A DNA stretch of 64,000 bases, from NCBI GenBank assembly GCA_015296085.1, contig DVDT01000063.1:124001-188000 (forward strand). Direction: 5' to 3'. A program made the position numbers and the translations under genes. This document shows, piece by piece, positions 1 through 64,000 of the stretch; the stretch's first letter is position 1; each line of letters starts with the position of its first letter. This stretch comes from Trichormus sp. M33_DOE_039. Its GTDB lineage: Bacteria; Cyanobacteriota; Cyanobacteriia; Cyanobacteriales; Nostocaceae. The notes under the pieces were generated by a model. That model searched no databases. It saw only the letters and a program-made list of their open reading frames with translations, and was not told the DNA's origin.

Positions 1-110
1 ATAGAATGAGAAATCACCTATCATCTCCTGAACAGATTTGTTATTGTATCTTGCGTTAATTTAAAGTTAGTAATCAAAACATAATATATATTTCTGGAAA
101 ATTAGTTACA

Positions 111-1505
111 ATGCAGAATTCTATTTTCGGTCAAAAAATTTATCCTTTTCTACTGTCTGCTTATAGATGGTATTTACAGACACCAGAACGTTCTTTAGAT
201 GAAGCTTATAAAGCAGCTTTGAAAATTAAATCCATAGAAGATGAATATTTTCATGGTAATCCAATAGACTTCAACTCAGCTATCTATAGCAGTAGTGTGA
301 TGGATTATTTTGAATCCGACATCAAGAAGCAATTAAAATTAGTCAGAATGCGGCTTACGGAGTTTCGTTTTAGCCGTTGGTTTGCCAATGAGTCTCATCA
401 AAAAGCAGCACAAAAAACAGGTATAGAGTATCTTACCCCTACAGTTATTTTAGAAAAATTAAAATTAATTGATGATATTACTTCTAAATATATTCACTTT
501 GAGCCAGAAATATTTTCTCAGGCTGGAATTAATCAAGGTGCAGTTAATACTATCACTGAAGTAGAACATAGTGATCAGTCTGTAAATTATCCTCCGGGAA
601 TAGTTAGAGGAAACAAGAATGATTTGGTTGAACGAATATATGCTCCGACATCACCACCACAAAATTCTGGGAGAACCCCTGATCCAAATCGAAAAAAACG
701 CCCTAAGTCTGACTCCATTGGCATTTTACCACGCTCTATTTTAAGCACAATAGGTCGTCTACAAATTGAGTTAGATCCTAATTCTGAACAAGATGTAGTG
801 CAGAATTTTCGTCAAGCACAACGTAGAACGATTATTTCTATCCGATTTATTTTACTAATTATTATTATACCTCTTTTAACTCATCAGTTATCAAAAGCAT
901 TATTTGTAGGGCCACTTGTAGATCGGTTCAGAAGCTCTCAAACCGAGCAAGTTTTTCTCAATGAAGAAATGGAAGAAAAAGCACTATTAACACTGCAAAG
1001 ATTTGAAGAAAGAATAAAGTTTGAAAACTTAATTAGTAATGCGCCACCTCTTTCCGCAGAAGAAATAGAAGCGCGAATGCAAGAAAAAGCGCAAGTAGTA
1101 GCCGAGGAGTTTCGCCATGAAAGTGCTAATGCCATTAAAAACGTTTTCTCAGATATTTTTTCTGTGGGTGCATTTATTTGGCTGCTAATTGCAAGTAAGT
1201 CCTCTATCATGGTGCTAAAAGATTTCTTTGACAATGTCGTCTATGGACTCAGTGACAGTGCTAAAGCATTTATTATTATTTTATTTACTGATGTTTTTGT
1301 AGGTTTTCATTCTCCTCATGGCTGGGAAGTAATCTTGGAAGGTGTCACGCGTCACTGGGGTTTACCAGCAAATCGAGACTTTATTTTCTTATTTATTGCT
1401 ACTTTCCCAGTAATTTTAGATACTATCTTTAAATACTGGATCTTCCGTTATCTCAACCGTATATCACCTTCCGCAGTGGCTACATACCGGAATATGAATG
1501 AGTAA
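111..1505 (+). CDS. pxcA: Proton extrusion protein PxcA (CemA family)
   Basis: A 464-residue inner-membrane protein of the PxcA/CotA/CemA family, which in cyanobacteria is needed for light-induced proton extrusion and supports inorganic carbon uptake. The N-terminal ~220 residues are soluble and charged, with a basic Pro-rich linker near 185-200. The C-terminal half carries the CemA domain: a membrane segment near 245-262, a charged helical stretch rich in Glu and Arg (about 275-340), and further hydrophobic segments near 350-365, 382-395 and 425-440. The C-terminal portion with the motif FWRYLNR-like 'YWIFRYLNRISPS' is typical of the family. The ATG start has only AT-rich sequence upstream and no strong Shine-Dalgarno. 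It stands alone; hairpins follow directly after the stop. Assignment is by family resemblance and is secure; the exact transport role is known only from relatives. Confidence 0.92.
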   Translation: MQNSIFGQKIYPFLLSAYRWYLQTPERSLDEAYKAALKIKSIEDEYFHGNPIDFNSAIYSSSVMDYFESDIKKQLKLVRMRLTEFRFSRWFANESHQKAAQKTGIEYLTPTVILEKLKLIDDITSKYIHFEPEIFSQAGINQGAVNTITEVEHSDQSVNYPPGIVRGNKNDLVERIYAPTSPPQNSGRTPDPNRKKRPKSDSIGILPRSILSTIGRLQIELDPNSEQDVVQNFRQAQRRTIISIRFILLIIIIPLLTHQLSKALFVGPLVDRFRSSQTEQVFLNEEMEEKALLTLQRFEERIKFENLISNAPPLSAEEIEARMQEKAQVVAEEFRHESANAIKNVFSDIFSVGAFIWLLIASKSSIMVLKDFFDNVVYGLSDSAKAFIIILFTDVFVGFHSPHGWEVILEGVTRHWGLPANRDFIFLFIATFPVILDTIFKYWIFRYLNRISPSAVATYRNMNE

Positions 1506-1514
1506 CACTACTGT

Positions 1515-1597
1515 CTTGGGAAACCCAAGTGGAGTAAATCCCATGAAGTCAGGGGAGACATGTTATCAAATTGTGATCATTCCTCGATTCAGGAATG
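1515..1597 (+). other. Two hairpins in the pxcA 3' region
   Basis: Ten bases after the pxcA stop there is a tight stem CTTGGG (1515-1520) / CCCAAG (1524-1529) with an AAA loop. A second perfect 7-bp stem CATTCCT (1578-1584) / AGGAATG (1591-1597) with a 6-nt loop follows. Neither is followed by a T run, so they are not classical terminators. With the terminator at 1694-1729 they form a three-hairpin 3' region that could be a structured UTR or a small RNA. The pairings are seen in the sequence; any function is inference. Confidence 0.4.
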
Positions 1598-1693
1598 CCA
1601 GATAAAGATATTAGGATATATTTACCTACGTGATCATCAAATAGAAGTCTGATATACAGCTATCTGCTTTTAATTGTGATGATGAATACACTC

Positions 1694-1729
1694 AGATACC
1701 CAAATTGTTTGAAAAGTTGGGTATCTTTT
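1694..1729 (+). terminator. Rho-independent terminator downstream of pxcA
   Basis: A perfect 10-bp stem AGATACCCAA (1694-1703) / TTGGGTATCT (1717-1726) with a 13-nt loop runs into TTT and then GGG. It lies about 190 nt after the pxcA stop, so it would end either a long pxcA 3' UTR or a small RNA starting between the two. Confidence 0.6.
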
Positions 1730-2081
1730 GGGTACTCTGTTGTGTACTATTGGAACTATCGATAATAATCTTGCGTCATCTTTGTACTGTTATTCCAGTG
1801 CAAGTCTGTGTCAAAAAATGCAAGGGTTTATACATCTTAGCTACTCTAAGAAACTGAAGAGTAGAAATAGAAAAGTGTGTAAATGCTGACAAATATTTTG
1901 TTCCTGATTTTGAGCTAATTTTGCAGTTACAGGAACATCATTCCTTCAAGTTGTATCTACTACACAAACATTCAGGAATTAGGAGTCTATTGGACTCAAG
2001 CTAGTCTTAAGTAAAACAAGCTTGATATCCGGCTTTGATATATAGACTCTGTAATTTCCTAAACTTAACTAAACAGACTAG

Positions 2082-2109
2082 TTATTGGCAAAAATTGCCA
2101 ATAATTTTG
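2082..2109 (+). terminator. Terminator-like hairpin upstream of the PIN gene
   Basis: A perfect 10-bp stem TTATTGGCAA (2082-2091) / TTGCCAATAA (2095-2104) with an AAA loop is followed by TTTTG. It points along the plus strand but sits 105 nt before the PIN-domain gene, with no open frame of note in 1730-2081. It could end a small RNA in that interval or act as an attenuator in a long leader. The rest of 1730-2213 shows only a 5-bp stem near 1983-1997 and the inverted repeat TCAAGCT/AGCTTGA near 1996-2025. Confidence 0.45.
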
Positions 2110-2213
2110 TGCGGTTTCGATAACCAAAAATATTTTTGAATTTATCGAAGTTGAGAAATGTAGTTATCCAAACTGATATAACTACATCGCTGATTTAAAA
2201 GGAGACTTAAAAA

Positions 2214-2654
2214 GTGTTTAGGATTTTAATTGATACTGACTTAGTGCTAGAAGCTTTGATGAATCGCACTGAATTGACAGCAGATGTTAGCCAATTATTA
2301 GAAAGAGTAGATCCGTCTATTCAAATGTATTTAACAAATGTCGGTTTGCAAAAGATTTATACCTATGCTGCTTGTTTACAAAATAGCCATGCTGATACAG
2401 TAGTGAATTGGTTAATAGAGAAGATGCAAATTTGTATCGTTGACCAAATGATTATCAAAACTGCACGTAAATCAGCTATCAAAAATTTTGAATCTGCTGT
2501 AGAAGTTGTGTGTCTTAAACATTATCAATTGGATGCAATTATTACTAATCAATCAGATGATTTTATAGATGCAGTAAATCCTGTTCGTATCTGGTGTTTT
2601 CGAGATCTATGGTTGCGTGTAAATTTGGAAACTCAGTTCCAGGTATCGCGGTAA
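2214..2654 (+). CDS. PIN-domain-like protein (putative RNase)
   Basis: A 146-residue protein with a PIN-like layout: the opening beta strand 'MFRILIDTDLVLEALM' carries Asp7 and Glu14 at the positions of the first acidic metal ligands, and the C-terminal 'LDAIITNQSDDF' resembles the strand that carries the last acidic residues. PIN proteins are metal-dependent RNases and often toxins. No antitoxin-sized ORF precedes it; the next gene downstream is an XRE regulator about 450 nt away. The GTG start is chosen because AAAGGAGA lies about 9 nt upstream, a very good ribosome site. It may be a free-standing member of the cyanobacterial PIN family instead of a toxin; catalytic residues are judged by eye only. 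Confidence 0.7.
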   Translation: MFRILIDTDLVLEALMNRTELTADVSQLLERVDPSIQMYLTNVGLQKIYTYAACLQNSHADTVVNWLIEKMQICIVDQMIIKTARKSAIKNFESAVEVVCLKHYQLDAIITNQSDDFIDAVNPVRIWCFRDLWLRVNLETQFQVSR

Positions 2655-2797
2655 CAATGGTGAAATCTTAAACTAATCATGCTTGACTAGTTCAAAATTC
2701 TGAAAAATTGCAATACAACCATACGATCATTTTTATCTAAGTATAACGACTGGAAAAAACTAAGCTATGTTATGTCATGTAAAAATACTAGGATTTA

Positions 2798-2851
2798 GTT
2801 CGTAGTCATGACTTTAATCCTTTTTTGAGAACTTTAGTTCTCACTACGAAC
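2798..2851. repeat. 54-nt interspersed inverted-repeat element, copy 1
   Basis: Begins GTTCGTAGT and ends ACTACGAAC, so its ends are exact inverted repeats. The interior holds two smaller palindromic blocks of the type GACTTTAnTCC and GAACTTTAGTTC. A second copy of identical length lies at 10270-10323. The remaining intergenic DNA (2655-3107) has a short G-rich run around 2881-2905 (GGGGTATAGGGGTGTAAGGG) of the heptamer-repeat kind and nothing else recognisable. Confidence 0.7.
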
Positions 2852-3107
2852 CTTTAATTATTTATCCTGTTCTGACTTGAAAAAGGGGTATAGGGGTGTA
2901 AGGGAAAGACTTTTTCCTCTTTTCTTATGTACGCAGTTCATGACGGCTACTTATAGCTGATGACGTAAAGCGAAATCTTTCGTTTTTGTCAATATCAATA
3001 TGTAAAATATTTTAACGAATATACGAAATTTTTTTAGTAATTTTATAGGCGCAGGTTTTCTTTGGTGCTAGGATCTACGACTATAGATAGATAAAAGTGC
3101 TGTAGCT

Positions 3108-3449
3108 GTGAAACAAAAGCCAAAACCAAGGATCGCTTTGCTTCGGGAAAAAGCAGGGCTAACCCAGCTTGAACTGTCCCGTCTTGTCGGCGTGACTGAA
3201 AGCACTATTCAAAACTGGGAAAGCGGCCGGACTGGGACAGACCATATTGAAAGAATTATTAGGTTTTGCAAAGCCTTGAATTGTCGAGTGGAAGACCTAA
3301 TAGAGTATGCTAATGAGCCTATAGATGAGTCTATAGCCAAGCCAACCTCATTAAATGACCTACACCAACTTCTAGGAAATCAAGAACCTGTTCCAGTTAC
3401 TACTTCGGATACAGAAGCAACTCAACAACCACAAGCTAAAAGCACTTAA
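3108..3449 (+). CDS. XRE-family helix-turn-helix regulator
   Basis: A 113-residue protein with an N-terminal Cro/C1-type HTH at about residues 8-62: 'IALLREKAGLTQLELSRLVG' followed by 'VTESTIQNWESGR', the usual recognition-helix signature. The remaining ~50 residues are polar, rich in Thr, Gln and Pro, and look disordered. It should bind DNA as a transcription factor; the target is unknown. Start is GTG with no obvious Shine-Dalgarno. It stands alone, followed by a large palindrome. It need not be an antitoxin for the upstream PIN protein, since 450 nt and a repeat element separate the two. Confidence 0.85.
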   Translation: MKQKPKPRIALLREKAGLTQLELSRLVGVTESTIQNWESGRTGTDHIERIIRFCKALNCRVEDLIEYANEPIDESIAKPTSLNDLHQLLGNQEPVPVTTSDTEATQQPQAKST

Positions 3450-3520
3450 AACGTAACGCTGAATTCAACCCTAAACGCTTAGAAGTAAAACCAGTTTCTG
3501 ATTTGGTTTTGAACGAGAAA

Positions 3521-3554
3521 TAGTTAGCGAATGGCGATCGCCATTCGCTAACTA
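3521..3554. repeat. 34-bp perfect palindrome with a HIP1 core
   Basis: Seventeen consecutive base pairs match about a centre between 3537 and 3538, and the central ten bases are GGCGATCGCC, which contains HIP1. It lies between the convergent XRE and deacetylase genes, so it may serve as a bidirectional terminator, although the flanks are only TTTCTCG on one side and AAAAAAA on the other. It could extrude as a cruciform. Confidence 0.75.
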
Positions 3555-3598
3555 CCAAAAAAACACTCTTGTTCTTGCTTTCCTATAATCTGTATTTC

Positions 3599-4285
3599 CT
3601 AGGAAATGGCTTGAGTTTGTTGCCATAAAGTCTCAATAGTTACAAATTGATAGCCTTGTTGTAGTAGCTGGGGGATCAGAATTTGGATGGTGGCAGCCAC
3701 ATCTTGTCCGCCACAAGCACCATCATGTAAAACAATCAATGACCCACTTTTTACTTGCTGTATCACGCGCCTGACTACTTTATTGACTCCTGGTCTAGCC
3801 CAATCTTCTGGAACAACACTCCACATCACTGGACGATATTGCCACTGTGAAAACAAGTTAAGAGTCTGAGGCGTAAATAAACCATTTGGTGGTCTAACGT
3901 CACGGACTTTTGTGGGTAGGATATCACAAGCACTATAGATAGCAGTCTGGGTTTTTTCTAAACTTGCTTTGAGGTCTACGGGTGAAAGCCGGATAAAAGA
4001 GCGATGATCGTAACCATGTAATCCAATCCAGTGTCCGCGATCGCTTACTGCTTTAGCAACATCTGGTGAACGGTTAACACAAGCACCCAGCCAAAAAAAG
4101 CTAGCTGTAATTTGATAGCGGTCTAAAACTGCTAGTACCTGGGGTGTGTATTGGGGATGAGGCCCATCATCAAAAGTCAGAGCGATGGTTTTATGCTCAC
4201 CACTTCCACACCACAAACACTTGGGAAAAGTTGGTTGAAGAAGACGGTAAGCAATAGGGAAAAGAGGCGCGAATTCCATGATCAT
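3599..4285 (-). CDS. Polysaccharide deacetylase (NodB/CE4 family)
   Basis: A 228-residue carbohydrate esterase 4 protein predicted to remove N- or O-acetyl groups from cell-wall or extracellular polysaccharide. The NodB signature is clear: TFDDGPHP near residues 37-44 (catalytic and metal Asp), 'GLHGYDHRSF' near 91-101 supplying the two His ligands, 'RPPNG' near 130-134, and 'LHDG' near 186-189. No clear signal peptide is present, though the first ~20 residues are hydrophobic. It ends just left of its convergent neighbour's palindrome and starts about 65 nt from the end of the glycosyltransferase gene on the same strand, so the two may be co-transcribed for exopolysaccharide work. Substrate is not determinable from sequence. 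Confidence 0.88.
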   Translation of the reverse strand: MIMEFAPLFPIAYRLLQPTFPKCLWCGSGEHKTIALTFDDGPHPQYTPQVLAVLDRYQITASFFWLGACVNRSPDVAKAVSDRGHWIGLHGYDHRSFIRLSPVDLKASLEKTQTAIYSACDILPTKVRDVRPPNGLFTPQTLNLFSQWQYRPVMWSVVPEDWARPGVNKVVRRVIQQVKSGSLIVLHDGACGGQDVAATIQILIPQLLQQGYQFVTIETLWQQTQAIS

Positions 4286-4350
4286 TAATCTTTGACCCTC
4301 TTAGCTAACCTCTAGGGTAACAAGTGGGTGAAAATCTAAGTCTGCGATTT

Positions 4351-5643
4351 CTATCTAGAAATATCCACAATTGATTTTTGTTCACTCAATTGTTGTGTTT
4401 TATCCAAAGTAGGTCTTCTCTGGCTTAGGACATCAAAAAATAAATCCTCATAACGCTCAATAACCTGCTCAAAAGCAAATTTCTCTAAAGCAAATTGTCG
4501 GCCTTGATATCCTAATTTTGCCGACAGATCAGAATTATTGTACAGTTCCAAAACTGCGGCCGCTAACGCTTCTGGTGACTCTGGTTCAGCAATTAGACCC
4601 CCACCGCTTTCTGCAATGACTTTGGCGGCTGTTCCATTATTTGGAACTGATCCCACTACCGGACGACCAGCAGCTAATAATAGTGGGATTTTAGAAGGCA
4701 TATTAAAGGAAATGACATTGCTTTTTTGGACAATCAATCCCACATCAGCCGCAGCTAACATTTGCGGTAGTTCTTCTCTAGGTTGTAGTGGTAGGAGTAA
4801 AACATTATCTGCTCCACATGCTAGACAATGTTTTTGTAGCCTAGTTAAAGCTGTAGATTCACCAATAATCACAAAACTGATGTCGGGGAGATGACGCAAA
4901 CAAGCTGCGGCTGCAACTACTGTCTCTAAACCTTGTGTCAGGGCGATGTTACCAGAGTACATCACCACAAATTTACCGTTGAGTTGGTGAGTAGTTCTCC
5001 AAGGGTTGTTCTTAGTTAAGGGACGAATGAAATCTACATTCACCCAATTAGGAATACAAACCATTTTTTGTGGGTTGACTCCCTTCTTAACTAAGTTTTC
5101 TAAAAAGCCGTCAGCAATCACACTAATTTTAGTAGCACTGCGGTAAGCAAATTTCTCTATAGCTTCACATACCCGAATCATCAGCTTATTGGTCATCAGT
5201 CCCACACGAATCGCTGCTTCCGGTAGAATATCTTGGACGTTCAGGACTACAGGACATTTATATAAACGACCCAGTAAGGTAGCTGGTAGTGAAACTAATA
5301 GTGGTGGTATTGTGAGGAGAATGACATCAGGCCGCTTGCCGTTGAAAGCCTGGGGCAAACTGGTAAATATAAAACTTAATTCTAAAAGTAAACGATCTAT
5401 CAAGTTGGGTTTTGATTTGATTCGTAAGTAACTACGTTGAATAGTCACGCCATTCTTTTTTTCTGTCACATACCATTTACCCTTGTATTCCTCATAAATT
5501 TCCCGTTGAGGATAGTTAGGCATTCCTGTAATTACCCGCACTTGATGACCTCGTGCTACTAAACCTTCTGCTAGTTCGGTGATTAGAGGTGCAATGCCTA
5601 TTGGTTCTGGGTAATAGTTGTAAGAATAAATCAGGATGTGCAT
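4351..5643 (-). CDS. Family-4 glycosyltransferase, WcaI/WbuB-like
   Basis: A 430-residue GT-B glycosyltransferase of the WcaI (colanic acid) / WbuB type. The N-terminal Rossmann half begins 'MHILIYSYNYYPEPIGIAP' and contains 'GHQVRVITGMPNYP'. The C-terminal half has 'FVVMYSGNIALTQGLETVVAA' and the donor-binding segment around 'SKIPLLLAAGRPVVGSV'. The ending (about residues 400-430) is polar and variable. Such enzymes add a sugar from a nucleotide donor during exopolysaccharide or O-antigen assembly. It is upstream of a polysaccharide deacetylase on the same strand, which fits an envelope-polysaccharide role. Donor and acceptor sugars cannot be told from the sequence. Confidence 0.85.
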   Translation of the reverse strand: MHILIYSYNYYPEPIGIAPLITELAEGLVARGHQVRVITGMPNYPQREIYEEYKGKWYVTEKKNGVTIQRSYLRIKSKPNLIDRLLLELSFIFTSLPQAFNGKRPDVILLTIPPLLVSLPATLLGRLYKCPVVLNVQDILPEAAIRVGLMTNKLMIRVCEAIEKFAYRSATKISVIADGFLENLVKKGVNPQKMVCIPNWVNVDFIRPLTKNNPWRTTHQLNGKFVVMYSGNIALTQGLETVVAAAACLRHLPDISFVIIGESTALTRLQKHCLACGADNVLLLPLQPREELPQMLAAADVGLIVQKSNVISFNMPSKIPLLLAAGRPVVGSVPNNGTAAKVIAESGGGLIAEPESPEALAAAVLELYNNSDLSAKLGYQGRQFALEKFAFEQVIERYEDLFFDVLSQRRPTLDKTQQLSEQKSIVDISR

Positions 5644-6264
5644 GAGCTATTGATAGGATTTTACTGAGAGTAGACTTGAGAATATGCGTTTTGTGACTAA
5701 GTAGGTGGTCGTGAGTGAATAATTATAGTTAGGCTAAGGCAGAAGGCAAGAGGTTTTTAGCTATTTTGACCTTGATTAATATAGTTGAGTTTATTGATGT
5801 CTTCCTCTTGACCAACTAGGTTTTCATGCTGTGGATAAAAATATTTCCTGAAAAGACTGGCATCTTGATATATACAATGTGAATGATCTAGAGTCGCTCG
5901 TACATTTATGAGTTTTCACGTAAAAAAATGTATAAAGTTATCTATATGCTTATCTGAGATAAATTAAGCGCAGGTAAAAATATCAATATATATTGGTAAA
6001 TTTACGATGAGCAAGCATTCCACTGATTTCATACTTTATAGCCATGAGATCAATAGGATTATTAAGCTTTTTGGTAATAATTATTCTAACTGAAACTTTA
6101 GTTTTCAAATGTCATTGTAACTTTATATTCATTAATTATGAGGTTTATACGGTTAATTCATCAAATCTTTAACAACTTTCAGCCAATTTTTATTTAAAGA
6201 TTAAATGTATACGTATATTTAACTAAGTACGAGTATGCTGTGCCGCTAAAATAACCCAGTAAAA
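5644..6264. other. Gene-free AT-rich region
   Basis: About 620 nt between the glycosyltransferase start and the terminator at 6265. It must hold the promoter for the minus-strand glycosyltransferase. I see no open frame with gene-like composition, no tRNA and no strong inverted repeat here. Confidence 0.6.
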
Positions 6265-6292
6265 AAACTCCATCCATAAAGAGATGGAGTTT
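6265..6292 (-). terminator. Terminator of the small secreted-protein gene
   Basis: A perfect 10-bp stem AAACTCCATC (6265-6274) / GATGGAGTTT (6283-6292) with an 8-nt loop. Read on the minus strand it is followed by TTTT, and it lies about 60 nt after the stop of the gene at 6351-6785. Confidence 0.75.
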
Positions 6293-6350
6293 CCTGCGGT
6301 TTTCTAAGCAATGGATGCAAAAATAGTAATTCTGTTGATTCAGAACCATC

Positions 6351-6785
6351 CTATTCGACATATATGACGATCTCTGTGCCATTTTCCAATTCACCTAGAC
6401 ATCCTATGCCATCTGAACGGCTGAAACCACACCGCAGAGATGCGTCCCATTGGTCAACAATTGCACTTCCTCTTTGGAAAGCTACTTGACGTACATAAAA
6501 GTCTTCACCATCGGCGACATTCGCTAGTTGGGCAGAACTCAATACAAGAATAAAACAATACCGTGTAGAGCATAATTTCAAGTTGGCAGTTGCATTACTG
6601 AATGCACCCATCACCCCGTAATCACAAGTATATTTTTCACCGTTAATAGCAATATTGCAATTGGTCGGATAAAAGGTTTTGTGATACCGAAAGTCATCGG
6701 CTGGTTTTGCTAATGTTGGGCTAATATTCAGGCTCAATAGACCCACGGAAGTTAGCACAGATGCTACCAGTTGTTTCAACATCAT
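6351..6785 (-). CDS. Small secreted protein of unknown function
   Basis: About 144 residues if translation starts at 6785 (tandem Met codons at 6785 and 6782). The reading frame is open further upstream to 6899, but AAGGGAAAG lies just before 6785 and the protein from there begins 'MMLKQLVASVLTSVGLLSLN' followed by 'ISPTLAKPADD', a good Sec signal peptide with cleavage near ALAK. The mature part (~118 residues) has four spaced Cys residues (NCNI, YTCDYG, LKLCSTRYCF, LRCGF, GCLGE) that could form disulfides. I do not recognise a family. It is probably periplasmic or extracellular, monocistronic, with its own terminator. Confidence 0.65.
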   Translation of the reverse strand: MMLKQLVASVLTSVGLLSLNISPTLAKPADDFRYHKTFYPTNCNIAINGEKYTCDYGVMGAFSNATANLKLCSTRYCFILVLSSAQLANVADGEDFYVRQVAFQRGSAIVDQWDASLRCGFSRSDGIGCLGELENGTEIVIYVE

Positions 6786-7033
6786 TCTTTCCCTTGTCAG
6801 AATCTTTTTGATGGCTCCTATATTGTGTTTCTCTACCGATTCAGTATTTTTACAAAGACAGTTACAAAAATTTATATATTGGGGATTTTTGTTAGACAAT
6901 CCCTTTCTACACCTGGATTTCGCGCATCCATCCGTTTATTTTTTATCAAAAGAATATGTTTAATTGATACATAATGCAAAGTTTTACTGGTTAGGGTAAA
7001 CAAAACGCATCAATAATTGTCCCTCACAAGATC

Positions 7034-7051
7034 CTCAAATTTTAATTTGAG
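7034..7051. promoter_or_regulatory. Palindromic operator-like site in front of feo genes
   Basis: CTCAAATT (7034-7041) and AATTTGAG (7044-7051) form a perfect inverted repeat with a TT centre, 34 nt before the feoB start. Its AT-rich dyad form and place are compatible with a Fur-type regulator site controlling iron uptake. The dyad is seen; the regulator is inferred. Confidence 0.4.
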
Positions 7052-7085
7052 AATAAGTTGCAGTAAAGCTCAATAAAAAATTCCT

Positions 7086-7706
7086 ATGGAATGCCACAAA
7101 TGTAAATCACAGGGACAATCTTGTAGAAAAAAATCAGGTGGATTAGCATTTTTTCGCAAAAGACAGCAATCTTTGGATGTAGAAGTTTCTTCAAGCCCTC
7201 CAATTGCACTGGTAGGAATGCCCAATGTAGGTAAGAGTGTACTGTTTAATGCTCTAACAGGAATTTACGTCACAGTATCTAACTACCCCGGTACGACTGT
7301 TGAAGTGAGTCGTGGGCTGGTACAGATAGGGGAACAAAGCATAACAGTGATTGATACACCAGGCATGTATTCACTACTGCCCATTAGCGAAGAAGAAAAG
7401 GTTGCGAGAGATTTATTGTTAATCGAACCTGTGGCAGCAGTGATTCATGTGGTAGATGCCAAGAATTTGGGAAGAATGCTACCTCTCACCTTTCAACTGA
7501 TCGAAGCTGCACTGCCAGTTTTGCTCGCCGTTAACATGATGGATGAAGCCCATAATTGGGGACTGGATTTGCGACAAGACGTGTTGGAGATGGAGTTGGG
7601 AATTCCAGTAGTTTGTATGGCGGCGGCTTTGAATCAAGGAATAGATGAATTGAAACATAGGATTATGCCATTCCTGCCAGTTCAGCCTGCCATGATACCA
7701 GCATGA
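7086..7706 (+). CDS. feoB: FeoB G-protein domain (split FeoB, N-terminal half)
   Basis: A 206-residue stand-alone GTPase domain of the ferrous-iron transporter FeoB. Visible motifs: G1 'GMPNVGKS' near residues 44-51, the FeoB-type switch region 'VSNYPGTTVE', G3 'DTPGMYSL' near 88-95, and G4 'NMMDE' near 148-152. The protein stops after the G domain at '...QPAMIPA', whereas ordinary FeoB continues into a membrane domain; that part is the next ORF, 47 nt on and in another frame. The N-terminus has an extra Cys/Lys-rich stretch 'MECHKCKSQGQSCRKKSG' with three Cys, not typical of FeoB. It probably docks on the membrane half to gate Fe(II) uptake at the cytoplasmic membrane. Confidence 0.88.
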   Translation: MECHKCKSQGQSCRKKSGGLAFFRKRQQSLDVEVSSSPPIALVGMPNVGKSVLFNALTGIYVTVSNYPGTTVEVSRGLVQIGEQSITVIDTPGMYSLLPISEEEKVARDLLLIEPVAAVIHVVDAKNLGRMLPLTFQLIEAALPVLLAVNMMDEAHNWGLDLRQDVLEMELGIPVVCMAAALNQGIDELKHRIMPFLPVQPAMIPA

Positions 7707-7753
7707 AAGGGAATGGGGCATTGGGAATAGTCAACATTTAACAGTTAAAAACG

Positions 7754-9217
7754 ATGATTAGCCAAGTGATTTATCCAGAACCAATTGAAGCAGCGATCGC
7801 ACAAATAGAATCGTGGTGGCAAACATTAGGCGATCGCTATTTATTTGCGAATTACTCTCTTTCGCCTCGTAGTCTAGCTTTATTACTGTTACAGAAAGAC
7901 CCCGGATTATGGCAAACCTTACAACGAGATCGAGAACAATGTCGTCATCTGGAAGTATTGATTACTGTCACGCAAAATCAACTTAAACAACCAATCGCAT
8001 TGGCGATCGCTAACACTCGCCAAAGTCAGGCTCATGCTATAGAAAGAGGAGTTTTGCAGGAAACGAGACAGACGCGATCGTCACTTACTGAAACACTGCA
8101 CCAACTCACAGTCAACCCCATTACAGGATTTCCTATCCTGGTTGTTATCTTGTACTACGGAGTTTACAAATTTGTCGGTGAATTTGGTGCAGGGGAACTA
8201 GTTGATCATATCGAAACTTTTTTTGAATCACAAATCAACCCAGTAGTCAATCAAATCATTGCTCAAGTTATTCCCTGGCGACCAATTCAAGACTTGATTG
8301 GTAATGACTATGGCATCATCACCTTGGGGATTCGCTACGCTACTGCGATCGTCTTACCCGTAGTTGCTACTTACTTCTTGATGTTCTCGCTACTAGAAGA
8401 TAGTGGTTATCTCCCACGTCTGTCTTTAATGCTAGATAGGCTATTCAAATCGGTGGGTTTATCTGGACGCGCCGTGATTCCAATGGTGTTGGGTTTAGGT
8501 TGCGACACCATGGCCACGATTGTCACCCGCACCTTAGAAACCAACCGGGAAAGGTTAATTGCTACCTTTTTGTTATCCCTGGCTATTCCTTGTGCAGCCC
8601 AGTGGGGTGTAATTGTGGGATTACTAGCACAAAAACCCGCCGCCTTACTGTTTTGGGGAGGTTTTATCACCGCCATTTTTATAGTAGTTGGCTATCTCAC
8701 CGCCAAATTATTACCTGGTAATTCCGGTAGATTTTATATGGAAGTTCCGCCTTTGCGTTTGCCCAAATTACGCAATGTGTTGACGAAAACTTGGGTGCGA
8801 ATGAAGTGGTATTTTCTGGAAGTTCTACCTTTATTTATTTGGGCATCAGTATTGATTTGGGTAGGAAGATTAACCGGAATATTTGACATGATTATTCGGG
8901 CAATTGAACCCCTGATTGCGTCCTTGGGAATGCCCACACAAGCAGCACCAATATTTCTCTATGGTTTCTTTAGAAGAGATTATGGTGCAGCCGGACTATT
9001 TGATTTACAGCAACAAGGCAGCCTCACAGGTAATCAGTTAGTAGTCGCGGCGATTGTTTTGACCTTGTTTTTACCTTGTATTGCTCAATTGCAAATGCTG
9101 ATTAAAGAGAGGGGAACTAAAACCACTGTTGCGATCGTGCTATTTATTTTCCCCTTTGCTTTCTTGATGGGATATCTTGTCAATTTTGGCTTAAGTTTAT
9201 TTGGAGTGCAGTTTTAA
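7754..9217 (+). CDS. feoB: FeoB membrane domain (split FeoB, C-terminal half)
   Basis: A 487-residue protein that starts with the helical spacer region of FeoB ('MISQVIYPEPIEAAIAQIES' with 'LALLLLQKDPG' shortly after) and continues with the polytopic membrane part. The two Gate segments are present in variant form: 'GLGCDTMATIVTRTLETNRE' near 250-270 followed by 'IPCAAQWG', and 'FLPCIAQLQ' near 437-445. The hydrophobic segment 'VNPITGFPILVVILYYGVYK' near 122-142 is the usual first membrane helix. It would form the Fe(II) path and work with the GTPase ORF just upstream. Annotation pipelines often name such proteins 'nucleoside recognition domain' proteins. The gene is followed one base after its stop by feoA. 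Confidence 0.88.
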   Translation: MISQVIYPEPIEAAIAQIESWWQTLGDRYLFANYSLSPRSLALLLLQKDPGLWQTLQRDREQCRHLEVLITVTQNQLKQPIALAIANTRQSQAHAIERGVLQETRQTRSSLTETLHQLTVNPITGFPILVVILYYGVYKFVGEFGAGELVDHIETFFESQINPVVNQIIAQVIPWRPIQDLIGNDYGIITLGIRYATAIVLPVVATYFLMFSLLEDSGYLPRLSLMLDRLFKSVGLSGRAVIPMVLGLGCDTMATIVTRTLETNRERLIATFLLSLAIPCAAQWGVIVGLLAQKPAALLFWGGFITAIFIVVGYLTAKLLPGNSGRFYMEVPPLRLPKLRNVLTKTWVRMKWYFLEVLPLFIWASVLIWVGRLTGIFDMIIRAIEPLIASLGMPTQAAPIFLYGFFRRDYGAAGLFDLQQQGSLTGNQLVVAAIVLTLFLPCIAQLQMLIKERGTKTTVAIVLFIFPFAFLMGYLVNFGLSLFGVQF

Positions 9218-9218
9218 T

Positions 9219-9440
9219 ATGAACGCCTTATCAACAGTCAAAATCGGTCAACCGCAAACCGTCGTCTGTTTGCGAACTGAAGATGATGCAGTGTTACAAA
9301 AGCTCATGGCCTTCGGCATTTTACCCGGAAGTAATTTAGTCCTAGAGCAACGCTTTCCATCGTATATCATCATGGTCGGCAGAACCCGTGCCGCCTTAGA
9401 TCGGGAAACAGCGCAAAGCATTTTTGTGGAATCGCGTTGA
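9219..9440 (+). CDS. feoA: FeoA-domain protein
   Basis: About 73 residues, SH3-like FeoA fold, thought to bind the FeoB G protein and aid Fe(II) import. The body reads 'VKIGQPQTVVCLRTEDDAVL', then 'QKLMAFGILPGSNLVLEQRF' and ends with the 'GRTRAALDRETAQSIFV' segment, the usual FeoA pattern with Leu-Met-x-x-Gly-Ile and Pro-Gly turn. The ATG at 9219 is preferred over an in-frame ATG at 9201 because the earlier one would overlap the feoB coding end and add six non-conserved residues; 9219 follows the feoB TAA by one base, indicating translational coupling. In many bacteria feoA precedes feoB; here it follows. Confidence 0.9.
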   Translation: MNALSTVKIGQPQTVVCLRTEDDAVLQKLMAFGILPGSNLVLEQRFPSYIIMVGRTRAALDRETAQSIFVESR

Positions 9441-9661
9441 TACTATTTCCGTGTGCAGCTGCGTCAAATCTTCACTTTTTCAACGCCAAGGTACGCAGAG
9501 TTGAGTGCAGAGGTACACAGAGATTTTCTCAACTCCCTGCGGCAGAGGGAACTCTTAACGCCATAAAGTTCAGATCAGCCTATTTTTGCTGATGCTGTTC
9601 CCTGTTCCCCGTTGAGATAATGCGGCGTATCTTCAAAATTGTCTAACAAGGAGTCAAAAAT

Positions 9662-10192
9662 ATGCTGTCTCAAGCAATGATTGATCGGTTGAATGAACAA
9701 ATCAACTTGGAAATGTATTCTTCCCATCTTTATCTACAAATGAGTTCTTGGTGTGCTTATAAAGCTTTGGAAGGATGTGCTAATTTTTTGAGTCAACACG
9801 CCGATGAAGAGATGATGCACATGCGTCGTTTGCTCAATTATTTGCATGAAACAGGTGCATTGGCGGTGATTGATGGAATGCAAGCTCCACCTACTCATTT
9901 CTCTTCTTTGACAGAACTGTTTGAACAAATTTATGCACATGAACAGTCCATCACTCGCAAGATTAATGACTTGGTGCATTTAGCAAATACAGAACCAGAT
10001 TATTCTACTCTGCAATTTTTGCAATGGTATGTTGCCGAACAGCATCAAGAAGAGTTTTTGTTTAAGGGGATTCTCGATAAAATTAACCTAATTGGCACAG
10101 AAGGACAGGGTATATTCTTTATTGACCGAGAAATATCTAACATAGCAGCCAATAAAGGTAAAGAAGCAACTGCTATGACCGCAGCTCAATAG
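9662..10192 (+). CDS. ftnA: Ferritin (FtnA-type, non-haem)
   Basis: A 176-residue ferritin that stores iron as a mineral core after oxidising Fe(II). Ferroxidase ligands can be placed: Glu17 in 'INLEMYSSHLYLQMSSW', Glu50 and His53 in 'HADEEMMHMRRLL', Glu94 in 'YAHEQSITRKI', and 'AEQHQEEFLFKGILDKI' near 126-142 supplying the fourth-helix residues. Length is normal for bacterial ferritin and there is no haem-binding bacterioferritin Met pattern. It starts at ATG with CAAGGAG just upstream. It follows the feo genes by 220 nt, linking iron import to storage; the spacer is long enough for its own promoter and carries repeat-like sequence (for example GTACGCAGAG / GTACACAGAG). Confidence 0.93.
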   Translation: MLSQAMIDRLNEQINLEMYSSHLYLQMSSWCAYKALEGCANFLSQHADEEMMHMRRLLNYLHETGALAVIDGMQAPPTHFSSLTELFEQIYAHEQSITRKINDLVHLANTEPDYSTLQFLQWYVAEQHQEEFLFKGILDKINLIGTEGQGIFFIDREISNIAANKGKEATAMTAAQ

Positions 10193-10269
10193 TAGAGCAA
10201 TTACTTTGAATTCCGGTGTCCTTAATTTCCTCAACAGATATAAGGCAATACAGTTCAGTTAAGAAAATA

Positions 10270-10323
10270 GTTTGTAGTGAGGACTTTAGTCCTCATCTAA
10301 GGACTGAAGTCCTTACTACGAAC
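10270..10323. repeat. 54-nt interspersed inverted-repeat element, copy 2
   Basis: Same length and ends as the copy at 2798-2851: starts GTTTGTAGT and ends ACTACGAAC. Here the two inner palindromic blocks are cleaner, GAGGACTTTAGTCCTC and AAGGACTGAAGTCCTT. It lies in the ferritin-glyS intergenic space (10193-10594). Confidence 0.75.
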
Positions 10324-10440
10324 TTTTCCTTACTTCACAGACCCCAAATTTTAGCCTTAACTGAACCGTATTGAGATATGAGGGACTTCCAGAAAATAAA
10401 TTATTCAATGGGTCAGAGCAAATATGATCATTGTATTCTT

Positions 10441-10478
10441 CTTCCCCTGCTCCCCCTGCTTCCCCTGCGCCCCTTACC
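10441..10478. repeat. Period-9 C-rich short tandem repeat
   Basis: Three adjacent near-identical 9-mers of the type TTCCCCTGC / TCCCCCTGC, then GCCCC. This is the short tandemly repeated repetitive sequence type common between Nostoc-group genes. No function is visible. Confidence 0.6.
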
Positions 10479-10594
10479 TTGCAGTCTGCTTCTTTTCCAT
10501 CGACAAACAGTAGCTTGGCATAGTCCACCTCAGCGTGATGGCGAGGTAAACTGTTGGAATTGATCAGTGAAAGTTAAGCTACGCAACATTAAAT

Positions 10595-12742
10595 ATGACG
10601 GCATTTTTATTAGAAGTTGGTACAGAAGAACTACCTGCAAGCTTTCTGAGTGGTGCTGTGGAACAATGGCGATCGCGTATTCCTGAAAGTTTAGCAGCCC
10701 ATAGCCTCAATAGTGACTCGGTAACAGTTTACGGTACTCCCCGGCGGTTGGCGGTACTAATCACAGGTTTACCATCCCAGCAACCAGATAGAGAAGAGGA
10801 AATCAAAGGCCCACCTGCCCAAGCTGCTTTTAAAGATGGTCAGCCAACACAAGCCGCCGTAGGTTTTGCGAAAAAGCAAGGTGTGGCCATTGAAGCGTTA
10901 GAAGTGCGTCCCACAGATAAAGGGGATTTTGTCTTTGTCCAAAAAAGTATTCCCGGCCGTCCTGTGGCGGATATCTTGACAGAACTTGTTCCCCAGTGGA
11001 TTTACAACTTAGAAGGTAAACGCTTGATGCGCTGGGGGGATGGAGATGTGAGATTTTCTCGTCCCATTCGCTGGTTAGTAAGTTTGTTAGATGATGCTGT
11101 TCTGCCCATTGAATTAGAGAATGGTTCAATTAAAATTCATAGCGATCGCATCTCCTATGGTCATCGTGTTTTACATCCCGAACCTATCACTATCCACAAC
11201 GCTACCGACTATGTAAAAACTCTCCGCTATGCTTACGTACTTGTGAATCCCGAAGAACGTACTCAATTAATTGAAGAACAAGTACAAGCGACGGTACAGA
11301 AATTAAACGGCAGTACAGAAATGTATCCCGACTTGTTAGAGGAGGTTACTAACTTAGTAGAATGGCCTTCCCCAGTGGTAGGTAAATTTGAAACCGAATT
11401 TTTAGCCTTACCTACGGAAGTGATTACTACGGTGATGGTGAGTCATCAGCGTTATTTCCCAGTATTTGCAGCAGGTAGTAACACCACACTACAAGCTTAT
11501 TTTGTCACCGTTGGCAATGGCGACCCCAACAAAGCAGATATTATTGCTGTAGGTAATGAAAGAGTCATCAGAGCTAGGTTAGCCGATGGACAATTTTTCT
11601 ACAAATCCGATTTATCCAAGGCATTAGAGGATTATTTACCCCAACTAGAAACTGTCACCTTCCAAGAAGATTTAGGTTCTTTACGTGCCAAGGTAGATCG
11701 TATAGTTAATATTGCCGGACAAATTTCTACACAACTGCAATTAACTGAAAGCGATCGCCAACACATCACCAGAGCAGCATTATTATGTAAAGCCGACCTA
11801 GTAACGCAAATGGTCTATGAATTCCCAGAGTTACAGGGAATCATGGGACAAAAATATGCGATCGCTAGCGGTGAATCAACCGAAGTTGCTACGGCAATTT
11901 TTGAACATTATCTACCACGGGGTGCGGATGATATCCTCCCCCAAACTCTTACAGGTCAAGTTGTTGGTTTAGCAGATAGACTTGATACCTTAGTCAGTAT
12001 TTTTGGTTTGGGATTAATTCCCAGTGGTTCTTCTGACCCCTTTGCATTGCGACGCGCCGCTAACGCCGTAGTTAACATTACTTGGGCAGCGAATTTACAA
12101 ATTAATTTAGCTACCCTGTTAGAGCAAGTCGCTGCTAATTTTTGTCAGCAGTACAATAAAGACTTAGGGCAATTAAACTCAGCCTTACAAGAATTTTTCT
12201 TACAACGGATTCGCACCCTATTACAAGAAGAAAAACAAATTGACTACGATTTAGTCAACGCTGTGTTGGGAGAAAATGACCCAGAGTATACAGATAGGGC
12301 ATTACAGGATTTATTAGACGTGCGCGATCGCGCCTTATACCTACAACAAATCCGCCGCGACGGTACACTAGATAAAATCTACGAAACTGTCAACCGTTCC
12401 ACCAGACTAGCTGCCCAAGGCGATTTAGATACCAAACAGTTAGACCCCACATCTGTAGTCCGTCCCGAACTATTCCAAAAGCCTTCCGAATCAGCCTTTT
12501 ACGAAGATTTAGTCAAATTAGTTCCCCAAACCCAAGCCGCACAAGAATCACGCAATTATCAACTGTTAGTAGCAGGATTAGTAGATATTGCGCCGACTGT
12601 GAGCAATTTCTTTGATGGGGCAGATAGTGTATTAGTGATTGACCCTGATCCAGAGATTAAACGCAACCGCTTAAATTTACTGGGATTATTGCGAAATCAT
12701 GCCCGTGTGTTAGCTGACTTTGGGGCGATCGTGAAAAATTAG
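10595..12742 (+). CDS. glyS: Glycyl-tRNA synthetase beta subunit
   Basis: A 715-residue beta subunit of the alpha2-beta2 glycyl-tRNA synthetase, which charges tRNA-Gly and contributes tRNA binding. The N-terminus '[14 protein letters not shown]' is the family signature; '[18 protein letters not shown]' near 143-160 and '[17 protein letters not shown]' near 273-290 are conserved. The C-terminal region (about 560-700) resembles the anticodon-binding DALR domain and includes '[20 protein letters not shown]'. Length is normal. The alpha subunit gene glyQ is not in the window, as is common in cyanobacteria where the two genes are apart. Several HIP1 octamers lie inside the gene. Confidence 0.96.
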
Positions 12743-12830
12743 GGTGTGAGGGTGTAAGGAAACAATACATTAGTATTCATTCCCCTACACCCCTATACCC
12801 CCATTTCCCCACACCCCTAAATTGAAAAAA
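12743..12830 (+). terminator. Inverted G-rich/C-rich repeats after glyS
   Basis: Directly after the stop, AGGGTGTGAGGGTGTAAGG (from 12743) is complementary in style to the later CCCCTACACCCCTATACCC and CCCCACACCCC runs (about 12782-12818). The two can fold into a long imperfect hairpin that probably ends glyS transcription. Both arms are heptamer-type short tandem repeats. Confidence 0.4.
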
Positions 12831-12891
12831 TCTGTAGTTTAAAGCAACAAAAGATGGTGTTAATTTTTGCCAATTAGCGATACCATAATGA

Positions 12892-14298
12892 ATGCTTAAC
12901 CAGGGAACTCTGCCACAGTCTATGTCCAAAGCCCATGTCATTGGATTAGGAAAGTCCGGTATTGCTGCGGCGAGATTGTTGAAACGGGAAGGTTGGGAGG
13001 TAGTGCTGAGTGACCGCAACACCTCCGAAACCCTTCTCAATCAGCAACAAGCACTTGCCGAGGAACAAATTACAGTTAAATTGGGGCATTCATTAGAATT
13101 AGATGGTGCTGATTTACCCGATTTAATTGTCGTTAGTCCTGGTGTGCCTTGGGACATACCGGCGTTAGTAAAAGCGCGAGAATTGGGCATAGAAACAATT
13201 GGCGAAATGGAATTAGCTTGGCGACATCTGCACCGACTTCCTTGGGTGGGAATCACCGGCACTAACGGCAAAACCACAACTACTGCCCTAATTGCAGCCA
13301 TCTTTCAAGCGGCTGGATTCGATGCTCCAGCCTGTGGCAATATTGGCTATGCTGCTTGTGAAGTGGCGTTAGCTGAAAAAGCACCAGATTGGGTAATTGG
13401 GGAAATGAGCAGTTATCAAATCGAGTCTTCCGTTTCTCTTGCTCCCCGGATTAGTGTTTGGACAACTTTCACCCCAGACCACCTAGCGCGCCACAAAACC
13501 CTAGAAAATTATTACAACATCAAAGCCAAGCTGTTACGCCAGTCTCAATTGCAAATCTTCAATGGCGATGATGCTTATCTGCAAAAAGTAGGTGTGACCG
13601 ATTGGGCAGATGCTTACTGGACAAGTGTGAGAGGGAAAGAATTTCTGATTGGTGAAAAAGGCTTTTATATTGAAGATGGTTGGGTAGTAGAACAGTTACA
13701 AGCTGATTCCGCACCCCAAAGAATTATCGAAGCCTCAGCTTTGCGGATGGTGGGAGCGCATAACCAACAAAATCTCCTCATGTCAGTAGCCGCAGCGCGT
13801 TTGGCAGGAATTGCACCGGAGGCGATCGCTAAAGCTGTGCAAGAATTCCCCGGAGTTCCCCACCGTTTGGAGCATATCTGCACTTGGGAAGGCATTGATT
13901 TTATTAACGACAGCAAAGCCACCAATTACGATGCGGCAGAAGTGGGACTAGCATCTGTGAGTAGTCCAGTGGTATTAATTGCTGGTGGTGAAGCCAAACC
14001 AGGAGATGATACAGCGTGGTTAGCCAGCATTCAGGCAAAAGCGGCGACTGTCTTGCTGATTGGTGCGGCTGCACCTGCGTTTGCTCAACGTCTGCAAGAA
14101 GTGGGTTATAGCAATTATGAAATTGTGGCAACGATGGAAAATGCCGTACCTAGAAGTGCAGAGTTAGCCAAGAAACATCAAGCAACTGTAGTATTACTAT
14201 CTCCAGCCTGTGCTAGTTTCGATCAATATCCTAATTTTGAAGTGCGGGGCGATCGCTTTCGGCAATTGTGTTTAGAATTTGTTCAAAAGGGGGGATAG
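12892..14298 (+). CDS. murD: UDP-N-acetylmuramoylalanine--D-glutamate ligase
   Basis: A 468-residue cytoplasmic Mur ligase that adds D-Glu to UDP-MurNAc-L-Ala using ATP. Motifs in order: N-terminal '[20 protein letters not shown]', the ATP P-loop '[15 protein letters not shown]' near 121-135, '[11 protein letters not shown]' near 151, 'SSYQIESS' near 177, 'FTPDHLARH' near 193, and the C-terminal '[17 protein letters not shown]' with the catalytic Asn-Asp-Ser-Lys-Ala-Thr block. Length is typical. The next in-frame Met at 12922 ('[10 protein letters not shown]') gives a more usual MurD N-terminus and is an equally good start. No other cell-wall gene is adjacent apart from the VanX-like gene 2 kb on. 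Confidence 0.95.
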
Positions 14299-14337
14299 GG
14301 GTGTGAGGGTGTAAGGGTGTAGGGGTGTAAGGGAAAG
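14296..14337. repeat. G-rich heptamer-type tandem repeat after murD
   Basis: A run of GGGGTGT / GAGGGTGT / AAGGGTGT / AGGGGTGT units. It is the same repeat family as at 2881, 12743, 36296 and 40333. It begins at the murD stop codon and fills the space to the convergent DUF3611 gene. Confidence 0.65.
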
Positions 14338-14376
14338 AAACACTTTAATTGTTTTTCCACTTTCACCTGTCACCTG

Positions 14377-14943
14377 TCACCTAAGCTTTTGTAGTAACCA
14401 CAAAGAAGCCACAGTCCCGATAAAGTGAGCAGCAATACCATTAATATTTGCTACCATCACGAACACATCTAAAGCACGAATAATTTTATTAGGATCAACA
14501 ATTGCTACCCCTGGAGGTTGGGAGATAGATTTTGCTACTAAAACTCCTAAGGTTGCACCAGAACCTACAAGAGCTAATAGCATTCCTAGTAAACCTACCA
14601 TAATTCCTACTTCAATAATTCTGATGGTATCTGCCTTGGTAGGATGTAAAGCTGGGTTGGGATTATCTAGTCGCTTCGCAATGCGAGTGTAGCGAAAATA
14701 CCAATAGACGCTGAACAATAATGCAACAACTGCACAAACAGCCCAGAATATACCAATCCCGATACCTGTATTTTGTTGAGTTGCAAACCTGCGTCCAGTA
14801 GAAGCAAATAGCAGCACTAATCCAGATACTACAACTAGTGTCAGTTGTACCCAAAAAGTTATCCAACCTGTAAGACTAATAGTCTTGGCAATTCCATGCA
14901 GTGAACTATGTACTAGCGATCGCGTTTCTGTTTCAGCTTGCAT
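14377..14943 (-). CDS. DUF3611 family membrane protein (Tic21-like)
   Basis: A 188-residue membrane protein of the DUF3611 family, which includes the plastid inner-envelope protein Tic21. Four hydrophobic segments are evident: about 25-48 ('LTGWITFWVQLTLVVVSGLV'), 62-85, 110-135 ('IIEVGIMVGLLGMLLALVGSG') and 160-183 ('VMVANINGIAAHFIGTVASL'). A short charged loop 'RYTRIAKRLDNPNP' separates the second and third. Roles proposed for relatives are protein import or iron permease activity in chloroplasts; the cyanobacterial function is unsettled. It is convergent with murD and probably single-gene. A HIP1 site lies in its first codons. Confidence 0.8.
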   Translation of the reverse strand: MQAETETRSLVHSSLHGIAKTISLTGWITFWVQLTLVVVSGLVLLFASTGRRFATQQNTGIGIGIFWAVCAVVALLFSVYWYFRYTRIAKRLDNPNPALHPTKADTIRIIEVGIMVGLLGMLLALVGSGATLGVLVAKSISQPPGVAIVDPNKIIRALDVFVMVANINGIAAHFIGTVASLWLLQKLR

Positions 14944-15182
14944 ATATCTGATTACCTGATTCCCCCATCACTACGATATTTTTACGTCTCAGCTTTTACC
15001 CCCATCCACAGACATAGCAAATGCCACATCTTCAGACATAAAATTAGACAATTACAACTCTCAAACTTAGGATTGATGAGCAATTCGGCTATAAAATGCC
15101 AAAATTTTGGCAGAAATAACTAATATTGAAACCATAGTCAGCGACGATACCCTGCCGTTGGCGATCGCAAGGAATATAGGAC

Positions 15183-15656
15183 ATGATTAAATCTTGGATG
15201 GTGATCGGGGGTGTAGTTTTTATAGTAGCTTTAGCAGCAAACTTCATTACACCCAGCGATCGCCAGTGGTTTAGACGTTTACAAAGACCTAAATGGCTGA
15301 CTTTTGAAGCCGCAATCCCAGTGATCTGGACTGTTGTTTTTATCTGCGGTGCATGGTCAGCTTATATTATTTGGGAACGCAACCCGAATGCCAATTCAAC
15401 ATGGTTACTCATGGGTTTATACCTGTTATTAGAAGTTGTCACCATTGCCTATACTCCAGTGATGTTCAAGCTTCGCAGCCTCCAGGTAGGTACACTCATC
15501 GGTGGGACAGGTTTCACTATCTGTATCATTTTGGCAATCACAGTTTTCACTGTTTCTAGTTGGGCAGCATTATTATTAATTCCCTATTTACTTTGGAGTC
15601 CCATTGGTACATACACTACTTGGAAAATGATGCAGATTAACCCTCAAGATGCTTAA
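15183..15656 (+). CDS. TspO/MBR-like tryptophan-rich membrane protein, copy A
   Basis: A 157-residue protein with five predicted membrane segments and the TspO/MBR pattern: the first helix 'MVIGGVVFIVALAANFITP', then 'RRLQRPKWLTFEAAIPVIWT' (loop and start of helix 2 with conserved Pro-Lys-Trp), then 'WSAYIIW'. TspO proteins bind tetrapyrroles and stress-related ligands. The carboxy end 'LLIPYLLWSPIGTYTTWKMM' matches the usual 'PYLxWxxxAxxLN' region in divergent form. It is followed 60 nt later by a close paralogue in the same direction. Both belong to a diverged cyanobacterial branch of the family; ligand and role are unknown. Confidence 0.82.
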   Translation: MIKSWMVIGGVVFIVALAANFITPSDRQWFRRLQRPKWLTFEAAIPVIWTVVFICGAWSAYIIWERNPNANSTWLLMGLYLLLEVVTIAYTPVMFKLRSLQVGTLIGGTGFTICIILAITVFTVSSWAALLLIPYLLWSPIGTYTTWKMMQINPQDA

Positions 15657-15743
15657 GGTTAATACCAACGAATGATTTAACCAATGGGATCGATTGTCAA
15701 ACTGGCAGTGTATTAATTGACAAAAGATAAATTGGGGAAAATT

Positions 15744-16217
15744 ATGATTCCATCTTGGATGGTAATCGGGGCTGTAACTTTCATAGTAGCGATTGGTAGT
15801 TTCTTCATTACACCACGCGATGTCAAATGGTTTGCACAATTGAGTCGTCCCCGATGGCTAGTGTTTGAAGCATTTATCCCCCTCATATGGACTGTAATTT
15901 TTGTTTGTGGTGCAGCTTCCGCTTATCTTGTTTGGCAGCACAATCCAGGCAGTGTGATTACTTGGCTACTCATGGGTTTATACCTCTTCGTAGAAATAAT
16001 CACTGTAGCTTATATACCTCTCATGCTGAGACTGAAAAGTCTGAAAATTGGAGAAATTATTGGTTTAAGCGGTTTTATAGTAGCTGTGTTGCTAGCAATA
16101 TGTGTGTTGCCAATTTCTGGGCTAGCAACATTGTTACTCATTCCCTACCTACTTTGGAGTCCTGTGGGTACATACACCACTGAAGAGTTAAGGCAGATGA
16201 ATCCAGAAGACGCGTAA
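15744..16217 (+). CDS. TspO/MBR-like tryptophan-rich membrane protein, copy B
   Basis: A 157-residue paralogue of the preceding protein, equal in length and alignable from end to end ('SWMVIGAVTFIVAIGSFFIT' against 'SWMVIGGVVFIVALAANFIT'). The same motifs are present: 'LSRPRWLVFEAFIPLIWTVI' and 'LLIPYLLWSPVGTYTTEELR'. The ATG at 15744 is taken as the start since GGGGAAA lies 5-11 nt upstream and it matches the start of copy A; a TTG nine codons earlier is less likely. The tandem arrangement indicates local duplication followed by divergence; the two may have different ligands or expression. Confidence 0.82.
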   Translation: MIPSWMVIGAVTFIVAIGSFFITPRDVKWFAQLSRPRWLVFEAFIPLIWTVIFVCGAASAYLVWQHNPGSVITWLLMGLYLFVEIITVAYIPLMLRLKSLKIGEIIGLSGFIVAVLLAICVLPISGLATLLLIPYLLWSPVGTYTTEELRQMNPEDA

Positions 16218-16288
16218 ATATAGGGGACAGGGAAAGGGAGAAGAATTGAGTGAACCCTAAATTGCGCCCTTATCCAGTTTATTTGTTG

Positions 16289-16993
16289 CTAAAATAAACG
16301 CCCATAACGGGCTGTGGGTTGATTATTCAGCCATGCCCACATTTGATCGCCGTAACAAAAATGCCACCATTCTTTAGGGTTACGTTGGAAACCGGCTTTT
16401 AACATGACTTCACACAATAACTGACGATGAGCATGATAGTAATGGGCATGGGGATGAGTCTGATGAGCATAGTAATCGGGATGCGATCGCTGTGACATTT
16501 CATCTATCGGCGAACCCATATCAATAACTTGTCCAGTTTCATCTAACAGTGTGATGTCTACTGCTGCACCTGTGCTATGAGGAGGCGGTGTTGTTTCATC
16601 CATACTGGGTACAGCCCAAATTTCATACACCGCCTCCCAAATCTCTTGACGTTGCTGGGGTGTTAACTCGACTTCAGTTAATCCTCTCTCCTGTAGTGCT
16701 GTAGCAAAACTGTAATCGACCATAAACTGCTGTACCGTCACTGGACGATAAGCATCAAATATCTGAATGCGCCAGTGAGGACGCAGTAATTGTAGATAAT
16801 TCTGAGCTTGAATTAAATTCTCCACCACACTCTGGCGAAGATAATATGGAGAATAACCCCCATAACTCGCACCCAATTTTTCATAAGGATGGGGAAATTC
16901 CACCGCAAACATTTCTATGGGAATTTCCACTAACCGTTCACCACAATCCACAATTGGTATGTGATGATACGGTCTAATTTGATAAGTTTGCAT
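16289..16993 (-). CDS. D-alanyl-D-alanine dipeptidase (VanX-like, peptidase M15)
   Basis: A 234-residue zinc peptidase of the M15D/VanX family, predicted to split D-Ala-D-Ala or related wall dipeptides. Zinc and catalytic motifs are intact: 'PHSTGAAVDITL' near 137-148 (His and Asp ligands), 'EWWHFCYGDQMW' near 208-219 (catalytic Glu and third ligand His), and the Arg of 'DAYRPVTVQQFM' near 80-91. There is no signal peptide, so it is likely cytoplasmic and used for peptidoglycan recycling; no vanH/vanA genes are near, so a resistance role is not suggested. The gene is separated from the next minus-strand gene by about 30 nt, so it may be read through from the lpt operon. Confidence 0.9.
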   Translation of the reverse strand: MQTYQIRPYHHIPIVDCGERLVEIPIEMFAVEFPHPYEKLGASYGGYSPYYLRQSVVENLIQAQNYLQLLRPHWRIQIFDAYRPVTVQQFMVDYSFATALQERGLTEVELTPQQRQEIWEAVYEIWAVPSMDETTPPPHSTGAAVDITLLDETGQVIDMGSPIDEMSQRSHPDYYAHQTHPHAHYYHAHRQLLCEVMLKAGFQRNPKEWWHFCYGDQMWAWLNNQPTARYGRLF

Positions 16994-17024
16994 TCACTTC
17001 ACTCACAACCACAAATTTCACATA

Positions 17025-18287
17025 TCAGTAACCATTATTAGGTACTCCGTTCACATACTGACCTTGGGTTTGGCGAGTATATGGAAAATTAGATTGGGGA
17101 ATTTGGTTAGGTTGCTGCCAGATAGAATTACCATAATTACTAGGTACTAATGGCGTTGTATTAATGACGGCACTAGGACGGGGATTGCGGATAGTGTAGG
17201 GGCCGATAATTGGCGATGTTCCGGTGATGACAGTTGTCGTCGCCGGGACTTGATTAGGCACAACCTGATTGTTATTGAAGTTAGTGTAAGAACCTGGTTG
17301 GATATTAGTCGTAGTTGGTTGAATATAACCTGGTCTAGCATTTAACTCTGCACCCGGTAAAACAGGCTGACCGCTAAGGTTATTGTAAACCCCAGGCTGA
17401 GGATTAATTGTGTTTGGTTGCAGATAATTTGTAGGAGAATTTATCCTCGTACTCGGTGAAAAACTTTGTTGAGGATTATTGAAATTATTGTATCCGTTTG
17501 AGCGCAGATAATTGGTTGGCGAATTAATTCCTATACTGGGCGAGAAGGTTTGATTGGGTGAAGTCATAATAGGGGCAGTTCTCCCATAGGAATCACTGCT
17601 GATAGGAGTTATGGCTGATGAATTTGCACCATTCAAGCTAGATGTATTTTGGGTATTGGTAGAATTAACAGCCGTGGATAAATTGTTAACTGAATTAGTA
17701 TTCAGAGCATCATTAGTTGGATTAACTAATCCTGTTCCTGTCCTTGCGGAACTTGGTATTGCTGCTGTTGATTCAGTCACTGAATTTGAAGAAGTAAAAC
17801 CTAATAACTGTTTATTATCAGTCGCTCCAAAGCGTAATAAATTTTCAGATTGTGATACAAAGATATTTTGGTTTTGAGATGTGGCTAGGGGATCAAAATT
17901 GTTAGGAATAGGTTGTGATTTTTGATCAGTCGATTTTTGTTTACTAGTAGTATCAGGAGATGAATTTTTATTTTTATCGTCTTGAGAGTTATTTAAGGGT
18001 GTAGGTAAGATTAATGGTTCATTTGTATTTAATAATAGTGGTAAATTATCAATATCTGCAGCGATCGCTCTATCTTCAGCTGAAAGTGAAGCACCCAGCG
18101 GATCTGAAGAATTCACGCCACTATTATTTCTGGCCCCGAATATATCCGGGTTTGCCCAATATTCATGAATTAGTAGCCCCACCACTGATAAAAAAATGGC
18201 AGTACCCCAAAAACTAGGTCTCCCCAAATTCATTAATCGGGCTTTGAGATAGCGTAAATAAGCCGGAGGATAACGACGATTTGGCAT
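17025..18287 (-). CDS. Asn/Ser/Thr-rich membrane-anchored protein, unknown
   Basis: A 420-residue protein I do not recognise. A basic N-terminus ('MPNRRYPPAYLRYLKARLM') and one hydrophobic segment near residues 27-45 ('FWGTAIFLSVVGLLIHEYW') indicate a type II anchor with the bulk outside the cytoplasm. The rest is low-complexity, rich in Asn, Ser, Thr, Pro and Gln. It has internal repeats: the block FSPSxxINSPTNYLxxN occurs twice (about residues 245-265 and 275-295), and NxQPGxYxN units occur near 297 and 330. It follows lptF by 76 nt on the same strand, at the end of the Lpt operon, so it may belong to the envelope-transport group. It could be a cell-surface or periplasmic spacer protein. 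Confidence 0.65.
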   Translation of the reverse strand: MPNRRYPPAYLRYLKARLMNLGRPSFWGTAIFLSVVGLLIHEYWANPDIFGARNNSGVNSSDPLGASLSAEDRAIAADIDNLPLLLNTNEPLILPTPLNNSQDDKNKNSSPDTTSKQKSTDQKSQPIPNNFDPLATSQNQNIFVSQSENLLRFGATDNKQLLGFTSSNSVTESTAAIPSSARTGTGLVNPTNDALNTNSVNNLSTAVNSTNTQNTSSLNGANSSAITPISSDSYGRTAPIMTSPNQTFSPSIGINSPTNYLRSNGYNNFNNPQQSFSPSTRINSPTNYLQPNTINPQPGVYNNLSGQPVLPGAELNARPGYIQPTTTNIQPGSYTNFNNNQVVPNQVPATTTVITGTSPIIGPYTIRNPRPSAVINTTPLVPSNYGNSIWQQPNQIPQSNFPYTRQTQGQYVNGVPNNGY

Positions 18288-18363
18288 AGTAGTTAGTTAA
18301 TAGTTAATAGTCATTAGTTATTAGTTTTTTCTCTGGACTCTTACTAACTTGTCTCTCCCTGCC

Positions 18364-19539
18364 CTAACGTTGAGCAACACGCACTAATAAAAATATACCT
18401 ATTCCTAAGAAAATGAAGTTGGGCAACCAAGCACCTAAAAAGGGAGAAAATATACCTGCTTGTCCTAATGCGCCAGTAATAAAGCTGAGTAGGTAGTAAG
18501 AAAAAATCACAATTACGCTAATACCGAAACTTGTACCTCTTCCTGTGCGTTGGGGGATAGTTCCCATAGCAGCACCTACTAACCCGAAAACTACGCAGAC
18601 AAACGGTAAGGCAATTTTTTGCTGAATCCGTACTTCTAGTTTACGAATTTTTTGGCGATCGCCTCCCAATCTTTCTACAGTAAGTTGTTCTAAAGCCTCA
18701 GAAATATTCATCTCGCCATAGTCGCGGCTTTTTTCTGCCAGACTTAAAGGTGTACGGGGAAGCCTTAATTGTTGCTTTTCAAATCTTAAGATATTGCGAT
18801 AAGAGCGATCAGGAGCGACTAAGTAGATTGTACCGTTATAGAAATCCCAAACACTTTGTGAGCCATTCCACTGTGCTGATTCAGCCACCACAATTTGATT
18901 TAATCCATCTGTGGAACGGTCGATGATAGTTAAGCCTTTCATCTGCTTACCATCAAACTGGTCAGCATAAAACAGACGCGTCAACATCTTGTTTTTAGTC
19001 CCGTCTGGCTCTACAACGTCTCGGTATTCAGGATAAAAAATATTTTGTTGTTTAATAGTTGGTTTGTCTGATCTGATGGCTGCATTCAAGGTAAGAGTAG
19101 CTTGATAATTAGCGGCTGGTGCAATTTGCTCGTTAAAGACAAAAGTCATACCAGTAACGACAAAGCTTAGTATTACCGCTGTTAGTACCATCCGATAAAC
19201 ACTAACCCCACAACCTCGCAAAGCGATTAATTCACTCTCACTAGAAAGACGACTATAAGCCATCAAAGTCGCTAACAGCGTGGACATCGGGAAAGCTAAG
19301 ACAATAAAAGCAGGTAGTTTTAATAAGAAAACCTGCACAGCAATACTTACTGGTAATCCAGATTCGACAACCTTACGTACTAGCTCAAATACTGCATCAA
19401 CAGTCACACCAATTGACGAAAAAGCCCCTACACCAAACAAGAATGTGGGCAATAGTTCGCTAGCCAAGTAGCGATCCATAATCGTAAAAGGCAGTAACGA
19501 TCTGAGGCTGTAGAAAGGCGCGAACTGTTTAGACACCAT
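18364..19539 (-). CDS. lptF: LptF/LptG-family permease
   Basis: A 391-residue inner-membrane permease of the YjgP/YjgQ family for lipopolysaccharide export. It begins with 'IMDRYLASELLPTFLFGVGA' near residues 20-39 and has three membrane segments in the N-terminal part (about 30-50, 68-90, 110-135), a soluble beta-jellyroll-like periplasmic region (about 140-290), and three C-terminal segments (about 305-330, 340-355, 365-385). Only one LptF/G-type protein is present here, which would act as a homodimer or pair with one encoded elsewhere. It lies 55 nt after lptB in the same operon. Intergenic TAGTTATTAGT-type repeats lie on both sides of the gene. Confidence 0.9.
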   Translation of the reverse strand: MVSKQFAPFYSLRSLLPFTIMDRYLASELLPTFLFGVGAFSSIGVTVDAVFELVRKVVESGLPVSIAVQVFLLKLPAFIVLAFPMSTLLATLMAYSRLSSESELIALRGCGVSVYRMVLTAVILSFVVTGMTFVFNEQIAPAANYQATLTLNAAIRSDKPTIKQQNIFYPEYRDVVEPDGTKNKMLTRLFYADQFDGKQMKGLTIIDRSTDGLNQIVVAESAQWNGSQSVWDFYNGTIYLVAPDRSYRNILRFEKQQLRLPRTPLSLAEKSRDYGEMNISEALEQLTVERLGGDRQKIRKLEVRIQQKIALPFVCVVFGLVGAAMGTIPQRTGRGTSFGISVIVIFSYYLLSFITGALGQAGIFSPFLGAWLPNFIFLGIGIFLLVRVAQR

Positions 19540-19594
19540 AGATTTTTAGTCAATAGTTATTGATCAATAGTTATTAGTCGCCAGTTTTACACCC

Positions 19595-20323
19595 TTACAC
19601 TTGGAAATTATCGCCTAAATAATACTGACGCACGAGAGGATTGTTGTATAGTTCATCGGCTGTACCATAGGCGAGGATTTGTCCTTCGCGCATGATGTAG
19701 GCGCGGTCTGTAATGGCTAGGGTTTCTCGAACGTTATGATCTGTGATTAATATGCCCATGCCGCGATCGCGTAGTTGTGCGACAATGTGCTGAATTTCAT
19801 GTACTGCGATCGGATCAACACCGGCAAAGGGTTCATCTAATAGTAAAAATTTTGGGCCTTCTTTCCCAGATGCTAAGGCTCTGGCTAATTCTGTACGCCG
19901 TCTTTCCCCACCAGAAAGTTGAATTCCTTTGCTTTTAGCTACTTGTTCTAAGCGGAACTCCCCCAAGAGTGTTGCTATCCGCTTTGGCCATTCCCATCGC
20001 GGTACGTTAGTTTGCTCTAACACTAAGCGAATATTATCGTAGACTGATAGTTGGCGAAAAACGCTCGCCTCTTGTGCCAGATAGCCAATGCCCAAGCGCG
20101 CTCTTTTGTGCATCGGCAATCCGGTAATATCCAAATCATCTAACCAAACTCTTCCCTGATTAGGTTTTTCTAAACCTGTGGCTATGTAGAATGTTGTCGT
20201 TTTACCAGCTCCATTCGGGCCTAGTAAACCGACAATCTCACCCTGAGATACAGAAAGGTTGACGCGATTGACAATTACTCGCTTGCCGTAAGATTTGTGA
20301 ATATTTTCTAAAACAATTTTCAC
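19595..20323 (-). CDS. lptB: LPS export ABC transporter ATP-binding protein
   Basis: A 242-residue ABC ATPase close to LptB, which powers extraction of lipopolysaccharide from the inner membrane. All nucleotide-binding motifs are intact: Walker A 'GLLGPNGAGKTTTFYIATGL' near 33-52, Q-loop 'GYLAQEASVFRQLSVYDNI', signature 'LSGGERRRTELARAL', Walker B 'FLLLDEPFAGVDPIA' and the switch His in 'GILITDHNVRETL'. The sequence 'QEASVFR' after the Q-loop and the ending 'YNNPLVRQYYLGDNFQV' are LptB hallmarks. It starts 28 nt after lptA, so they are co-transcribed. Confidence 0.95.
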   Translation of the reverse strand: MKIVLENIHKSYGKRVIVNRVNLSVSQGEIVGLLGPNGAGKTTTFYIATGLEKPNQGRVWLDDLDITGLPMHKRARLGIGYLAQEASVFRQLSVYDNIRLVLEQTNVPRWEWPKRIATLLGEFRLEQVAKSKGIQLSGGERRRTELARALASGKEGPKFLLLDEPFAGVDPIAVHEIQHIVAQLRDRGMGILITDHNVRETLAITDRAYIMREGQILAYGTADELYNNPLVRQYYLGDNFQV

Positions 20324-20351
20324 TATTTGCGGACTTTCTTAATGGTTGATG

Positions 20352-20849
20352 CTAATTAGCAGGTTTGAGTGCTGGTGTTTTGGGAGCAGGTGTACTATTT
20401 GTAGTTTCTAGTTGTGAGTCTTCCACCATGTAGATAGACTCCACCTGACGACTCGATTGGGGTAAGGCGACAAATCGCCCTTCATCAATCAAATATGTCA
20501 CCTTTTCGGCGCGGATACTATTACCACCTTGTTGCAAAATATAGACATTACCACTGAAATCTATCCGGCGTTCTTTACTGAAATATTGGGCTTGAGATGC
20601 TGTAGCCTGAATCTGGCGAGCAGGATACAACATTTGTACATTACCACGAGCCGTGATCACCTGATTCTTTGCGTCGTATTCTTGGATATCAGAACGGATG
20701 GTCAGGGGACGATTCCCGGCCGGTGTTTGTGCTGTAGCGGTTTGTAGTTGTTTGGGCAGAGCTACAGCACTGAATAATGTAGCTTGTAATACCAGAGCTA
20801 ATCCGAGACGGCGCATTTTTGATAAGGGAAATTTATAACAGGGCATCAT
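20352..20849 (-). CDS. lptA: LptA/OstA-like periplasmic protein
   Basis: A 165-residue protein with an N-terminal signal segment ('LGLALVLQATLFSAVALPKQ', cleavage likely after TATAQ near residue 40) and an OstA/LptA beta-jellyroll: 'LTIRSDIQEYDAKNQVITAR', 'GNVQMLYPARQIQATASQAQ', 'YFSKERRIDFSGNVYILQQG'. LptA forms the periplasmic bridge for lipopolysaccharide between the inner- and outer-membrane parts of the Lpt machine. The C-terminus is a Pro/Ala/Thr-rich tail. A Met at 20816 (before the hydrophobic core) is a possible alternative start. It is the first gene of the lptA-lptB-lptF operon; the promoter must lie between 20850 and the CRISPR array. Confidence 0.85.
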   Translation of the reverse strand: MMPCYKFPLSKMRRLGLALVLQATLFSAVALPKQLQTATAQTPAGNRPLTIRSDIQEYDAKNQVITARGNVQMLYPARQIQATASQAQYFSKERRIDFSGNVYILQQGGNSIRAEKVTYLIDEGRFVALPQSSRQVESIYMVEDSQLETTNSTPAPKTPALKPAN

Positions 20850-21082
20850 AGCAATGGAAGATTGGGGATTTTGACTGATATCTTAATTTATCTCCAGCAT
20901 TTTTCTCTAACCAATCCAATGGGGAATCATTAGGGATAGATACTAGCTATAGTTTCGACGCTTCACTAAATCTTAAAGTTTCTTCCATATTAAACTTGAT
21001 TTTTCAACTAAACATCAAATTGTAGCGTGTGTTAAATCGATGTGTTGCACACCGCAGATAGTGTTGTTTGACAGAGTTAAAC

Positions 21083-21924
21083 GTTTCAATCCCTAATAGG
21101 GATTAGTAGAAATTGCAATACTTCTGCGTCTGGGTAGAGTGCTGATAATCTCTTGTTTCAATCCCTAATAGGGATTAGTAGAAATTGCAATTGCTGTCTG
21201 CTGCTTGGCTGCATCCAATAGCTGCCCTTGCGTTTCAATCCCTAATAGGGATTAGTAGAAATTGCAATTCGCTTGTTTTCTTCTGCATCCCGTAATCGCT
21301 GGGAATTTGTTTCAATCCCTAATAGGGATTAGTAGAAATTGCAATACTGGACAGAGCAGTACATAGACGCGAATACAGGAGTTTCAATCCCTAATAGGGA
21401 TTAGTAGAAATTGCAATCACAAAAACATACATACAGGAATCTTACCCATGAGTTTCAATCCCTAATAGGGATTAGTAGAAATTGCAATAGAAAGAAATTG
21501 AGAGAATTATCGGGAAAATTGGTTTCAATCCCTAATAGGGATTAGTAGAAATTGCAATGTTGTGACATACCCTTTTACGACCATGATAGAAAGTTTCAAT
21601 CCCTAATAGGGATTAGTAGAAATTGCAATCACCCACAATTTTTTACCTCAGAGAGTAGTAAATTGTTTCAATCCCTAATAGGGATTAGTAGAAATTGCAA
21701 TTTTAGCATTCCAGCTTTTAGGTTGAGTAGGAATATTATTTGTTTCAATCCCTAATAGGGATTAGTAGAAATTGCAATATAAGTCCTCAGTTGTCAACCC
21801 TAAGAGCCAACATAGTTTCAATCCCTAATAGGGATTAGTAGAAATTGCAATTCTCACCACTAAGACGGACAACAGTCAGCTCAAAATGTTTCAATCCCTA
21901 ATAGGGATTAGTAGAAATTGCAAT
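21083..21924 (-). CRISPR. CRISPR array, 12 repeats and 11 spacers, no adjacent cas genes
   Basis: Twelve identical 37-nt repeats start at 21083, 21155, 21232, 21309, 21381, 21452, 21522, 21593, 21665, 21742, 21815 and 21888. Spacers are 33-40 nt and all differ. On the plus strand each repeat begins GTTTCAATCCC and ends AGAAATTGCAAT; on the minus strand it ends in GGGATTGAAAC, so ATTGAAAC would be the crRNA 5' tag, as in cyanobacterial type I-D/III arrays. The repeat holds a palindrome, AATCCCTA-T-TAGGGATT. Transcription is therefore inferred to be leftward from a leader at the right end. None of the repeats is degenerate, not even at the distal (left) end. No cas gene occurs anywhere in this window. 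Confidence 0.98.
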
Positions 21925-22150
21925 AGCGGCAATTGGAAACACTGTCTATATTTAGTTTTCAAGGTTCGGTTGCGCGGATGGGGTAATCTTAGCATGAAAA
22001 ATTCTGATTGAGTAGAGCCAAAATAGCTAAAACCCTTACTAAATAAAGTGCGCGGGTACTTTATAACAAAAAAATCTCTAAAGTCTTATGCTGACCGACT
22101 TTGAGACTGAGTTGTGAAAACCTAATTTTGAACACCCACCCATCCGCGCA
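21925..22150 (-). promoter_or_regulatory. CRISPR leader region
   Basis: DNA to the right of the array. Read on the minus strand it contains AACCTTGAAAACTAAATA (21966-21949) about 24 nt before the first repeat, a sequence I associate with cyanobacterial CRISPR leaders. A perfect 12-bp inverted repeat, TGCGCGGATGGG (21971-21982) and CCCATCCGCGCA (22139-22150), brackets the region. The interval up to the DUF2470 gene at 22298 holds nothing else I recognise. Confidence 0.6.
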
Positions 22151-22297
22151 TCCAGTCCCAAAAATTACTCAGTCGCCAACATCTACCACCAATTTCCAAA
22201 ATTGGGTAAGAGATACAAATTCAGAAAACCCAGAAAATCAAGCTTTTTGAATTTTGTGGCTCGCTTCCCATAGAGTTATATTGAATTGGTATTAACT

Positions 22298-22579
22298 CTA
22301 GGCTTTTACCCGTGCTTGCTTTACCATCGCAATCAGAGTATGATGAGCGTCTTCTGAATCAGCTAGAACATGATCGAACTGAATGCGAACAGGAAGACTT
22401 TCGCCATTAACTTGTGCTGTTAAATCCATACCTTGAGCATCAATAGCTAGCATTTGCGCTGCTGTTGCTTGAGAGACTCCGCCAAAAACCTGGGCGTAAA
22501 GTAGCACAGCATTAGCGTGATCTTCGTTCATGTGGTTGCAAATGCGTGAGCTAACTTCAGGAGAAAACTGATCTGGCAT
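22298..22579 (-). CDS. DUF2470 domain protein
   Basis: A 93-residue stand-alone DUF2470 protein. The family motif is plain: 'SRICNHMNEDHANAVLLYAQ' near residues 10-29 (conserved His-Met-Asn-x-Asp-His) followed by 'MLAIDAQGMDLTAQV' and 'VRIQFDHVLADSEDAHHTLI'. DUF2470 is found at the C-terminus of haem-binding or FMN-binding split-barrel proteins such as HugZ-like proteins and chloroplast GluTR-binding protein, where it contributes to haem or regulator binding. Here it is free-standing. A role in tetrapyrrole metabolism is possible but inferred. It is divergent from the phosphatase gene and flanks the CRISPR leader, with no sign of linkage to it. Confidence 0.85.
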   Translation of the reverse strand: MPDQFSPEVSSRICNHMNEDHANAVLLYAQVFGGVSQATAAQMLAIDAQGMDLTAQVNGESLPVRIQFDHVLADSEDAHHTLIAMVKQARVKA

Positions 22580-22782
22580 AGCGAATTAAAGAGTTATCAA
22601 TAAGAGAACTGCACCAATTCTAAGATAAGCAAGGGTAAATTTTGACAAGGGAACAGGGAAATCCCAACAGGGAACATACAATAAATTTATATTTGTCAAG
22701 TAGTTTTTACCTTTGTTCGTGGAAATATGACCGCTTAAACTGTAACCAAAGTGTTCAGCTAGTTTATGGTAGCGAAGATCAG

Positions 22783-23541
22783 ATGAGCGAAATTAGTAAA
22801 CGTCAAATAGTTATTGGGGATGTGCATGGTTACTATGAGGGATTAATTAATTTATTAGAAGCGATCGCACCAAATACCGACGACGAAGTATATTTTTTGG
22901 GGGACTTAATTGATCGTGGGCCTCACAGTTCACAGGTAATTGATTTTGTTAGACACCACAATTACCAATGTCTACTGGGAAACCACGAGCAGATGTTATT
23001 AAATATTTTGACTGGTGAAAATATCCCTGTAGCTTTAATGCAAGCATGGTTACACAGTGGAGGACAAGCAACCATTGCTAGCTACCCAGATGCTACCGTT
23101 TCCCCAGAACATATAGATTGGCTAAAAAGTTTACCTACCTATCTTGATTTAGGGAAGATTTGGCTAACTCATGCTGGGGTTGACCCTAAAAAAACCATCC
23201 GAGAACAAACGGCTGATCAATTTTGCTGGATTAGAGATGAATTTCATAGCATAGAACAACCTTATTTTGCTGATAAATTGATTGTTGTCGGTCATACAAT
23301 TACTTTTACTTTTCCTGATGTCAACCCTGGCCAATTAGCTCAAGGTCAGGGATGGTTAGATATAGATACTGGTGCTTACCATCCTCGTAGCGGCTGGTTG
23401 ACTGGATTTGACATTACGAATAATCTAATTTATCAAACTAATGTTTTTACTAACCGCTTACGTAGCCTACCCTTATCAGAAGCGGTGATGAAAGTTGAAC
23501 CAGCAAAAATAAATGCTCGTCGCAGTCAGCAACGAGCATAA
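22783..23541 (+). CDS. PPP-family serine/threonine phosphatase (metallophosphoesterase)
   Basis: About 252 residues from the ATG at 22783, which is preceded by GAAG; the open frame extends further upstream to 22642 only through a TTG start and unconserved residues. All PPP motifs are present: 'VIGDVHGYYEGL' near 10-21, 'FLGDLIDRGPHS' near 42-53, 'LLGNHEQML' near 72-80, and C-terminal His residues in 'WLTHAGVDP' and 'VVGHTITF'. This is the arrangement of bacterial PrpA/ApaH-like phosphatases, which dephosphorylate proteins or dinucleotide polyphosphates. It is single and divergent from the DUF2470 gene. Substrate unknown. Confidence 0.88.
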   Translation: MSEISKRQIVIGDVHGYYEGLINLLEAIAPNTDDEVYFLGDLIDRGPHSSQVIDFVRHHNYQCLLGNHEQMLLNILTGENIPVALMQAWLHSGGQATIASYPDATVSPEHIDWLKSLPTYLDLGKIWLTHAGVDPKKTIREQTADQFCWIRDEFHSIEQPYFADKLIVVGHTITFTFPDVNPGQLAQGQGWLDIDTGAYHPRSGWLTGFDITNNLIYQTNVFTNRLRSLPLSEAVMKVEPAKINARRSQQRA

Positions 23542-23585
23542 ACAATTCCAACTTTTCTACGAGATTTTGCTAGAAAATTCTCCGA

Positions 23586-24419
23586 CTACAACACGGGGCG
23601 GATATTAGCTCGATAACTAGCAGTGTCTAATCCGTCACGTCCATTACCCGGTTGACGATTAATAGCAGTTTGCAAAGCATTGATGCGATCGCTAGTAGCT
23701 GGGTGAGTGCTTAAAAACGTTGGGGCAGAACTGCCGCTTCTCAGTAATTTTCGCATAAAGCTGACCATGCCGCTAGGAGCATAACCCGCCCGTGTCAGAG
23801 TTCTCAACCCCCGCTTATCCGCATCAAACTCATCTTGACGACTGCGGGGACGATTGAGTGCTAGCTCTACACCAATTCCCACGGCGGTATTTCGATCTAA
23901 ACCCGCAGCTGTAGCCACACCACTTGCTAGTGCTTTTTGCTGCATTTGTTTGACTAGATGCTTACCGCTAATGTGACCCCATTCATGAGAGATCACACTG
24001 GCGAGTTCTGCTTCATTTTCTGCGGTTTTGAGTAAACCCGTGTTGACATAAACAAAACCCCCCGCAGTTGCAAACGCATTCACAGCATTATCTTCTACTA
24101 CCTGGAATGTGGCTGGGAGATTGGGGCGATCGCTATTTGCTACTATCCGCCTCCCAATTTGTTCCACATAGCGATTAATTTGCGGATCACGGTTAAGTCT
24201 AATTTCGCTACGTAATTGCTGATTCATTTGCGCGCCTAGTTCTACTTCCTGGCGATCAGATATATTCGATAGTTGAAATATTTGCGCTCCTCGGAACAAT
24301 AGGGGCAATAAATCTATAGCTCTTCCAGGTAAAGGTGTGGTGAGACACAAGCTTACAGCAACCACTACCGAAATTAACGGATAAAACCAGCGTCGCCGCC
24401 AAAGATGATAATTTGCCAT
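23586..24419 (-). CDS. M48-family metalloprotease, exported
   Basis: About 277 residues if started at the ATG at 24419, which has AGGAAAGG just upstream; in-frame Met codons at 24440 and 24473 are alternatives. The N-terminus 'MANYHLWRRRWFYPLISVVV' plus a hydrophobic run ending 'LPGRA' is a signal sequence. The protease core has 'VISHEWGHISGKHLV' with the zinc HExxH and 'RQDEFDADKRGLRTL' with the Glu ligand. This is the M48C (BepA/LoiP, Oma1-like) layout: 'EVELGAQMNQQLRSEIRLNR' before the core and 'FLSTHPATSDRINALQTAI' after it. It should act in the periplasm on misfolded envelope proteins. Single gene, minus strand. Confidence 0.9.
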   Translation of the reverse strand: MANYHLWRRRWFYPLISVVVAVSLCLTTPLPGRAIDLLPLLFRGAQIFQLSNISDRQEVELGAQMNQQLRSEIRLNRDPQINRYVEQIGRRIVANSDRPNLPATFQVVEDNAVNAFATAGGFVYVNTGLLKTAENEAELASVISHEWGHISGKHLVKQMQQKALASGVATAAGLDRNTAVGIGVELALNRPRSRQDEFDADKRGLRTLTRAGYAPSGMVSFMRKLLRSGSSAPTFLSTHPATSDRINALQTAINRQPGNGRDGLDTASYRANIRPVL

Positions 24420-24565
24420 CCAGCCTTTCCTATTAATCATAATTTCGGTGAGACAATTTTTGCAGGGGAACATTTATTAATCTAGGACGTACATACGCTG
24501 TTTAAAGTTGCATTCGTAACTCAGGGGTTAGAACGTAGGGAAAATGCTCCCCCTGTCTCCCATAT

Positions 24566-25555
24566 TTACTTTGTGTCCTCTCCCTCTTCCTTAACTGCTG
24601 TAATTAGTGATCGCACTTCTTCTACTCCTTCCGATGGTTCAAATGAGAGCGGGAATTTTCCTTTAGCAATCATGCGTAATCCTAAAGGTGCAAGGCTAAG
24701 TAATCCTCGCAAATCTTGGAAGTAATTACCCACAACTTGTAAGCCAAACTGTCTTTCATCAATCCAGCCACCAGCTTTGACTAACTCTACTAATACTTTG
24801 CGGTGGCGAATTGAGCGGCTATCACTAGCTTGTTTTTGGCTGAGGATTTCCTGTTTAATTTTGCTGATTTGTTCCAGTGGTGCAACTTCCATTGGACAAA
24901 CTGCATCGCAGTAGAGACAACGGGTACAGCCCCAAACGCCTTTAGTACCTTCGTTGTAGTTTTCTAGGCGATTAGCTGTATCACTATCGCGGGAGTCGGC
25001 AACCATGCGGTAAGCTTTAGCCAGAGCATGAGGTCCAACAAAATCGGGATTTACTTCTCGTGCATTGCATTCTGAGTAGCAAGCACCACACATGATACAG
25101 TTACCAGTTTGATCAAGCTGCGATCGCTCTTGTGGCGTTTGCAAAAACTCTCTTTCTGGTACTTGTCTAGCGGCGGTACTGACATAAGGCGCAACCGCTT
25201 CTAAATTTTGCCAGAAACTACTCATATCCACCACTAAATCTTTAATGACTGGCATATTTCCCATTGGTGCGATCGTAATTTCTAGCATCCCATTGGTTTG
25301 ATTTTTGGATCTTGCCAGTTCACTGCCTACATTTTCTTTACAAGCTAAAGCCGAACGTCCATTAATTCGCATTGCACAGCTACCACAAATAGTATTGCGA
25401 CAGTTTTTGCGAAATGCTAAGGTTCCATCCTGCTCCCATTTAATGCGATTTAGACAGTCCAAAATCGTATTACTAGGTTCTGTCTCTAAAATGTAACTTT
25501 GGACAACAGCAGCCGAATTTTGCTGTTGTCGAACGATTTTAAAATTAACTTCCAT
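24566..25555 (-). CDS. sdhB: Succinate dehydrogenase/fumarate reductase iron-sulfur subunit
   Basis: A 329-residue SdhB/FrdB protein carrying electrons between the flavin subunit and quinone. The N-terminal 2Fe-2S domain has 'CRNTICGSCAMRINGRSALA' near 52-71 with a further Cys directly after. The C-terminal ferredoxin-like domain has 'CIMCGACYSECN' near 152-163 and 'CTRCLYCDAVCPMEV' near 213-227, giving the ligands for the 4Fe-4S and 3Fe-4S centres. The C-terminal tail (about 260-329) is longer than in E. coli SdhB (~238 residues), as in cyanobacterial versions. No sdhA is adjacent, so the subunits are encoded apart. The start codon is ATG at 25555. Confidence 0.93.
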   Translation of the reverse strand: MEVNFKIVRQQQNSAAVVQSYILETEPSNTILDCLNRIKWEQDGTLAFRKNCRNTICGSCAMRINGRSALACKENVGSELARSKNQTNGMLEITIAPMGNMPVIKDLVVDMSSFWQNLEAVAPYVSTAARQVPEREFLQTPQERSQLDQTGNCIMCGACYSECNAREVNPDFVGPHALAKAYRMVADSRDSDTANRLENYNEGTKGVWGCTRCLYCDAVCPMEVAPLEQISKIKQEILSQKQASDSRSIRHRKVLVELVKAGGWIDERQFGLQVVGNYFQDLRGLLSLAPLGLRMIAKGKFPLSFEPSEGVEEVRSLITAVKEEGEDTK

Positions 25556-25846
25556 TGTTACTCACCCAAATCTTAAATCTGGTTCATCAGCCTGAAAAAT
25601 CTTAAATCAAGGCTGGTGTTTGCAAAAATTGAGCTATATATATTGTTGCCCCTAATTTTCACACTGGCACTAATAGGCCGATTCTTCAACAGCGACTGAA
25701 TCTAGTTTAAAGATAGCTGAGATTATTCTAATGGCATCAGCAGCATCAGCTAGATTTATTTCGCCAACAAGCACTTAACCACTAACTGAAAAACCTCGAT
25801 CCTAAATCCAAAGTTTTAAATCTATCTTGAAAAGTTTCCTCCATGA

Positions 25847-25969
25847 GTAAACCCGCCTCCAGAGATTTTGTCTCTGGCACGCTGCGTGTAGATTGCTTCC
25901 ACGGTGCGTTAGATTCCCGCAGAATAGTGGTAGGCAAAATCTAAAATTGTCACTGTCAAGGGGGTTTAC
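25847..25969. other. Nested inverted repeats in the sdhB-calA gap
   Basis: Outer arms GTAAACCC (25847-25854) and GGGTTTAC (25962-25969) enclose a perfect hairpin CCAGAGA/TCTCTGG (25859-25865, 25871-25877) and a competing long-range pair AGATTTTG (25863-25870) with CAAAATCT (25935-25942). The two inner options exclude each other. It may be a structured RNA, a non-autonomous repeat element or both. The remainder of 25556-26150 shows no gene. Confidence 0.4.
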
Positions 25970-26150
25970 CAAGAACGAATATAGGTTTATCCTCTATAAT
26001 TGTCTATCCATCTACAACAAATGCTTTTCAGGTTCGTGATATATATTGATGCCAACATCTTCAAATGGCAATGGTTGTAAAATATCTCAAACAGTTGCTC
26101 AATTTTAAATCTTTGGTTGCATGGAAGCGTCAAAGCTAAGAATAAACATC

Positions 26151-26276
26151 TGTGAGTCTTGTACTGTCTTCAGCAGATGTCGGAAAATTTATTCTTCCCA
26201 TAGACAGACGTACATTAAACAGTAGCCCTTATGCTCTAGAGACAATAAACTAGAGGGTCAATACTCACAGCTTTTT
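26151..26276 (+). ncRNA. Putative structured small RNA with terminator
   Basis: A closing stem TGTGAGT (26151-26157) / ACTCACA (26263-26269) encloses two inner hairpins: GTAC-TGTCT (26161-26169) with AGACA-gac-GTAC (26202-26213), and CTCTAG/CTAGAG (26234-26239, 26250-26255). TTTTT follows at 26272-26276. This three-way-junction layout ending in a T tract is what one expects of a small RNA on the plus strand. No Rfam family is recognised by eye. The DNA from 26277 to the calA start (27048) holds no convincing gene. Confidence 0.35.
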
Positions 26277-27048
26277 ATCTGGGCTGAATCCAGAAAACCA
26301 AAGGATATAACTTACTCATCAAAACTGCTCATCTAAATTTAGATTAATTTTTATAAAACCCATAGACCAATACTCACTCTTGTTCATGAACCCGACAGAA
26401 AATCCTGGCTGCTTTTTGTGTCTAGGAGCTAGGGCATTTAGATAAAACTTTACTTGTAAATTAAATTAAAAAATAAACTATTATTTTGCTATTATTAGTC
26501 CATGCTAGTATTTAATATAAAATTACGAAGTCACAAAATTCAGAATCAACAGCTGTAGAAGTACAGCTAACACAGCTGAGTTTCTTCGTAGTCTAGAGAC
26601 AAAAATTTCATGTCTCGACAGGTAGGACAAAAGGGTGTATGTCCGTAAAACCATATTCAAATCCCATGCTGTCTATAGTTTAAGAGTAAGTGTAGGTAAA
26701 ACCTTACGAATCAAGAACTATGAAGGAAGCATTGTCAGAGGAAAACCTGCAATTTCTTTGGTTTATAACTTATTTGTAACAGTTAGACCAAACGAGAAAA
26801 TGATTGCCTTCCCGATGATGAATAATGGTTTAAAATGCCGTAAAATCACCGAAAATAATACCTGTGTAACTCGTGGACTCTTATCTGTTGTGGTCATCCA
26901 TAATAGAGGTACTTGAGGATAATATCAGCAGGAATTCACCCTTAAACTTGAAGTCCCCAGTAGCTTTGTATAGATGCTAAAAATTCAAATACTGGCATAG
27001 GACGACATAATTTATCAGTTTGGAGAGAGTAAGGAAAATTTGAGCATA

Positions 27049-27483
27049 ATGAGTGAAACCGCAACCGCGCCTTTAACTGGAAAAGCACTGCTAGCGAAAG
27101 TCAAAGAACTTTCTAATTTACCAAGAAGAGAAAGAGCCAAGCAGTGTGGTTATTACACTGTCACTAAGAATAACCAAGTCCGCGTCAACCTCACTGATTT
27201 TTATGATGCTTTGCTATCGGCTAGAGGCATTCCTCTGAGTCCAGAAGCACCAAAAGATGGCCGTGGTCGTGAACCGACATATCGTGTTAGTGTTCATCAA
27301 AACGGACAAATTGTCATCGGTGCTACGTACACCAAAGCAATGGGTTTAAAACCTGGTGATGAATTTGAAATCCGACTAGGATACAAGCATATTCACCTGA
27401 TTCAATTGGGTGAAAGTGACAAGAAGCTTACTTCTGATGTAGACGTTGAAGATGCTGACGAAGATTTGGAAGACGAAGAATAA
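27049..27483 (+). CDS. calA: Cyanobacterial AbrB-like transcription regulator (CalA type)
   Basis: A 144-residue DNA-binding protein of the cyanobacterial AbrB group; the sequence closely fits CalA of Anabaena. The N-terminal half contains 'LTGKALLAKVKELSNLPRRE' and 'QCGYYTVTKNNQVRVNLTDF'. The AbrB swapped-hairpin domain is C-terminal, around 'YRVSVHQNGQIVIGATYTKA' and 'MGLKPGDEFEIRLGYKHIHL', the reverse of Bacillus AbrB. The tail is very acidic (DVEDADEDLEDEE). Start ATG at 27049 is chosen over TTG at 27040 because AAGGAAAA lies at 27031-27038. CalA-type proteins act on many genes including hydrogenase and carbon/nitrogen genes. A long gene-free 5' region may be regulatory. Confidence 0.93.
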   Translation: MSETATAPLTGKALLAKVKELSNLPRRERAKQCGYYTVTKNNQVRVNLTDFYDALLSARGIPLSPEAPKDGRGREPTYRVSVHQNGQIVIGATYTKAMGLKPGDEFEIRLGYKHIHLIQLGESDKKLTSDVDVEDADEDLEDEE

Positions 27484-27672
27484 ATTTTCTGGTATTTGGG
27501 GTAAGTTTCTAGGAATACTTAGTGACTTATACCTAAATCCAGTGAATAGTCGTATTCCTAATTAAATAAATTTATCTAATGCAAAAATTACGATTAGACC
27601 CCTTGCAGATGTCACCAGTTTTGGTAGAGTCTTGGTTAATCAACAAGACGTTCACTCTGCAAGTAGTCTATC

Positions 27673-28548
27673 GTGTTTTTTTTGTTTAGTCCGACAAATT
27701 TACTTACGCCATCCATACAGAATTTACTGACATCGCTGAAAGATTTACCAGTAATAATTCTTGTGATGGCGTTTTTTATTGCCTGGGTAGGGTGTTGGCT
27801 ACCCATCGCGCTTATATTACTCAGATTGCTGCATTGGCAACCAATAAAACCGTTACAACCAGAGCAGAAAATACCATTAATTGTCTCACTCTATCTATTA
27901 GCACCTTTGATAGTTTGGGGCGTTATTTGGTTAACTAATAGTTCTTTCTCAGACTATGGATTTACTGCTAATTTTCCTATGTTGGTTTCTTTAGTACTAG
28001 GTTTTGGGCTAGGAATATTAAGTATAGGTATTTCATATTCCTGCCAAGTTGCTTTAGGTTGGTGCAACTTTAAAGAAATAAATATCAAGCAAATAGCATC
28101 TATCTTGCCATCTATTCTATTGATAGCGTTATTAGTTGGGGGGATAGAAGAATTAGTATTTCGGGGATTTTTATTAACGGAATTAGAGCGGGATTACCCT
28201 GTATGGGTAGCGGCAGTGACTTCTAGCCTCATTTTTGCGCTCTTACACTTAGTTTGGGAACAACAGGAAACTCTCCCCCAATTACCAGGACTGTGGTTAT
28301 TGGGAATGATGTTGGTGTTGGCGAGGATATGCGATCGCGGTCATAATTTAGGCATAGCCTGGGGATTACATTCCGCTTTAGTGTGGGCGATCGCTACTAT
28401 AGATACAGCCCAACTAGTCACTTACACAGGTAAAGTCTCTGAGTGGTGGACAGGGAAGAACAATAAACCCCTAGCCGGGGTAGCAGGAATTGCTTGTGTT
28501 TTGGCAACTAGTTTAATACTTTGGTTATTTTCTGTATTAAGGGTGTAA
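27673..28548 (+). CDS. CPBP-family intramembrane metalloprotease
   Basis: A 291-residue integral membrane protein with about eight hydrophobic segments and the ABI/CPBP (Rce1-like) motifs: 'EELVFRGFLL' near 160-169 (motif 1, Glu-Glu and Arg), 'LIFALLHLVWE' near 186-196 (motif 2 His), and a weaker third site near 'NLGIAWGLHSALVW' around 228-241 (His). Relatives cleave prenylated or bacteriocin-like peptides, or act as membrane scaffolds. Start is GTG. It follows calA by 190 nt in the same direction and precedes convergent recR. The substrate cannot be predicted. Confidence 0.87.
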   Translation: MFFLFSPTNLLTPSIQNLLTSLKDLPVIILVMAFFIAWVGCWLPIALILLRLLHWQPIKPLQPEQKIPLIVSLYLLAPLIVWGVIWLTNSSFSDYGFTANFPMLVSLVLGFGLGILSIGISYSCQVALGWCNFKEINIKQIASILPSILLIALLVGGIEELVFRGFLLTELERDYPVWVAAVTSSLIFALLHLVWEQQETLPQLPGLWLLGMMLVLARICDRGHNLGIAWGLHSALVWAIATIDTAQLVTYTGKVSEWWTGKNNKPLAGVAGIACVLATSLILWLFSVLRV

Positions 28549-28578
28549 AGTCTTTCTAGATTTCAACTGATCACCAAC

Positions 28579-29175
28579 CTAATCTAGCTCACGTCGTCCT
28601 TCCAAAGCTCTCGCTAAAGTCACTTCATCAGCGTATTCTAAATCGCCACCAACGGGTAAACCGAAAGCAATCCGTGTGACTTTCGTAAAAGGTTTGAGTA
28701 ACTGTCCTAAATATAATGTTGTGGTTTCCCCCTCAACACTAGGACTAATGGCCATAATCACTTCTTGAGGTTTCTGCTGACTTACCCGCCTTACCAAAGC
28801 TTGGACATTCAACTGTTCTGGGCCAATACCATCTATGGGAGAAATCACCCCACCTAAAACATGATATTTGCCTTTATATTCGCGGGTTTTTTCCAGCGCA
28901 ATCACATCGCGTGAATCAGCTACTACACAGATGGTCTGATTGTCTCGGTTAGTATTACGACAAATTTCACAAACAGGTTCAGCGGACAGATGAAAGCAGA
29001 CAGAACATAAACCCACCTGTTTTTTAGCGTCAATCAAAGCTTGAGCTAAAGCCTCTACTTCAGCTTCAGGACGCTTTAAGATGTGCAAAGCCAGTCTTTG
29101 AGCAGATTTAGGGCCGACTCCGGGAAGGCGTTGCAACTGTTCAATTAATCGTGCTAAAGGACGTGCGTAAACCGT
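28579..29175 (-). CDS. recR: Recombination protein RecR, start codon uncertain
   Basis: RecR binds DNA with RecF/RecO in gap repair. The body shows the helix-hairpin-helix '[20 protein letters not shown]', the zinc finger '[20 protein letters not shown]' and the Toprim domain '[20 protein letters not shown]' through '[20 protein letters not shown]'. The first standard start in frame is TTG at 29136, which would cut off the conserved N-terminal stretch. The frame is open upstream and encodes '[12 protein letters not shown]', as normal RecR has. The best ribosome site, GGAGG at 29187-29183, lies 7 nt before an ACG codon at 29175. Coordinates given assume initiation there (198 codons); 29136 (185 codons) is the conservative choice. 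Confidence 0.9.
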
Positions 29176-29376
29176 GGCTTTACCTCCAGAATGTTTTTAC
29201 TTTAACTATGATGACATTCTTACAGATTTTTGAATGGTAATTTAATTTTCAGTCTTCTAAGCTGGATACTTGTTCTCTCAAATTGTATTACTTAGTGTAT
29301 TATAAATGTAGCAAAATCGCTCTAAAAGACAGATGCTCTAGATAGAGGGATATTTCATTTGTTAAATACCCTTCTC

Positions 29377-30198
29377 ATGCACCTTCATTACATATCTCCT
29401 CAACCAATCCATCAGTTTAGCGTTGCCTCAGTTTCACCTCGTGGTCAAGGATTTGAATGGGTAAATATTCCTCTGCTTTCGGCATTATCAGATGATTTAC
29501 CTGATTCTCTTGATGCCATCCTTTTTGCAGGAGATATTCAAGCTATAGATAACCCTTTTGTACTCCTTGAACAACGGAGGCTAGCTGGAGAAGTCATTGC
29601 TGAACAACTTGTGACATTAGCTAAATCTCGACTTCTCCCTCCTGTTCACAAGACAGGGGTTCTCCTAACTGGTGATTTGTATACTGACCCTAACCTACAA
29701 AAGCGTGGGCAGACTGGTAATGTAGTATCTGTTTGGAATAGTTTTGCAGATAACTTTCGCTGGGTTGTTGGTGTAGCAGGTAATCACGATTTGTTTAATG
29801 GGCAAGCTATTTCTTCATGGAAACCTAAACTCATACATGGTACTGCCATTAATAAAGATGGACTCTGTATTGCAGGCATTAGCGGTATTGTAGGTAATAA
29901 CGGTAAACCTTGGCGTGTGCCTTTAAAACAACATACTCGATGGCTTAAGGAGTTATTATCCCAAACTCCAGATATACTCATGTTCCATGAAGGCCCAGCT
30001 TCACCAGATGGAACTCAACCAGGCAATATCAATATTCTCAAAGAGCTAAATAAATTACGCTACGCTTCTCTGGTGGTTAGCGGTCATGTACATTGGCGTT
30101 ATCCCTTGTCAGGTGAAGCTACATCGTTACAAGTTTTGAATGTTGACTCACGAATTGTTTTAGTAACAAGAGAACCAATAGAACCGTTAAGGCTTTAG
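29377..30198 (+). CDS. Calcineurin-like metallophosphoesterase
   Basis: About 273 residues from ATG 29377 (a TTG six codons earlier is possible). It has the key features of the calcineurin-like fold in a diverged order: 'GDLYTDPNLQKRG' near 97-109, 'VAGNHDLFNG' near 132-141, 'LMFHEGPASPDGTQPGN' near 197-213, and the C-terminal 'SGHVHWRYPLSGE' near 236-248 supplying metal His residues. It would be a soluble phosphodiesterase or phosphatase. It lies alone between recR and psbA, convergent with psbA across a shared terminator. The substrate is unknown; the family is supported by the metal motifs only. Confidence 0.75.
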   Translation: MHLHYISPQPIHQFSVASVSPRGQGFEWVNIPLLSALSDDLPDSLDAILFAGDIQAIDNPFVLLEQRRLAGEVIAEQLVTLAKSRLLPPVHKTGVLLTGDLYTDPNLQKRGQTGNVVSVWNSFADNFRWVVGVAGNHDLFNGQAISSWKPKLIHGTAINKDGLCIAGISGIVGNNGKPWRVPLKQHTRWLKELLSQTPDILMFHEGPASPDGTQPGNINILKELNKLRYASLVVSGHVHWRYPLSGEATSLQVLNVDSRIVLVTREPIEPLRL

Positions 30199-30242
30199 AT
30201 ATATCAGGTTATTTTATTGTTGAAAATTCTTGCCAAAACAAA

Positions 30243-30268
30243 AACACCCCCCATTTCTGGAGGGCGTT
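30243..30268. terminator. Bidirectional terminator between phosphoesterase and psbA
   Basis: Stem AACACCCCCC (30243-30252) with GGAGGGCGTT (30259-30268), ten pairs including G-T wobbles, loop ATTTCT. Read on the minus strand it is followed by TTTTGTTTT, ending psbA; read on the plus strand by TTTCATTT, ending the phosphoesterase gene. Confidence 0.8.
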
Positions 30269-30294
30269 TTTCATTTAGCTAAAAGCTTTTAGAA

Positions 30295-31398
<1,104 letters not shown>

Positions 31399-31416
31399 TT
31401 ATCAATTTAACTAGGC

Positions 31417-31432
31417 GCGTAAAACTTTACGC
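31417..31432. promoter_or_regulatory. Inverted repeat in the psbA upstream region
   Basis: GCGTAAA (31417-31423) and TTTACGC (31426-31432) are perfect inverted repeats with an AC centre, 40-55 nt before the psbA ATG. This could be a protein-binding dyad or a 5'-UTR hairpin controlling psbA expression. The repeat is seen; its role is inferred. Confidence 0.45.
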
Positions 31433-31662
31433 CCGTTGGAATTAAAGTCTACATGAATTTACGTTATTTTGTTGATTAAGTTTCCTATATTATTGCTAAC
31501 GAATAATAAGTTCATTCTGATTGCTTTACACTGATCAAATTCTTGATTTTCCTAACAATTACCTAAGTTTTTAACTTTGCTAACAACTAACAAGAATGAT
31601 GTACTTTTGTTAAGTAAAACAGTTTATACTGATTCCGCCAAATTCTGCAACAGTTCCAAAGT

Positions 31663-31691
31663 CAGAAAGCCTGAATAAATCAGGCTTTCTG
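31663..31691. terminator. Hairpin downstream of the MBOAT gene
   Basis: A perfect 12-bp stem CAGAAAGCCTGA (31663-31674) / TCAGGCTTTCTG (31680-31691) with loop ATAAA, about 45 nt after the stop of the minus-strand MBOAT gene. There is no T tract, so it is either a weak terminator or an RNA-stabilising hairpin. The remaining psbA-MBOAT gap contains the psbA promoter region. Confidence 0.5.
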
Positions 31692-31736
31692 GGCAAAATT
31701 ATGTCTATAGTAGCGTTTATAAATATGCCTTGAAAT

Positions 31737-33236
31737 TTAGAAATCGAAGTAGATATAAGGAAGACTACCTTCTGGAGCAAACAACCACACAGCATAAAAA
31801 CATAGTGGTACAAACACCAGCTTGAGAGGCCAACTAATATCGAGTTTGAGCTTACCTTTGAAAGCATAAGTAAGACTCATGAAAACCCCTAATATCGCCA
31901 TCATCCAGGCAAGATGATAGGGACTGGTGTTGAGAGCTTCGATATAAACTTTTTGATAAAATTGGGCATCGGCGGGATGACCCCATAAATGCTGAAATAC
32001 CCAAACAGAGTCTTGCAGATTAGGTAGACGAAACCAAATCCAAGATGTGAAAACCATCAGTTGGGTTATTAGCCAAGCTATGACTACACCTAAAGGATTT
32101 TGCCAGAATTGCTCTAATTTTTCATAGCGATCGCTCATTGCATCTATGAGTCGATGCACTACTAAAGCTAAACCGTGATAAATACCCCAAACTATAAAAC
32201 CCCAAACAGAACCATGCCAAATGCCAGCGATGAGCATGACAATAAACAAATTCCAACAGGTGCGAGCTAAACCTTGACGAGAACCACCTAAAGGAAAGTA
32301 GATATAATTACGCAACCAGTCGCCTAATGTCATATGCCAACGTCGCCAGAATTCCGCAATACTGGTGCTGAAATAGGGAAAGTCGAAATTTTCTGGAAGT
32401 ACCAAACCAAACAGTAAAGCACTACCACGGGCAATATCTACATAGCCACTGAAATCCAAATACAACTGTAAGCTATATGCTAATGTAGCCAGCCATAAAT
32501 CATTACTACCAGCCCTTTGCAGATTACCAAAACATAAATCTACAAAAATTCCCAGATGGTCTGCTAATATACCTTTTTTCACAGCCCCTCTAGCAATTAA
32601 CCATAGGGCTTCTGCTACTTTATTTGTACTAGGGAATTCTAAAGAATTAAATTGATTCGCTAAGTTGTGGTAGCGAGTAATAGGGCCAGAGATTAGCTTG
32701 GCAAAAAACAATTTATAGGTAGCAAATCTGAGAAATTGATTACTAGCAGGCGCACCGCGATAGACATCCACTAAATAGGCGATACACTCAAAAGTGAAAA
32801 ATGATATTCCCAAAGGTGTGATGATTTTAAAAGGGTTATCTGGTGTACCTAATGGTGTATCAAAGAAGAATTTTAATAGACCATTGATATATTTAAACCC
32901 TAACAAAAGTAAAACATTAATACTAATTCCTAACCATAACAGTTTTAGCCGTCGGCGATTCCAATCCATATTGGCAAATTGCCACTCTTCATTGGAAATT
33001 TGCCAATCTAAATTATGTTGTCCTGGTGAGGTATTTTTGCCAATTTCACGACCAAGTTGAAAGTTAATGAAAGTAAGTGCTAGCAGAAGCGGTATATACT
33101 GAACATTTAAAGATGCGTAGAAGAAAAGGCTGGCAATTACTAAAGTGAATAGACGCAGTTTAGGAATTTCTACAGACCAATAAATCACCAATGTACTGAG
33201 CAAGAACATTCCATAAAGAATAGAAATAAAGTTCAT
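31737..33236 (-). CDS. MBOAT-family O-acyltransferase (AlgI-like)
   Basis: A 499-residue polytopic membrane protein of the MBOAT family similar to AlgI/PatA, which move acetyl groups across the membrane to sugars of exopolysaccharide or peptidoglycan. About eleven hydrophobic segments are present. Signature regions: 'LDFSGYVDIARGSALLFGL' near 255-274, 'NFDFPYFSTSIAEFWRRWHM' near 279-298, 'LGGSRQGLARTCWNLFIVML' near 312-332, and the active-site His in 'IAGIWHGSVWGFIVWGIYHG' near 333-352. It starts 38 nt after the stop of the 993-residue DUF1574 gene and is co-transcribed with it; the pair resembles AlgI with AlgJ/AlgX. Confidence 0.9.
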   Translation of the reverse strand: MNFISILYGMFLLSTLVIYWSVEIPKLRLFTLVIASLFFYASLNVQYIPLLLALTFINFQLGREIGKNTSPGQHNLDWQISNEEWQFANMDWNRRRLKLLWLGISINVLLLLGFKYINGLLKFFFDTPLGTPDNPFKIITPLGISFFTFECIAYLVDVYRGAPASNQFLRFATYKLFFAKLISGPITRYHNLANQFNSLEFPSTNKVAEALWLIARGAVKKGILADHLGIFVDLCFGNLQRAGSNDLWLATLAYSLQLYLDFSGYVDIARGSALLFGLVLPENFDFPYFSTSIAEFWRRWHMTLGDWLRNYIYFPLGGSRQGLARTCWNLFIVMLIAGIWHGSVWGFIVWGIYHGLALVVHRLIDAMSDRYEKLEQFWQNPLGVVIAWLITQLMVFTSWIWFRLPNLQDSVWVFQHLWGHPADAQFYQKVYIEALNTSPYHLAWMMAILGVFMSLTYAFKGKLKLDISWPLKLVFVPLCFYAVWLFAPEGSLPYIYFDF

Positions 33237-33274
33237 ATTTTAGTCATTAATAATTAGTTGTTATCCCCTAAATT

Positions 33275-36256
33275 CTACTTAACAGGCCAGGGAATCATCG
33301 GATCATGTGCCAGTTTTAGCGAAACTTCATAAGCACCAAAACGATTGAGGTGGCTGGGGTCAGAAAAGTTTTCATTGGCTTGTGGCCAAAGTTGGCTCAA
33401 ATCTCTATAAATAAAGTTGGGATTAGTAGCTAACCGCAACATATACCCTTGAAATTCTTGTTCGTTTTCGCGCCGGAATTGATCTAGATATTCATTGGTG
33501 AGAGGTAGATTAATAAAGACTAAAGGTATATTTTGAGATTGGGTAAATTGCAAAACATCTTGAAAGGCGGCATCTTGTTCTCCTCCTAGTTGAAAATTCT
33601 TATAGTCGTTATCATAATTACCCCCTACTTTGGGATGTTTTTGATAATATCGAGCGGGATGAAAACGTACAGATAATGGTAAAAACCCGTCAAAATCAAC
33701 TGCTTGTAACAAAGTACTTTCATCTTCGGCACTGCCTGTAGTCAGATCGGTGGGCGATGAAGGCTTTTGATATTCACGAAATATTGGTAGAGAATCTAAT
33801 TGTTTGTAGAATAAAGCTTGAATTTGATCACGGTGTTGGTAGCTAGTGGAAACACTGGCTAGAGCTTGATTTAACCATTGATTAATAACTTGATAGTTAT
33901 TAATCTCTTTTTGTGGTGTTGTTTTAGCCCCTGGGGATGAATTTTTCTGAGTTGTTGCGGATTCATCGCTATTACCAGATGTTTTTGCTTGTTTTAATAC
34001 ATATTCATGACCTGGAGAAGTAGCGATCGCTTTAAATGTTAAGTCATCACGGCCGCTATTAAAGGCGCGAGAACCGTCCGCCCAGAGAATTAATTTTGGT
34101 AGTTCAGAAGGCTGTAAAACTTGGCGGATCACAAAATCAACAACTTGGGCAGTTGCACCATTAATACCAAAGTTAAATACGTCCACATTGGGATAACCTT
34201 GACGCGCTAAGGCTTTGGACAACGCCACTGGATCAACCCCCCTTAATGCACGGGAAGAACCAATAATTAACACATCAGCAGGTTTGCCGTTTTTGGCAAT
34301 GCGTTGTCTATATAAGGCTAATTGCTCATCTAATTGCCTCACATTAAAACTAGGCATGGAAGACCGCGCCGCCAATAAAATCGCCGTAGCGTTGGCTTTA
34401 TCTTTTAAAGGTGCGGCTGTGTTATTTTCCTCTTCTTGAGTAAAACCAGAAGAATTGAAAGCTGTATTCGGCTGCTGAGAATTACTAGCGAAAAAAGCTG
34501 TTCTTTGGTTGGGATTATCTCTAGTATTTACGGATGATTTTGGCTCAGGTGCTGATGCAACATTGTTAACCTGGGGTGAACTTGGTATAGTGCGAGTCAC
34601 AATGTAACCCAATATCCAATCAGTTTGCAGAGTGAGCAATAAACCTAAAGTCCCCCAAACTAAGGCGACTTTCAAACCTTGAGCATCAGGGATAGGGTTA
34701 ATTGACTGATCACTGTCTGTAAATAACTGCGTATTCACTAGCCATTTTTTAAATGTGTTAGTTGCTGCTGTTCCCCAATCTCGTGCTACTTCACTGACGA
34801 AACTTTGTACTTCTTCTGTAGTTAAGTCAGGACGTAAAATTGGCTCACTATCATCTTGGGAAATTAAGTCACCCACATATTCAGCAGTAGCAGCAAATTC
34901 TGGAGTGGCTTCTGGAACTAACCTTTGACGCTGGGCTAGATCTACACCATGATGCCAAAAAGGTTCTTTATTCCCAGAACGTCTACCATAAACGCGCACT
35001 CCTGCAATCCCAGGAACTTTGAGTTGGCGAATTAATTGAGTAACTCTCGATGCTATTTGTTTGCGGCTGGGACAAATAGGTGCATCACACATGATGTGAA
35101 ATAAATCATCTTTCCGCAACAGCAACACCCGCAATCCGCCAGTTTTTAACTTGCGATCTAAATTAGGATTCAGTAGGCGTTCGAGTAAGAAAATAATCGC
35201 TGGTTCATCACCTTCAGCCGCCAATTCTAAAGCTGGGATAGCCAAGTCTGGATATTCTTTGGCTGGTAGAGTCAGCCAATCAATCCATTCTGGTTGCTGA
35301 TCATCATTGGTTTTTTGGCCGTAAACCATAGCCGCAAGAATACCTTGAGGCGCGATCGCATCTAATTGCTGTGCGATCTTTTCTAGACAAACGGCTTTCT
35401 CTGGGGCTGAGGCGTTAGCCGTGGGTAAACAAAAGATGTGTAAGGTGGATTCTTGTAGAGAAACTTGGACAGTAGCATCAAATTCTGATAATACCGCCAT
35501 TAACAGCCGCGCGATCGCTTGCACATCACCCCAGCGCGCCCATTCCTTCAGCATCATCTCTGGCGGTGTTAAGTCAATTCGCAACCGCCATTCATGCTTA
35601 GTTTCACCACTAATTTGGGAGACAATCACCGCATCTTTGTAGCCAGACAGCTTCAACTGGCGCAATTTCTGGGCTACTGGTTCGGCCAGCAAGGAAGGAT
35701 CAGGACTATAACTCGACTGACAAAATATCCATAAGCGTTCTGATGCCGCTTGATTACCGTCGCTAGTTTCATGTTGCTTAACTTTTACCTGCACCGCCAC
35801 ACCCATTGCACTCAGTGTTTCACTGAGATAACGGGCTATAGCGTCGGGATCTCCCCGCCTGGCCAAACTTTCATTAGAAAGAATCAACGCACCGCCAGGG
35901 GCTTTAGCTGCATCTTCCAACAGGGCTTTTTCTACCTGTTCTAGATGGCGTTCGAGTTGATTCAAGTAAACTTTGTGACACCATTGGGGGCGATATTCCC
36001 CTTTCTTCCGTCCGTAGACAAATACTTGGTATATTGAGGGTTGTTCGTGACTGGTTAAGACATCTAAATCCGTTTGCTGGAGTGCGTGAAGCAAATCAGA
36101 TAGAGTCCGCCAGCGTTGAGGACACTCCGAACCTTCACACAGAATATGAAGGTCATTTCCCCGTAGCCGGACTTTCACCCCTAAAGTGTTAATCCCTGTT
36201 GCTTGGCTGACCCATTGCAATAAGGATTGCTGACTATCTGATAATAATGTTTTCAT
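33275..36256 (-). CDS. Large DUF1574-type protein with SGNH-like C-terminal domain
   Basis: A 993-residue protein. The N-terminal ~450 residues contain about four copies of a ~100-residue unit, each with a 'LHILCEGSECPQRW' / 'LHIFCLPT' / 'LFHIMCDAPICPSR' strand and a 'VYGRKKGEYRPQWCHKVYL' / 'VYGRRSGNKEPFWHHGVDLA' strand. A single membrane segment lies near 528-548 ('GLKVALVWGTLGLLLTLQTD'). The C-terminal ~330 residues look like the DUF1574/AlgX-like fold: 'DVLIIGSSRALRGVDPVALS' near 668-687 (GSS block), 'VFNFGINGATAQVVDFVIRQ', and 'DPSHLNRFGAYEVSLKLA' near 963-980 with the Asp-x-x-His pair. It likely attaches acetyl groups delivered by the adjacent MBOAT protein, outside the membrane. Confidence 0.8.
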   Translation of the reverse strand: MKTLLSDSQQSLLQWVSQATGINTLGVKVRLRGNDLHILCEGSECPQRWRTLSDLLHALQQTDLDVLTSHEQPSIYQVFVYGRKKGEYRPQWCHKVYLNQLERHLEQVEKALLEDAAKAPGGALILSNESLARRGDPDAIARYLSETLSAMGVAVQVKVKQHETSDGNQAASERLWIFCQSSYSPDPSLLAEPVAQKLRQLKLSGYKDAVIVSQISGETKHEWRLRIDLTPPEMMLKEWARWGDVQAIARLLMAVLSEFDATVQVSLQESTLHIFCLPTANASAPEKAVCLEKIAQQLDAIAPQGILAAMVYGQKTNDDQQPEWIDWLTLPAKEYPDLAIPALELAAEGDEPAIIFLLERLLNPNLDRKLKTGGLRVLLLRKDDLFHIMCDAPICPSRKQIASRVTQLIRQLKVPGIAGVRVYGRRSGNKEPFWHHGVDLAQRQRLVPEATPEFAATAEYVGDLISQDDSEPILRPDLTTEEVQSFVSEVARDWGTAATNTFKKWLVNTQLFTDSDQSINPIPDAQGLKVALVWGTLGLLLTLQTDWILGYIVTRTIPSSPQVNNVASAPEPKSSVNTRDNPNQRTAFFASNSQQPNTAFNSSGFTQEEENNTAAPLKDKANATAILLAARSSMPSFNVRQLDEQLALYRQRIAKNGKPADVLIIGSSRALRGVDPVALSKALARQGYPNVDVFNFGINGATAQVVDFVIRQVLQPSELPKLILWADGSRAFNSGRDDLTFKAIATSPGHEYVLKQAKTSGNSDESATTQKNSSPGAKTTPQKEINNYQVINQWLNQALASVSTSYQHRDQIQALFYKQLDSLPIFREYQKPSSPTDLTTGSAEDESTLLQAVDFDGFLPLSVRFHPARYYQKHPKVGGNYDNDYKNFQLGGEQDAAFQDVLQFTQSQNIPLVFINLPLTNEYLDQFRRENEQEFQGYMLRLATNPNFIYRDLSQLWPQANENFSDPSHLNRFGAYEVSLKLAHDPMIPWPVK

Positions 36257-36295
36257 GGGCAGTTAACTCTAAAGGAACACAGAGAGTAGGGAATG

Positions 36296-36333
36296 GGGAA
36301 TGGGGGTATAGGGTTATAGGGGTGTAGGAGGGA
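36296..36333. repeat. G-rich heptamer-type repeat upstream of the DUF1574 gene
   Basis: GGGGGTATAGGGTTATAGGGGTGTAGGAGGG-style units, followed at 36340-36372 by ATGACTAATGACTAATGACTA-type units. Both belong to the short tandem repeats scattered between genes here. Confidence 0.6.
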
Positions 36334-36546
36334 AAAACTCATGACTAATGACTAATGACTATCGACTATTGACTGCACTTGTAAACTAAAACCATAGGTC
36401 TATCACATTTTGGAGTTTTTTGTTAATACATTTGTTACCTTCTTGGCTTGCTAAGTGAGACAGAATAGTCTTATAAGGTTGCAAGTCATACAGATTTTGA
36501 GTTTTGCGTTTTATTCTACTCGTTGGCCAATCACTAACAACAAACA

Positions 36547-36786
36547 ATGCCTCCTATTACCCAACAGTCCACAAATGATGCTGGATTGAACTTGATTCTG
36601 TTTAGCATTCCCCAATCTCTCCTTTTACAAATAGGTTCAGCGTCCATACTAATGCTGCTGACCACAGGGAAAGTTTCAGTAAAAGCCCTAGAATCTATAG
36701 GGCAAGCCAGTGAAGAATTATTTCGTGGCGATCGCCTGCCTATTCTTCCCTTTCCCGATGAAACAGAATCAGATCATCACAGTTAA
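36547..36786 (+). CDS. Small conserved-looking protein, unknown
   Basis: A 79-residue protein I cannot name. The centre is hydrophobic ('LNLILFSIPQSLLLQIGSAS' followed by 'ILMLLTTGKVSVKALESIGQ'), possibly one membrane helix near 28-45 or an amphipathic bundle, and the C-terminus is acidic and polar ('LPFPDETESDHHS'). It contains a HIP1 site. It precedes ppc by 220 nt in the same direction. Coding status rests on length, ATG start and plausible composition; I regard it as a probable real small gene. Confidence 0.55.
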   Translation: MPPITQQSTNDAGLNLILFSIPQSLLLQIGSASILMLLTTGKVSVKALESIGQASEELFRGDRLPILPFPDETESDHHS

Positions 36787-37004
36787 AAAAATATAATTAC
36801 CAAAAACTGCTCCTGCTCAAGTAAATCACCAATATTAGCATTTACTAGTAAGACGCGATGCCAACAAAATCATGATTCAAAAAGACCAAAATGCTGACTA
36901 AACAAGCATGGGGAATTTTGAGTTCGGGATTTGGAATGTTGAATTTCCCGTAGCAGCAGGCTGAACACCGTTGGACAGCAATCGGCTTTACAAGAGAAAC
37001 AAAT

Positions 37005-40000
37005 ATGAGTTCTGTTTTATACTCTTTATCTGAATCTGCCAATTTGTACCCCGCCTCAGAATTATTTTTGCGTCACCGTCTGCAAATCGTGGAAGAATTG
37101 TGGGAGTCCGTACTCCGGCAAGAATGTGGGCAAAATATGGTGGATTTGTTGCGTCAGTTACGTGATTTGTGTTCACCAGAAGGACAAGCAACAAAAGACC
37201 AGGCTATTTCTGCTGTCAAGTTGATTGAACAGTTAAATATTAACGAAGCCATTCGCGCTGCAAGGGGTTTTGCTCTATATTTTCAGCTGATCAACATCAT
37301 AGAGCAGGAATATGAACAACGGCAGCAATTAACTCGCTATTCTGAAGTCGAACAAGAACCAGCCCATCAGGAAAATTCTCACAATATTAACTATTCTTCT
37401 AACCAAAATGAAGATGATGTCATTTTCAATCGTGGCGGAGGAATGGACTGGCTAACTAAAAATGGTTCTTCTAGAGAACAAAACAGACAAAAAGGTACAT
37501 TCGCCGCCCTGTTTCCCCTCTTACAAAAGTTGAATGTCCCACCCCAACAAATTCAACGCCTCATTTCCCAATTAGATGTCCGTTTGGTGTTTACCGCCCA
37601 CCCGACAGAAATTGTCCGCCACACCATCCGCGATAAACAACGTCAAGTAGTTAAACTATTGCAACAACTAGATGCGGTAGAAAACCACAAAAGCAACGGC
37701 GGCGGTTATCCTTGGGAAGCTGGAGAAATTCGCGAAAAACTCCTCGAAGAAATTCGTCTGTGGTGGCGCACTGATGAACTACACCAATTCAAGCCCACGG
37801 TGTTAGATGAAGTAGATTATGCCCTGCACTACTTCCAAGAAGTTTTATTTGATGGTATCCCCCAACTATATAAACGCTTTAAGTACGCTTTGGGGAAAAC
37901 ATTTCCTTGGCTAGAACCACCCAGCACAGATTTTTGTTCATTTGGTTCTTGGGTGGGTTCGGATAGAGATGGGAATCCCTCGGTGACACCGGAAGTTACC
38001 TGGCAAACAGCCTGTTATCAACGCAAAATGGTGCTGGAGAGATATATCAAGTCAGTCAAACAACTGATTGAATTACTCAGTATCTCCATGCACTGGAGTG
38101 ATGTTTTACCTGATTTGCTGGAATCTTTAGAGTTAGATCAATCCCAGTTAAGTGAAGTTTACGACGCATTAGCTTTAAGATATCGTCAAGAACCCTATCG
38201 TCTCAAACTGTCTTATGTATTGAAGCGGTTAGAAAATACCAGCGATCGCAATTTAGCTTTATATAAAGGTGAAACTCCCACCAACGAAGATAGCCCCATG
38301 TACCGGAACGGTACAGATTTTTTGACAGAACTGCGCTTGGTTCAGCGTAATTTGACGGAAACGGGCTTAAGCTGTAGAGAATTAGATAATCTCATCTGTC
38401 AAGTTGAAATTTTCGACTTTAACCTCACCCAATTAGATATTCGCCAAGAATCTTCCCGACACTCGGATGCTTTAAACGAGATTCTGGAATACCTGCAAAT
38501 TCTGCCCCAATCTTACAATGACCTCACGGAAGAACAGCGCGTAGAGTGGTTAACCAGCGAACTACAAACTCGTCGTCCCTTAATCTCCGCCGAATTGCCA
38601 TTTTCCGACAAGACTAATGATGTCATTAAAACCTTCCGGGTGGTGCGATCGCTACAACAAGAATTTGGGGTGAACATCTGCAAAACTTACATTATCAGTA
38701 TGTGCCGCCAAGTCAGCGACGTACTAGAAGTTTTGCTATTAGCCAAGGAAGCCAGATTATTTGACCCAGCGATCGCAGTTGGGACGATTCAAGTTGTACC
38801 ATTATTTGAAACCGTGGAAGACTTGCAACGTTCCCGCAGCATCATGCGGCAATTATTTGAACTTCCCCTGTATCGCGCTTTACTCGCAGGCGGTTACGCA
38901 GCCCTGAACGGTAGTCAAGAACCCCTTCCCCCTTCGCCTCATCTCCCCCTACCCACTGAGTCGTTTTCTCTTACCCCCGATTTACAGGAGGTAATGCTGG
39001 GGTATTCTGATAGCAACAAAGACTCAGGCTTTTTGAGTAGTAACTGGGAAATTCACAAAGCTCAAAAATCTTTGCAGAAAATTGCCGAAGAATACGGCGT
39101 AAACCTGCGAATTTTCCACGGACGCGGCGGTTCTGTAGGCAGAGGGGGCGGCCCAGCCCACGAAGCGATTTTGGCACAACCAGGCCATAGCATCAACGGC
39201 CGCATCAAGATTACAGAACAAGGGGAAGTATTAGCTTCCAAATACTCCTTGCTAGACTTGGCTTTATACAACCTAGAAACCATCACCACGGCGGTAATTC
39301 AAGCTAGCTTACTGCGGACAGGGTTTGATGATATCGAACCTTGGAACGAAATTATGGAAGAATTAGCGGCGCGATCGCGGCAGCATTATCGTGCTTTAAT
39401 TTACGAACAGCCCGATTTTATTGATTTCTTTCACCAAGTTACCCCCATCGAAGAAATCAGCCAACTCCAAATCAGTTCTCGTCCCGCCCGTCGTCCCTCT
39501 GGTAAAAAAGACTTAAGTAGTCTCCGCGCCATTCCTTGGGTATTTAGTTGGACACAAACCCGCTTTTTGCTACCTTCTTGGTACGGCGTAGGTACAGCTT
39601 TACAAGAATTTTTGGGTGAAGAAGCAGAAGAACACCTAAAATTACTGCGCTACTTTTACGTTAAATGGCCATTCTTCAAGATGGTCATTTCCAAAGCCGA
39701 AATGACCCTAGCAAAAGTAGATATGCAAATGGCGCGTCACTACGTCCAGGAATTATCTAACCCTGAAGATAGGGCTAGATTTGAGACAGTATTTGAACAA
39801 ATCGCCAGTGAATTCTACCTCACTAGGGATTTAGTTCTGAAAATCACAGATCATAGTCGGTTATTAGATGGCGATCCCGTGCTACAACGTTCTGTACAGT
39901 TACGAAACGGTACAATTGTACCTCTAGGATTTATCCAAGTTTCTCTCCTCAAACGTCTACGCCAGTCCAAAAATATTGCTACCTCCGGTGTAATTCATTC

Positions 40001-40082
40001 ACGTTACAGCAAAGGCGAATTACTCAGAGGCGCACTATTAACAATTAATGGTATTGCGGCAGGAATGAGAAATACCGGTTGA
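37005..40082 (+). CDS. ppc: Phosphoenolpyruvate carboxylase
   Basis: A 1025-residue PEP carboxylase that forms oxaloacetate from PEP and bicarbonate, feeding nitrogen assimilation and C4 acids. Catalytic motifs: '[20 protein letters not shown]' near 193-212 (catalytic His), '[20 protein letters not shown]' near 312-331, '[20 protein letters not shown]' near 664-683, and '[20 protein letters not shown]' near 706-725. It ends in the conserved 'GMRNTG'. A low-complexity insertion '[16 protein letters not shown]' sits at about residues 639-654, just before the conserved '[18 protein letters not shown]', and an acidic/Asn-rich loop occupies about 118-160. Single gene. Confidence 0.98.
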
Positions 40083-40198
40083 TGTATTGTCCAAAGTCAA
40101 CAGTTAATAGTCACAAGCAATTACTATTGACTGTTGGCTAATGATTAATGACTTACGTATGAAAACGAAAAATCAAGAGTTTGGAGAAGGGTATAGGG

Positions 40199-40331
40199 TA
40201 GGGCTGATTCTTTGTAGCCAGAGAAAATTTAGGAATCCAATACTTTTGTTCCTTGATTATTTTGTTTCGCTAAGTAGGCTACGCAGAAATTAAGAGTCTG
40301 ATTTTTCTCTGTAGAACATGAATTAGCCCTA
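40199..40331. mobile_element. MITE-like element with TA ends
   Basis: A 133-bp element bounded by TA. The left end reads TAGGGCTGATTC (40199-40210) then CAGAGAAAA (40219-40227); the right end, read inward on the minus strand, reads TAGGGCTAATTC (40331-40320) then CAGAGAAAA (40311-40303). The terminal inverted repeats thus match in 11 of 12 and 9 of 9 bases across ~33 bp. No ORF lies inside. TA flanks suggest an IS630/Tc1-type element. It sits within GGGTATAGGG repeats. Confidence 0.65.
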
Positions 40332-40405
40332 GGGTATAGGGGAGGGGTATAGGAGTATAGGGGTGTAAAAATTTAAAACCCTTACACCCTTACACCCTTA
40401 CACCC
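40332..40405. repeat. Short tandem repeats flanking the MITE
   Basis: GGGTATAGGGGA and GGAGTATAGGGGTGTAA on one side, then three CCTTACA heptamers (40379-40402) on the other. GGGTGTAA (40361-40368) can pair with TTACACCC. The gap 40083-40452 contains these, the MITE and otherwise nothing recognisable. Confidence 0.7.
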
Positions 40406-40452
40406 AGTCTCAACAGACAGCCTGAATGCGTAAGTCCTGTGATTAATGGCTA

Positions 40453-40704
40453 ATGACTAAACATCCAATTTTAATTTGTACATTTTTAGCAATAACATCA
40501 GGGTTTTTTGGCGGTTATATTGGCGGGCAAATCACTATGATGCTGCATAGCCAAAAGTGCCAAAATCAGCCTTGGGGTTTACAACAAATGTGCCGAATTG
40601 CCATCATCCCTATTTCATGGCAAGGTAGCACAGCCGGCGTTTGGACAGGAACAATATTAGGTGCTTTTACTGGGGGTTTGATAATAAGAGAAAATCGTTA
40701 TTAA
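40453..40704 (+). CDS. Small two-helix membrane protein, unknown
   Basis: An 83-residue protein with two membrane segments: residues ~5-28 ('PILICTFLAITSGFFGGYIG') and ~57-78 ('GSTAGVWTGTILGAFTGGLI'). Both carry glycine-zipper spacing (GFFGGYIGG and GTILGAFTGG). Two Cys lie in the loop ('KCQNQPWGLQQMC'). I do not recognise the family. It is between the repeat cluster and the next unknown gene in the same direction. Confidence 0.55.
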   Translation: MTKHPILICTFLAITSGFFGGYIGGQITMMLHSQKCQNQPWGLQQMCRIAIIPISWQGSTAGVWTGTILGAFTGGLIIRENRY

Positions 40705-40810
40705 TCAATAATCAATAAACTTTCAATATTCTTAACCTAATCTCCAGCCCCCAATCTCCGCGATCAGCATAACTGGTAATATATACCTATTACTTTCAGG
40801 AAGAACTACC

Positions 40811-41116
40811 ATGACTGCTGACACGACACAAGTTAATGCCACTACAAAAGGTGCTGATGCTATTGATGAAGCGATCGCTAAAGGCATCGATTTTGATGGT
40901 ACACCCATTCCCCCTGCCAAGCTAGAACTTTACACCAAAGTCATGGCATTAGAAGCCAACAGACAACGTAGTGGTGTATCTAATACTATGCGATCGCGCA
41001 TCATCCGCATTGGCGCAAAACACATCCCCCAAGCAGAACTCGATCAATTACTTATAGAAGCAGGCTTTGCACCCCTGAAAGAGAAAGACATTGCCTTTTT
41101 CTACGGCGGTAAATAA
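40811..41116 (+). CDS. Conserved-looking 101-residue protein, unknown
   Basis: A soluble 101-residue protein. It opens with a polar stretch (MTADTTQVNATTKGA), then 'AIAKGIDFDGTPIPPAKLEL' and 'VMALEANRQRSGVSNTMRSR' with an Arg-rich helix, and ends 'KHIPQAELDQLLIEAGFAPL' with 'KEKDIAFFYGGK'. There are no Cys residues and no membrane segment. I believe it belongs to a family confined to cyanobacteria but cannot name it. A good GGAAG ribosome site precedes the ATG, and a terminator hairpin begins three bases after the stop, so it is certainly a gene-like unit and probably monocistronic. Confidence 0.75.
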   Translation: MTADTTQVNATTKGADAIDEAIAKGIDFDGTPIPPAKLELYTKVMALEANRQRSGVSNTMRSRIIRIGAKHIPQAELDQLLIEAGFAPLKEKDIAFFYGGK

Positions 41117-41119
41117 TTA

Positions 41120-41150
41120 TATGCGTAGGCCTAGCCTACGCATAATTTTG
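41120..41150 (+). terminator. Terminator of the 101-residue unknown gene
   Basis: A perfect 11-bp stem TATGCGTAGGC (41120-41130) / GCCTACGCATA (41134-41144) with loop CTA, followed by ATTTTG. It starts three bases beyond the stop codon. Confidence 0.7.
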
Positions 41151-41242
41151 AGATATATTCCAATAGCCATCCTTCATGCGTCGAGTTCTTTACCCTTGTT
41201 GACCATATTTTACCGAGAGCGATCGCACCTATCTTCAGAAAT

Positions 41243-41332
41243 TTAAAGTTTTACCAGAGGCTGTCTCATCAGCCAAATTAGCGTACCACCGATAATTGCA
41301 CTAAAAACCGTAAGAGCGACAGCACCATAAAA
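41243..41332 (-). pseudogene. Possible C-terminal remnant of a membrane-protein gene
   Basis: The minus strand encodes 29 codons ending in TAA at 41243: 'FYGAVALTVFSAIIGGTLIW' and then 'LMRQPLVKL'. This reads like the last membrane helix and basic tail of a transporter. It has no start and is preceded in frame by a TAA at 41335-41333, so it would be a decayed remnant. Family not recognised. Confidence 0.3.
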
Positions 41333-41371
41333 TTAGCAGCACAACCCAACACGATATCTATGTTGGGCTGC
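41330..41371 (-). terminator. Terminator-like hairpin downstream of the DUF3370 gene
   Basis: CCCAACA (41345-41351) pairs with TGTTGGG (41361-41367), extended by GCAG (41336-41339) with CTGC (41368-41371) across a bulge. On the minus strand it runs into TAATTTTA. It lies 55 nt beyond the DUF3370 stop. Nothing else is seen in 41151-41425 apart from the remnant above. Confidence 0.5.
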
Positions 41372-41425
41372 ACTTCACAAAATATACATCTGAATAATTA
41401 TTGACTGATTCTCTGAGAATTTTAT

Positions 41426-42835
41426 CTACAAAGTTCTCACCGTCAAAACCTGTGGTGGCGTAGAATCTGGGGGATAAATCACATTTATCTGTACATTACG
41501 CCTAGTTGCAGGCGGCATCACAAATTGTACTAATGGTTCTAACACTTGACCAGTTCTGTGCCACAGATGAACGTAGCGTGTTTGTTGTTTTCCTTGGTCA
41601 TCAAAATAACTGAGCTTCACCGTACCTCGGAAGAAGGGAAAATCTAGGGATGGTTTGCGAAAACGCACTCCACCTTGAGATAATTTATCTTCCTTCAAAG
41701 GTGTTTCTAAAGTAACTGTAACCTTTTGAGTTTGATTGGTAGTATTTTTTAAGGGCAAACTGAGATTATATTCCACGCCATAATTACCATGCGCTTCATA
41801 CGCCGTATCAGTATACCGTACCAACATTTTGGCGGTTTGGTTTTGTTCAGTACCCAACCGACCACCCCGCAAGGTTACTAACGGGTAGGAAATCCCTTTG
41901 CCAACTTGAGGAATTGAGAGAGTTGTCGCTTGAGGATTATCTACTAGGTTTGCTTGCCATTGTGAACCTTGGGAAACACCAGCCACCCGTCCATAAATCA
42001 ACGCCCCGCTAGTGACATTAGGAGGAGTGGGAGTTTTATCCCTTGGCCCAGCAAAGTTACTGTTATTGAGTAAAGCTTGCCATTCAGCCTGAGTTGGCGC
42101 ACGGTCAGAACTATCAGCGTTTTTCCAGGCAAACATTGCTAGACTCGCCGCATACACTTTGCCATTACTCCGCAGGCGCATAAAGCTAGACCGACCATTA
42201 ACAGGCTTTTCCAAATTCCGTACAGGAATAGGATGATTCAGCAACATCCGGCTTTGTCCTGGTGGAATGACTAACTTAGTTGGAAAGTCAGCTTGGCGTA
42301 CGCCCCTCAGCACATCAGCCACCGCTCTAGCTCCTGGCCCAGAGTAGACCCGACCATCATTGTTTTCTCGGTAAGGAGGTAAGGTAACAAAGGGTGCATC
42401 CTGCATCAAATAACTTGCTGCTTGCAATACATCGACCGTTACAGGTTGTTTACCAGGGTTCTGAACAATTACCCCTAGGTATAGAGTTTGTAAATCCTTG
42501 GGGGTATGAGTATAGTGGTGAGCAAATAAATCAAATCTCCCCTGCAAAGGAAAATTGAGGTGTGCAGATGGAGTTTTCTTATTAGTTGTGGGGAAGGTAG
42601 ACAGTAAAATCCCTTCAGTTTTAATCCATTCTGGACTATTGCTATTAAACACAGGGATGTTATCTAACTTGCCAGGTAAAGGCCGTACTTCTCCTGCTTG
42701 GACTATGATTTGAGGTTCTGACTTGGGCGAATTTTGAGCAACTGCTGAATTTTTCTGATTAGTACATCCAACAGTTGGAGTTAGGGTCAGCCCTAATAGA
42801 ATGATGAATAAAGGTGATATTAATTTAGTAGGCAT
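41426..42835 (-). CDS. DUF3370 family exported protein
   Basis: A 469-residue protein of the cyanobacterial DUF3370 family. The N-terminus is a hydrophobic signal ('LISPLFIILLGLTLTPTVGC') whose final Cys looks like a lipobox, so it may be a lipoprotein. The conserved start of the domain is 'IIVQAGEVRPLPGKLDNIPV' near 44-63. Further features: 'GRFDLFAHHYTHTPKDLQTL' near 99-118 and 'SGPGARAVADVLRG' near 162-175. No catalytic motif is visible; the domain looks beta-rich. It stands alone on the minus strand. Function is unknown; an outer-envelope role is inferred from the signal peptide. Confidence 0.85.
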   Translation of the reverse strand: MPTKLISPLFIILLGLTLTPTVGCTNQKNSAVAQNSPKSEPQIIVQAGEVRPLPGKLDNIPVFNSNSPEWIKTEGILLSTFPTTNKKTPSAHLNFPLQGRFDLFAHHYTHTPKDLQTLYLGVIVQNPGKQPVTVDVLQAASYLMQDAPFVTLPPYRENNDGRVYSGPGARAVADVLRGVRQADFPTKLVIPPGQSRMLLNHPIPVRNLEKPVNGRSSFMRLRSNGKVYAASLAMFAWKNADSSDRAPTQAEWQALLNNSNFAGPRDKTPTPPNVTSGALIYGRVAGVSQGSQWQANLVDNPQATTLSIPQVGKGISYPLVTLRGGRLGTEQNQTAKMLVRYTDTAYEAHGNYGVEYNLSLPLKNTTNQTQKVTVTLETPLKEDKLSQGGVRFRKPSLDFPFFRGTVKLSYFDDQGKQQTRYVHLWHRTGQVLEPLVQFVMPPATRRNVQINVIYPPDSTPPQVLTVRTL

Positions 42836-43057
42836 AAGAAATTGAGTGCTGGAGATAACCTATGCTAAATACAACTGTATTTAAACCGATTTCTGAAGGC
42901 GATCGCTATATATAGTTTACTTACCAAATTCAACTATAATCACAAATCTATAAACAGCATTGATATTGCTAATGAATATATTTAAAATATTTCAAATTGC
43001 TCTATTTATAGGTTAGATTGAAAATTAGTTAAAGATTTCAGTTATGGAATCAGTTAA

Positions 43058-43444
43058 ATGGAAATACTTATTGAGTCAACCCAAGATTTTGAGCAAGATT
43101 TAGATAAGTTTAGTAATAAAGAAAAGTTTAAAATAATTAAAAAATTAAATCGTTACGTTGAACTGCTCTCAAAAAATAAGAAATTATTAGAAAATCAAGC
43201 TTTCAAACTTAAAGAGATTAAGCTTAGTGATGATTATGATTCTTCACTTTATGCTTTAATTATTGATAAAGACATCAGATTGATAATTACTATAGATGAT
43301 GATCCAATTTTTGACACTACAGTAATTACATTATTCAGAGTTGTCAATACTGAAGATGCTGCTAAAGCATATACTTCAGTTGCTGATTCTCTCTACCAAG
43401 ACTTTAGCGTCAAACATCAAGAAATTGAGGTTAGTTCTAGCTAA
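43058..43444 (+). CDS. RelE/ParE-fold-like protein, first of an overlapping pair
   Basis: A 128-residue protein. Helices rich in Lys ('FSNKEKFKIIKKLNRYVELL') are followed by a beta region, 'SLYALIIDKDIRLIITIDDD' and 'TTVITLFRVVNTEDAAKAYT', which has the pattern of RelE-type mRNA interferases (an Arg in the third strand, then a hydrophobic strand). The C-terminus is polar. Catalytic residues cannot be fixed by eye. The stop codon TAA overlaps the start ATG of the next gene by one base, so the two are translationally coupled. There is no typical upstream antitoxin. AT content is higher than in neighbours, which may indicate transfer. Confidence 0.6.
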   Translation: MEILIESTQDFEQDLDKFSNKEKFKIIKKLNRYVELLSKNKKLLENQAFKLKEIKLSDDYDSSLYALIIDKDIRLIITIDDDPIFDTTVITLFRVVNTEDAAKAYTSVADSLYQDFSVKHQEIEVSSS

Positions 43445-43776
43445 TGTCACGGATTAAACCTCTTCTAGATGAGCATGGTGTGATTCATGAAGCTATGGAA
43501 ATTTTACCAGAGAATCTCAAAATAGATTTTCTAGAAGCTTTAGCTGAGTTAGAAGATAATGAATGTCATAGAACCAGAACTTTTCCCAAAACCAGACTGC
43601 GTAAAGTTAAGGGAATTAAACAAGCAATTTACCGTGCTGATATCGATAAATTATCTGGATGGCGGATTCATTTGCAATATATTGACGGAAAAATTCATTT
43701 GAATGACATCATTGAAGGTCAGCGTCATGATGATGTCATTGAAGTGATTAAATCCAGAAAATATAGATATGAGTAG
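43444..43776 (+). CDS. RelE-like or partner protein, second of an overlapping pair
   Basis: A 110-residue protein. The first half is helical and acidic then basic ('HGVIHEAMEILPENLKIDFL', 'RTRTFPKTRLRKVKGIKQAI'); the second half 'IYRADIDKLSGWRIHLQYID' and 'GKIHLNDIIEGQRHDDVIEV' followed by 'IKSRKYRYE' is also close in pattern to a RelE/ParE beta core. Two RelE-like products in tandem is odd: one may be the toxin and the other may have become its partner. The ATG shares a base with the preceding stop codon. Function uncertain; it is not a standard RHH, PHD or HTH antitoxin. Confidence 0.6.
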   Translation: MSRIKPLLDEHGVIHEAMEILPENLKIDFLEALAELEDNECHRTRTFPKTRLRKVKGIKQAIYRADIDKLSGWRIHLQYIDGKIHLNDIIEGQRHDDVIEVIKSRKYRYE

Positions 43777-43800
43777 CAATTTAACCTTTTCTAGTTAAGA

Positions 43801-44232
43801 TTACAAATAGTTAAAAAATTCCTCTGGTACTAGTTTAAGTTCACCCACTTTAAATCGAGAAATATCTATCCATAGTGCAGTGTGTTGATGATGCTCAGAT
43901 TCAGAAAATACCAGGCTTTCTAGTTGATAAAACTTAGCATCAGCAAAATCACACTGATAGAGTTGAATGATTTCATGTCCTGGCTGACCGTTGTATGTAA
44001 ATATATTTTCTATACAACCTAAATAACGAATATTAGTTAAATCAGCCTGAATTTCTTCTTGAAATTCTCGTTTTAAAGCTTCTAAGCTAGTTTCACCAAA
44101 GTCAACACCACCACCCAAGGCGCGGTAAAATATAGATTGTTTTACAGGGTCGTAACCTTCAGAGACAAAAATCCTGTTTTCATCCTGAATTAGCCCCAAG
44201 GCTATCACCCTGATGTCGCGTTTTTTACCCAT
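43801..44232 (-). CDS. Nudix hydrolase
   Basis: A 143-residue Nudix protein. The Nudix box lies at about residues 39-61: 'GGGVDFGETSLEALKREFQE' followed by EIQAD, matching G-x5-E-x7-R-E-x-x-E-E-x-G/U with a final Ile-Gln in place of Gly-hydrophobic. It should hydrolyse a nucleoside diphosphate linked to another group, in the cytoplasm; the remainder resembles 'NUDIX of unspecified substrate'. It starts 8 nt after the DUF3531 gene's stop, so the two are probably one operon. Confidence 0.88.
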   Translation of the reverse strand: MGKKRDIRVIALGLIQDENRIFVSEGYDPVKQSIFYRALGGGVDFGETSLEALKREFQEEIQADLTNIRYLGCIENIFTYNGQPGHEIIQLYQCDFADAKFYQLESLVFSESEHHQHTALWIDISRFKVGELKLVPEEFFNYL

Positions 44233-44240
44233 TTTTGTGG

Positions 44241-44693
44241 TTAATTATCGTAAATAGAGTAAGCACGACTTTCACTATCTTCGACGGGCCAATCTTCATT
44301 TTCACCGCCGATATATAAGGCTTCAATAGTGACGTATTCTTCACTGAGTTGGGTGAGAGCATTAATTAGAATATCTAGGGCGATCGCATCACTCGTTCCC
44401 AAGTCAAACCAACAACGACCCCATTGTCCTTCATACTCCAATTCTCCCATGTTGTGCATGAGAGCCAACAGGCTTTTGTCATAACCTTGGGAGTCATAAT
44501 TCATATAGCTGATCTCTAATCCCGTCTCTTGAACTTGTAGATTTTCAGCATTAAATGCACCTAATTTTCCCAAGTAGAACCAAGAATTAAATATCTCTTC
44601 TATATATTGTTTTTCACGTTCAGATGGAACAGTGCTAAATTTCAACCAAATCCAAACATCAAAAGGATTAAATTCACGAAATTGAATGTGCAT
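44241..44693 (-). CDS. DUF3531 family protein
   Basis: A 150-residue protein of the DUF3531 family from cyanobacteria and plastids. The start is the ATG at 44693, giving 'MHIQFREFNPFDVWIWLKFS', which is the family's usual opening; a TTG three codons earlier is less likely. Other conserved blocks: 'EEIFNSWFYLGKLGAFNAEN' and 'GRCWFDLGTSDAIALDILIN'. It is soluble and acidic at its C-terminus. Function unknown; relatives occur in photosynthetic organisms only. It lies upstream of the Nudix gene. Confidence 0.85.
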   Translation of the reverse strand: MHIQFREFNPFDVWIWLKFSTVPSEREKQYIEEIFNSWFYLGKLGAFNAENLQVQETGLEISYMNYDSQGYDKSLLALMHNMGELEYEGQWGRCWFDLGTSDAIALDILINALTQLSEEYVTIEALYIGGENEDWPVEDSESRAYSIYDN

Positions 44694-44745
44694 ATTAGTC
44701 AATAGTCATTGAGTTGTTTCCCTGCTTCCTTACCCTTTCCTCTCT

Positions 44746-45681
44746 TTACCCACCCGACTTTAAGCTATTTACAGCACCATTACGTTCGCGTTCAATTTGT
44801 TTGACTAAATCTCTGGGGAGTTGAGATTTTTTAGTTAAAGCTTTGTCAAAATTGGCGATCGCTTCCTGAATTAGTTGCTGGCTTTTTTCGTTCGTCCCCT
44901 GTTCTCGGAGAATTTGGGCTTTTAGATAATACAACTCTGGGTTGTCTGCTGCAACTTTTATGGCGCGGTTAGCGTAATCTAAGGCTTGGGAGTATTGTTT
45001 TAAGTCACGATAGGCGATCGCAATCCCCCGATGTGCTAAATATTCGGGTGCTGCATTTTTTTCTAGCCGTTCAATTGCTTCATCTGGGTTAGCAAAGGGT
45101 AGACTGACCGATAGCATCAAATCCATGTAACCCTTGATTAAATTTAGTTCTGGGTCTTGTGAGGAGATCGCTGCCGCTTGATCTAAATGTTGATAAACTT
45201 GTCTGAGCCGAGTTAAAGCTTTGGGTGCGCCTTTGATTGTCCCTTCACGAGTCAGAACGACTGCACCTTCTAAAAAATGACCAACAGCGGTATAGATATT
45301 TCCGCGTAATTCGTCCTTAGCAAGCAATTTTTGTCCAGTTTCTAGAGTTTTCCTGCTGTAATTATCCAATCCTATTAAATCCCCATTAATATATGCTAAG
45401 GATGCCTTCATTGCATACACTAGAGGCTCATCTGATTCGCTAGAGGTTGCTTGTTTGAGATAACGTTCGGCGGCGGGATAATCGCCTTTGTAAAATACGG
45501 ACTTAAAAGCAGCTTCTGTGTTGTCGCCGATTTGACGAGGTTGATTAGTACGAAAGGGATCACCAGCTAAACTCGGATTTACCCAAAGATTCAGCGCGAT
45601 CGCTACGCCCAACGTCGTCTGCACTAGTTTAGTGAATTGAGAAAATCTCAGCGTTTGCGGATACAAGAACTTTTTAGTCAT
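44746..45681 (-). CDS. TPR-repeat protein, Sll0314/Alr1548-like, exported
   Basis: A 311-residue protein with an N-terminal signal segment ('LVQTTLGVAIALNLWVNPSL', cleavage likely after SLA) and helical TPR repeats. Clear TPR units: 'AAFKSVFYKGDYPAAERYLK', 'EYLAHRGIAIAYRDLKQYSQ', 'ALDYANRAIKVAADNPELYY' and 'LKAQILREQGTNEKSQQLIQ'. It matches what I know as the Sll0314/Alr1548 TPR family of cyanobacteria. It would act as a protein-protein scaffold in the periplasm or thylakoid lumen. Divergent from the ABC gene across a 314-nt gap (45682-45995) in which I see no feature other than promoter space. Confidence 0.82.
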   Translation of the reverse strand: MTKKFLYPQTLRFSQFTKLVQTTLGVAIALNLWVNPSLAGDPFRTNQPRQIGDNTEAAFKSVFYKGDYPAAERYLKQATSSESDEPLVYAMKASLAYINGDLIGLDNYSRKTLETGQKLLAKDELRGNIYTAVGHFLEGAVVLTREGTIKGAPKALTRLRQVYQHLDQAAAISSQDPELNLIKGYMDLMLSVSLPFANPDEAIERLEKNAAPEYLAHRGIAIAYRDLKQYSQALDYANRAIKVAADNPELYYLKAQILREQGTNEKSQQLIQEAIANFDKALTKKSQLPRDLVKQIERERNGAVNSLKSGG

Positions 45682-45995
45682 TATCAGCCCCAGAAAAATT
45701 GCGGTTGAAGTTGTTTTACGTGTTACTTAAAATACAGACAACAGTTAACTCAAAATCACAGCTTGTACGTCTGAAATACCCTATCCAATTAGACCTTAGT
45801 GATTTTTGCAAGTTCCCATATTTGTTGTAGCTATTCATCATGGGTAACAATAGTCAAAAAAGTCCGATCATGACTGCTGAATTGGGAAATTTCCTGAATA
45901 ATGCTCTATGAAACTTTCCCGAATTTTCCACTTGTTCTAGTTGTAGTTAATCTTAGTTAGTGAGTTCTTCGCCAAATTTTTGGTAATCTTAACAA

Positions 45996-46670
45996 ATGCT
46001 CTATCTCAGAAATCTAACTTATCATCCCACAGCTTGCCCGACAGCAATTCTCAAATCCCTCAACTTGGAATTACCACCCCAGCAGTTAGGATTGATCATT
46101 GGCCCAAGTGGTTCTGGTAAAAGTACCTTACTAGAGATTTTGTCTGGACTAGCTGAACCCACATCAGGCGCAGTCTATTGGCGAGAACAAGAACTGATCT
46201 CGGAACAGCTACAACAATTAGCTGGCTTAGTGTTCCAGTTTCCAGAACGACACTTTTGTGGCGGTACGATTTTAGAAGAATTACGTTTAGGGCATCCCGA
46301 ACTAGGGATTGAACGCGTGAGACACGCATTAAGCGAAGTAGGATTAGAGCATTTATCCCTTTCTGCTGCACCTCATGCTTTAAGCGGGGGGCAGCAACGC
46401 CGATTAGCCTTAGCTGTGCAACTGATTCGCCAGCCTAATCTATTATTGTTAGATGAACCAACAGCAGGCTTAGACTGGTCAATGCGTCGGCAATTAGTGA
46501 GTTTATTAGCAAAACTCAAACAAGACTGGACATTGTTAGTAGTAACACATGATGCAGGTGATATGCTGGCGATCGCAGACCATTGTTGGACACTTAATCA
46601 TGGTGAATTGGAGTCTGTAGATCCTGCTGTACTAGAAGCTAAAGTTAGAGAACCTCAAGCTATGGCTTAA
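45996..46670 (+). CDS. ABC transporter ATP-binding protein, ECF-like
   Basis: A 224-residue ABC ATPase. Motifs: Walker A 'LIIGPSGSGKSTLLEILSGL' near 34-53, Q-loop 'AGLVFQFPERHFCGGTILEE' near 74-93, signature 'LSGGQQRRLALAVQL' near 128-142, Walker B 'LLLLDEPTAGLDWSMRRQL' near 148-166, and switch His in 'LLVVTHDAGDML'. The 'FQFPERHF' after the Q-loop is typical of ECF-type (energy-coupling factor) ATPases for vitamin or metal import, and of the plastid ABCI10-type proteins. No transmembrane partner is adjacent. It is followed by rsmG after 60 nt. Confidence 0.87.
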   Translation: MLYLRNLTYHPTACPTAILKSLNLELPPQQLGLIIGPSGSGKSTLLEILSGLAEPTSGAVYWREQELISEQLQQLAGLVFQFPERHFCGGTILEELRLGHPELGIERVRHALSEVGLEHLSLSAAPHALSGGQQRRLALAVQLIRQPNLLLLDEPTAGLDWSMRRQLVSLLAKLKQDWTLLVVTHDAGDMLAIADHCWTLNHGELESVDPAVLEAKVREPQAMA

Positions 46671-46752
46671 GGATGTGGGTGTGTAGGGAAGACAAGGTAG
46701 ACAAGGTAGACAGAGTAAATATATATTTACTATGCCCAATGCCCAAGACCCA

Positions 46753-47490
46753 ATGACTAACTTATTGCCAGAAATGGCAGAAAACTGGCAAAAAACTCTT
46801 AATTGGCAACCTACTGAAGAACAGCAGGCGCGATTGCAGCATTTGTATGAATTAATCCTCGAAGGGAATCGCCAGTTAAATTTAACTCGCATTACTGAGC
46901 CTCAAGAGTTTTGGGAAAAGCATCTTTGGGATTCTTTACGGGGAATTGCACCACGGCAGCAATTGATCTCGTCTCTGGAGGTTGGTGCATCTGTAATTGA
47001 TATTGGTACGGGTGCGGGTTTTCCTGGTGTTCCCATCGCTATTGTTGCACCCAATTCCACAATTACACTTGTGGATTCAACCCGCAAAAAGATGACTTTT
47101 ATCGACAAAATCTTGAGTGAATTGGCACTTAATAATGCTAAAACTCTGGTTGGTAGAGCCGAAGAAATTGGTCAGCAACAACAGCATCGAGAAAATTATG
47201 ACATGGCTTTAATTCGCGCTGTTGGTAATGCTTCTGTCTGTGCTGAGTATACTCTGCCTTTACTTAAAAAAGGTGGTTTAGCTGTAATTTATCGTGGTAC
47301 TTGGACTCAAGAGGAAACTACAGCTTTGCAAGATGCAGTGCAGCAATTAGGTGGTGAAATTGAATCCATCGAGCAGTTTGTGACTCCTCTTAGCAATAGT
47401 ATTCGCCACTGTTTATATTTGCGAAAGGTCACAACCACGCCTGCGAAGTTTCCCCGCGCTGTTGGCATACCAACTCAAAAGCCATTGTAA
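46753..47490 (+). CDS. rsmG: 16S rRNA (guanine-N7)-methyltransferase RsmG (GidB)
   Basis: About 245 residues from ATG 46753; another ATG at 46732 adds MPNAQDP, but those codons are repeat DNA (ATGCCCAATGCCCAAGACCCA) of an intergenic type, so the later start is preferred. RsmG methylates G527 of 16S rRNA using SAM. Motifs: 'LNLTRITEPQEFWEKHLWDS' near 40-59, SAM site 'VIDIGTGAGFPGVPIAIVAP' near 79-98, 'LVDSTRKKMTFI' near 104-115, and 'DMALIRAVGNASVCAEYTLP' near 147-166. Length is normal for the family. A perfect palindrome GTAAATATATATTTAC lies at 46715-46730, next to the first ATG. Confidence 0.94.
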   Translation: MTNLLPEMAENWQKTLNWQPTEEQQARLQHLYELILEGNRQLNLTRITEPQEFWEKHLWDSLRGIAPRQQLISSLEVGASVIDIGTGAGFPGVPIAIVAPNSTITLVDSTRKKMTFIDKILSELALNNAKTLVGRAEEIGQQQQHRENYDMALIRAVGNASVCAEYTLPLLKKGGLAVIYRGTWTQEETTALQDAVQQLGGEIESIEQFVTPLSNSIRHCLYLRKVTTTPAKFPRAVGIPTQKPL

Positions 47491-47569
47491 TTTGACTGCG
47501 ATCGCCTACGGTGGACGGAGCATCATCACCTAAAATCACATTACAGACCTCAACGTTAGCAAACTTAAA

Positions 47570-48115
47570 TTAATCAAGCCCATCAAACTGCGCTAACAAT
47601 TTCTCAATACTAGCGTTGTGGTCTAAAAAAGAAAATAAATGTTTGTAGCGAAGTTTGCCATTTTTATCTAATACAAATTGGGCTGGTAAAGGCGCACCTA
47701 GAGCCTGTCCTACTCTATATGTACGGAATATCCTGCAACTAGGGTCACTTAACAATGGCATTTTTAAGCCTAAATCTCTCACAACTATTTGGCTTTGTTT
47801 TTCATCTGTACTAGTAATTAGTAAAACCTCTATCTCACGCTGTTTAAATTCATCATAATGTTCATTTAAAGCTTTGATATGAGGAAAGCAAAATGGGCAA
47901 TATTGTTTTTCTGTAAAAATTCGCGTAAAAGCAAGTAAAACAGGCTGTTTACCTCGATAATCTGATAATTTAACTAATTTTCCATTAGTAATATCTGGCA
48001 ATTGAAAGTCTGGTGTGCCAATTTCTAGCCTCAATTCGTTACTAGCTGGAATCGGGAGAAAATTACGCAGGAATCGCTCATTAAATAAACCACTAAAATC
48101 TGTTGAAGTCAGCAT
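47570..48115 (-). CDS. Peroxiredoxin-like (AhpC/TSA, redoxin) protein
   Basis: About 181 residues from ATG 48115; an upstream frame to 48163 adds hydrophobic residues that look like read-through. The redoxin fold is evident: 'LEIGTPDFQLPDITNGKLVK', 'YRGKQPVLLAFTRIF', and the active site 'EKQYCPFCFPHIKALNEHYD' with Cys-Pro-Phe-Cys. The two Cys separated by two residues resemble thioredoxin-like or PrxQ-like centres more than typical 2-Cys peroxiredoxin. It probably reduces peroxide using a thiol donor. It is next to a typical 2-Cys peroxiredoxin gene on the same strand. Confidence 0.83.
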   Translation of the reverse strand: MLTSTDFSGLFNERFLRNFLPIPASNELRLEIGTPDFQLPDITNGKLVKLSDYRGKQPVLLAFTRIFTEKQYCPFCFPHIKALNEHYDEFKQREIEVLLITSTDEKQSQIVVRDLGLKMPLLSDPSCRIFRTYRVGQALGAPLPAQFVLDKNGKLRYKHLFSFLDHNASIEKLLAQFDGLD

Positions 48116-48324
48116 ATATAATTCAAAATTTAAAATTATAAAACCACAGAAAAACACTCCCATTTACACTGATTTTATATCTGTGTGTATGTGTGTTCAT
48201 CTGTGGTGTGGATGATTTTTTTGCTGAAATTTCTACAAGCACAAAGTTAGATACTAAGTTGGAAAAAGGCCAAAAAGTAGATATGTGAAACTTTCTTTCC
48301 TTCTTCCTTCCGTCTCTTACTTGC

Positions 48325-48936
48325 CTAGACAGCAGAGAAGTAAACTTTGGACTTCACAGGGTCAGGATTCATTGTTTTATCACCAGGTTGCCAACCAGCA
48401 GGGCAAACTTCATCTGGGTGAGACTGAACATACTGAATTGCTTGTAATGTCCGCAAGGTTTCATCAACGCTACGACCAAAAGCTAGGTTGTTAATGGTAG
48501 CGTGTTGGATGATACCATCTTTGTCGATGATAAATAGACCACGTAAAGCAATACCTGCTGCTGGGTCTAACACGTTATAAGCGGAGCTAATTTCTTTTTT
48601 GATATCGGAAACTAGAGGATAGTTGAGGTCGCCTACACCGCCAGACTTGCGATCTGTTTGAATCCAAGCTAGGTGAGAGAATTCGCTATCAACGGAAACA
48701 CCAAGAATTTCAGTGTTAATTTTACTAAATTCTTCGTAGCGATCGCTAAATGCTGTGATCTCAGTGGGGCAAACAAAGGTAAAGTCTAGAGGGTAGAAGA
48801 ACAGGACAACATACTTACCACGATAGTTGGAAAGTTTGATTTCCTTAAATTCCTGATCCGCCACAGCGGTTGCTGTAAAATCGGGAGCTTGTTGACCAAC
48901 GCGCAGGCTTCCTTCTGTTCCGTAAGTGATGGACAT
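48325..48936 (-). CDS. 2-Cys peroxiredoxin
   Basis: A 203-residue typical 2-Cys peroxiredoxin (AhpC-Prx1 type) reducing hydrogen peroxide and alkyl peroxides via thioredoxin. The peroxidatic Cys is in '[20 protein letters not shown]' near 46-65, and the resolving Cys in '[15 protein letters not shown]' near 171-185. '[18 protein letters not shown]' near 100-117 gives the GGLG-like element that makes eukaryotic enzymes sensitive to overoxidation, here as GGVG. It starts with ATG after TTGAAGGAGATAA, a strong ribosome site. It is divergent from the debranching-enzyme gene. Confidence 0.95.
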
Positions 48937-49131
48937 TTACTATTATCTCCTTCAACTTATATCCGTTTACTAGCGTTGGAGTTGGGGTCAGGTAAATCTT
49001 ACCCATCCACGCTGTCTTACCCTTTCGGGCTTGCAGTCCCCAAGTTGGGCTAATCCTCATTAGGGGCTGACTCACAGTTTGATTACGATCTGTTACGACT
49101 ATATCATAGTCATAACGATTTTGAGTAACAA

Positions 49132-51204
49132 ATGGTAGATTTAGATACAAAAGAATGGTTGTTAACCAACGGCTTGGGTAGTTTTGCCAGTGGTACTGTT
49201 AGCGATGTCCGCACGCGGACTTATCATGGTTGGCTATTTGCTGCAACTAATCCACCGACTGGACGCATCTTATTGTTTTCGCACTTAGAAGCGAGCTTAG
49301 AAGTATCAAAAAAAGTTGTGGCACTGGGTACAAACATCTGGGGTACAGGTAATATTGAGCCGAAAGGCTACAAACTGCTACACACTTTCGATATTAACCC
49401 TGTTCCGAAATGGATTTGGGGTCAAGATGGCTGGCAAATAAGTAGGCAGTTGATGATGCCTCATGGTATGGGGGAGATTAGAGAAGGAAATCAGACTTCT
49501 AACTCTTTGATGTGTCATCGCCTGTTAATTCAATATCGTTACGAAGGTAGAGAAACGGCAATTTTAAGGCTGCGATTACTCATAGCTGATCGCGATTTCC
49601 ATAGTCAACAAAGTTATAGTTCAGACTTACAGTTTTCTCAATTGCTTGGTCATCAGCAAGTTTGTCTACAAGCGATGATTTCTGGGCATTTTGGTACGCC
49701 TTGGCGATTGCGTTGGACACAAGGAGAATATCGAGCAGACCCCGTATGGTACTGGAATTACGAGTTTCCAGAAGAAACAGAACGGGGATTAGGCGATCGC
49801 GAAGACCTCTTTAGCCCTGGCTATTTAACAGTGACCCTAAAACCAGGAGACGCAGTCACCTTAGAAGCACGATTGGGGTTTCCCGAACAATTCATAGAGC
49901 CTCTTACATCCGATACCTTTACAGAAGCCGTAGAAGCAGAGCAAGAACGACTAGGGACTGGGAACTGGAAATTAGGGGCTAAGAACAGGGGAGAAAAGGG
50001 AGACAAGGAAGCGGGGGAAAATGACTATTATCCAATACCCCATGTCCAATCTGCTATCTGGCAACAATTATTGAAAGCGGGCGATCAATTTATTGTCCAT
50101 CGCGCTTCTATTAACGGCCCTACGGTGATGGCTGGTTATCACTGGTTTGATGATTGGGGAAGAGATACCTTGATTGCTTTACCTGGATTGACGTTAGTCA
50201 CACAACGCTTTGAATTAGCTAAAAGTTTGTTACAAACTTTTGGGCGTTATTGTCGTCATGGACTCATCCCTAATTCTTTTCCAGAAATGGACAGTGAACC
50301 TGTCTATAACGGTATTGATGCAGCTTTATGGTGGATTGAAACTTTGGGACTGTATTTAGAAGCCACTCAAGATTGGCAATTTTTAGCTGAACAGTTTCCA
50401 GTAGTACAGCAAATTCATAAAGCATTTATCAGTGGTACACGCTATAACATTCAGGTCGATGCAACTGATGGATTGTTGGGTTGGGATGCACCCGGAGTAG
50501 CCCTGACTTGGATGGATGCCGTCATTGGCGGACAACCAGTCACACCGCGTCCTGGTAAACCAGTTGAAATTAATGCTCTGTGGTACTCCGCTTTATGTTG
50601 GATGAGTCAATGGGCAGAACGCTTAAGTCAGTTAGAAGTAGGTAGCGCAGTACGTTTAGCTAATCAGGGCAAACGTTATGCTCAACAGGCACAACAAGTA
50701 AAAGCTTCCCTGCAAAAATTTTGGAATCCACAATTAGGCTATTTGTACGACACCATCGATTTTGACGATCGCCGCAATGCTCAAATTCGCCCCAATGCAG
50801 TTTTAGCTCTATCTTTACATCATTGTGGTTTTTTACCATCCCAAGGTCGTCAAGTATTGTATTTAGCTACTGATCGCTTATTGACCCCCTATGGTCTTCG
50901 CAGTCTTGACCCAGCAGATCCAGGATATATGGGCCAATGTGTAGGTAATAGCGAGAAACGCGATCGCGCTTATCACCAGGGTACTGTCTGGACTTGGTTA
51001 ATTGGTGCTTTTATTCGGAGTTGGCAGCGTTTTATTCCCCAACAACCCTTGCCTTTTAGTTGGCAACCTTTGTTAGATCACTTATTGCATGATGCTTGTC
51101 TTGGTTCTATTTCTGAAATTTTTGATGGCGACCCACCACATCATCCTAGAGGTGCAGTAGCTCAAGCTTGGTCGATTTCTGAGGTGATTCGTCATATCCA
51201 ATAA
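49132..51204 (+). CDS. Amylo-alpha-1,6-glucosidase (glycogen debranching-type)
   Basis: A 690-residue protein of the GDE/GH133 type. The N-terminal domain begins 'MVDLDTKEWLLTNGLGSFAS' and 'VRTRTYHGWLFAATNPPTGR', and the catalytic (alpha/alpha)6 domain contains 'YHWFDDWGRDTLIALPGLTL' near 337-356 and 'NSFPEMDSEPVYNGIDAALW' near 380-399, with 'EINALWYSALCWMSQW' near 481-496. It should cleave alpha-1,6 branches of glycogen. A low-complexity insertion of about 25 residues ('LGTGNWKLGAKNRGEKGDK...') at about 274-298 comes from intergenic-type repeat DNA. It is preceded by the divergent peroxiredoxin gene and followed by 600 nt without a gene. Confidence 0.9.
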   Translation: MVDLDTKEWLLTNGLGSFASGTVSDVRTRTYHGWLFAATNPPTGRILLFSHLEASLEVSKKVVALGTNIWGTGNIEPKGYKLLHTFDINPVPKWIWGQDGWQISRQLMMPHGMGEIREGNQTSNSLMCHRLLIQYRYEGRETAILRLRLLIADRDFHSQQSYSSDLQFSQLLGHQQVCLQAMISGHFGTPWRLRWTQGEYRADPVWYWNYEFPEETERGLGDREDLFSPGYLTVTLKPGDAVTLEARLGFPEQFIEPLTSDTFTEAVEAEQERLGTGNWKLGAKNRGEKGDKEAGENDYYPIPHVQSAIWQQLLKAGDQFIVHRASINGPTVMAGYHWFDDWGRDTLIALPGLTLVTQRFELAKSLLQTFGRYCRHGLIPNSFPEMDSEPVYNGIDAALWWIETLGLYLEATQDWQFLAEQFPVVQQIHKAFISGTRYNIQVDATDGLLGWDAPGVALTWMDAVIGGQPVTPRPGKPVEINALWYSALCWMSQWAERLSQLEVGSAVRLANQGKRYAQQAQQVKASLQKFWNPQLGYLYDTIDFDDRRNAQIRPNAVLALSLHHCGFLPSQGRQVLYLATDRLLTPYGLRSLDPADPGYMGQCVGNSEKRDRAYHQGTVWTWLIGAFIRSWQRFIPQQPLPFSWQPLLDHLLHDACLGSISEIFDGDPPHHPRGAVAQAWSISEVIRHIQ

Positions 51205-51821
51205 ATAGGCGGGCAGAATCAATTATCTAGCTGTCAGAGGAGATAGAAAATAGGAAGAGACACAGATAGGAGTATAGTTATTTCTTTAGGAAATCGCATA
51301 TTAATTCTCTAGCAGTTTTAGCTATTGTGACAAAATTGTCATAAATAAAAATTTGCTTTTTAGTTCATCTATCCTAAGAATGAAAATTTTGCAATTATAT
51401 CAGTAAATTATTATAACAAAGATACAAGAATAATTCTTCATTAAACTATTGATTGAAAAGCTGTATTTAACTCCCAGTTAATCTATACTGAGCCTCGACT
51501 AATCCCTTTCCTATACTGCATAGCAGCCTATTATTATATTTATTTATTCCCATTTTCATGAAAACAAATTTTGTTGCATATAGATTGAAATTGAGTATAA
51601 ATAGAGTTATTTTATGTGATTAATGTCCGAAATACTGTTGCGCAGATGTAGTGGTGAATCTAGAAGTAATAAAGGCTGATTATCAATCTTCACCTGATTA
51701 CTTTATGAATCAATCTTCTATAAATGACACAGTACAGTGACATAATACACATTGGATAATACCGTTTTGCATGAAGCCTTTCGTTTAACTGAATTTACCA
51801 AGACTATAAGGGCTTGCTGGC
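51205..51821. other. Gene-free AT-rich region
   Basis: 617 nt between the debranching-enzyme stop and the next small gene. Sequence is AT-rich with no ORF, tRNA-like fold or strong inverted repeat noticed. The promoter for the 109-residue gene must lie in its right part. Confidence 0.5.
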
Positions 51822-52151
51822 ATGAGACTATCTGCGCTAGATCCACTCATACCGCTTAACTGTTTAAAAAATGAACTGATCAAACTCCCGAAAGGTTATT
51901 CCTTTTATGAAGAAGAAGTCGTAGATTTTTTATCAAGACGAAGGTGGCCGGAAAGCGATCGCCGTATTGATCGCACAACTTTCTGGCGTTGGAGAAACGA
52001 TAATGGAATAGAACGCCAAAAGGTATTCAGTCGCTTAGACTTGCTTAAACTTTGCCAAATTTGCGACCACTATCGCATAGACGGAACTCGCAATGAATAT
52101 TTGGAAATAGTCAGAAAGAAAAGAGAATTGGCACTCATAAACAGTAACTGA
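51822..52151 (+). CDS. Small putative DNA-binding protein, unknown
   Basis: A 109-residue basic protein I cannot assign. 'FYEEEVVDFLSRRRWPESDR' and 'RIDRTTFWRWRNDNGIERQK' near residues 28-67 look like a helix-turn-helix with a Trp/Arg-rich recognition helix, somewhat MerR- or transposase-HTH-like. 'VFSRLDLLKLCQICDHYRID' follows and the C-terminus is a charged helix. No Cys pair for metals. It is likely a small regulator; there is no operon partner. A terminator lies 200 nt downstream at 52352-52384. Confidence 0.6.
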   Translation: MRLSALDPLIPLNCLKNELIKLPKGYSFYEEEVVDFLSRRRWPESDRRIDRTTFWRWRNDNGIERQKVFSRLDLLKLCQICDHYRIDGTRNEYLEIVRKKRELALINSN

Positions 52152-52351
52152 TGATGCAAAGTACCAAATACTAAAAACAGCAATATATTCTAGCTAATTG
52201 AGTCCAATTTTTCTGCTACCTTAATTAGCTATGCTCTCTCATATCAACTTTGGATTTTAGATTTTGCTTTTCCATATAGGGAAGCAATTTATTCCAATTA
52301 GTATAAAACGAGGAGATATATTCTGTTTAAAAGCCAATAATTTCTTTTAGC

Positions 52352-52384
52352 AACCTGTATCTTACAAGTACGGGTTTTTTATTT
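52352..52384 (+). terminator. Rho-independent terminator
   Basis: AACCTGTA (52352-52359) pairs with TACGGGTT (52369-52376) including one T-G pair, then TTTTTTATTT. It would end the transcript of the small regulator at 51822. The rest of 52152-52632 is AT-rich with no recognised feature. Confidence 0.75.
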
Positions 52385-52632
52385 GACATGAGTTCTTCAA
52401 ATTCTAGCCAGGGATATAAATTATCCAACCAAAATGCTAGGATAGCATAATATTTTTGAATTTAGAATTTATATTTTTTGTTATATCTTCTACCTTAAGT
52501 AATAAATTTATTATGTCTAAGATATTTCCCAAGTCAAAAACAAAACTCTCTAAAAGTATGAAGTTTTTATTTATCTACTTGCAGAGAATTAATCAATATA
52601 GTGGATATATTTTTAAATGCTGAAGTGGTGTT

Positions 52633-52830
52633 ATGTTCTCCATTGGGGATTATGTACTGAATCAAAACACTGGGCATCTAGGTAAAGTAGTTGGTTATGG
52701 AAACTCCCTCACCAATAATGTATACATGGTCACTTTAAGAGTTGTTGTCACGGAAACTGCTAATTCGCAAAAACAAGTTTTTATAGTAGAAGATGAGGTG
52801 TCAAGATGGATTAGGTGGTCTGTAGCGTAA
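52633..52830 (+). CDS. Small SH3-like beta protein, unknown
   Basis: A 65-residue protein with a beta-barrel type pattern: 'MFSIGDYVLNQNTGHLGKVV' then 'GYGNSLTNNVYMVTLRVVVT' and an ending 'VEDEVSRWIRWSVA'. The opening 'GDYVLNQ-TGHLGKVVG' resembles KOW or SH3-like domains that bind nucleic acid or protein. I do not recognise a family. It is the middle of three small plus-strand genes; AT-rich surroundings. Confidence 0.6.
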   Translation: MFSIGDYVLNQNTGHLGKVVGYGNSLTNNVYMVTLRVVVTETANSQKQVFIVEDEVSRWIRWSVA

Positions 52831-52948
52831 TTGTCCACCTTTGAACAAAAGGGGGTAAGGGGAAAAATAAATGAACATTGACTATTGACGTGTTTTTATT
52901 GCATCAGGGTAGTACGCCGTCAATTTAGGGTTATTAGGGATAATAAGA

Positions 52949-53185
52949 ATGTTACGAGATTGTATTTTTTGTCTACAAGAAACTGCTTTACAATTGATAT
53001 CTAAAAAATACTTACCACCTCAAGATCCATCTGAATGTTTTTTTAATCTGCCTTGCGCTTGTTCTCATCCAGGAAAAGAACTACGTTGTGAGGACTGCCC
53101 TTATTTAGAAGCTTGTTTGTCCAATTTTGGAAGTAATTGGGAATTCAAAAATAAGAAGCAAAATAGGACAATAACTCATGACTAA
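52949..53185 (+). CDS. Small Cys-rich protein, unknown
   Basis: A 78-residue protein with eight Cys: 'CIFC' near residues 5-8, then Cys30, 'CACSH' near 35-39, 'CEDC' near 47-50 and Cys56. The pairing of CxxC units suggests a zinc ribbon or an iron-sulfur site. The last residues (MGNRTITHD-like 'KQNRTITHD') partly derive from an ATAACTCATGACTAATGACTAA repeat, so the gene may have been extended by repeat DNA. No family recognised. It is convergent with nagB, whose stop is 4 nt away. Confidence 0.6.
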   Translation: MLRDCIFCLQETALQLISKKYLPPQDPSECFFNLPCACSHPGKELRCEDCPYLEACLSNFGSNWEFKNKKQNRTITHD

Positions 53186-53188
53186 TGA

Positions 53189-53962
53189 CTAAAATATTAA
53201 ACTAGCAGAATTGACATCTAAAAAGAGACTAGCCTGAGGTTGTTGACGCAGAATAGAAGCTGGACAATCTGGGCTGATTGACCCATGTAACATCCTTTGT
53301 ACTATCTTTGCTTTACGTTGTTCTGGTGCTAGACAAAGGATTTTTTGAGCAGAACAAATCAAAGGTAAAGTCACGGTAAAAGCGTACTGAGGTACACTAT
53401 CCAGACGGGGAAATTGACCTGTATTTACCTGTTGTTGTCGATTAGCTGTATCTAATTTTACGAGTTTAATGCTGTAAGGATCTTGAAAATTAGCCACAGA
53501 CGGGTCATTAAAAGCTAAATGTCCATTTTCGCCTATACCAAGACAACATAAGTCAATAGGTTGTGCTTGTAGTAGTTTGGTGTAGCGATCGCATTCTGTC
53601 AAAGGTTCTAAAGTATCACCATCAATATAATGAAACTGGCGCGGAAATACCCGTTTTTCTACGCGTTCTCGCATATAGTACCGAAAACTAGCAGGATGAT
53701 CAGCACTAATCCCCAAGTATTCATCAAGATGAAACAAAGTCACTCTTGACCAATCTACACCACCTAAATTAATCAGAGCCTCCAGAAATTTAAGTTGCGA
53801 ATTACCTGTTGCCAATAAAACAGCGGTTTGCTCCTGATGTTGCAAAATAGACTGTAAATACTGCTGGGCAATATTTGCAACTTCTTGAGCCATGTCTAAC
53901 TCGGATTTGTAAATCTGTACCGAGAGGCGATCAATATGAAGAACTTTTGTGGCGGCTATCAT
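53189..53962 (-). CDS. nagB: Glucosamine-6-phosphate deaminase
   Basis: A 257-residue NagB-type isomerase/deaminase converting glucosamine-6-phosphate to fructose-6-phosphate and ammonia. Motifs: 'AVLLATGNSQLKFLEALINL' near 44-63, 'VTLFHLDEYLGISADHPASF' near 73-92 (catalytic Asp), and 'CLGIGENGHLAFNDPSVANF' near 139-158 (Glu and His of the ring-opening site). It lacks the C-terminal allosteric tail of the E. coli enzyme. 6-Phosphogluconolactonase shares the fold but lacks the FNDP motif, so nagB is the better call. Single gene; divergent from the HAD gene. Confidence 0.9.
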   Translation of the reverse strand: MIAATKVLHIDRLSVQIYKSELDMAQEVANIAQQYLQSILQHQEQTAVLLATGNSQLKFLEALINLGGVDWSRVTLFHLDEYLGISADHPASFRYYMRERVEKRVFPRQFHYIDGDTLEPLTECDRYTKLLQAQPIDLCCLGIGENGHLAFNDPSVANFQDPYSIKLVKLDTANRQQQVNTGQFPRLDSVPQYAFTVTLPLICSAQKILCLAPEQRKAKIVQRMLHGSISPDCPASILRQQPQASLFLDVNSASLIF

Positions 53963-54149
53963 TTGTTTTTAGTAGAACGGCTGCAATATTTATCATGAGG
54001 AGTCAGCTTGGTGGCTAGAGCCTATTATTCCTTAATCAGTACAGGCTACACCCCACTAGCACTAACAGCAATAACTTCAAGATGATGTCAAAAAACAATG
54101 TAAACTTATTGATGTTAGCTTAACAATTAGTTACATTGTTCCGAAAATC

Positions 54150-54821
54150 ATGCTCACTGCAATTCTTTTTGATTTAGATGGCACTATTGTGAACACTGAC
54201 CCCATACATTACCAAGTATGGCAAAAAATGCTGTTAAACCACGGCATTGAAATTGATGAAACATTCTACAAATCTCGGATTAGTGGGCGATTAAATCCAG
54301 AGATTGTTCAAGATATATTGCCACATCTATCATCAGCCGCAGGTGAGAAGTTTGCTGATCAAAAAGAGGCGATGTTTCGTCAACTTGCTTCCCATCTTAA
54401 ACCATTACCCGGCTTTTCTGAACTAGTAGCGTGGACAGAAACACATCAACTAAAACGTGCCTTAGTTACAAATGCTCCTAGATTGAATGTGGAGTTTATG
54501 CTAGAGCTTTTGGGCATCAAAGAAATTTTCCATACAGTGGTACTCTCAGAGGATTGTATAGCAGGTAAACCTGAACCTATGCCATATCAAGTAGCTTTAA
54601 AGCAGTTGGGCATCACAGCAAAACAAGCCTATGCTCTAGAAGATTCTCCTTCTGGAATTCGTGCAGCAGTTGCAGCCGATATTCAGACTATTGGTATAGC
54701 GTCTACGCACGATCCTCAAGGGTTGCGAGAATTTGGTGCGTTTATGGCTATTCCAGATTTTACTGATTTGCAGCTATGGACATTACTAAACTCATCAATA
54801 GAGACAAGTAACATAAAATAA
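54150..54821 (+). CDS. HAD-superfamily hydrolase (phosphoglucomutase-like)
   Basis: A 223-residue HAD subfamily I phosphatase. Motif I 'LFDLDGTIVNTDPIHY' near 6-21 gives both catalytic Asp; motif II Thr/Ser is in 'ALVTNAPRLNVEF' near 109-121; motif III Lys in 'GKPEPMPYQVAL' near 146-157; motif IV in 'ALEDSPSGIRAAVAA' near 167-181 (Glu-Asp). The 'DPIHYQVW' cap start and 'EDSPSGIRAA' ending match the beta-phosphoglucomutase/phosphatase group. It probably acts on a sugar phosphate. Divergent from nagB. Confidence 0.87.
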   Translation: MLTAILFDLDGTIVNTDPIHYQVWQKMLLNHGIEIDETFYKSRISGRLNPEIVQDILPHLSSAAGEKFADQKEAMFRQLASHLKPLPGFSELVAWTETHQLKRALVTNAPRLNVEFMLELLGIKEIFHTVVLSEDCIAGKPEPMPYQVALKQLGITAKQAYALEDSPSGIRAAVAADIQTIGIASTHDPQGLREFGAFMAIPDFTDLQLWTLLNSSIETSNIK

Positions 54822-54857
54822 TCAATGATTTTTTAATATTGCTTACTTTTCCATTCT

Positions 54858-57800
54858 TTAACCCCTACGTCCTAAATCATTGGTTAATTCCATAATTTTT
54901 TCAAACTGGAAATTATGAGCTAAACAACTGAAATATTCTTGTAACGCTGGATTTTCATTAGGCATTTGCTTGATTAAATCTAAAATCAAGTCATCACTAC
55001 CTTGAGCAGCAGCTTGATATATTTGTGCTATCCATTCTTGAGACATTGGGGATAGTAAAAGTAATACATCGTCAGTATTTAGTAATTTTCCTGAAGATTT
55101 TTGTCGGATACTGCACTTTTGATGAATATCTTCTTGATAAAGATAGCGGACACCCAAATACCGACTAAGCTTTTCTAAAATTTGTGATTTCTGAAATGGT
55201 TTGTTAATCAAATCATCACAACCAGCTTGGATCATTGCTGCTCGCTGTTCTTCAAAAACGTTAGCAGTTAAAGCAATAATAATTGTTTGGGGATGAGATG
55301 AATCGGGAACTGGGTGATTTTCATGCCAGGAAGCTTCAGGAAGGCATTTTTCCAACTGCAAGCAAGTTTCTCTTCTGCTTGCTCCTAGCGTAGTCATTGA
55401 CATCATCGTGCATTCTTTTTGATGCTCCAACTCCAGAGAGCGAATTAAGCGAGTAGTCTGATAACCATCCATTACAGGCATTCGCATATCCATGAAAATG
55501 ACATGAGGATGCCATGTTTCCCAGGCAGTAAGAGCCTCTTGACCATTGGCCGCTTCTTGCACCGCAAAACCAATAGATGAGAGGAGTTTCACTAATAACA
55601 GACGGCTATCTGGTATGTCATCTACAACTAAAATGCGATATTGGTCTTGCTGAGGTGCTAAACCCGTTACCCAACGAGATACTGAGGAGATGGACGTATC
55701 AGGTGCAACCATGACACCGACTTGAATATCAAAGGTAAATTGACTACCTCTTCCCAAATTACTATTGACCGCAATCTCTCCGCCCATCATCTGCACATAT
55801 TTGCGACTAATTGCCAATCCTAATCCTGTTCCCTGTTGTGATTGTCTGCCGCTTTCAGTTTGTCCAAAAGCTTCAAATAATAATTCCAGTTCTTGTGAAG
55901 CAATCCCTGCACCAGTATCTTTGACCTCGAAAGTAAGGTGGGTATGGGGCATGGTATTTTTTTCCTCCTGTTCCCAGTCCCTAGTCCCTAAACTTACCTG
56001 AAGCGTGACACTGCCAGCAGATGTAAACTTAATGGCATTGCCTACAATATTGAGTAGAACTTGTCGTAGTTTGCTTTCATCTGTTTGTACGTAATGAGGC
56101 AAATCCGGGGCATATTCAAATACCAGATTTAAACTTTTGGCTGTTGCCCGAATTTGCAACATTTCTTGCACATTATCCAACATCCGAATTAAATCAAAAC
56201 TGTTGAGATTTAAAGTGCTTCTGCCAGCTTCAATTTTGGACATTTCTAGAATGTCGTTGATCAGGTTCAGTAGATGTTCTCCGGCGCGGTTAATGATGGC
56301 TAGGTTCTGCTGATTGTCATAGGAGAGAGTGTTGTCATGGCTCATGAGTTGTGTGAATCCCAGAATGGCGTTTAAAGGTGTTCGCAATTCGTGGCTCATG
56401 TTGGCTAAAAATTCGCTCTTAGCTCGGTTGGCGGCATCTGCTGCTGTGACAGCAGTTTGTAATGCTTGTGATTGCTGTTGAGTTTGCGCTAATAATTGTG
56501 CCTGTTGCAAAGCTACTCCCAACTGATTGCCAATCTGCACTACGATGTTGATTTCCCCTGTTTTCCACTGGCGAGGACTAGAGTTTTGATAGCTAGCTAA
56601 TAATCCCCAAAGTTGATTACCACATAAGATGGGGACAGTGATATAGGCTTGGGCTTGAAACTGTTCTAAAAGATTGATGTAATTAGGGTTTAAGCCAGCT
56701 TGGTAGATGTCTGATACACAACAAAAACTTGTGCTTGTAGTAGGTGGTATATGTTGTTCTTGCAGTTGCATCTCTTGGATATCCAACATTTTAAGGACGC
56801 AACGGCCATTGGCTAAAGCATCTTTGGTGAGATTGGGGTTTTGTTGATGTAATTCAATCAATGAAACCCAAGTTGAGCTGACGGATTCAGCGACAAATTC
56901 ACCGTTCCAATCTGGATGGAAACGGTAAACAACGACGCGATCGCAATTCAGCACTTGCCGTAATTCTGCGGTAGTAGCAGTAAAAATAGTTTCCAAGTCT
57001 AAGGTTTGGCGCATCCTTTGAATCACTTGAGCGATCGCTCTTTCTCGTTCTATACTTTCACGTAATGCCGTTTCTGCGCGTTTCAGTCCACTAATTTCTA
57101 GCATGACAGTACCTACACCAGAGGGGCGATCGTCTTCTCCAGGAATAGGAAAATAGGAAACTAAAAAATGACGCAAACTATCAGGTGCATCAGAGGTAGC
57201 AATACTGAGTTCCCGATTTAAAATCGCTTCACCCGTTAATAGCACCTGTTGACAAAATGGTGTGACTAGAGAGTCAATCTGAGGTGCTATTTCATGGAGT
57301 GTTTTGCCGATGTGGTCTTTTGATGGTTTACCATAAATTTCTGCCATCAATTCGTTAATCTGCATGAAGCGCATTTTGTGGTCTAAGATATTCATGCCTA
57401 CGGGTGCGCCACTGAAAAAGGCATTGAGTCGAGCTTCCCGCAGTTCTAGTTGTTTTTCTAGGGTTTTGCGATCTGTAATATCTTTGTTCGTGCCGGTCAT
57501 CCGTAAAGGTACGCCCTGTTCATCGCGTTCTACGATTTGACCACGCGACTGTATCCATTTCCATTCCCCAGAGGCAGAACGCATCCGAAATTCCATCTCA
57601 TATACAGATGTCATACCTTGGAGATGGGCGTTAATAGCTGATCTGAGAGCGACTAAGTCTTCGGGATGAATTAATTGTTTGTTGACTAACTGATTATTAT
57701 CAACCTCGGATTCTGCGTAGCCTAGTATATCCTGCCATTTCCAGTCACGATAAATTTTTCCTGTGCGGAGATTCCAATCCCACAAGCCTAATTCACTGGC

Positions 57801-59795
57801 TGATAAAGCTAGCTGTAATCTTTCTTCACTTTGCCTGTGGGCAGCTTCAATCATATGCTGTTGAATTGAACTACCTAGCTGAGTAGCTACAGTACCGACT
57901 AGCATCAGTAATCGTCTATCTACAGACATGGTACTGCGCTTAAAAAATACTAAAACAGCTACTACTTCCCTACCAGCGAGAATAGGAACAGCAAAACCAG
58001 CTTTAAAGCCGATTTTGGCAGCTTGTGAAGAACGTAAAAATGTTGATTGGTTGACTAAAGAAATATCTTCAACCCATTCTGGCTTTTTTGTTTGCCATAC
58101 TCGTCCCGGTAGTCCCATTCCCAAAGTAAAGTTGATGGTCTGATGGCGATCGCAAAATTCTTCCAGACTGCTCTCTTCGCAGTAGCACACTGAACTATGC
58201 TCTAAAACACTGTGATCATCACTAGGTATCCATGCTTCCCCAAAATCCCAGCCGATGGTTTGGCAAATCAAACGCAGAACTAGAGTTAAGGCACTTTTGA
58301 CATCTATAGCACGGGTGATGGCTTGAGTCGTCAACAGCAATAAACGGCTTTCAGTTTCTGCTTGCTTGCGTTCGGTAATATCTTTAGCTGTCGCTAAGAC
58401 ATATTTTTTACTGTCTATTTCAATCATTTCTGCACTTAACAGCAACGTTTTGATTTCACCATTACAAGTGCGAAAATCAACTTCATGGTTGCGTAACGCT
58501 TTTGTTTGTTGCAGGATTTGGGAGAGAAAATGGCATTCTTGGGGATTTACCCAAATATTCAATTCGGCGTTGGTACTACCAATTACCTGTGTACGAGAAT
58601 AACCAAATAGCCGACAAAAACTGTCGTTAACCTCGATGTAGCGTGTTTCTGGAAAAGTACACAAGGCAATGGGGTCAGGCGAGGCTCTAAAGGCTGAGGC
58701 TAACTTTTGTTCAGAAGCCCGATGGGCTGCTTCTGCTCGTTGGCGTTCTCGTGCTTCTAATGCTAAAGAGACTAAATTACTTAAAGAACGGGCAAAATTT
58801 TGGTCTTCCTGTGTCCAATGATGAACTACTCCCACAGACTCTAAACACAATACTCCTACCGTTTTTTCCCCTAGGCGGATGGGTATATACAGGATAGAAG
58901 TAATATTTAAGGGACTAAAGTAAGTTTGGAATAGTTCTTGTAGGCGCGAGTCTTGGTAGACATGATCAGCTGCGATCACTTCATTTTGATGCAAAGCTTG
59001 AAAATACTCTGGATGTTCTGCTGCTGATAAAGTCCAGCCTTTACTATGTTTTTGGGCAGTTTTTTCAAATAAGTCTAAGCATTGAATCTGATGATCTGTT
59101 ACTTTATATAGCCAAATACTAGCTCTTTCAATACCTGTATTGATAGCTCCCACTTCTGTCACTTCTGCAAAAGCGGCAGATATATCTCCCTGAGATAGTG
59201 CTTGATGTTTCGCTAGTTGGCTTAATACTGAGTTATAGTTACATAACTTGAGAGCATCGACTGTCTGATTTGTTTGATTATCCTGGTTTTGTGGTTCAAT
59301 CTTTGTTTGAGCAATATTACATATCGACTCTATTTGTTGATTTTTTTGTGCTAGTTCGGTAGTTAAGTGTTGACATTTTTGTGTTTCTGTCAATAAGCGT
59401 TGCTGTAATTTTTGAATCTTCAGTTGGTTTTTGACTCTAATTAAAACTTCTTTTGGTCTTAATGGTTTAATAATGTAGTCAGCAAAGTTGAATTTAACTT
59501 GATTAAATACTAAAGATATTTCTTCGGTGAAGACAAGTAAAAATATTGGTATTTCTAATTTTTGATTGTTGAGTTTTAATATGTTATTAATTCTATGATC
59601 ATTCAGTTTAGCGATAGAAATATCTATTAAAATTATGTTGGGGATAAAATCTAAGTTTAAATAATTTTCTAATTGACTAAGAGATAATCTTTCTATTTGA
59701 GAATTGAGCGGAGCAAAAATTTTTGATAAAGAATGCCAATTTTCAATTTCGTTGTCAATTAGGAGAATTTTGATTGGGTAATCACCTAGATTCAT
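54858..59795 (-). CDS. Multi-sensor hybrid histidine kinase (REC-GAF-PAS-GAF-PAS-PAS-GAF-HisKA-HATPase-REC)
   Basis: A 1645-residue cytoplasmic kinase. Order by rough residue: receiver 1-125 ('ILLIDISIAKLNDHRI', Asp near 58; 'YIIKPLRPKEV'), coiled coil 130-170, GAF 200-345, PAS 360-480, GAF 490-645, PAS 655-785, PAS 790-910, GAF 925-1110 (phytochrome-like 'DRVVVYRFHPDWNGEFVAES'), HisKA ~1130-1200 with 'NMSHELRTPLNAILGF' (phosphorylated His), ATPase ~1245-1365 (N box 'LRQVLLNIVGNAIKFT', 'DTGAGI', 'GTGLGLAISRKYVQ'), second receiver ~1395-1570 ('LVVDD', 'VIFMDMRMPVMDGY', 'NKPF'), and a helical tail. No chromophore Cys is obvious. Inside the ATPase is a repeat-derived stretch and inside the second receiver a ~35-residue insertion. 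Ligands unknown. It stands alone. Confidence 0.92.
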   Translation of the reverse strand: MNLGDYPIKILLIDNEIENWHSLSKIFAPLNSQIERLSLSQLENYLNLDFIPNIILIDISIAKLNDHRINNILKLNNQKLEIPIFLLVFTEEISLVFNQVKFNFADYIIKPLRPKEVLIRVKNQLKIQKLQQRLLTETQKCQHLTTELAQKNQQIESICNIAQTKIEPQNQDNQTNQTVDALKLCNYNSVLSQLAKHQALSQGDISAAFAEVTEVGAINTGIERASIWLYKVTDHQIQCLDLFEKTAQKHSKGWTLSAAEHPEYFQALHQNEVIAADHVYQDSRLQELFQTYFSPLNITSILYIPIRLGEKTVGVLCLESVGVVHHWTQEDQNFARSLSNLVSLALEARERQRAEAAHRASEQKLASAFRASPDPIALCTFPETRYIEVNDSFCRLFGYSRTQVIGSTNAELNIWVNPQECHFLSQILQQTKALRNHEVDFRTCNGEIKTLLLSAEMIEIDSKKYVLATAKDITERKQAETESRLLLLTTQAITRAIDVKSALTLVLRLICQTIGWDFGEAWIPSDDHSVLEHSSVCYCEESSLEEFCDRHQTINFTLGMGLPGRVWQTKKPEWVEDISLVNQSTFLRSSQAAKIGFKAGFAVPILAGREVVAVLVFFKRSTMSVDRRLLMLVGTVATQLGSSIQQHMIEAAHRQSEERLQLALSASELGLWDWNLRTGKIYRDWKWQDILGYAESEVDNNQLVNKQLIHPEDLVALRSAINAHLQGMTSVYEMEFRMRSASGEWKWIQSRGQIVERDEQGVPLRMTGTNKDITDRKTLEKQLELREARLNAFFSGAPVGMNILDHKMRFMQINELMAEIYGKPSKDHIGKTLHEIAPQIDSLVTPFCQQVLLTGEAILNRELSIATSDAPDSLRHFLVSYFPIPGEDDRPSGVGTVMLEISGLKRAETALRESIERERAIAQVIQRMRQTLDLETIFTATTAELRQVLNCDRVVVYRFHPDWNGEFVAESVSSTWVSLIELHQQNPNLTKDALANGRCVLKMLDIQEMQLQEQHIPPTTSTSFCCVSDIYQAGLNPNYINLLEQFQAQAYITVPILCGNQLWGLLASYQNSSPRQWKTGEINIVVQIGNQLGVALQQAQLLAQTQQQSQALQTAVTAADAANRAKSEFLANMSHELRTPLNAILGFTQLMSHDNTLSYDNQQNLAIINRAGEHLLNLINDILEMSKIEAGRSTLNLNSFDLIRMLDNVQEMLQIRATAKSLNLVFEYAPDLPHYVQTDESKLRQVLLNIVGNAIKFTSAGSVTLQVSLGTRDWEQEEKNTMPHTHLTFEVKDTGAGIASQELELLFEAFGQTESGRQSQQGTGLGLAISRKYVQMMGGEIAVNSNLGRGSQFTFDIQVGVMVAPDTSISSVSRWVTGLAPQQDQYRILVVDDIPDSRLLLVKLLSSIGFAVQEAANGQEALTAWETWHPHVIFMDMRMPVMDGYQTTRLIRSLELEHQKECTMMSMTTLGASRRETCLQLEKCLPEASWHENHPVPDSSHPQTIIIALTANVFEEQRAAMIQAGCDDLINKPFQKSQILEKLSRYLGVRYLYQEDIHQKCSIRQKSSGKLLNTDDVLLLLSPMSQEWIAQIYQAAAQGSDDLILDLIKQMPNENPALQEYFSCLAHNFQFEKIMELTNDLGRRG

Positions 59796-60185
59796 ATTAG
59801 GATAATTTATGAGAAATTTTCCAGCACTTTAATTAAATTGAAACAGTGATTGAAATGCAATAAAACTGTTTTCTTAAGTAATATTGCGGTATCCAATCGT
59901 TGATAAATAATTTATGTAATCTCAAGAGTTATGCTTAAATATAACTCCTATTTGCTACCAACACATCCATGAAATCACTTATTGATTAGTGATTAGTCAA
60001 CAGTCACGAGCTTTTCACTGAATACATTTAAATAGGTAGAGGTGTAGGTAGAAAAAGTAGAAAAGTATCAGGAGAAAACTAATAACTACTTACTACCGAC
60101 CAATTCTTCACAAGTTCCTCATCTTCTAGTGGTAAATGTTGGATGGTAAAACCTAGACGATCGCCACTCCAGCGAGAGGACGAGT
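59796..60185. other. Gene-free intergenic region
   Basis: 390 nt between the divergent kinase and radical-SAM genes. It must contain both promoters. Short repeats such as GTGATTAGTCAACAGTCA and GTAGAGGTGTAGGTAG are present; no other structure noticed. Confidence 0.5.
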
Positions 60186-61004
60186 ATGAAAGCCATCGAA
60201 TCTGCACTAAATTCTCACCGTTCCTTTGTCTACGGGCCTGTCAAATCTTGGCGATTTGGCCGATCGCTAGGTATTGATCCGATAGGGGAAGTATCTAGTT
60301 GCTCATTTAATTGCGTCTATTGTCAATTAGGGCAAATCGAAGTCCATACGAATCAACGACAGATTTTCGTACCCACAAGCACAATAGTTGAAGAGTTGCG
60401 ATCGCTCGCACCCTATAAAAAAATAGATGTAGTTACGATCAGTGGTAGTGGAGAGCCGACTTTAGCTCTAAATTTAGAAGAAATTTTAGCGATCGCTAAA
60501 CAGTTAACCAATTTACCTACAGTAGTATTAACTAACAGTACACTCTTAGGCGATCGCATGGTGCGCCACGCTTTGCAATTAGCTGATATTGTAGCCGTCA
60601 AATTAGATGCGATTTCGTCACATCAATGGCAGCGTATCAATCAGCCTGTGGCGAAAATCAATTTACCTGATATTTTGGCAGGTATCACCCAATTTCGTAA
60701 AGAATATCCAGGACATCTTGCTATCCAAACGATGCTTTTGTCTCCCTGGACAACAGAAATGCTAGAAGATTACATCCAACTACTACAGCGTCTCAGTCCT
60801 GATGAGATTCACCTTAACGTCCCATCTCGACCGCGTGCTTTAGTTCGTCATTTGGATGCTAGGGGAAATAATGCGGTTGAATCCGGCTGTGGTGATTTTA
60901 GCCAACTCAAGTGTATCGGTGTTGATGTCCTGAATGCTTTAGCTGATGCCATCTACACTACAACTCAAATTCCTGTGCGTTGCGTCCCGATAGCTTTGTC
61001 ATAG
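60186..61004 (+). CDS. Radical SAM protein, unknown substrate
   Basis: A 272-residue radical SAM enzyme. The cluster motif is 'SSCSFNCVYCQLGQIEVH' near residues 37-54 with C-x3-C-x2-C, followed by the 'VVTISGSGEPTLALNLEEIL' segment near 80-99 (GGE-type motif as GSGEP). It belongs to the wyosine/TYW1-related radical SAM group, often annotated only as radical SAM protein. Cys residues in the C-terminus ('ESGCGDFSQLKCIGVD', 'PVRCVP') may bind a second cluster. An AGAGGA ribosome site precedes the ATG. It is followed 26 nt later by a second radical SAM gene, so the two form an operon. Confidence 0.85.
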   Translation: MKAIESALNSHRSFVYGPVKSWRFGRSLGIDPIGEVSSCSFNCVYCQLGQIEVHTNQRQIFVPTSTIVEELRSLAPYKKIDVVTISGSGEPTLALNLEEILAIAKQLTNLPTVVLTNSTLLGDRMVRHALQLADIVAVKLDAISSHQWQRINQPVAKINLPDILAGITQFRKEYPGHLAIQTMLLSPWTTEMLEDYIQLLQRLSPDEIHLNVPSRPRALVRHLDARGNNAVESGCGDFSQLKCIGVDVLNALADAIYTTTQIPVRCVPIALS

Positions 61005-61030
61005 TTAACAGTTTCAAGGAATAAACATAG

Positions 61031-61651
61031 ATGGAAACTAAGCCAACCAACCCATCCACCCGCTCAGAAATTCCTTCTGGTTATCTCAACATCATGGGCT
61101 ACATTGATGAATCAGAGGTGAATGGCCCCGGTTGTCGTGCTGTTGTTTGGGTACAGGGGTGTCCCCGTGAATGTCCTGGCTGTTTTAATCCTGATTCCTG
61201 GACATTTGAGATTAACCAATTGGTGAGTATTGATAGTTTAGTTGAGCAAATTTTAAGCAAGCCCCAAAACACAGGTGTAACATTTTCTGGTGGAGAACCA
61301 TTTTGGCAAGCATCCGCTTTAGCTGATTTAGCACGTAAACTCAAAGCTGCGGGTTTAAATGTCATGTCCTTTACTGGTTTTACTCTCAAGGAACTACAAT
61401 CAGCCTCCGCACCTCCAGGTTCTCAGGAATTGTTAGCACAACTAGATATTTTGATTGATGGGCCGTTTGTGGAATCTTTGGCAATTAATTCTCCAGATTC
61501 CCCCGTTTCTTCTCGGAATCAAAAAGTTCGCGTCTTCAACCCCGCTTTTGCTGACAAAATTACTTGGGCTAGTGACCAAATAGAAGTTCACATCCTCAAA
61601 GACGGGAATCGCATCGTTACTGGTTATCAGGGATGGTTGGAATGGACTTGA
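61031..61651 (+). CDS. Radical SAM activating enzyme-like (NrdG-type, 4Fe-4S single-cluster)
   Basis: A 206-residue protein similar to NrdG, the activase of anaerobic ribonucleotide reductase. Cluster motif 'VWVQGCPRECPGCFNPDSWT' near 39-58 (C-x3-C-x2-C), the GGE motif in 'TGVTFSGGEPFWQASALADL' near 79-98, and 'LLAQLDILIDGPFVESL' near 136-152. Relatives activate glycyl-radical enzymes, but no nrdD or pfl is adjacent, so another partner is possible. The AAGGAATAAACATAG stretch precedes the ATG. It shares an operon with the preceding radical SAM gene and lies before the urease accessory genes. Confidence 0.85.
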   Translation: METKPTNPSTRSEIPSGYLNIMGYIDESEVNGPGCRAVVWVQGCPRECPGCFNPDSWTFEINQLVSIDSLVEQILSKPQNTGVTFSGGEPFWQASALADLARKLKAAGLNVMSFTGFTLKELQSASAPPGSQELLAQLDILIDGPFVESLAINSPDSPVSSRNQKVRVFNPAFADKITWASDQIEVHILKDGNRIVTGYQGWLEWT

Positions 61652-61764
61652 GGATTTTAGATTTGGGATTTTGGATGGAATTTTTCCATCTCTAGTTTAA
61701 ATTTTTGGATGGTATAGCTTTAGGGAGTTGGAATTGATAGTTTCTACTCCCTATTTTCTTGTAT

Positions 61765-61788
61765 CGTAATTACGAATTAGAAATTACG
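61765..61788. repeat. Inverted repeat just upstream of ureE
   Basis: CGTAATT (61765-61771) and AATTACG (61782-61788) are exact inverted repeats ending 4 nt before the ureE ATG, where a ribosome site would be expected. The unit also looks like the ACGAATTA/AAATTACG tandem repeats found between genes of this group, so it may be repeat DNA that has settled in the leader. Confidence 0.45.
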
Positions 61789-61792
61789 CATT

Positions 61793-62236
61793 ATGCTGAC
61801 GTTGACGCAACGTAAACCACCAAACTCTGAGACAACAGTTGCTTTTACTTTGGCCCTGACAGCAGAAGAACGCACTCGTAGCCGTCACCGTTTTGAGACA
61901 GAAGATGGTCAGGTGGCGTTTTTACGTTTACCCAGAGGTACAGTACTGTGGGATGGAGATATTTTGCAAGATGAAACTAATAGCAGTTTGATTAGAATCA
62001 CTGCTAAACCAGAACCAGTTTTCACTGTTATTGGTGCTACTCCACTTTTATTAATGAGGGCTGCATACCATTTGGGCAATCGTCATGTATCAGTAGAAAT
62101 TACGCCTAACTATTTACGCCTATCTCCAGATCCAGTCTTACGCACCCTGTTAGAACAGATGGGGCTGGAAATCACTGAAGAAATTGTTCCTTTTCAGCCA
62201 GAATTAGGTGCTTATGGACACCATCACGCTCATTGA
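61793..62236 (+). CDS. ureE: Urease accessory protein UreE
   Basis: A 147-residue nickel chaperone that supplies Ni(II) to urease. The N-terminal peptide-binding domain has '[20 protein letters not shown]' and '[17 protein letters not shown]' near 20-55; the metal-binding domain has '[20 protein letters not shown]' near 81-100 with the conserved His, and '[20 protein letters not shown]'. The tail ends in 'GAYGHHHAH', a short His-rich end. It overlaps ureF by 29 nt, showing translational coupling. The structural urease genes are not in the window. Confidence 0.95.
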
Positions 62237-62903
62237 TAGCCAATTTTTACACCTCTTACAACTAGCGAGTTCTGCCTTACCTGTAGGAGCATACAGCTAT
62301 TCGGAAGGTTTAGAAACTCTAGTAGAAAATAACATAATTACTAACCCAGACAGCTTAAAACATTGGTTAGAAGCAGAACTGCGTTATGGAGCGATTCGAG
62401 TAGAAACGGCGGTCATGCTGAGAGTACATCAGGCCGTCAGCAAAGGCGATTTAGAGAAATTACGCTATTGGAATTTGTGGTTATCGGCGGCGCGAGAAAC
62501 CCAAGAGTTACGCAATTCTAGCTGGCAAATGGGGCGATCGCTAGTGCAGTTACTTGTTAAAATACAACCGCAAGTATTAGATTTAGCTAATGCTGTGGGT
62601 AATCCCTGTAATTATGCGATCGCTTTTGGTTTAGCGACTGCCCATTGGCAAATCAATCTTCAAGCTGCTTTACTAGCATATCTGCATAGCTGGGTAACTA
62701 ATTTAATCACAGCTGGCATCAAACTCATACCCCTAGGACAAACAGCAGGACAAGAAATATTACTGAATATACAACCATTAATCAGTGCTGCCACACTAGA
62801 AATTATGGAATTAGAGGATGATGACCTGAGTTGTTGTAGTTGGGGTTTATCTTTAGCCAGTATGCAGCATGAAACACAGTATACAAGGTTGTTTAGAAGC
62901 TGA
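62208..62903 (+). CDS. ureF: Urease accessory protein UreF
   Basis: A 231-residue all-helical accessory protein that joins UreD and UreG in the urease activation complex. Conserved motifs: '[20 protein letters not shown]' near 16-35, '[20 protein letters not shown]' near 95-114, '[20 protein letters not shown]' near 143-162, and the '[20 protein letters not shown]' segment near 172-191. The first ATG is at 62208, inside ureE; the one at 62214 ('MDTITLIDS') is an equally plausible start. Part of ureE-ureF-ureG. Confidence 0.95.
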
Positions 62904-62957
62904 AAATTATCAATCAATAATACTGGAAATTTAGTTTTAAATTCGGAGCAAAGCAAC

Positions 62958-63560
62958 GTGACCACATTTCGAGTAGGGGTAGCAGGGCCAGTTGGTTCAG
63001 GTAAAACAGCTTTAGTAGATGCTTTATGTAAAGCATTGCGCGATCGCTATCAGATTGCCGTCGTGACAAACGATATTTATACTCAAGAAGATGCTCAATT
63101 TTTGGTACGTTCTCAAGCTTTAGCTAGCGATCGCATTTTGGGAGTAGAAACTGGGGGTTGTCCGCACACAGCCATTCGTGAAGACGCTTCGATGAATTTG
63201 GCAGCGATTGAACAACTAGAACAGCGTTTCAGTCAGTTAGATTTAGTGTTTTTAGAAAGCGGTGGTGATAATTTAGCCGCTACGTTTAGTCCTGAATTAG
63301 TAGACCTAACAATTTATGTCATTGATGTTGCGGCGGGTGATAAAATTCCCCGTAAAGGTGGCCCTGGTATTACCAAATCTGACTTATTAGTAATTAATAA
63401 AACTGATCTTGCACCTTATGTGGGTGCAGATTTGAGCGTCATGGAACAAGATGCCAAAAAAATGCGCGGTGATAAGCCTTTTATTTTTAGCAATTTGAAG
63501 ACGCAGCAAGGATTAAGCGATGTCATTAAATTCGTCTGTTTTCATTTATGCACTGTGTAA
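62958..63560 (+). CDS. ureG: Urease accessory protein UreG (GTPase)
   Basis: A 200-residue SIMIBI GTPase that drives nickel insertion into urease. Motifs: Walker A '[20 protein letters not shown]' near 7-26, '[16 protein letters not shown]' near 36-51, the Cys-Pro-His metal motif in '[20 protein letters not shown]' near 66-85, Walker B-type '[20 protein letters not shown]' near 99-118, and '[17 protein letters not shown]' near 151-167. The start is GTG with CGGAGCAAAG upstream. It lies 55 nt after ureF. Three accessory genes are present here without ureA-C or ureD, so the operon is split in this genome. Confidence 0.96.
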
Positions 63561-63650
63561 TTTGTTGCATAAATACAGTCAACTAGGGGAGTGGCTTAAG
63601 CCAACCCCGTAGCAACAGCTTAGAGTCCCCGTTTCTGCAGCACGATCTAA

Positions 63651-64000
63651 TTACACATTAAATCTAAACAACATCACATCGCCTTCTTGGACAATATACT
63701 CTTTGCCTTCACTCCGCACCAAACCTTTCTCTTTGGCCGCATTCATAGAACCAGTTGTGACTAAATCTTTATAGGCAACGGTTTCGGCGCGAATAAACCC
63801 ACGTTCAAAATCAGAGTGAATTACACCTGCGGCTTGGGGTGCTGACATTCCAGCATTAATAGTCCAAGCACGGGTTTCTTTCGGCCCACTAGTAAAATAT
63901 GTCCGCAAACCTAATAGAGTGTAAGTTGCCCGAATTAAAGATTTTAAACCACCTTCTTCTACACCTAAAGAAGCGAGAAAATCTGCCTTATCTTCCTCTG
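63651..64000 (-). CDS. ychF: YchF/Obg-family ATPase (OLA1), C-terminal part
   Basis: The frame runs off the right edge, so only about the last 116 codons are present. The visible part contains the YchF ending: 'ADFLASLGVEEGGLKSLIRA' (codons before 63909), then 'LGLRTYFTSGPKETRAWTIN', 'GMSAPQAAGVIHSDFERGFI' and the TGS-domain ending 'EYIVQEGDVMLFRFNV'. YchF is an ATP-binding translation-related GTPase relative that binds ribosomes. The G domain is outside the window. It is convergent with ureG; the 90-nt gap has only a weak inverted repeat. Confidence 0.93.
   Translation of the reverse strand, partial: EEDKADFLASLGVEEGGLKSLIRATYTLLGLRTYFTSGPKETRAWTINAGMSAPQAAGVIHSDFERGFIRAETVAYKDLVTTGSMNAAKEKGLVRSEGKEYIVQEGDVMLFRFNV

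Follow-up and report, generated by a model that had tools for sequence, protein, structure and literature searches.

Heptamer-type repeat DNA read in frame in the interdomain linker of a cyanobacterial glycogen debranching enzyme gene

The stretch of DNA analysed here (the window) comprises 64,000 nucleotides of Trichormus sp. M33_DOE_039 (contig DVDT01000063.1, positions 124,001-188,000 of the forward strand). It contains an intact gene for a debranching enzyme, the open reading frame of which is uninterrupted from 49132 to 51204. Both Pfam domains of the GDE-type glycogen debranching enzymes were found in its product above their curated cut-offs, GDE_N at residues 7-243 (232 bits, cut-off 27) and GDE_C at residues 316-687 (455.1 bits, cut-off 21), and the NCBIfam label of the product is that of a putative archaeal-type GDE. 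Repeat-like DNA (49949-50051) sits in the linker joining GDE_N to GDE_C; from left to right it consists of GGGGACT-type heptamers, a GGGAGACAA / GGGAGACAAGGAAG-type unit and CCCAATG-type heptamers. The features discussed below are the following:

49132-51204, plus strand: glycogen debranching enzyme gene (GDE_N and GDE_C), 690 amino acids, intact
49468-49512, plus strand: second repeat-accepting loop, residues 113-127 of the GDE protein, between two GDE_N strands
49949-50051, plus strand: decayed composite repeat read in frame, 103 bp
49953-49990, plus strand: module A, decayed GGGGACT-type heptamers (lag-7 match 0.52 against 0.30 in shuffles, P 0.0064)
49954-50061, plus strand: whole interdomain linker, residues 275-310, from the alignment of GDE rows
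49988-50021, plus strand: module B, GGGAGACAAGGAAG-type unit, a short module that is weak evidence by itself, given its reversed-pattern control
50031-50050, plus strand: module C, TCCAATACCCCATGTCCAAT, decayed CCCAATG-type heptamers, recognized by eye against dispersed copies
55941-55991, minus strand: LGTRDWEQEEKNTMPHT, a heptamer-like sequence within the part of hybrid kinase gene 54858-59795 that encodes the HATPase_c domain

According to the preliminary description of this DNA, the coding sequence here turns into repeats that encode the peptide LGTGNWKLGAKNRGEKGDK without loss of the reading frame, and the same LGT-x-x-W start recurs in the kinase gene. Both observations were confirmed: the letters and the peptide are as described, within an open frame, and the kinase gene reads LGTRDW on the minus strand from about 55991 down. 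Part of the kinase-gene stretch differs in the orthologue from genome G006. Two further genes of the window contain stretches that may be of a similar kind. The gene 46732-47490, which we take to be RsmG-like, begins with MPNAQDPMTN, and its first codons (46732-46751) lie in CCCAATG-type heptamers; its start may be elsewhere or may be repeat-derived. The PEP carboxylase (37005-40082) has a proline-rich stretch of 18 residues, which may be another repeat-derived loop.

The lag-7 self-match of 49949-50051 is 0.47, against 0.28 in shuffles, and none of 5000 shuffles was as high. The pattern GGGACTGGGNACTGGGNACTGG has 38 partly overlapping matches in the genome of the organism, against none for the reversed pattern. 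Within this genome the window copy is decayed: its best non-self matches are 27-29 nt long (E 4.0e-4 and 7.5e-4), only two hits, including the kinase-gene copy, reached 32 bits in a sample of 864 kb (12% of the genome), and the mean of the ten best hits in that sample, 31.6 bits, lies above the 95th percentile (26.6) but below the maximum (31.9) of 200 shuffles. The window linker contains no exact 12-mer from the set frequent in the intergenic sample of its own genome. With such 12-mers lacking and hits so few, the origin of the stretch has to be judged from degenerate similarity and from sister genomes.

The whole gene was used as a query against 13 genus genomes, for each of which the best 23 of 28-98 candidates were scored, the match counts, made by hand, being lower bounds. 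Among the 58 matches listed, 17 were orthologues and 41 lay elsewhere. No fewer than 31 of these 41 fall in query positions 818-920, i.e., in 49949-50051, which makes up 5% of the query, while the remaining ten, in GDE_C, seem to come from a paralogue. The 31 dispersed matches listed come from eight of the 12 sister genomes, and none of the matches listed comes from the window's own genome. Twenty of the 31 copies were read by eye; heptamers A are followed by unit B in about 13 of them, and the full A-B-C order is present in about eight.

Genes in the 864-kb sample were called with a simple in-house caller (76-85% coding). Exact period-7 arrays numbered 24, against none in one Markov copy, and were accompanied by ten arrays of period 8, three of period 9 and none of periods 4-6; the genome thus carries STRR, i.e., tandem seven-base units with many intergenic copies. 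A looser definition gave 54 arrays, 46 of them outside called genes and eight inside seven genes. Given the coding fraction, arrays avoid genes, yet they are not absent from them. The array-bearing genes encode a CbiA/CobB-type synthase (two arrays), a probable citramalate synthase, a lipoate/biotin-ligase-family protein, two NRPS proteins, a GH38 mannosidase, in which the array lies between two Pfam domains (scanned without the last 85 residues), and a GHL10 protein, in which it lies at residue 20 and the start may be wrong. The two NRPS genes are close to each other (L189:92-5638 and L189:9079-12558, in G000 C98), one having its heptamer array within the AMP-binding match and the other just after it.

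At up to two mismatches, modules A and C are internal to genes at 23 of 116 places (with A and C places overlapping in a few cases), whereas the stop-rich TGACTAA (module D) is so at none of 37 (P 0.0012); reversed patterns of A, C and D gave 4, 1 and 1 places, none of them genic. The contrast is not significant at one mismatch (0/17 against 10/54, P 0.10) or at none (0/6 against 3/27, P 1), and among the 20 genic A places some look like chance on reading, e.g., the NRPS gene stretch C98:8469-8484. Module B alone was rejected as genome-wide evidence, being too short (20 places, 11 genic, against six places, four genic, for the reversed pattern).

The frame properties of heptamer repeats would offer a simple reason for their entry into coding DNA. 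Because seven is one more than a multiple of three, a tandem heptamer is read as the same cyclic heptapeptide whichever frame of a strand is used (GTGDWGL, with SPQSPVP on the reverse strand); the phase of insertion is therefore irrelevant to the repeat, and total length alone must restore the downstream frame. Ideal arrays of GGGGACT, GGGGATT, GGGAGACAA, CCCAATG and GGGGAGCA contain no stop in any of the six frames, those of CCAATTA and AACAGTC are stop-free on just one strand, and TGACTAA has stops in all six frames. The decayed copy in the window is now open in the gene's own frame only, as expected for translated DNA.

The GDE alignment comprised 93 rows (80 loci, 12 loci from a genus search, and the window), 89 of them distinct, with L100 and L102 partial at both sites considered here. 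The linker has five residues in six loci of one Calothrix clade (L085-L089, L093) and 7-14 in non-cyanobacterial rows. L094 and L105, which bear the names Microcoleus and Coleofasciculaceae, have 15, and all remaining complete cyanobacterial rows have 17-135, among them L064, also named Calothrix, with 65. The second site, measured from MPHG to CHR, has seven residues in non-cyanobacterial rows and in five of the six Calothrix-clade loci (16 in L085); L094 and L105 have 14 here, and the remaining complete rows 17-80. Among 77 cyanobacterial rows, internal differences in length are almost confined to these two loops and a smaller site at residue 172. Mean pairwise identity in the 13 genus genomes, with gaps counted as mismatches, is 0.23 in the linker against 0.73 and 0.89 in its 30-residue flanks, and in the second loop it is 15% against 85% and 89%.

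With two mismatches allowed, repeat modules were found in 29 of 89 linkers (8757 bp in total), in 18 of 89 second loops (residues about 110-130; 5748 bp) and in only five of 89 rest-of-gene parts (167964 bp, about 12 times both loops together), all five being module B. Reversed-pattern controls gave 1, 3 and 0, respectively, and module D was found in none of the three parts in the 89 orthologues; 60 of the linkers have no module at this threshold. The lag-7 match is higher in linkers (0.39) than in the domains (0.27 and 0.24), and the linkers also have a raised match at lag 8 (0.36). Exact intergenic 12-mers, compared after removal of HIP1-like sites (a likeness read by eye), occupy 190 of 8234 positions in linkers against six of 104289 in GDE_C; the 141 of 75302 positions retained in GDE_N are attributed as a group, rather than mapped singly, to the loop at 110-130. 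Linker length is weakly correlated with repeat density in flanks of about 3 kb (rho 0.32, P 0.003, n=80, uncorrected for relatedness), with exceptions in the short-linker Calothrix loci L085 and L089, which have flank repeats, and in the repeat-linker locus L040, which has none.

Two other array-bearing enzymes, the CbiA/CobB-type synthase and the citramalate synthase, whose identity is probable from its HMGL-like and LeuA_dimer domains, were compared across 13 genomes. In the latter, the stretch from QDVVKAT to IPQIGIHTHND differs by species, contains repeat-like peptides in most of them (by eye) and is shortest in L219 and L220; rows G005 and G008 have one stop each inside the matched range. 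In the alignment to homocitrate synthase 6ktq, query residues 200-231 face four residues, 216-219. Going by the general architecture of TIM barrels, this loop, which just precedes the HxH-motif strand, presumably lies on the side of the barrel opposite the active site. The CbiA/CobB-type synthase behaves likewise at its two sites. Comparison of 69 orthologous pairs with G006 revealed 12 internal variable loops in nine genes, two of them intein-like and about five repeat-like by eye, counts that give no rate, as the G006 regions were picked around its GDE and CbiA/CobB-type genes. One long open reading frame (L173:8104-11622, at G000 C21:88104-91622), 98% identical to its G006 match in the best stretch, has one intein-like insertion that is confined to G000 (after residue 275) and another that is confined to G006 (after residue 824).

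Taken together, the sharing of modules with dispersed copies, the conserved flanks and the different repeats in different species point to a filler drawn from a repeat pool. We consider it probable (about 0.8) that intergenic STRR-type repeats, in a composite that has decayed and is translated, make up the stretch, which fills a tolerated and remodelled interdomain linker. Repeat DNA would enter the loop by insertion or ectopic recombination, and the repeats could then grow, shrink and be swapped via slippage and recombination between short direct repeats. They would persist as the loop is structurally free and the modules are frame-tolerant, selection acting only against copies that introduce a stop or put the sequence downstream out of frame. 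The consequence for the enzyme is most likely none or slight. The linker is probably disordered, as far as can be judged from the enzyme's AlphaFold model (based on 42 rows, with a mean pLDDT of 80.4), in which pLDDT falls below 50 at residues 113-127 and 277-305, i.e., at both repeat sites; the only other runs of three or more such residues are 1-17, 71-74 and 336-339. This is supportive, not decisive, since gaps in the alignment would by themselves lower the confidence there to some extent.

The history of the site appears to be longer than had been assumed. The preliminary description took the stretch for an insertion of intergenic-type repeats that survives in frame as tolerated linker. 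Similar stretches in other genes support this, and the linker is indeed extended relative to the six-locus Calothrix clade, L094, L105 and the non-cyanobacterial outgroups; the same residues were sought in distant cyanobacteria among the 93 aligned rows, as a sign of ancestral sequence, and were not found. A single recent event private to this genome seems not to hold, however, in view of the extended linkers of other complete cyanobacterial rows, the different repeats in different species, and the GGGACT heptamers present at the same linker point in two genus members, L120 and L124, which suggest that the array predates the species. By eye, the window copy resembles the L124 linker minus a stretch between two short repeats, CGACTA being followed directly by GGGACTGG, so that the heptamers here are probably older than the species and have been remodelled. 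The earlier interpretation is thus right in spirit but too simple in history, and a long-lived, remodelled repeat-accepting loop is more likely than one fresh insertion.

A single array inserted in an early heterocystous-cyanobacterial ancestor, with decay and turnover ever since, is a reading to which we give a real, though minority, chance. It would account for the SQIFGW-like start common to many linkers and for the GGGACT heptamers shared by L120, L124 and, after the short deletion, the window, but the module families differ by lineage, and the second loop and other genes behave alike. Such an event is compatible with a filler from the repeat pool, as its first step.

That the linker is ordinary low-complexity sequence expanded in situ by local slippage, its likeness to intergenic repeats arising since both slip alike, seems unlikely. 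Some linkers do resemble simple local expansions (in the L131 linker, alone among the aligned rows, a repeat of some nine bases gives a run of GGV tripeptides), and the window copy matches its own genome weakly. Against this, several modules stand in an order common to dispersed copies, and slippage alone is insufficient for the non-tandem dispersed elements that were found in linkers. First, the heptamers of the G010 linker are broken in frame by a 24-base element, ACTTCGACAAGCTCAGTGCATCGC, with four matches in G010, the GDE copy included, at up to two mismatches, and none for the reversed pattern in any of the 13 genomes. Second, a 42-base element (up to three mismatches) occurs at seven places in five of the 13 genomes, one of them the G011 linker, with none for the reversed pattern, and was also found by reading inside the L060 linker. 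The 24-base element has 59 matches in G009, against 0-4 in each of the other 12 genomes, suggesting a recent burst.

Retention of the repeats for a function, be it tuning of the linker or a structure formed by the gene's RNA or DNA, is quite improbable: all complete cyanobacterial rows outside the Calothrix clade, L094 and L105 do keep at least 17 residues and several linker RNAs fold better than shuffles, but linker length (17-135 residues) and sequence are unconserved between conserved flanks, the Calothrix clade manages with five residues, and shuffles fold at least as well as the window copy (z +1.26). For the window copy itself a hairpin or terminator-like RNA function was rejected on this value. 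The median z is -0.36 for 20 dispersed copies, four of which lie at -2.4 to -4.3, and -1.17 for the 47 GDE linkers of at least 100 nt (best L092, -8.5, and L063, -7.3); the difference between these two sets is not significant (P 0.12). An RNA-level role is possible in the well-folding linkers of at least 100 nt.

The preferred reading, a translated filler from intergenic repeats, has its closest known counterpart in the Rickettsia palindromic elements (RPE), for which a Wolbachia equivalent is also reportedly known, going by a reference title. In the parts of the sources available, RPE are described as short repeats found between genes and in frame within conserved Rickettsia protein genes, an RPE-bearing guanylate kinase being translated and active (PMC10969869, PMC2229807), and a similar mechanism in other prokaryotes is called conceivable (PMC10969869). 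The likeness lies in short repeats that are both intergenic and in frame in conserved genes, as found here without a frame break in the GDE, the citramalate synthase and the CbiA/CobB-type synthase. As far as those excerpts describe them, RPE are palindromes of about 105-150 bp with terminal inverted repeats and an open reading frame of their own, whereas here tandem arrays of 7-9 bp occur with small dispersed repeats, and the repeats that fill a given loop vary from species to species. No palindrome or long stem-loop was found in the window copy (z +1.26) or as a rule in the 20 dispersed copies (median z -0.36). Among the relatives no empty site was found that would be near enough to fix the ends of the window array, and these ends are degenerate tandem arrays.

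The second relevant group is formed by the tandem repeats of cyanobacteria. In 1997 Vioque reportedly described STRR in an RNase P RNA gene, to judge from the title, and Elhai and colleagues are said to have described, in 2008, small dispersed repeats that insert into tandem heptamers in Nostoc. The accessible part of one study gives the units of STRR in heterocystous cyanobacteria as usually 7 bp and intergenic (PMC2670836). The seven-base units and intergenic abundance are shared with the repeats analysed here, which differ in being a recurrent part of conserved enzymes rather than the intergenic or RNA-gene features described in those excerpts. In the majority of repeat-rich genomes heptanucleotides are the commonest class of repeat, and for TAACTGA heptamers reading frames and stops were considered, with possible tolerance between subunits of modular proteins, according to the text available of PMC4679880 (citing Mrazek, 2007 for the former). 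The same frame-and-stop reasoning applies here, but, as presented in that text, TAACTGA has stops in all three forward frames, while the modules described above are stop-free and some lie inside conserved enzymes. In the available portion of a study on Borgs, tandem repeats in open reading frames make disordered regions, and a section heading names a conserved hotspot; those are perfect amino-acid repeats under very strong selection, unlike the degenerate, species-variable repeats shared with dispersed DNA in our case (PMC9879509). Easy tolerance is counted against by Anabaena sp. 90, in which, according to the part of the report available, 15 of 147 MITEs lie in disrupted open reading frames predicted as pseudogenes (PMC3542288). 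A limited search of titles and abstract openings revealed no paper on heptamer repeats that recurrently fill loops of cyanobacterial enzymes, and the text available of PMC3610870 contributed nothing on heptamers within genes.

Among bacteria, proteins with in-frame repeats are known above all from Rickettsia, with its special, reduced genomes; here they occur in conserved metabolic enzymes of cyanobacteria. The finding calls for caution in protein alignments, gene calling and phylogenies in cyanobacteria of this kind, and the frame argument offers a simple reason why heptamer repeats can pass from intergenic into coding DNA. The same loops, filled in many species, represent a natural experiment on insertion-tolerant protein positions. 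It is possible, although we put the odds somewhat below even, that heterocystous cyanobacteria have proteome-wide repeat-accepting loops in core enzymes, fed by intergenic repeats that are readable in any frame owing to their unit length and sequence; the exchange of repeats between intergenic DNA and such loops would then be a principal cause of length change in conserved proteins, and this filter would have shaped the families of stop-free repeats.
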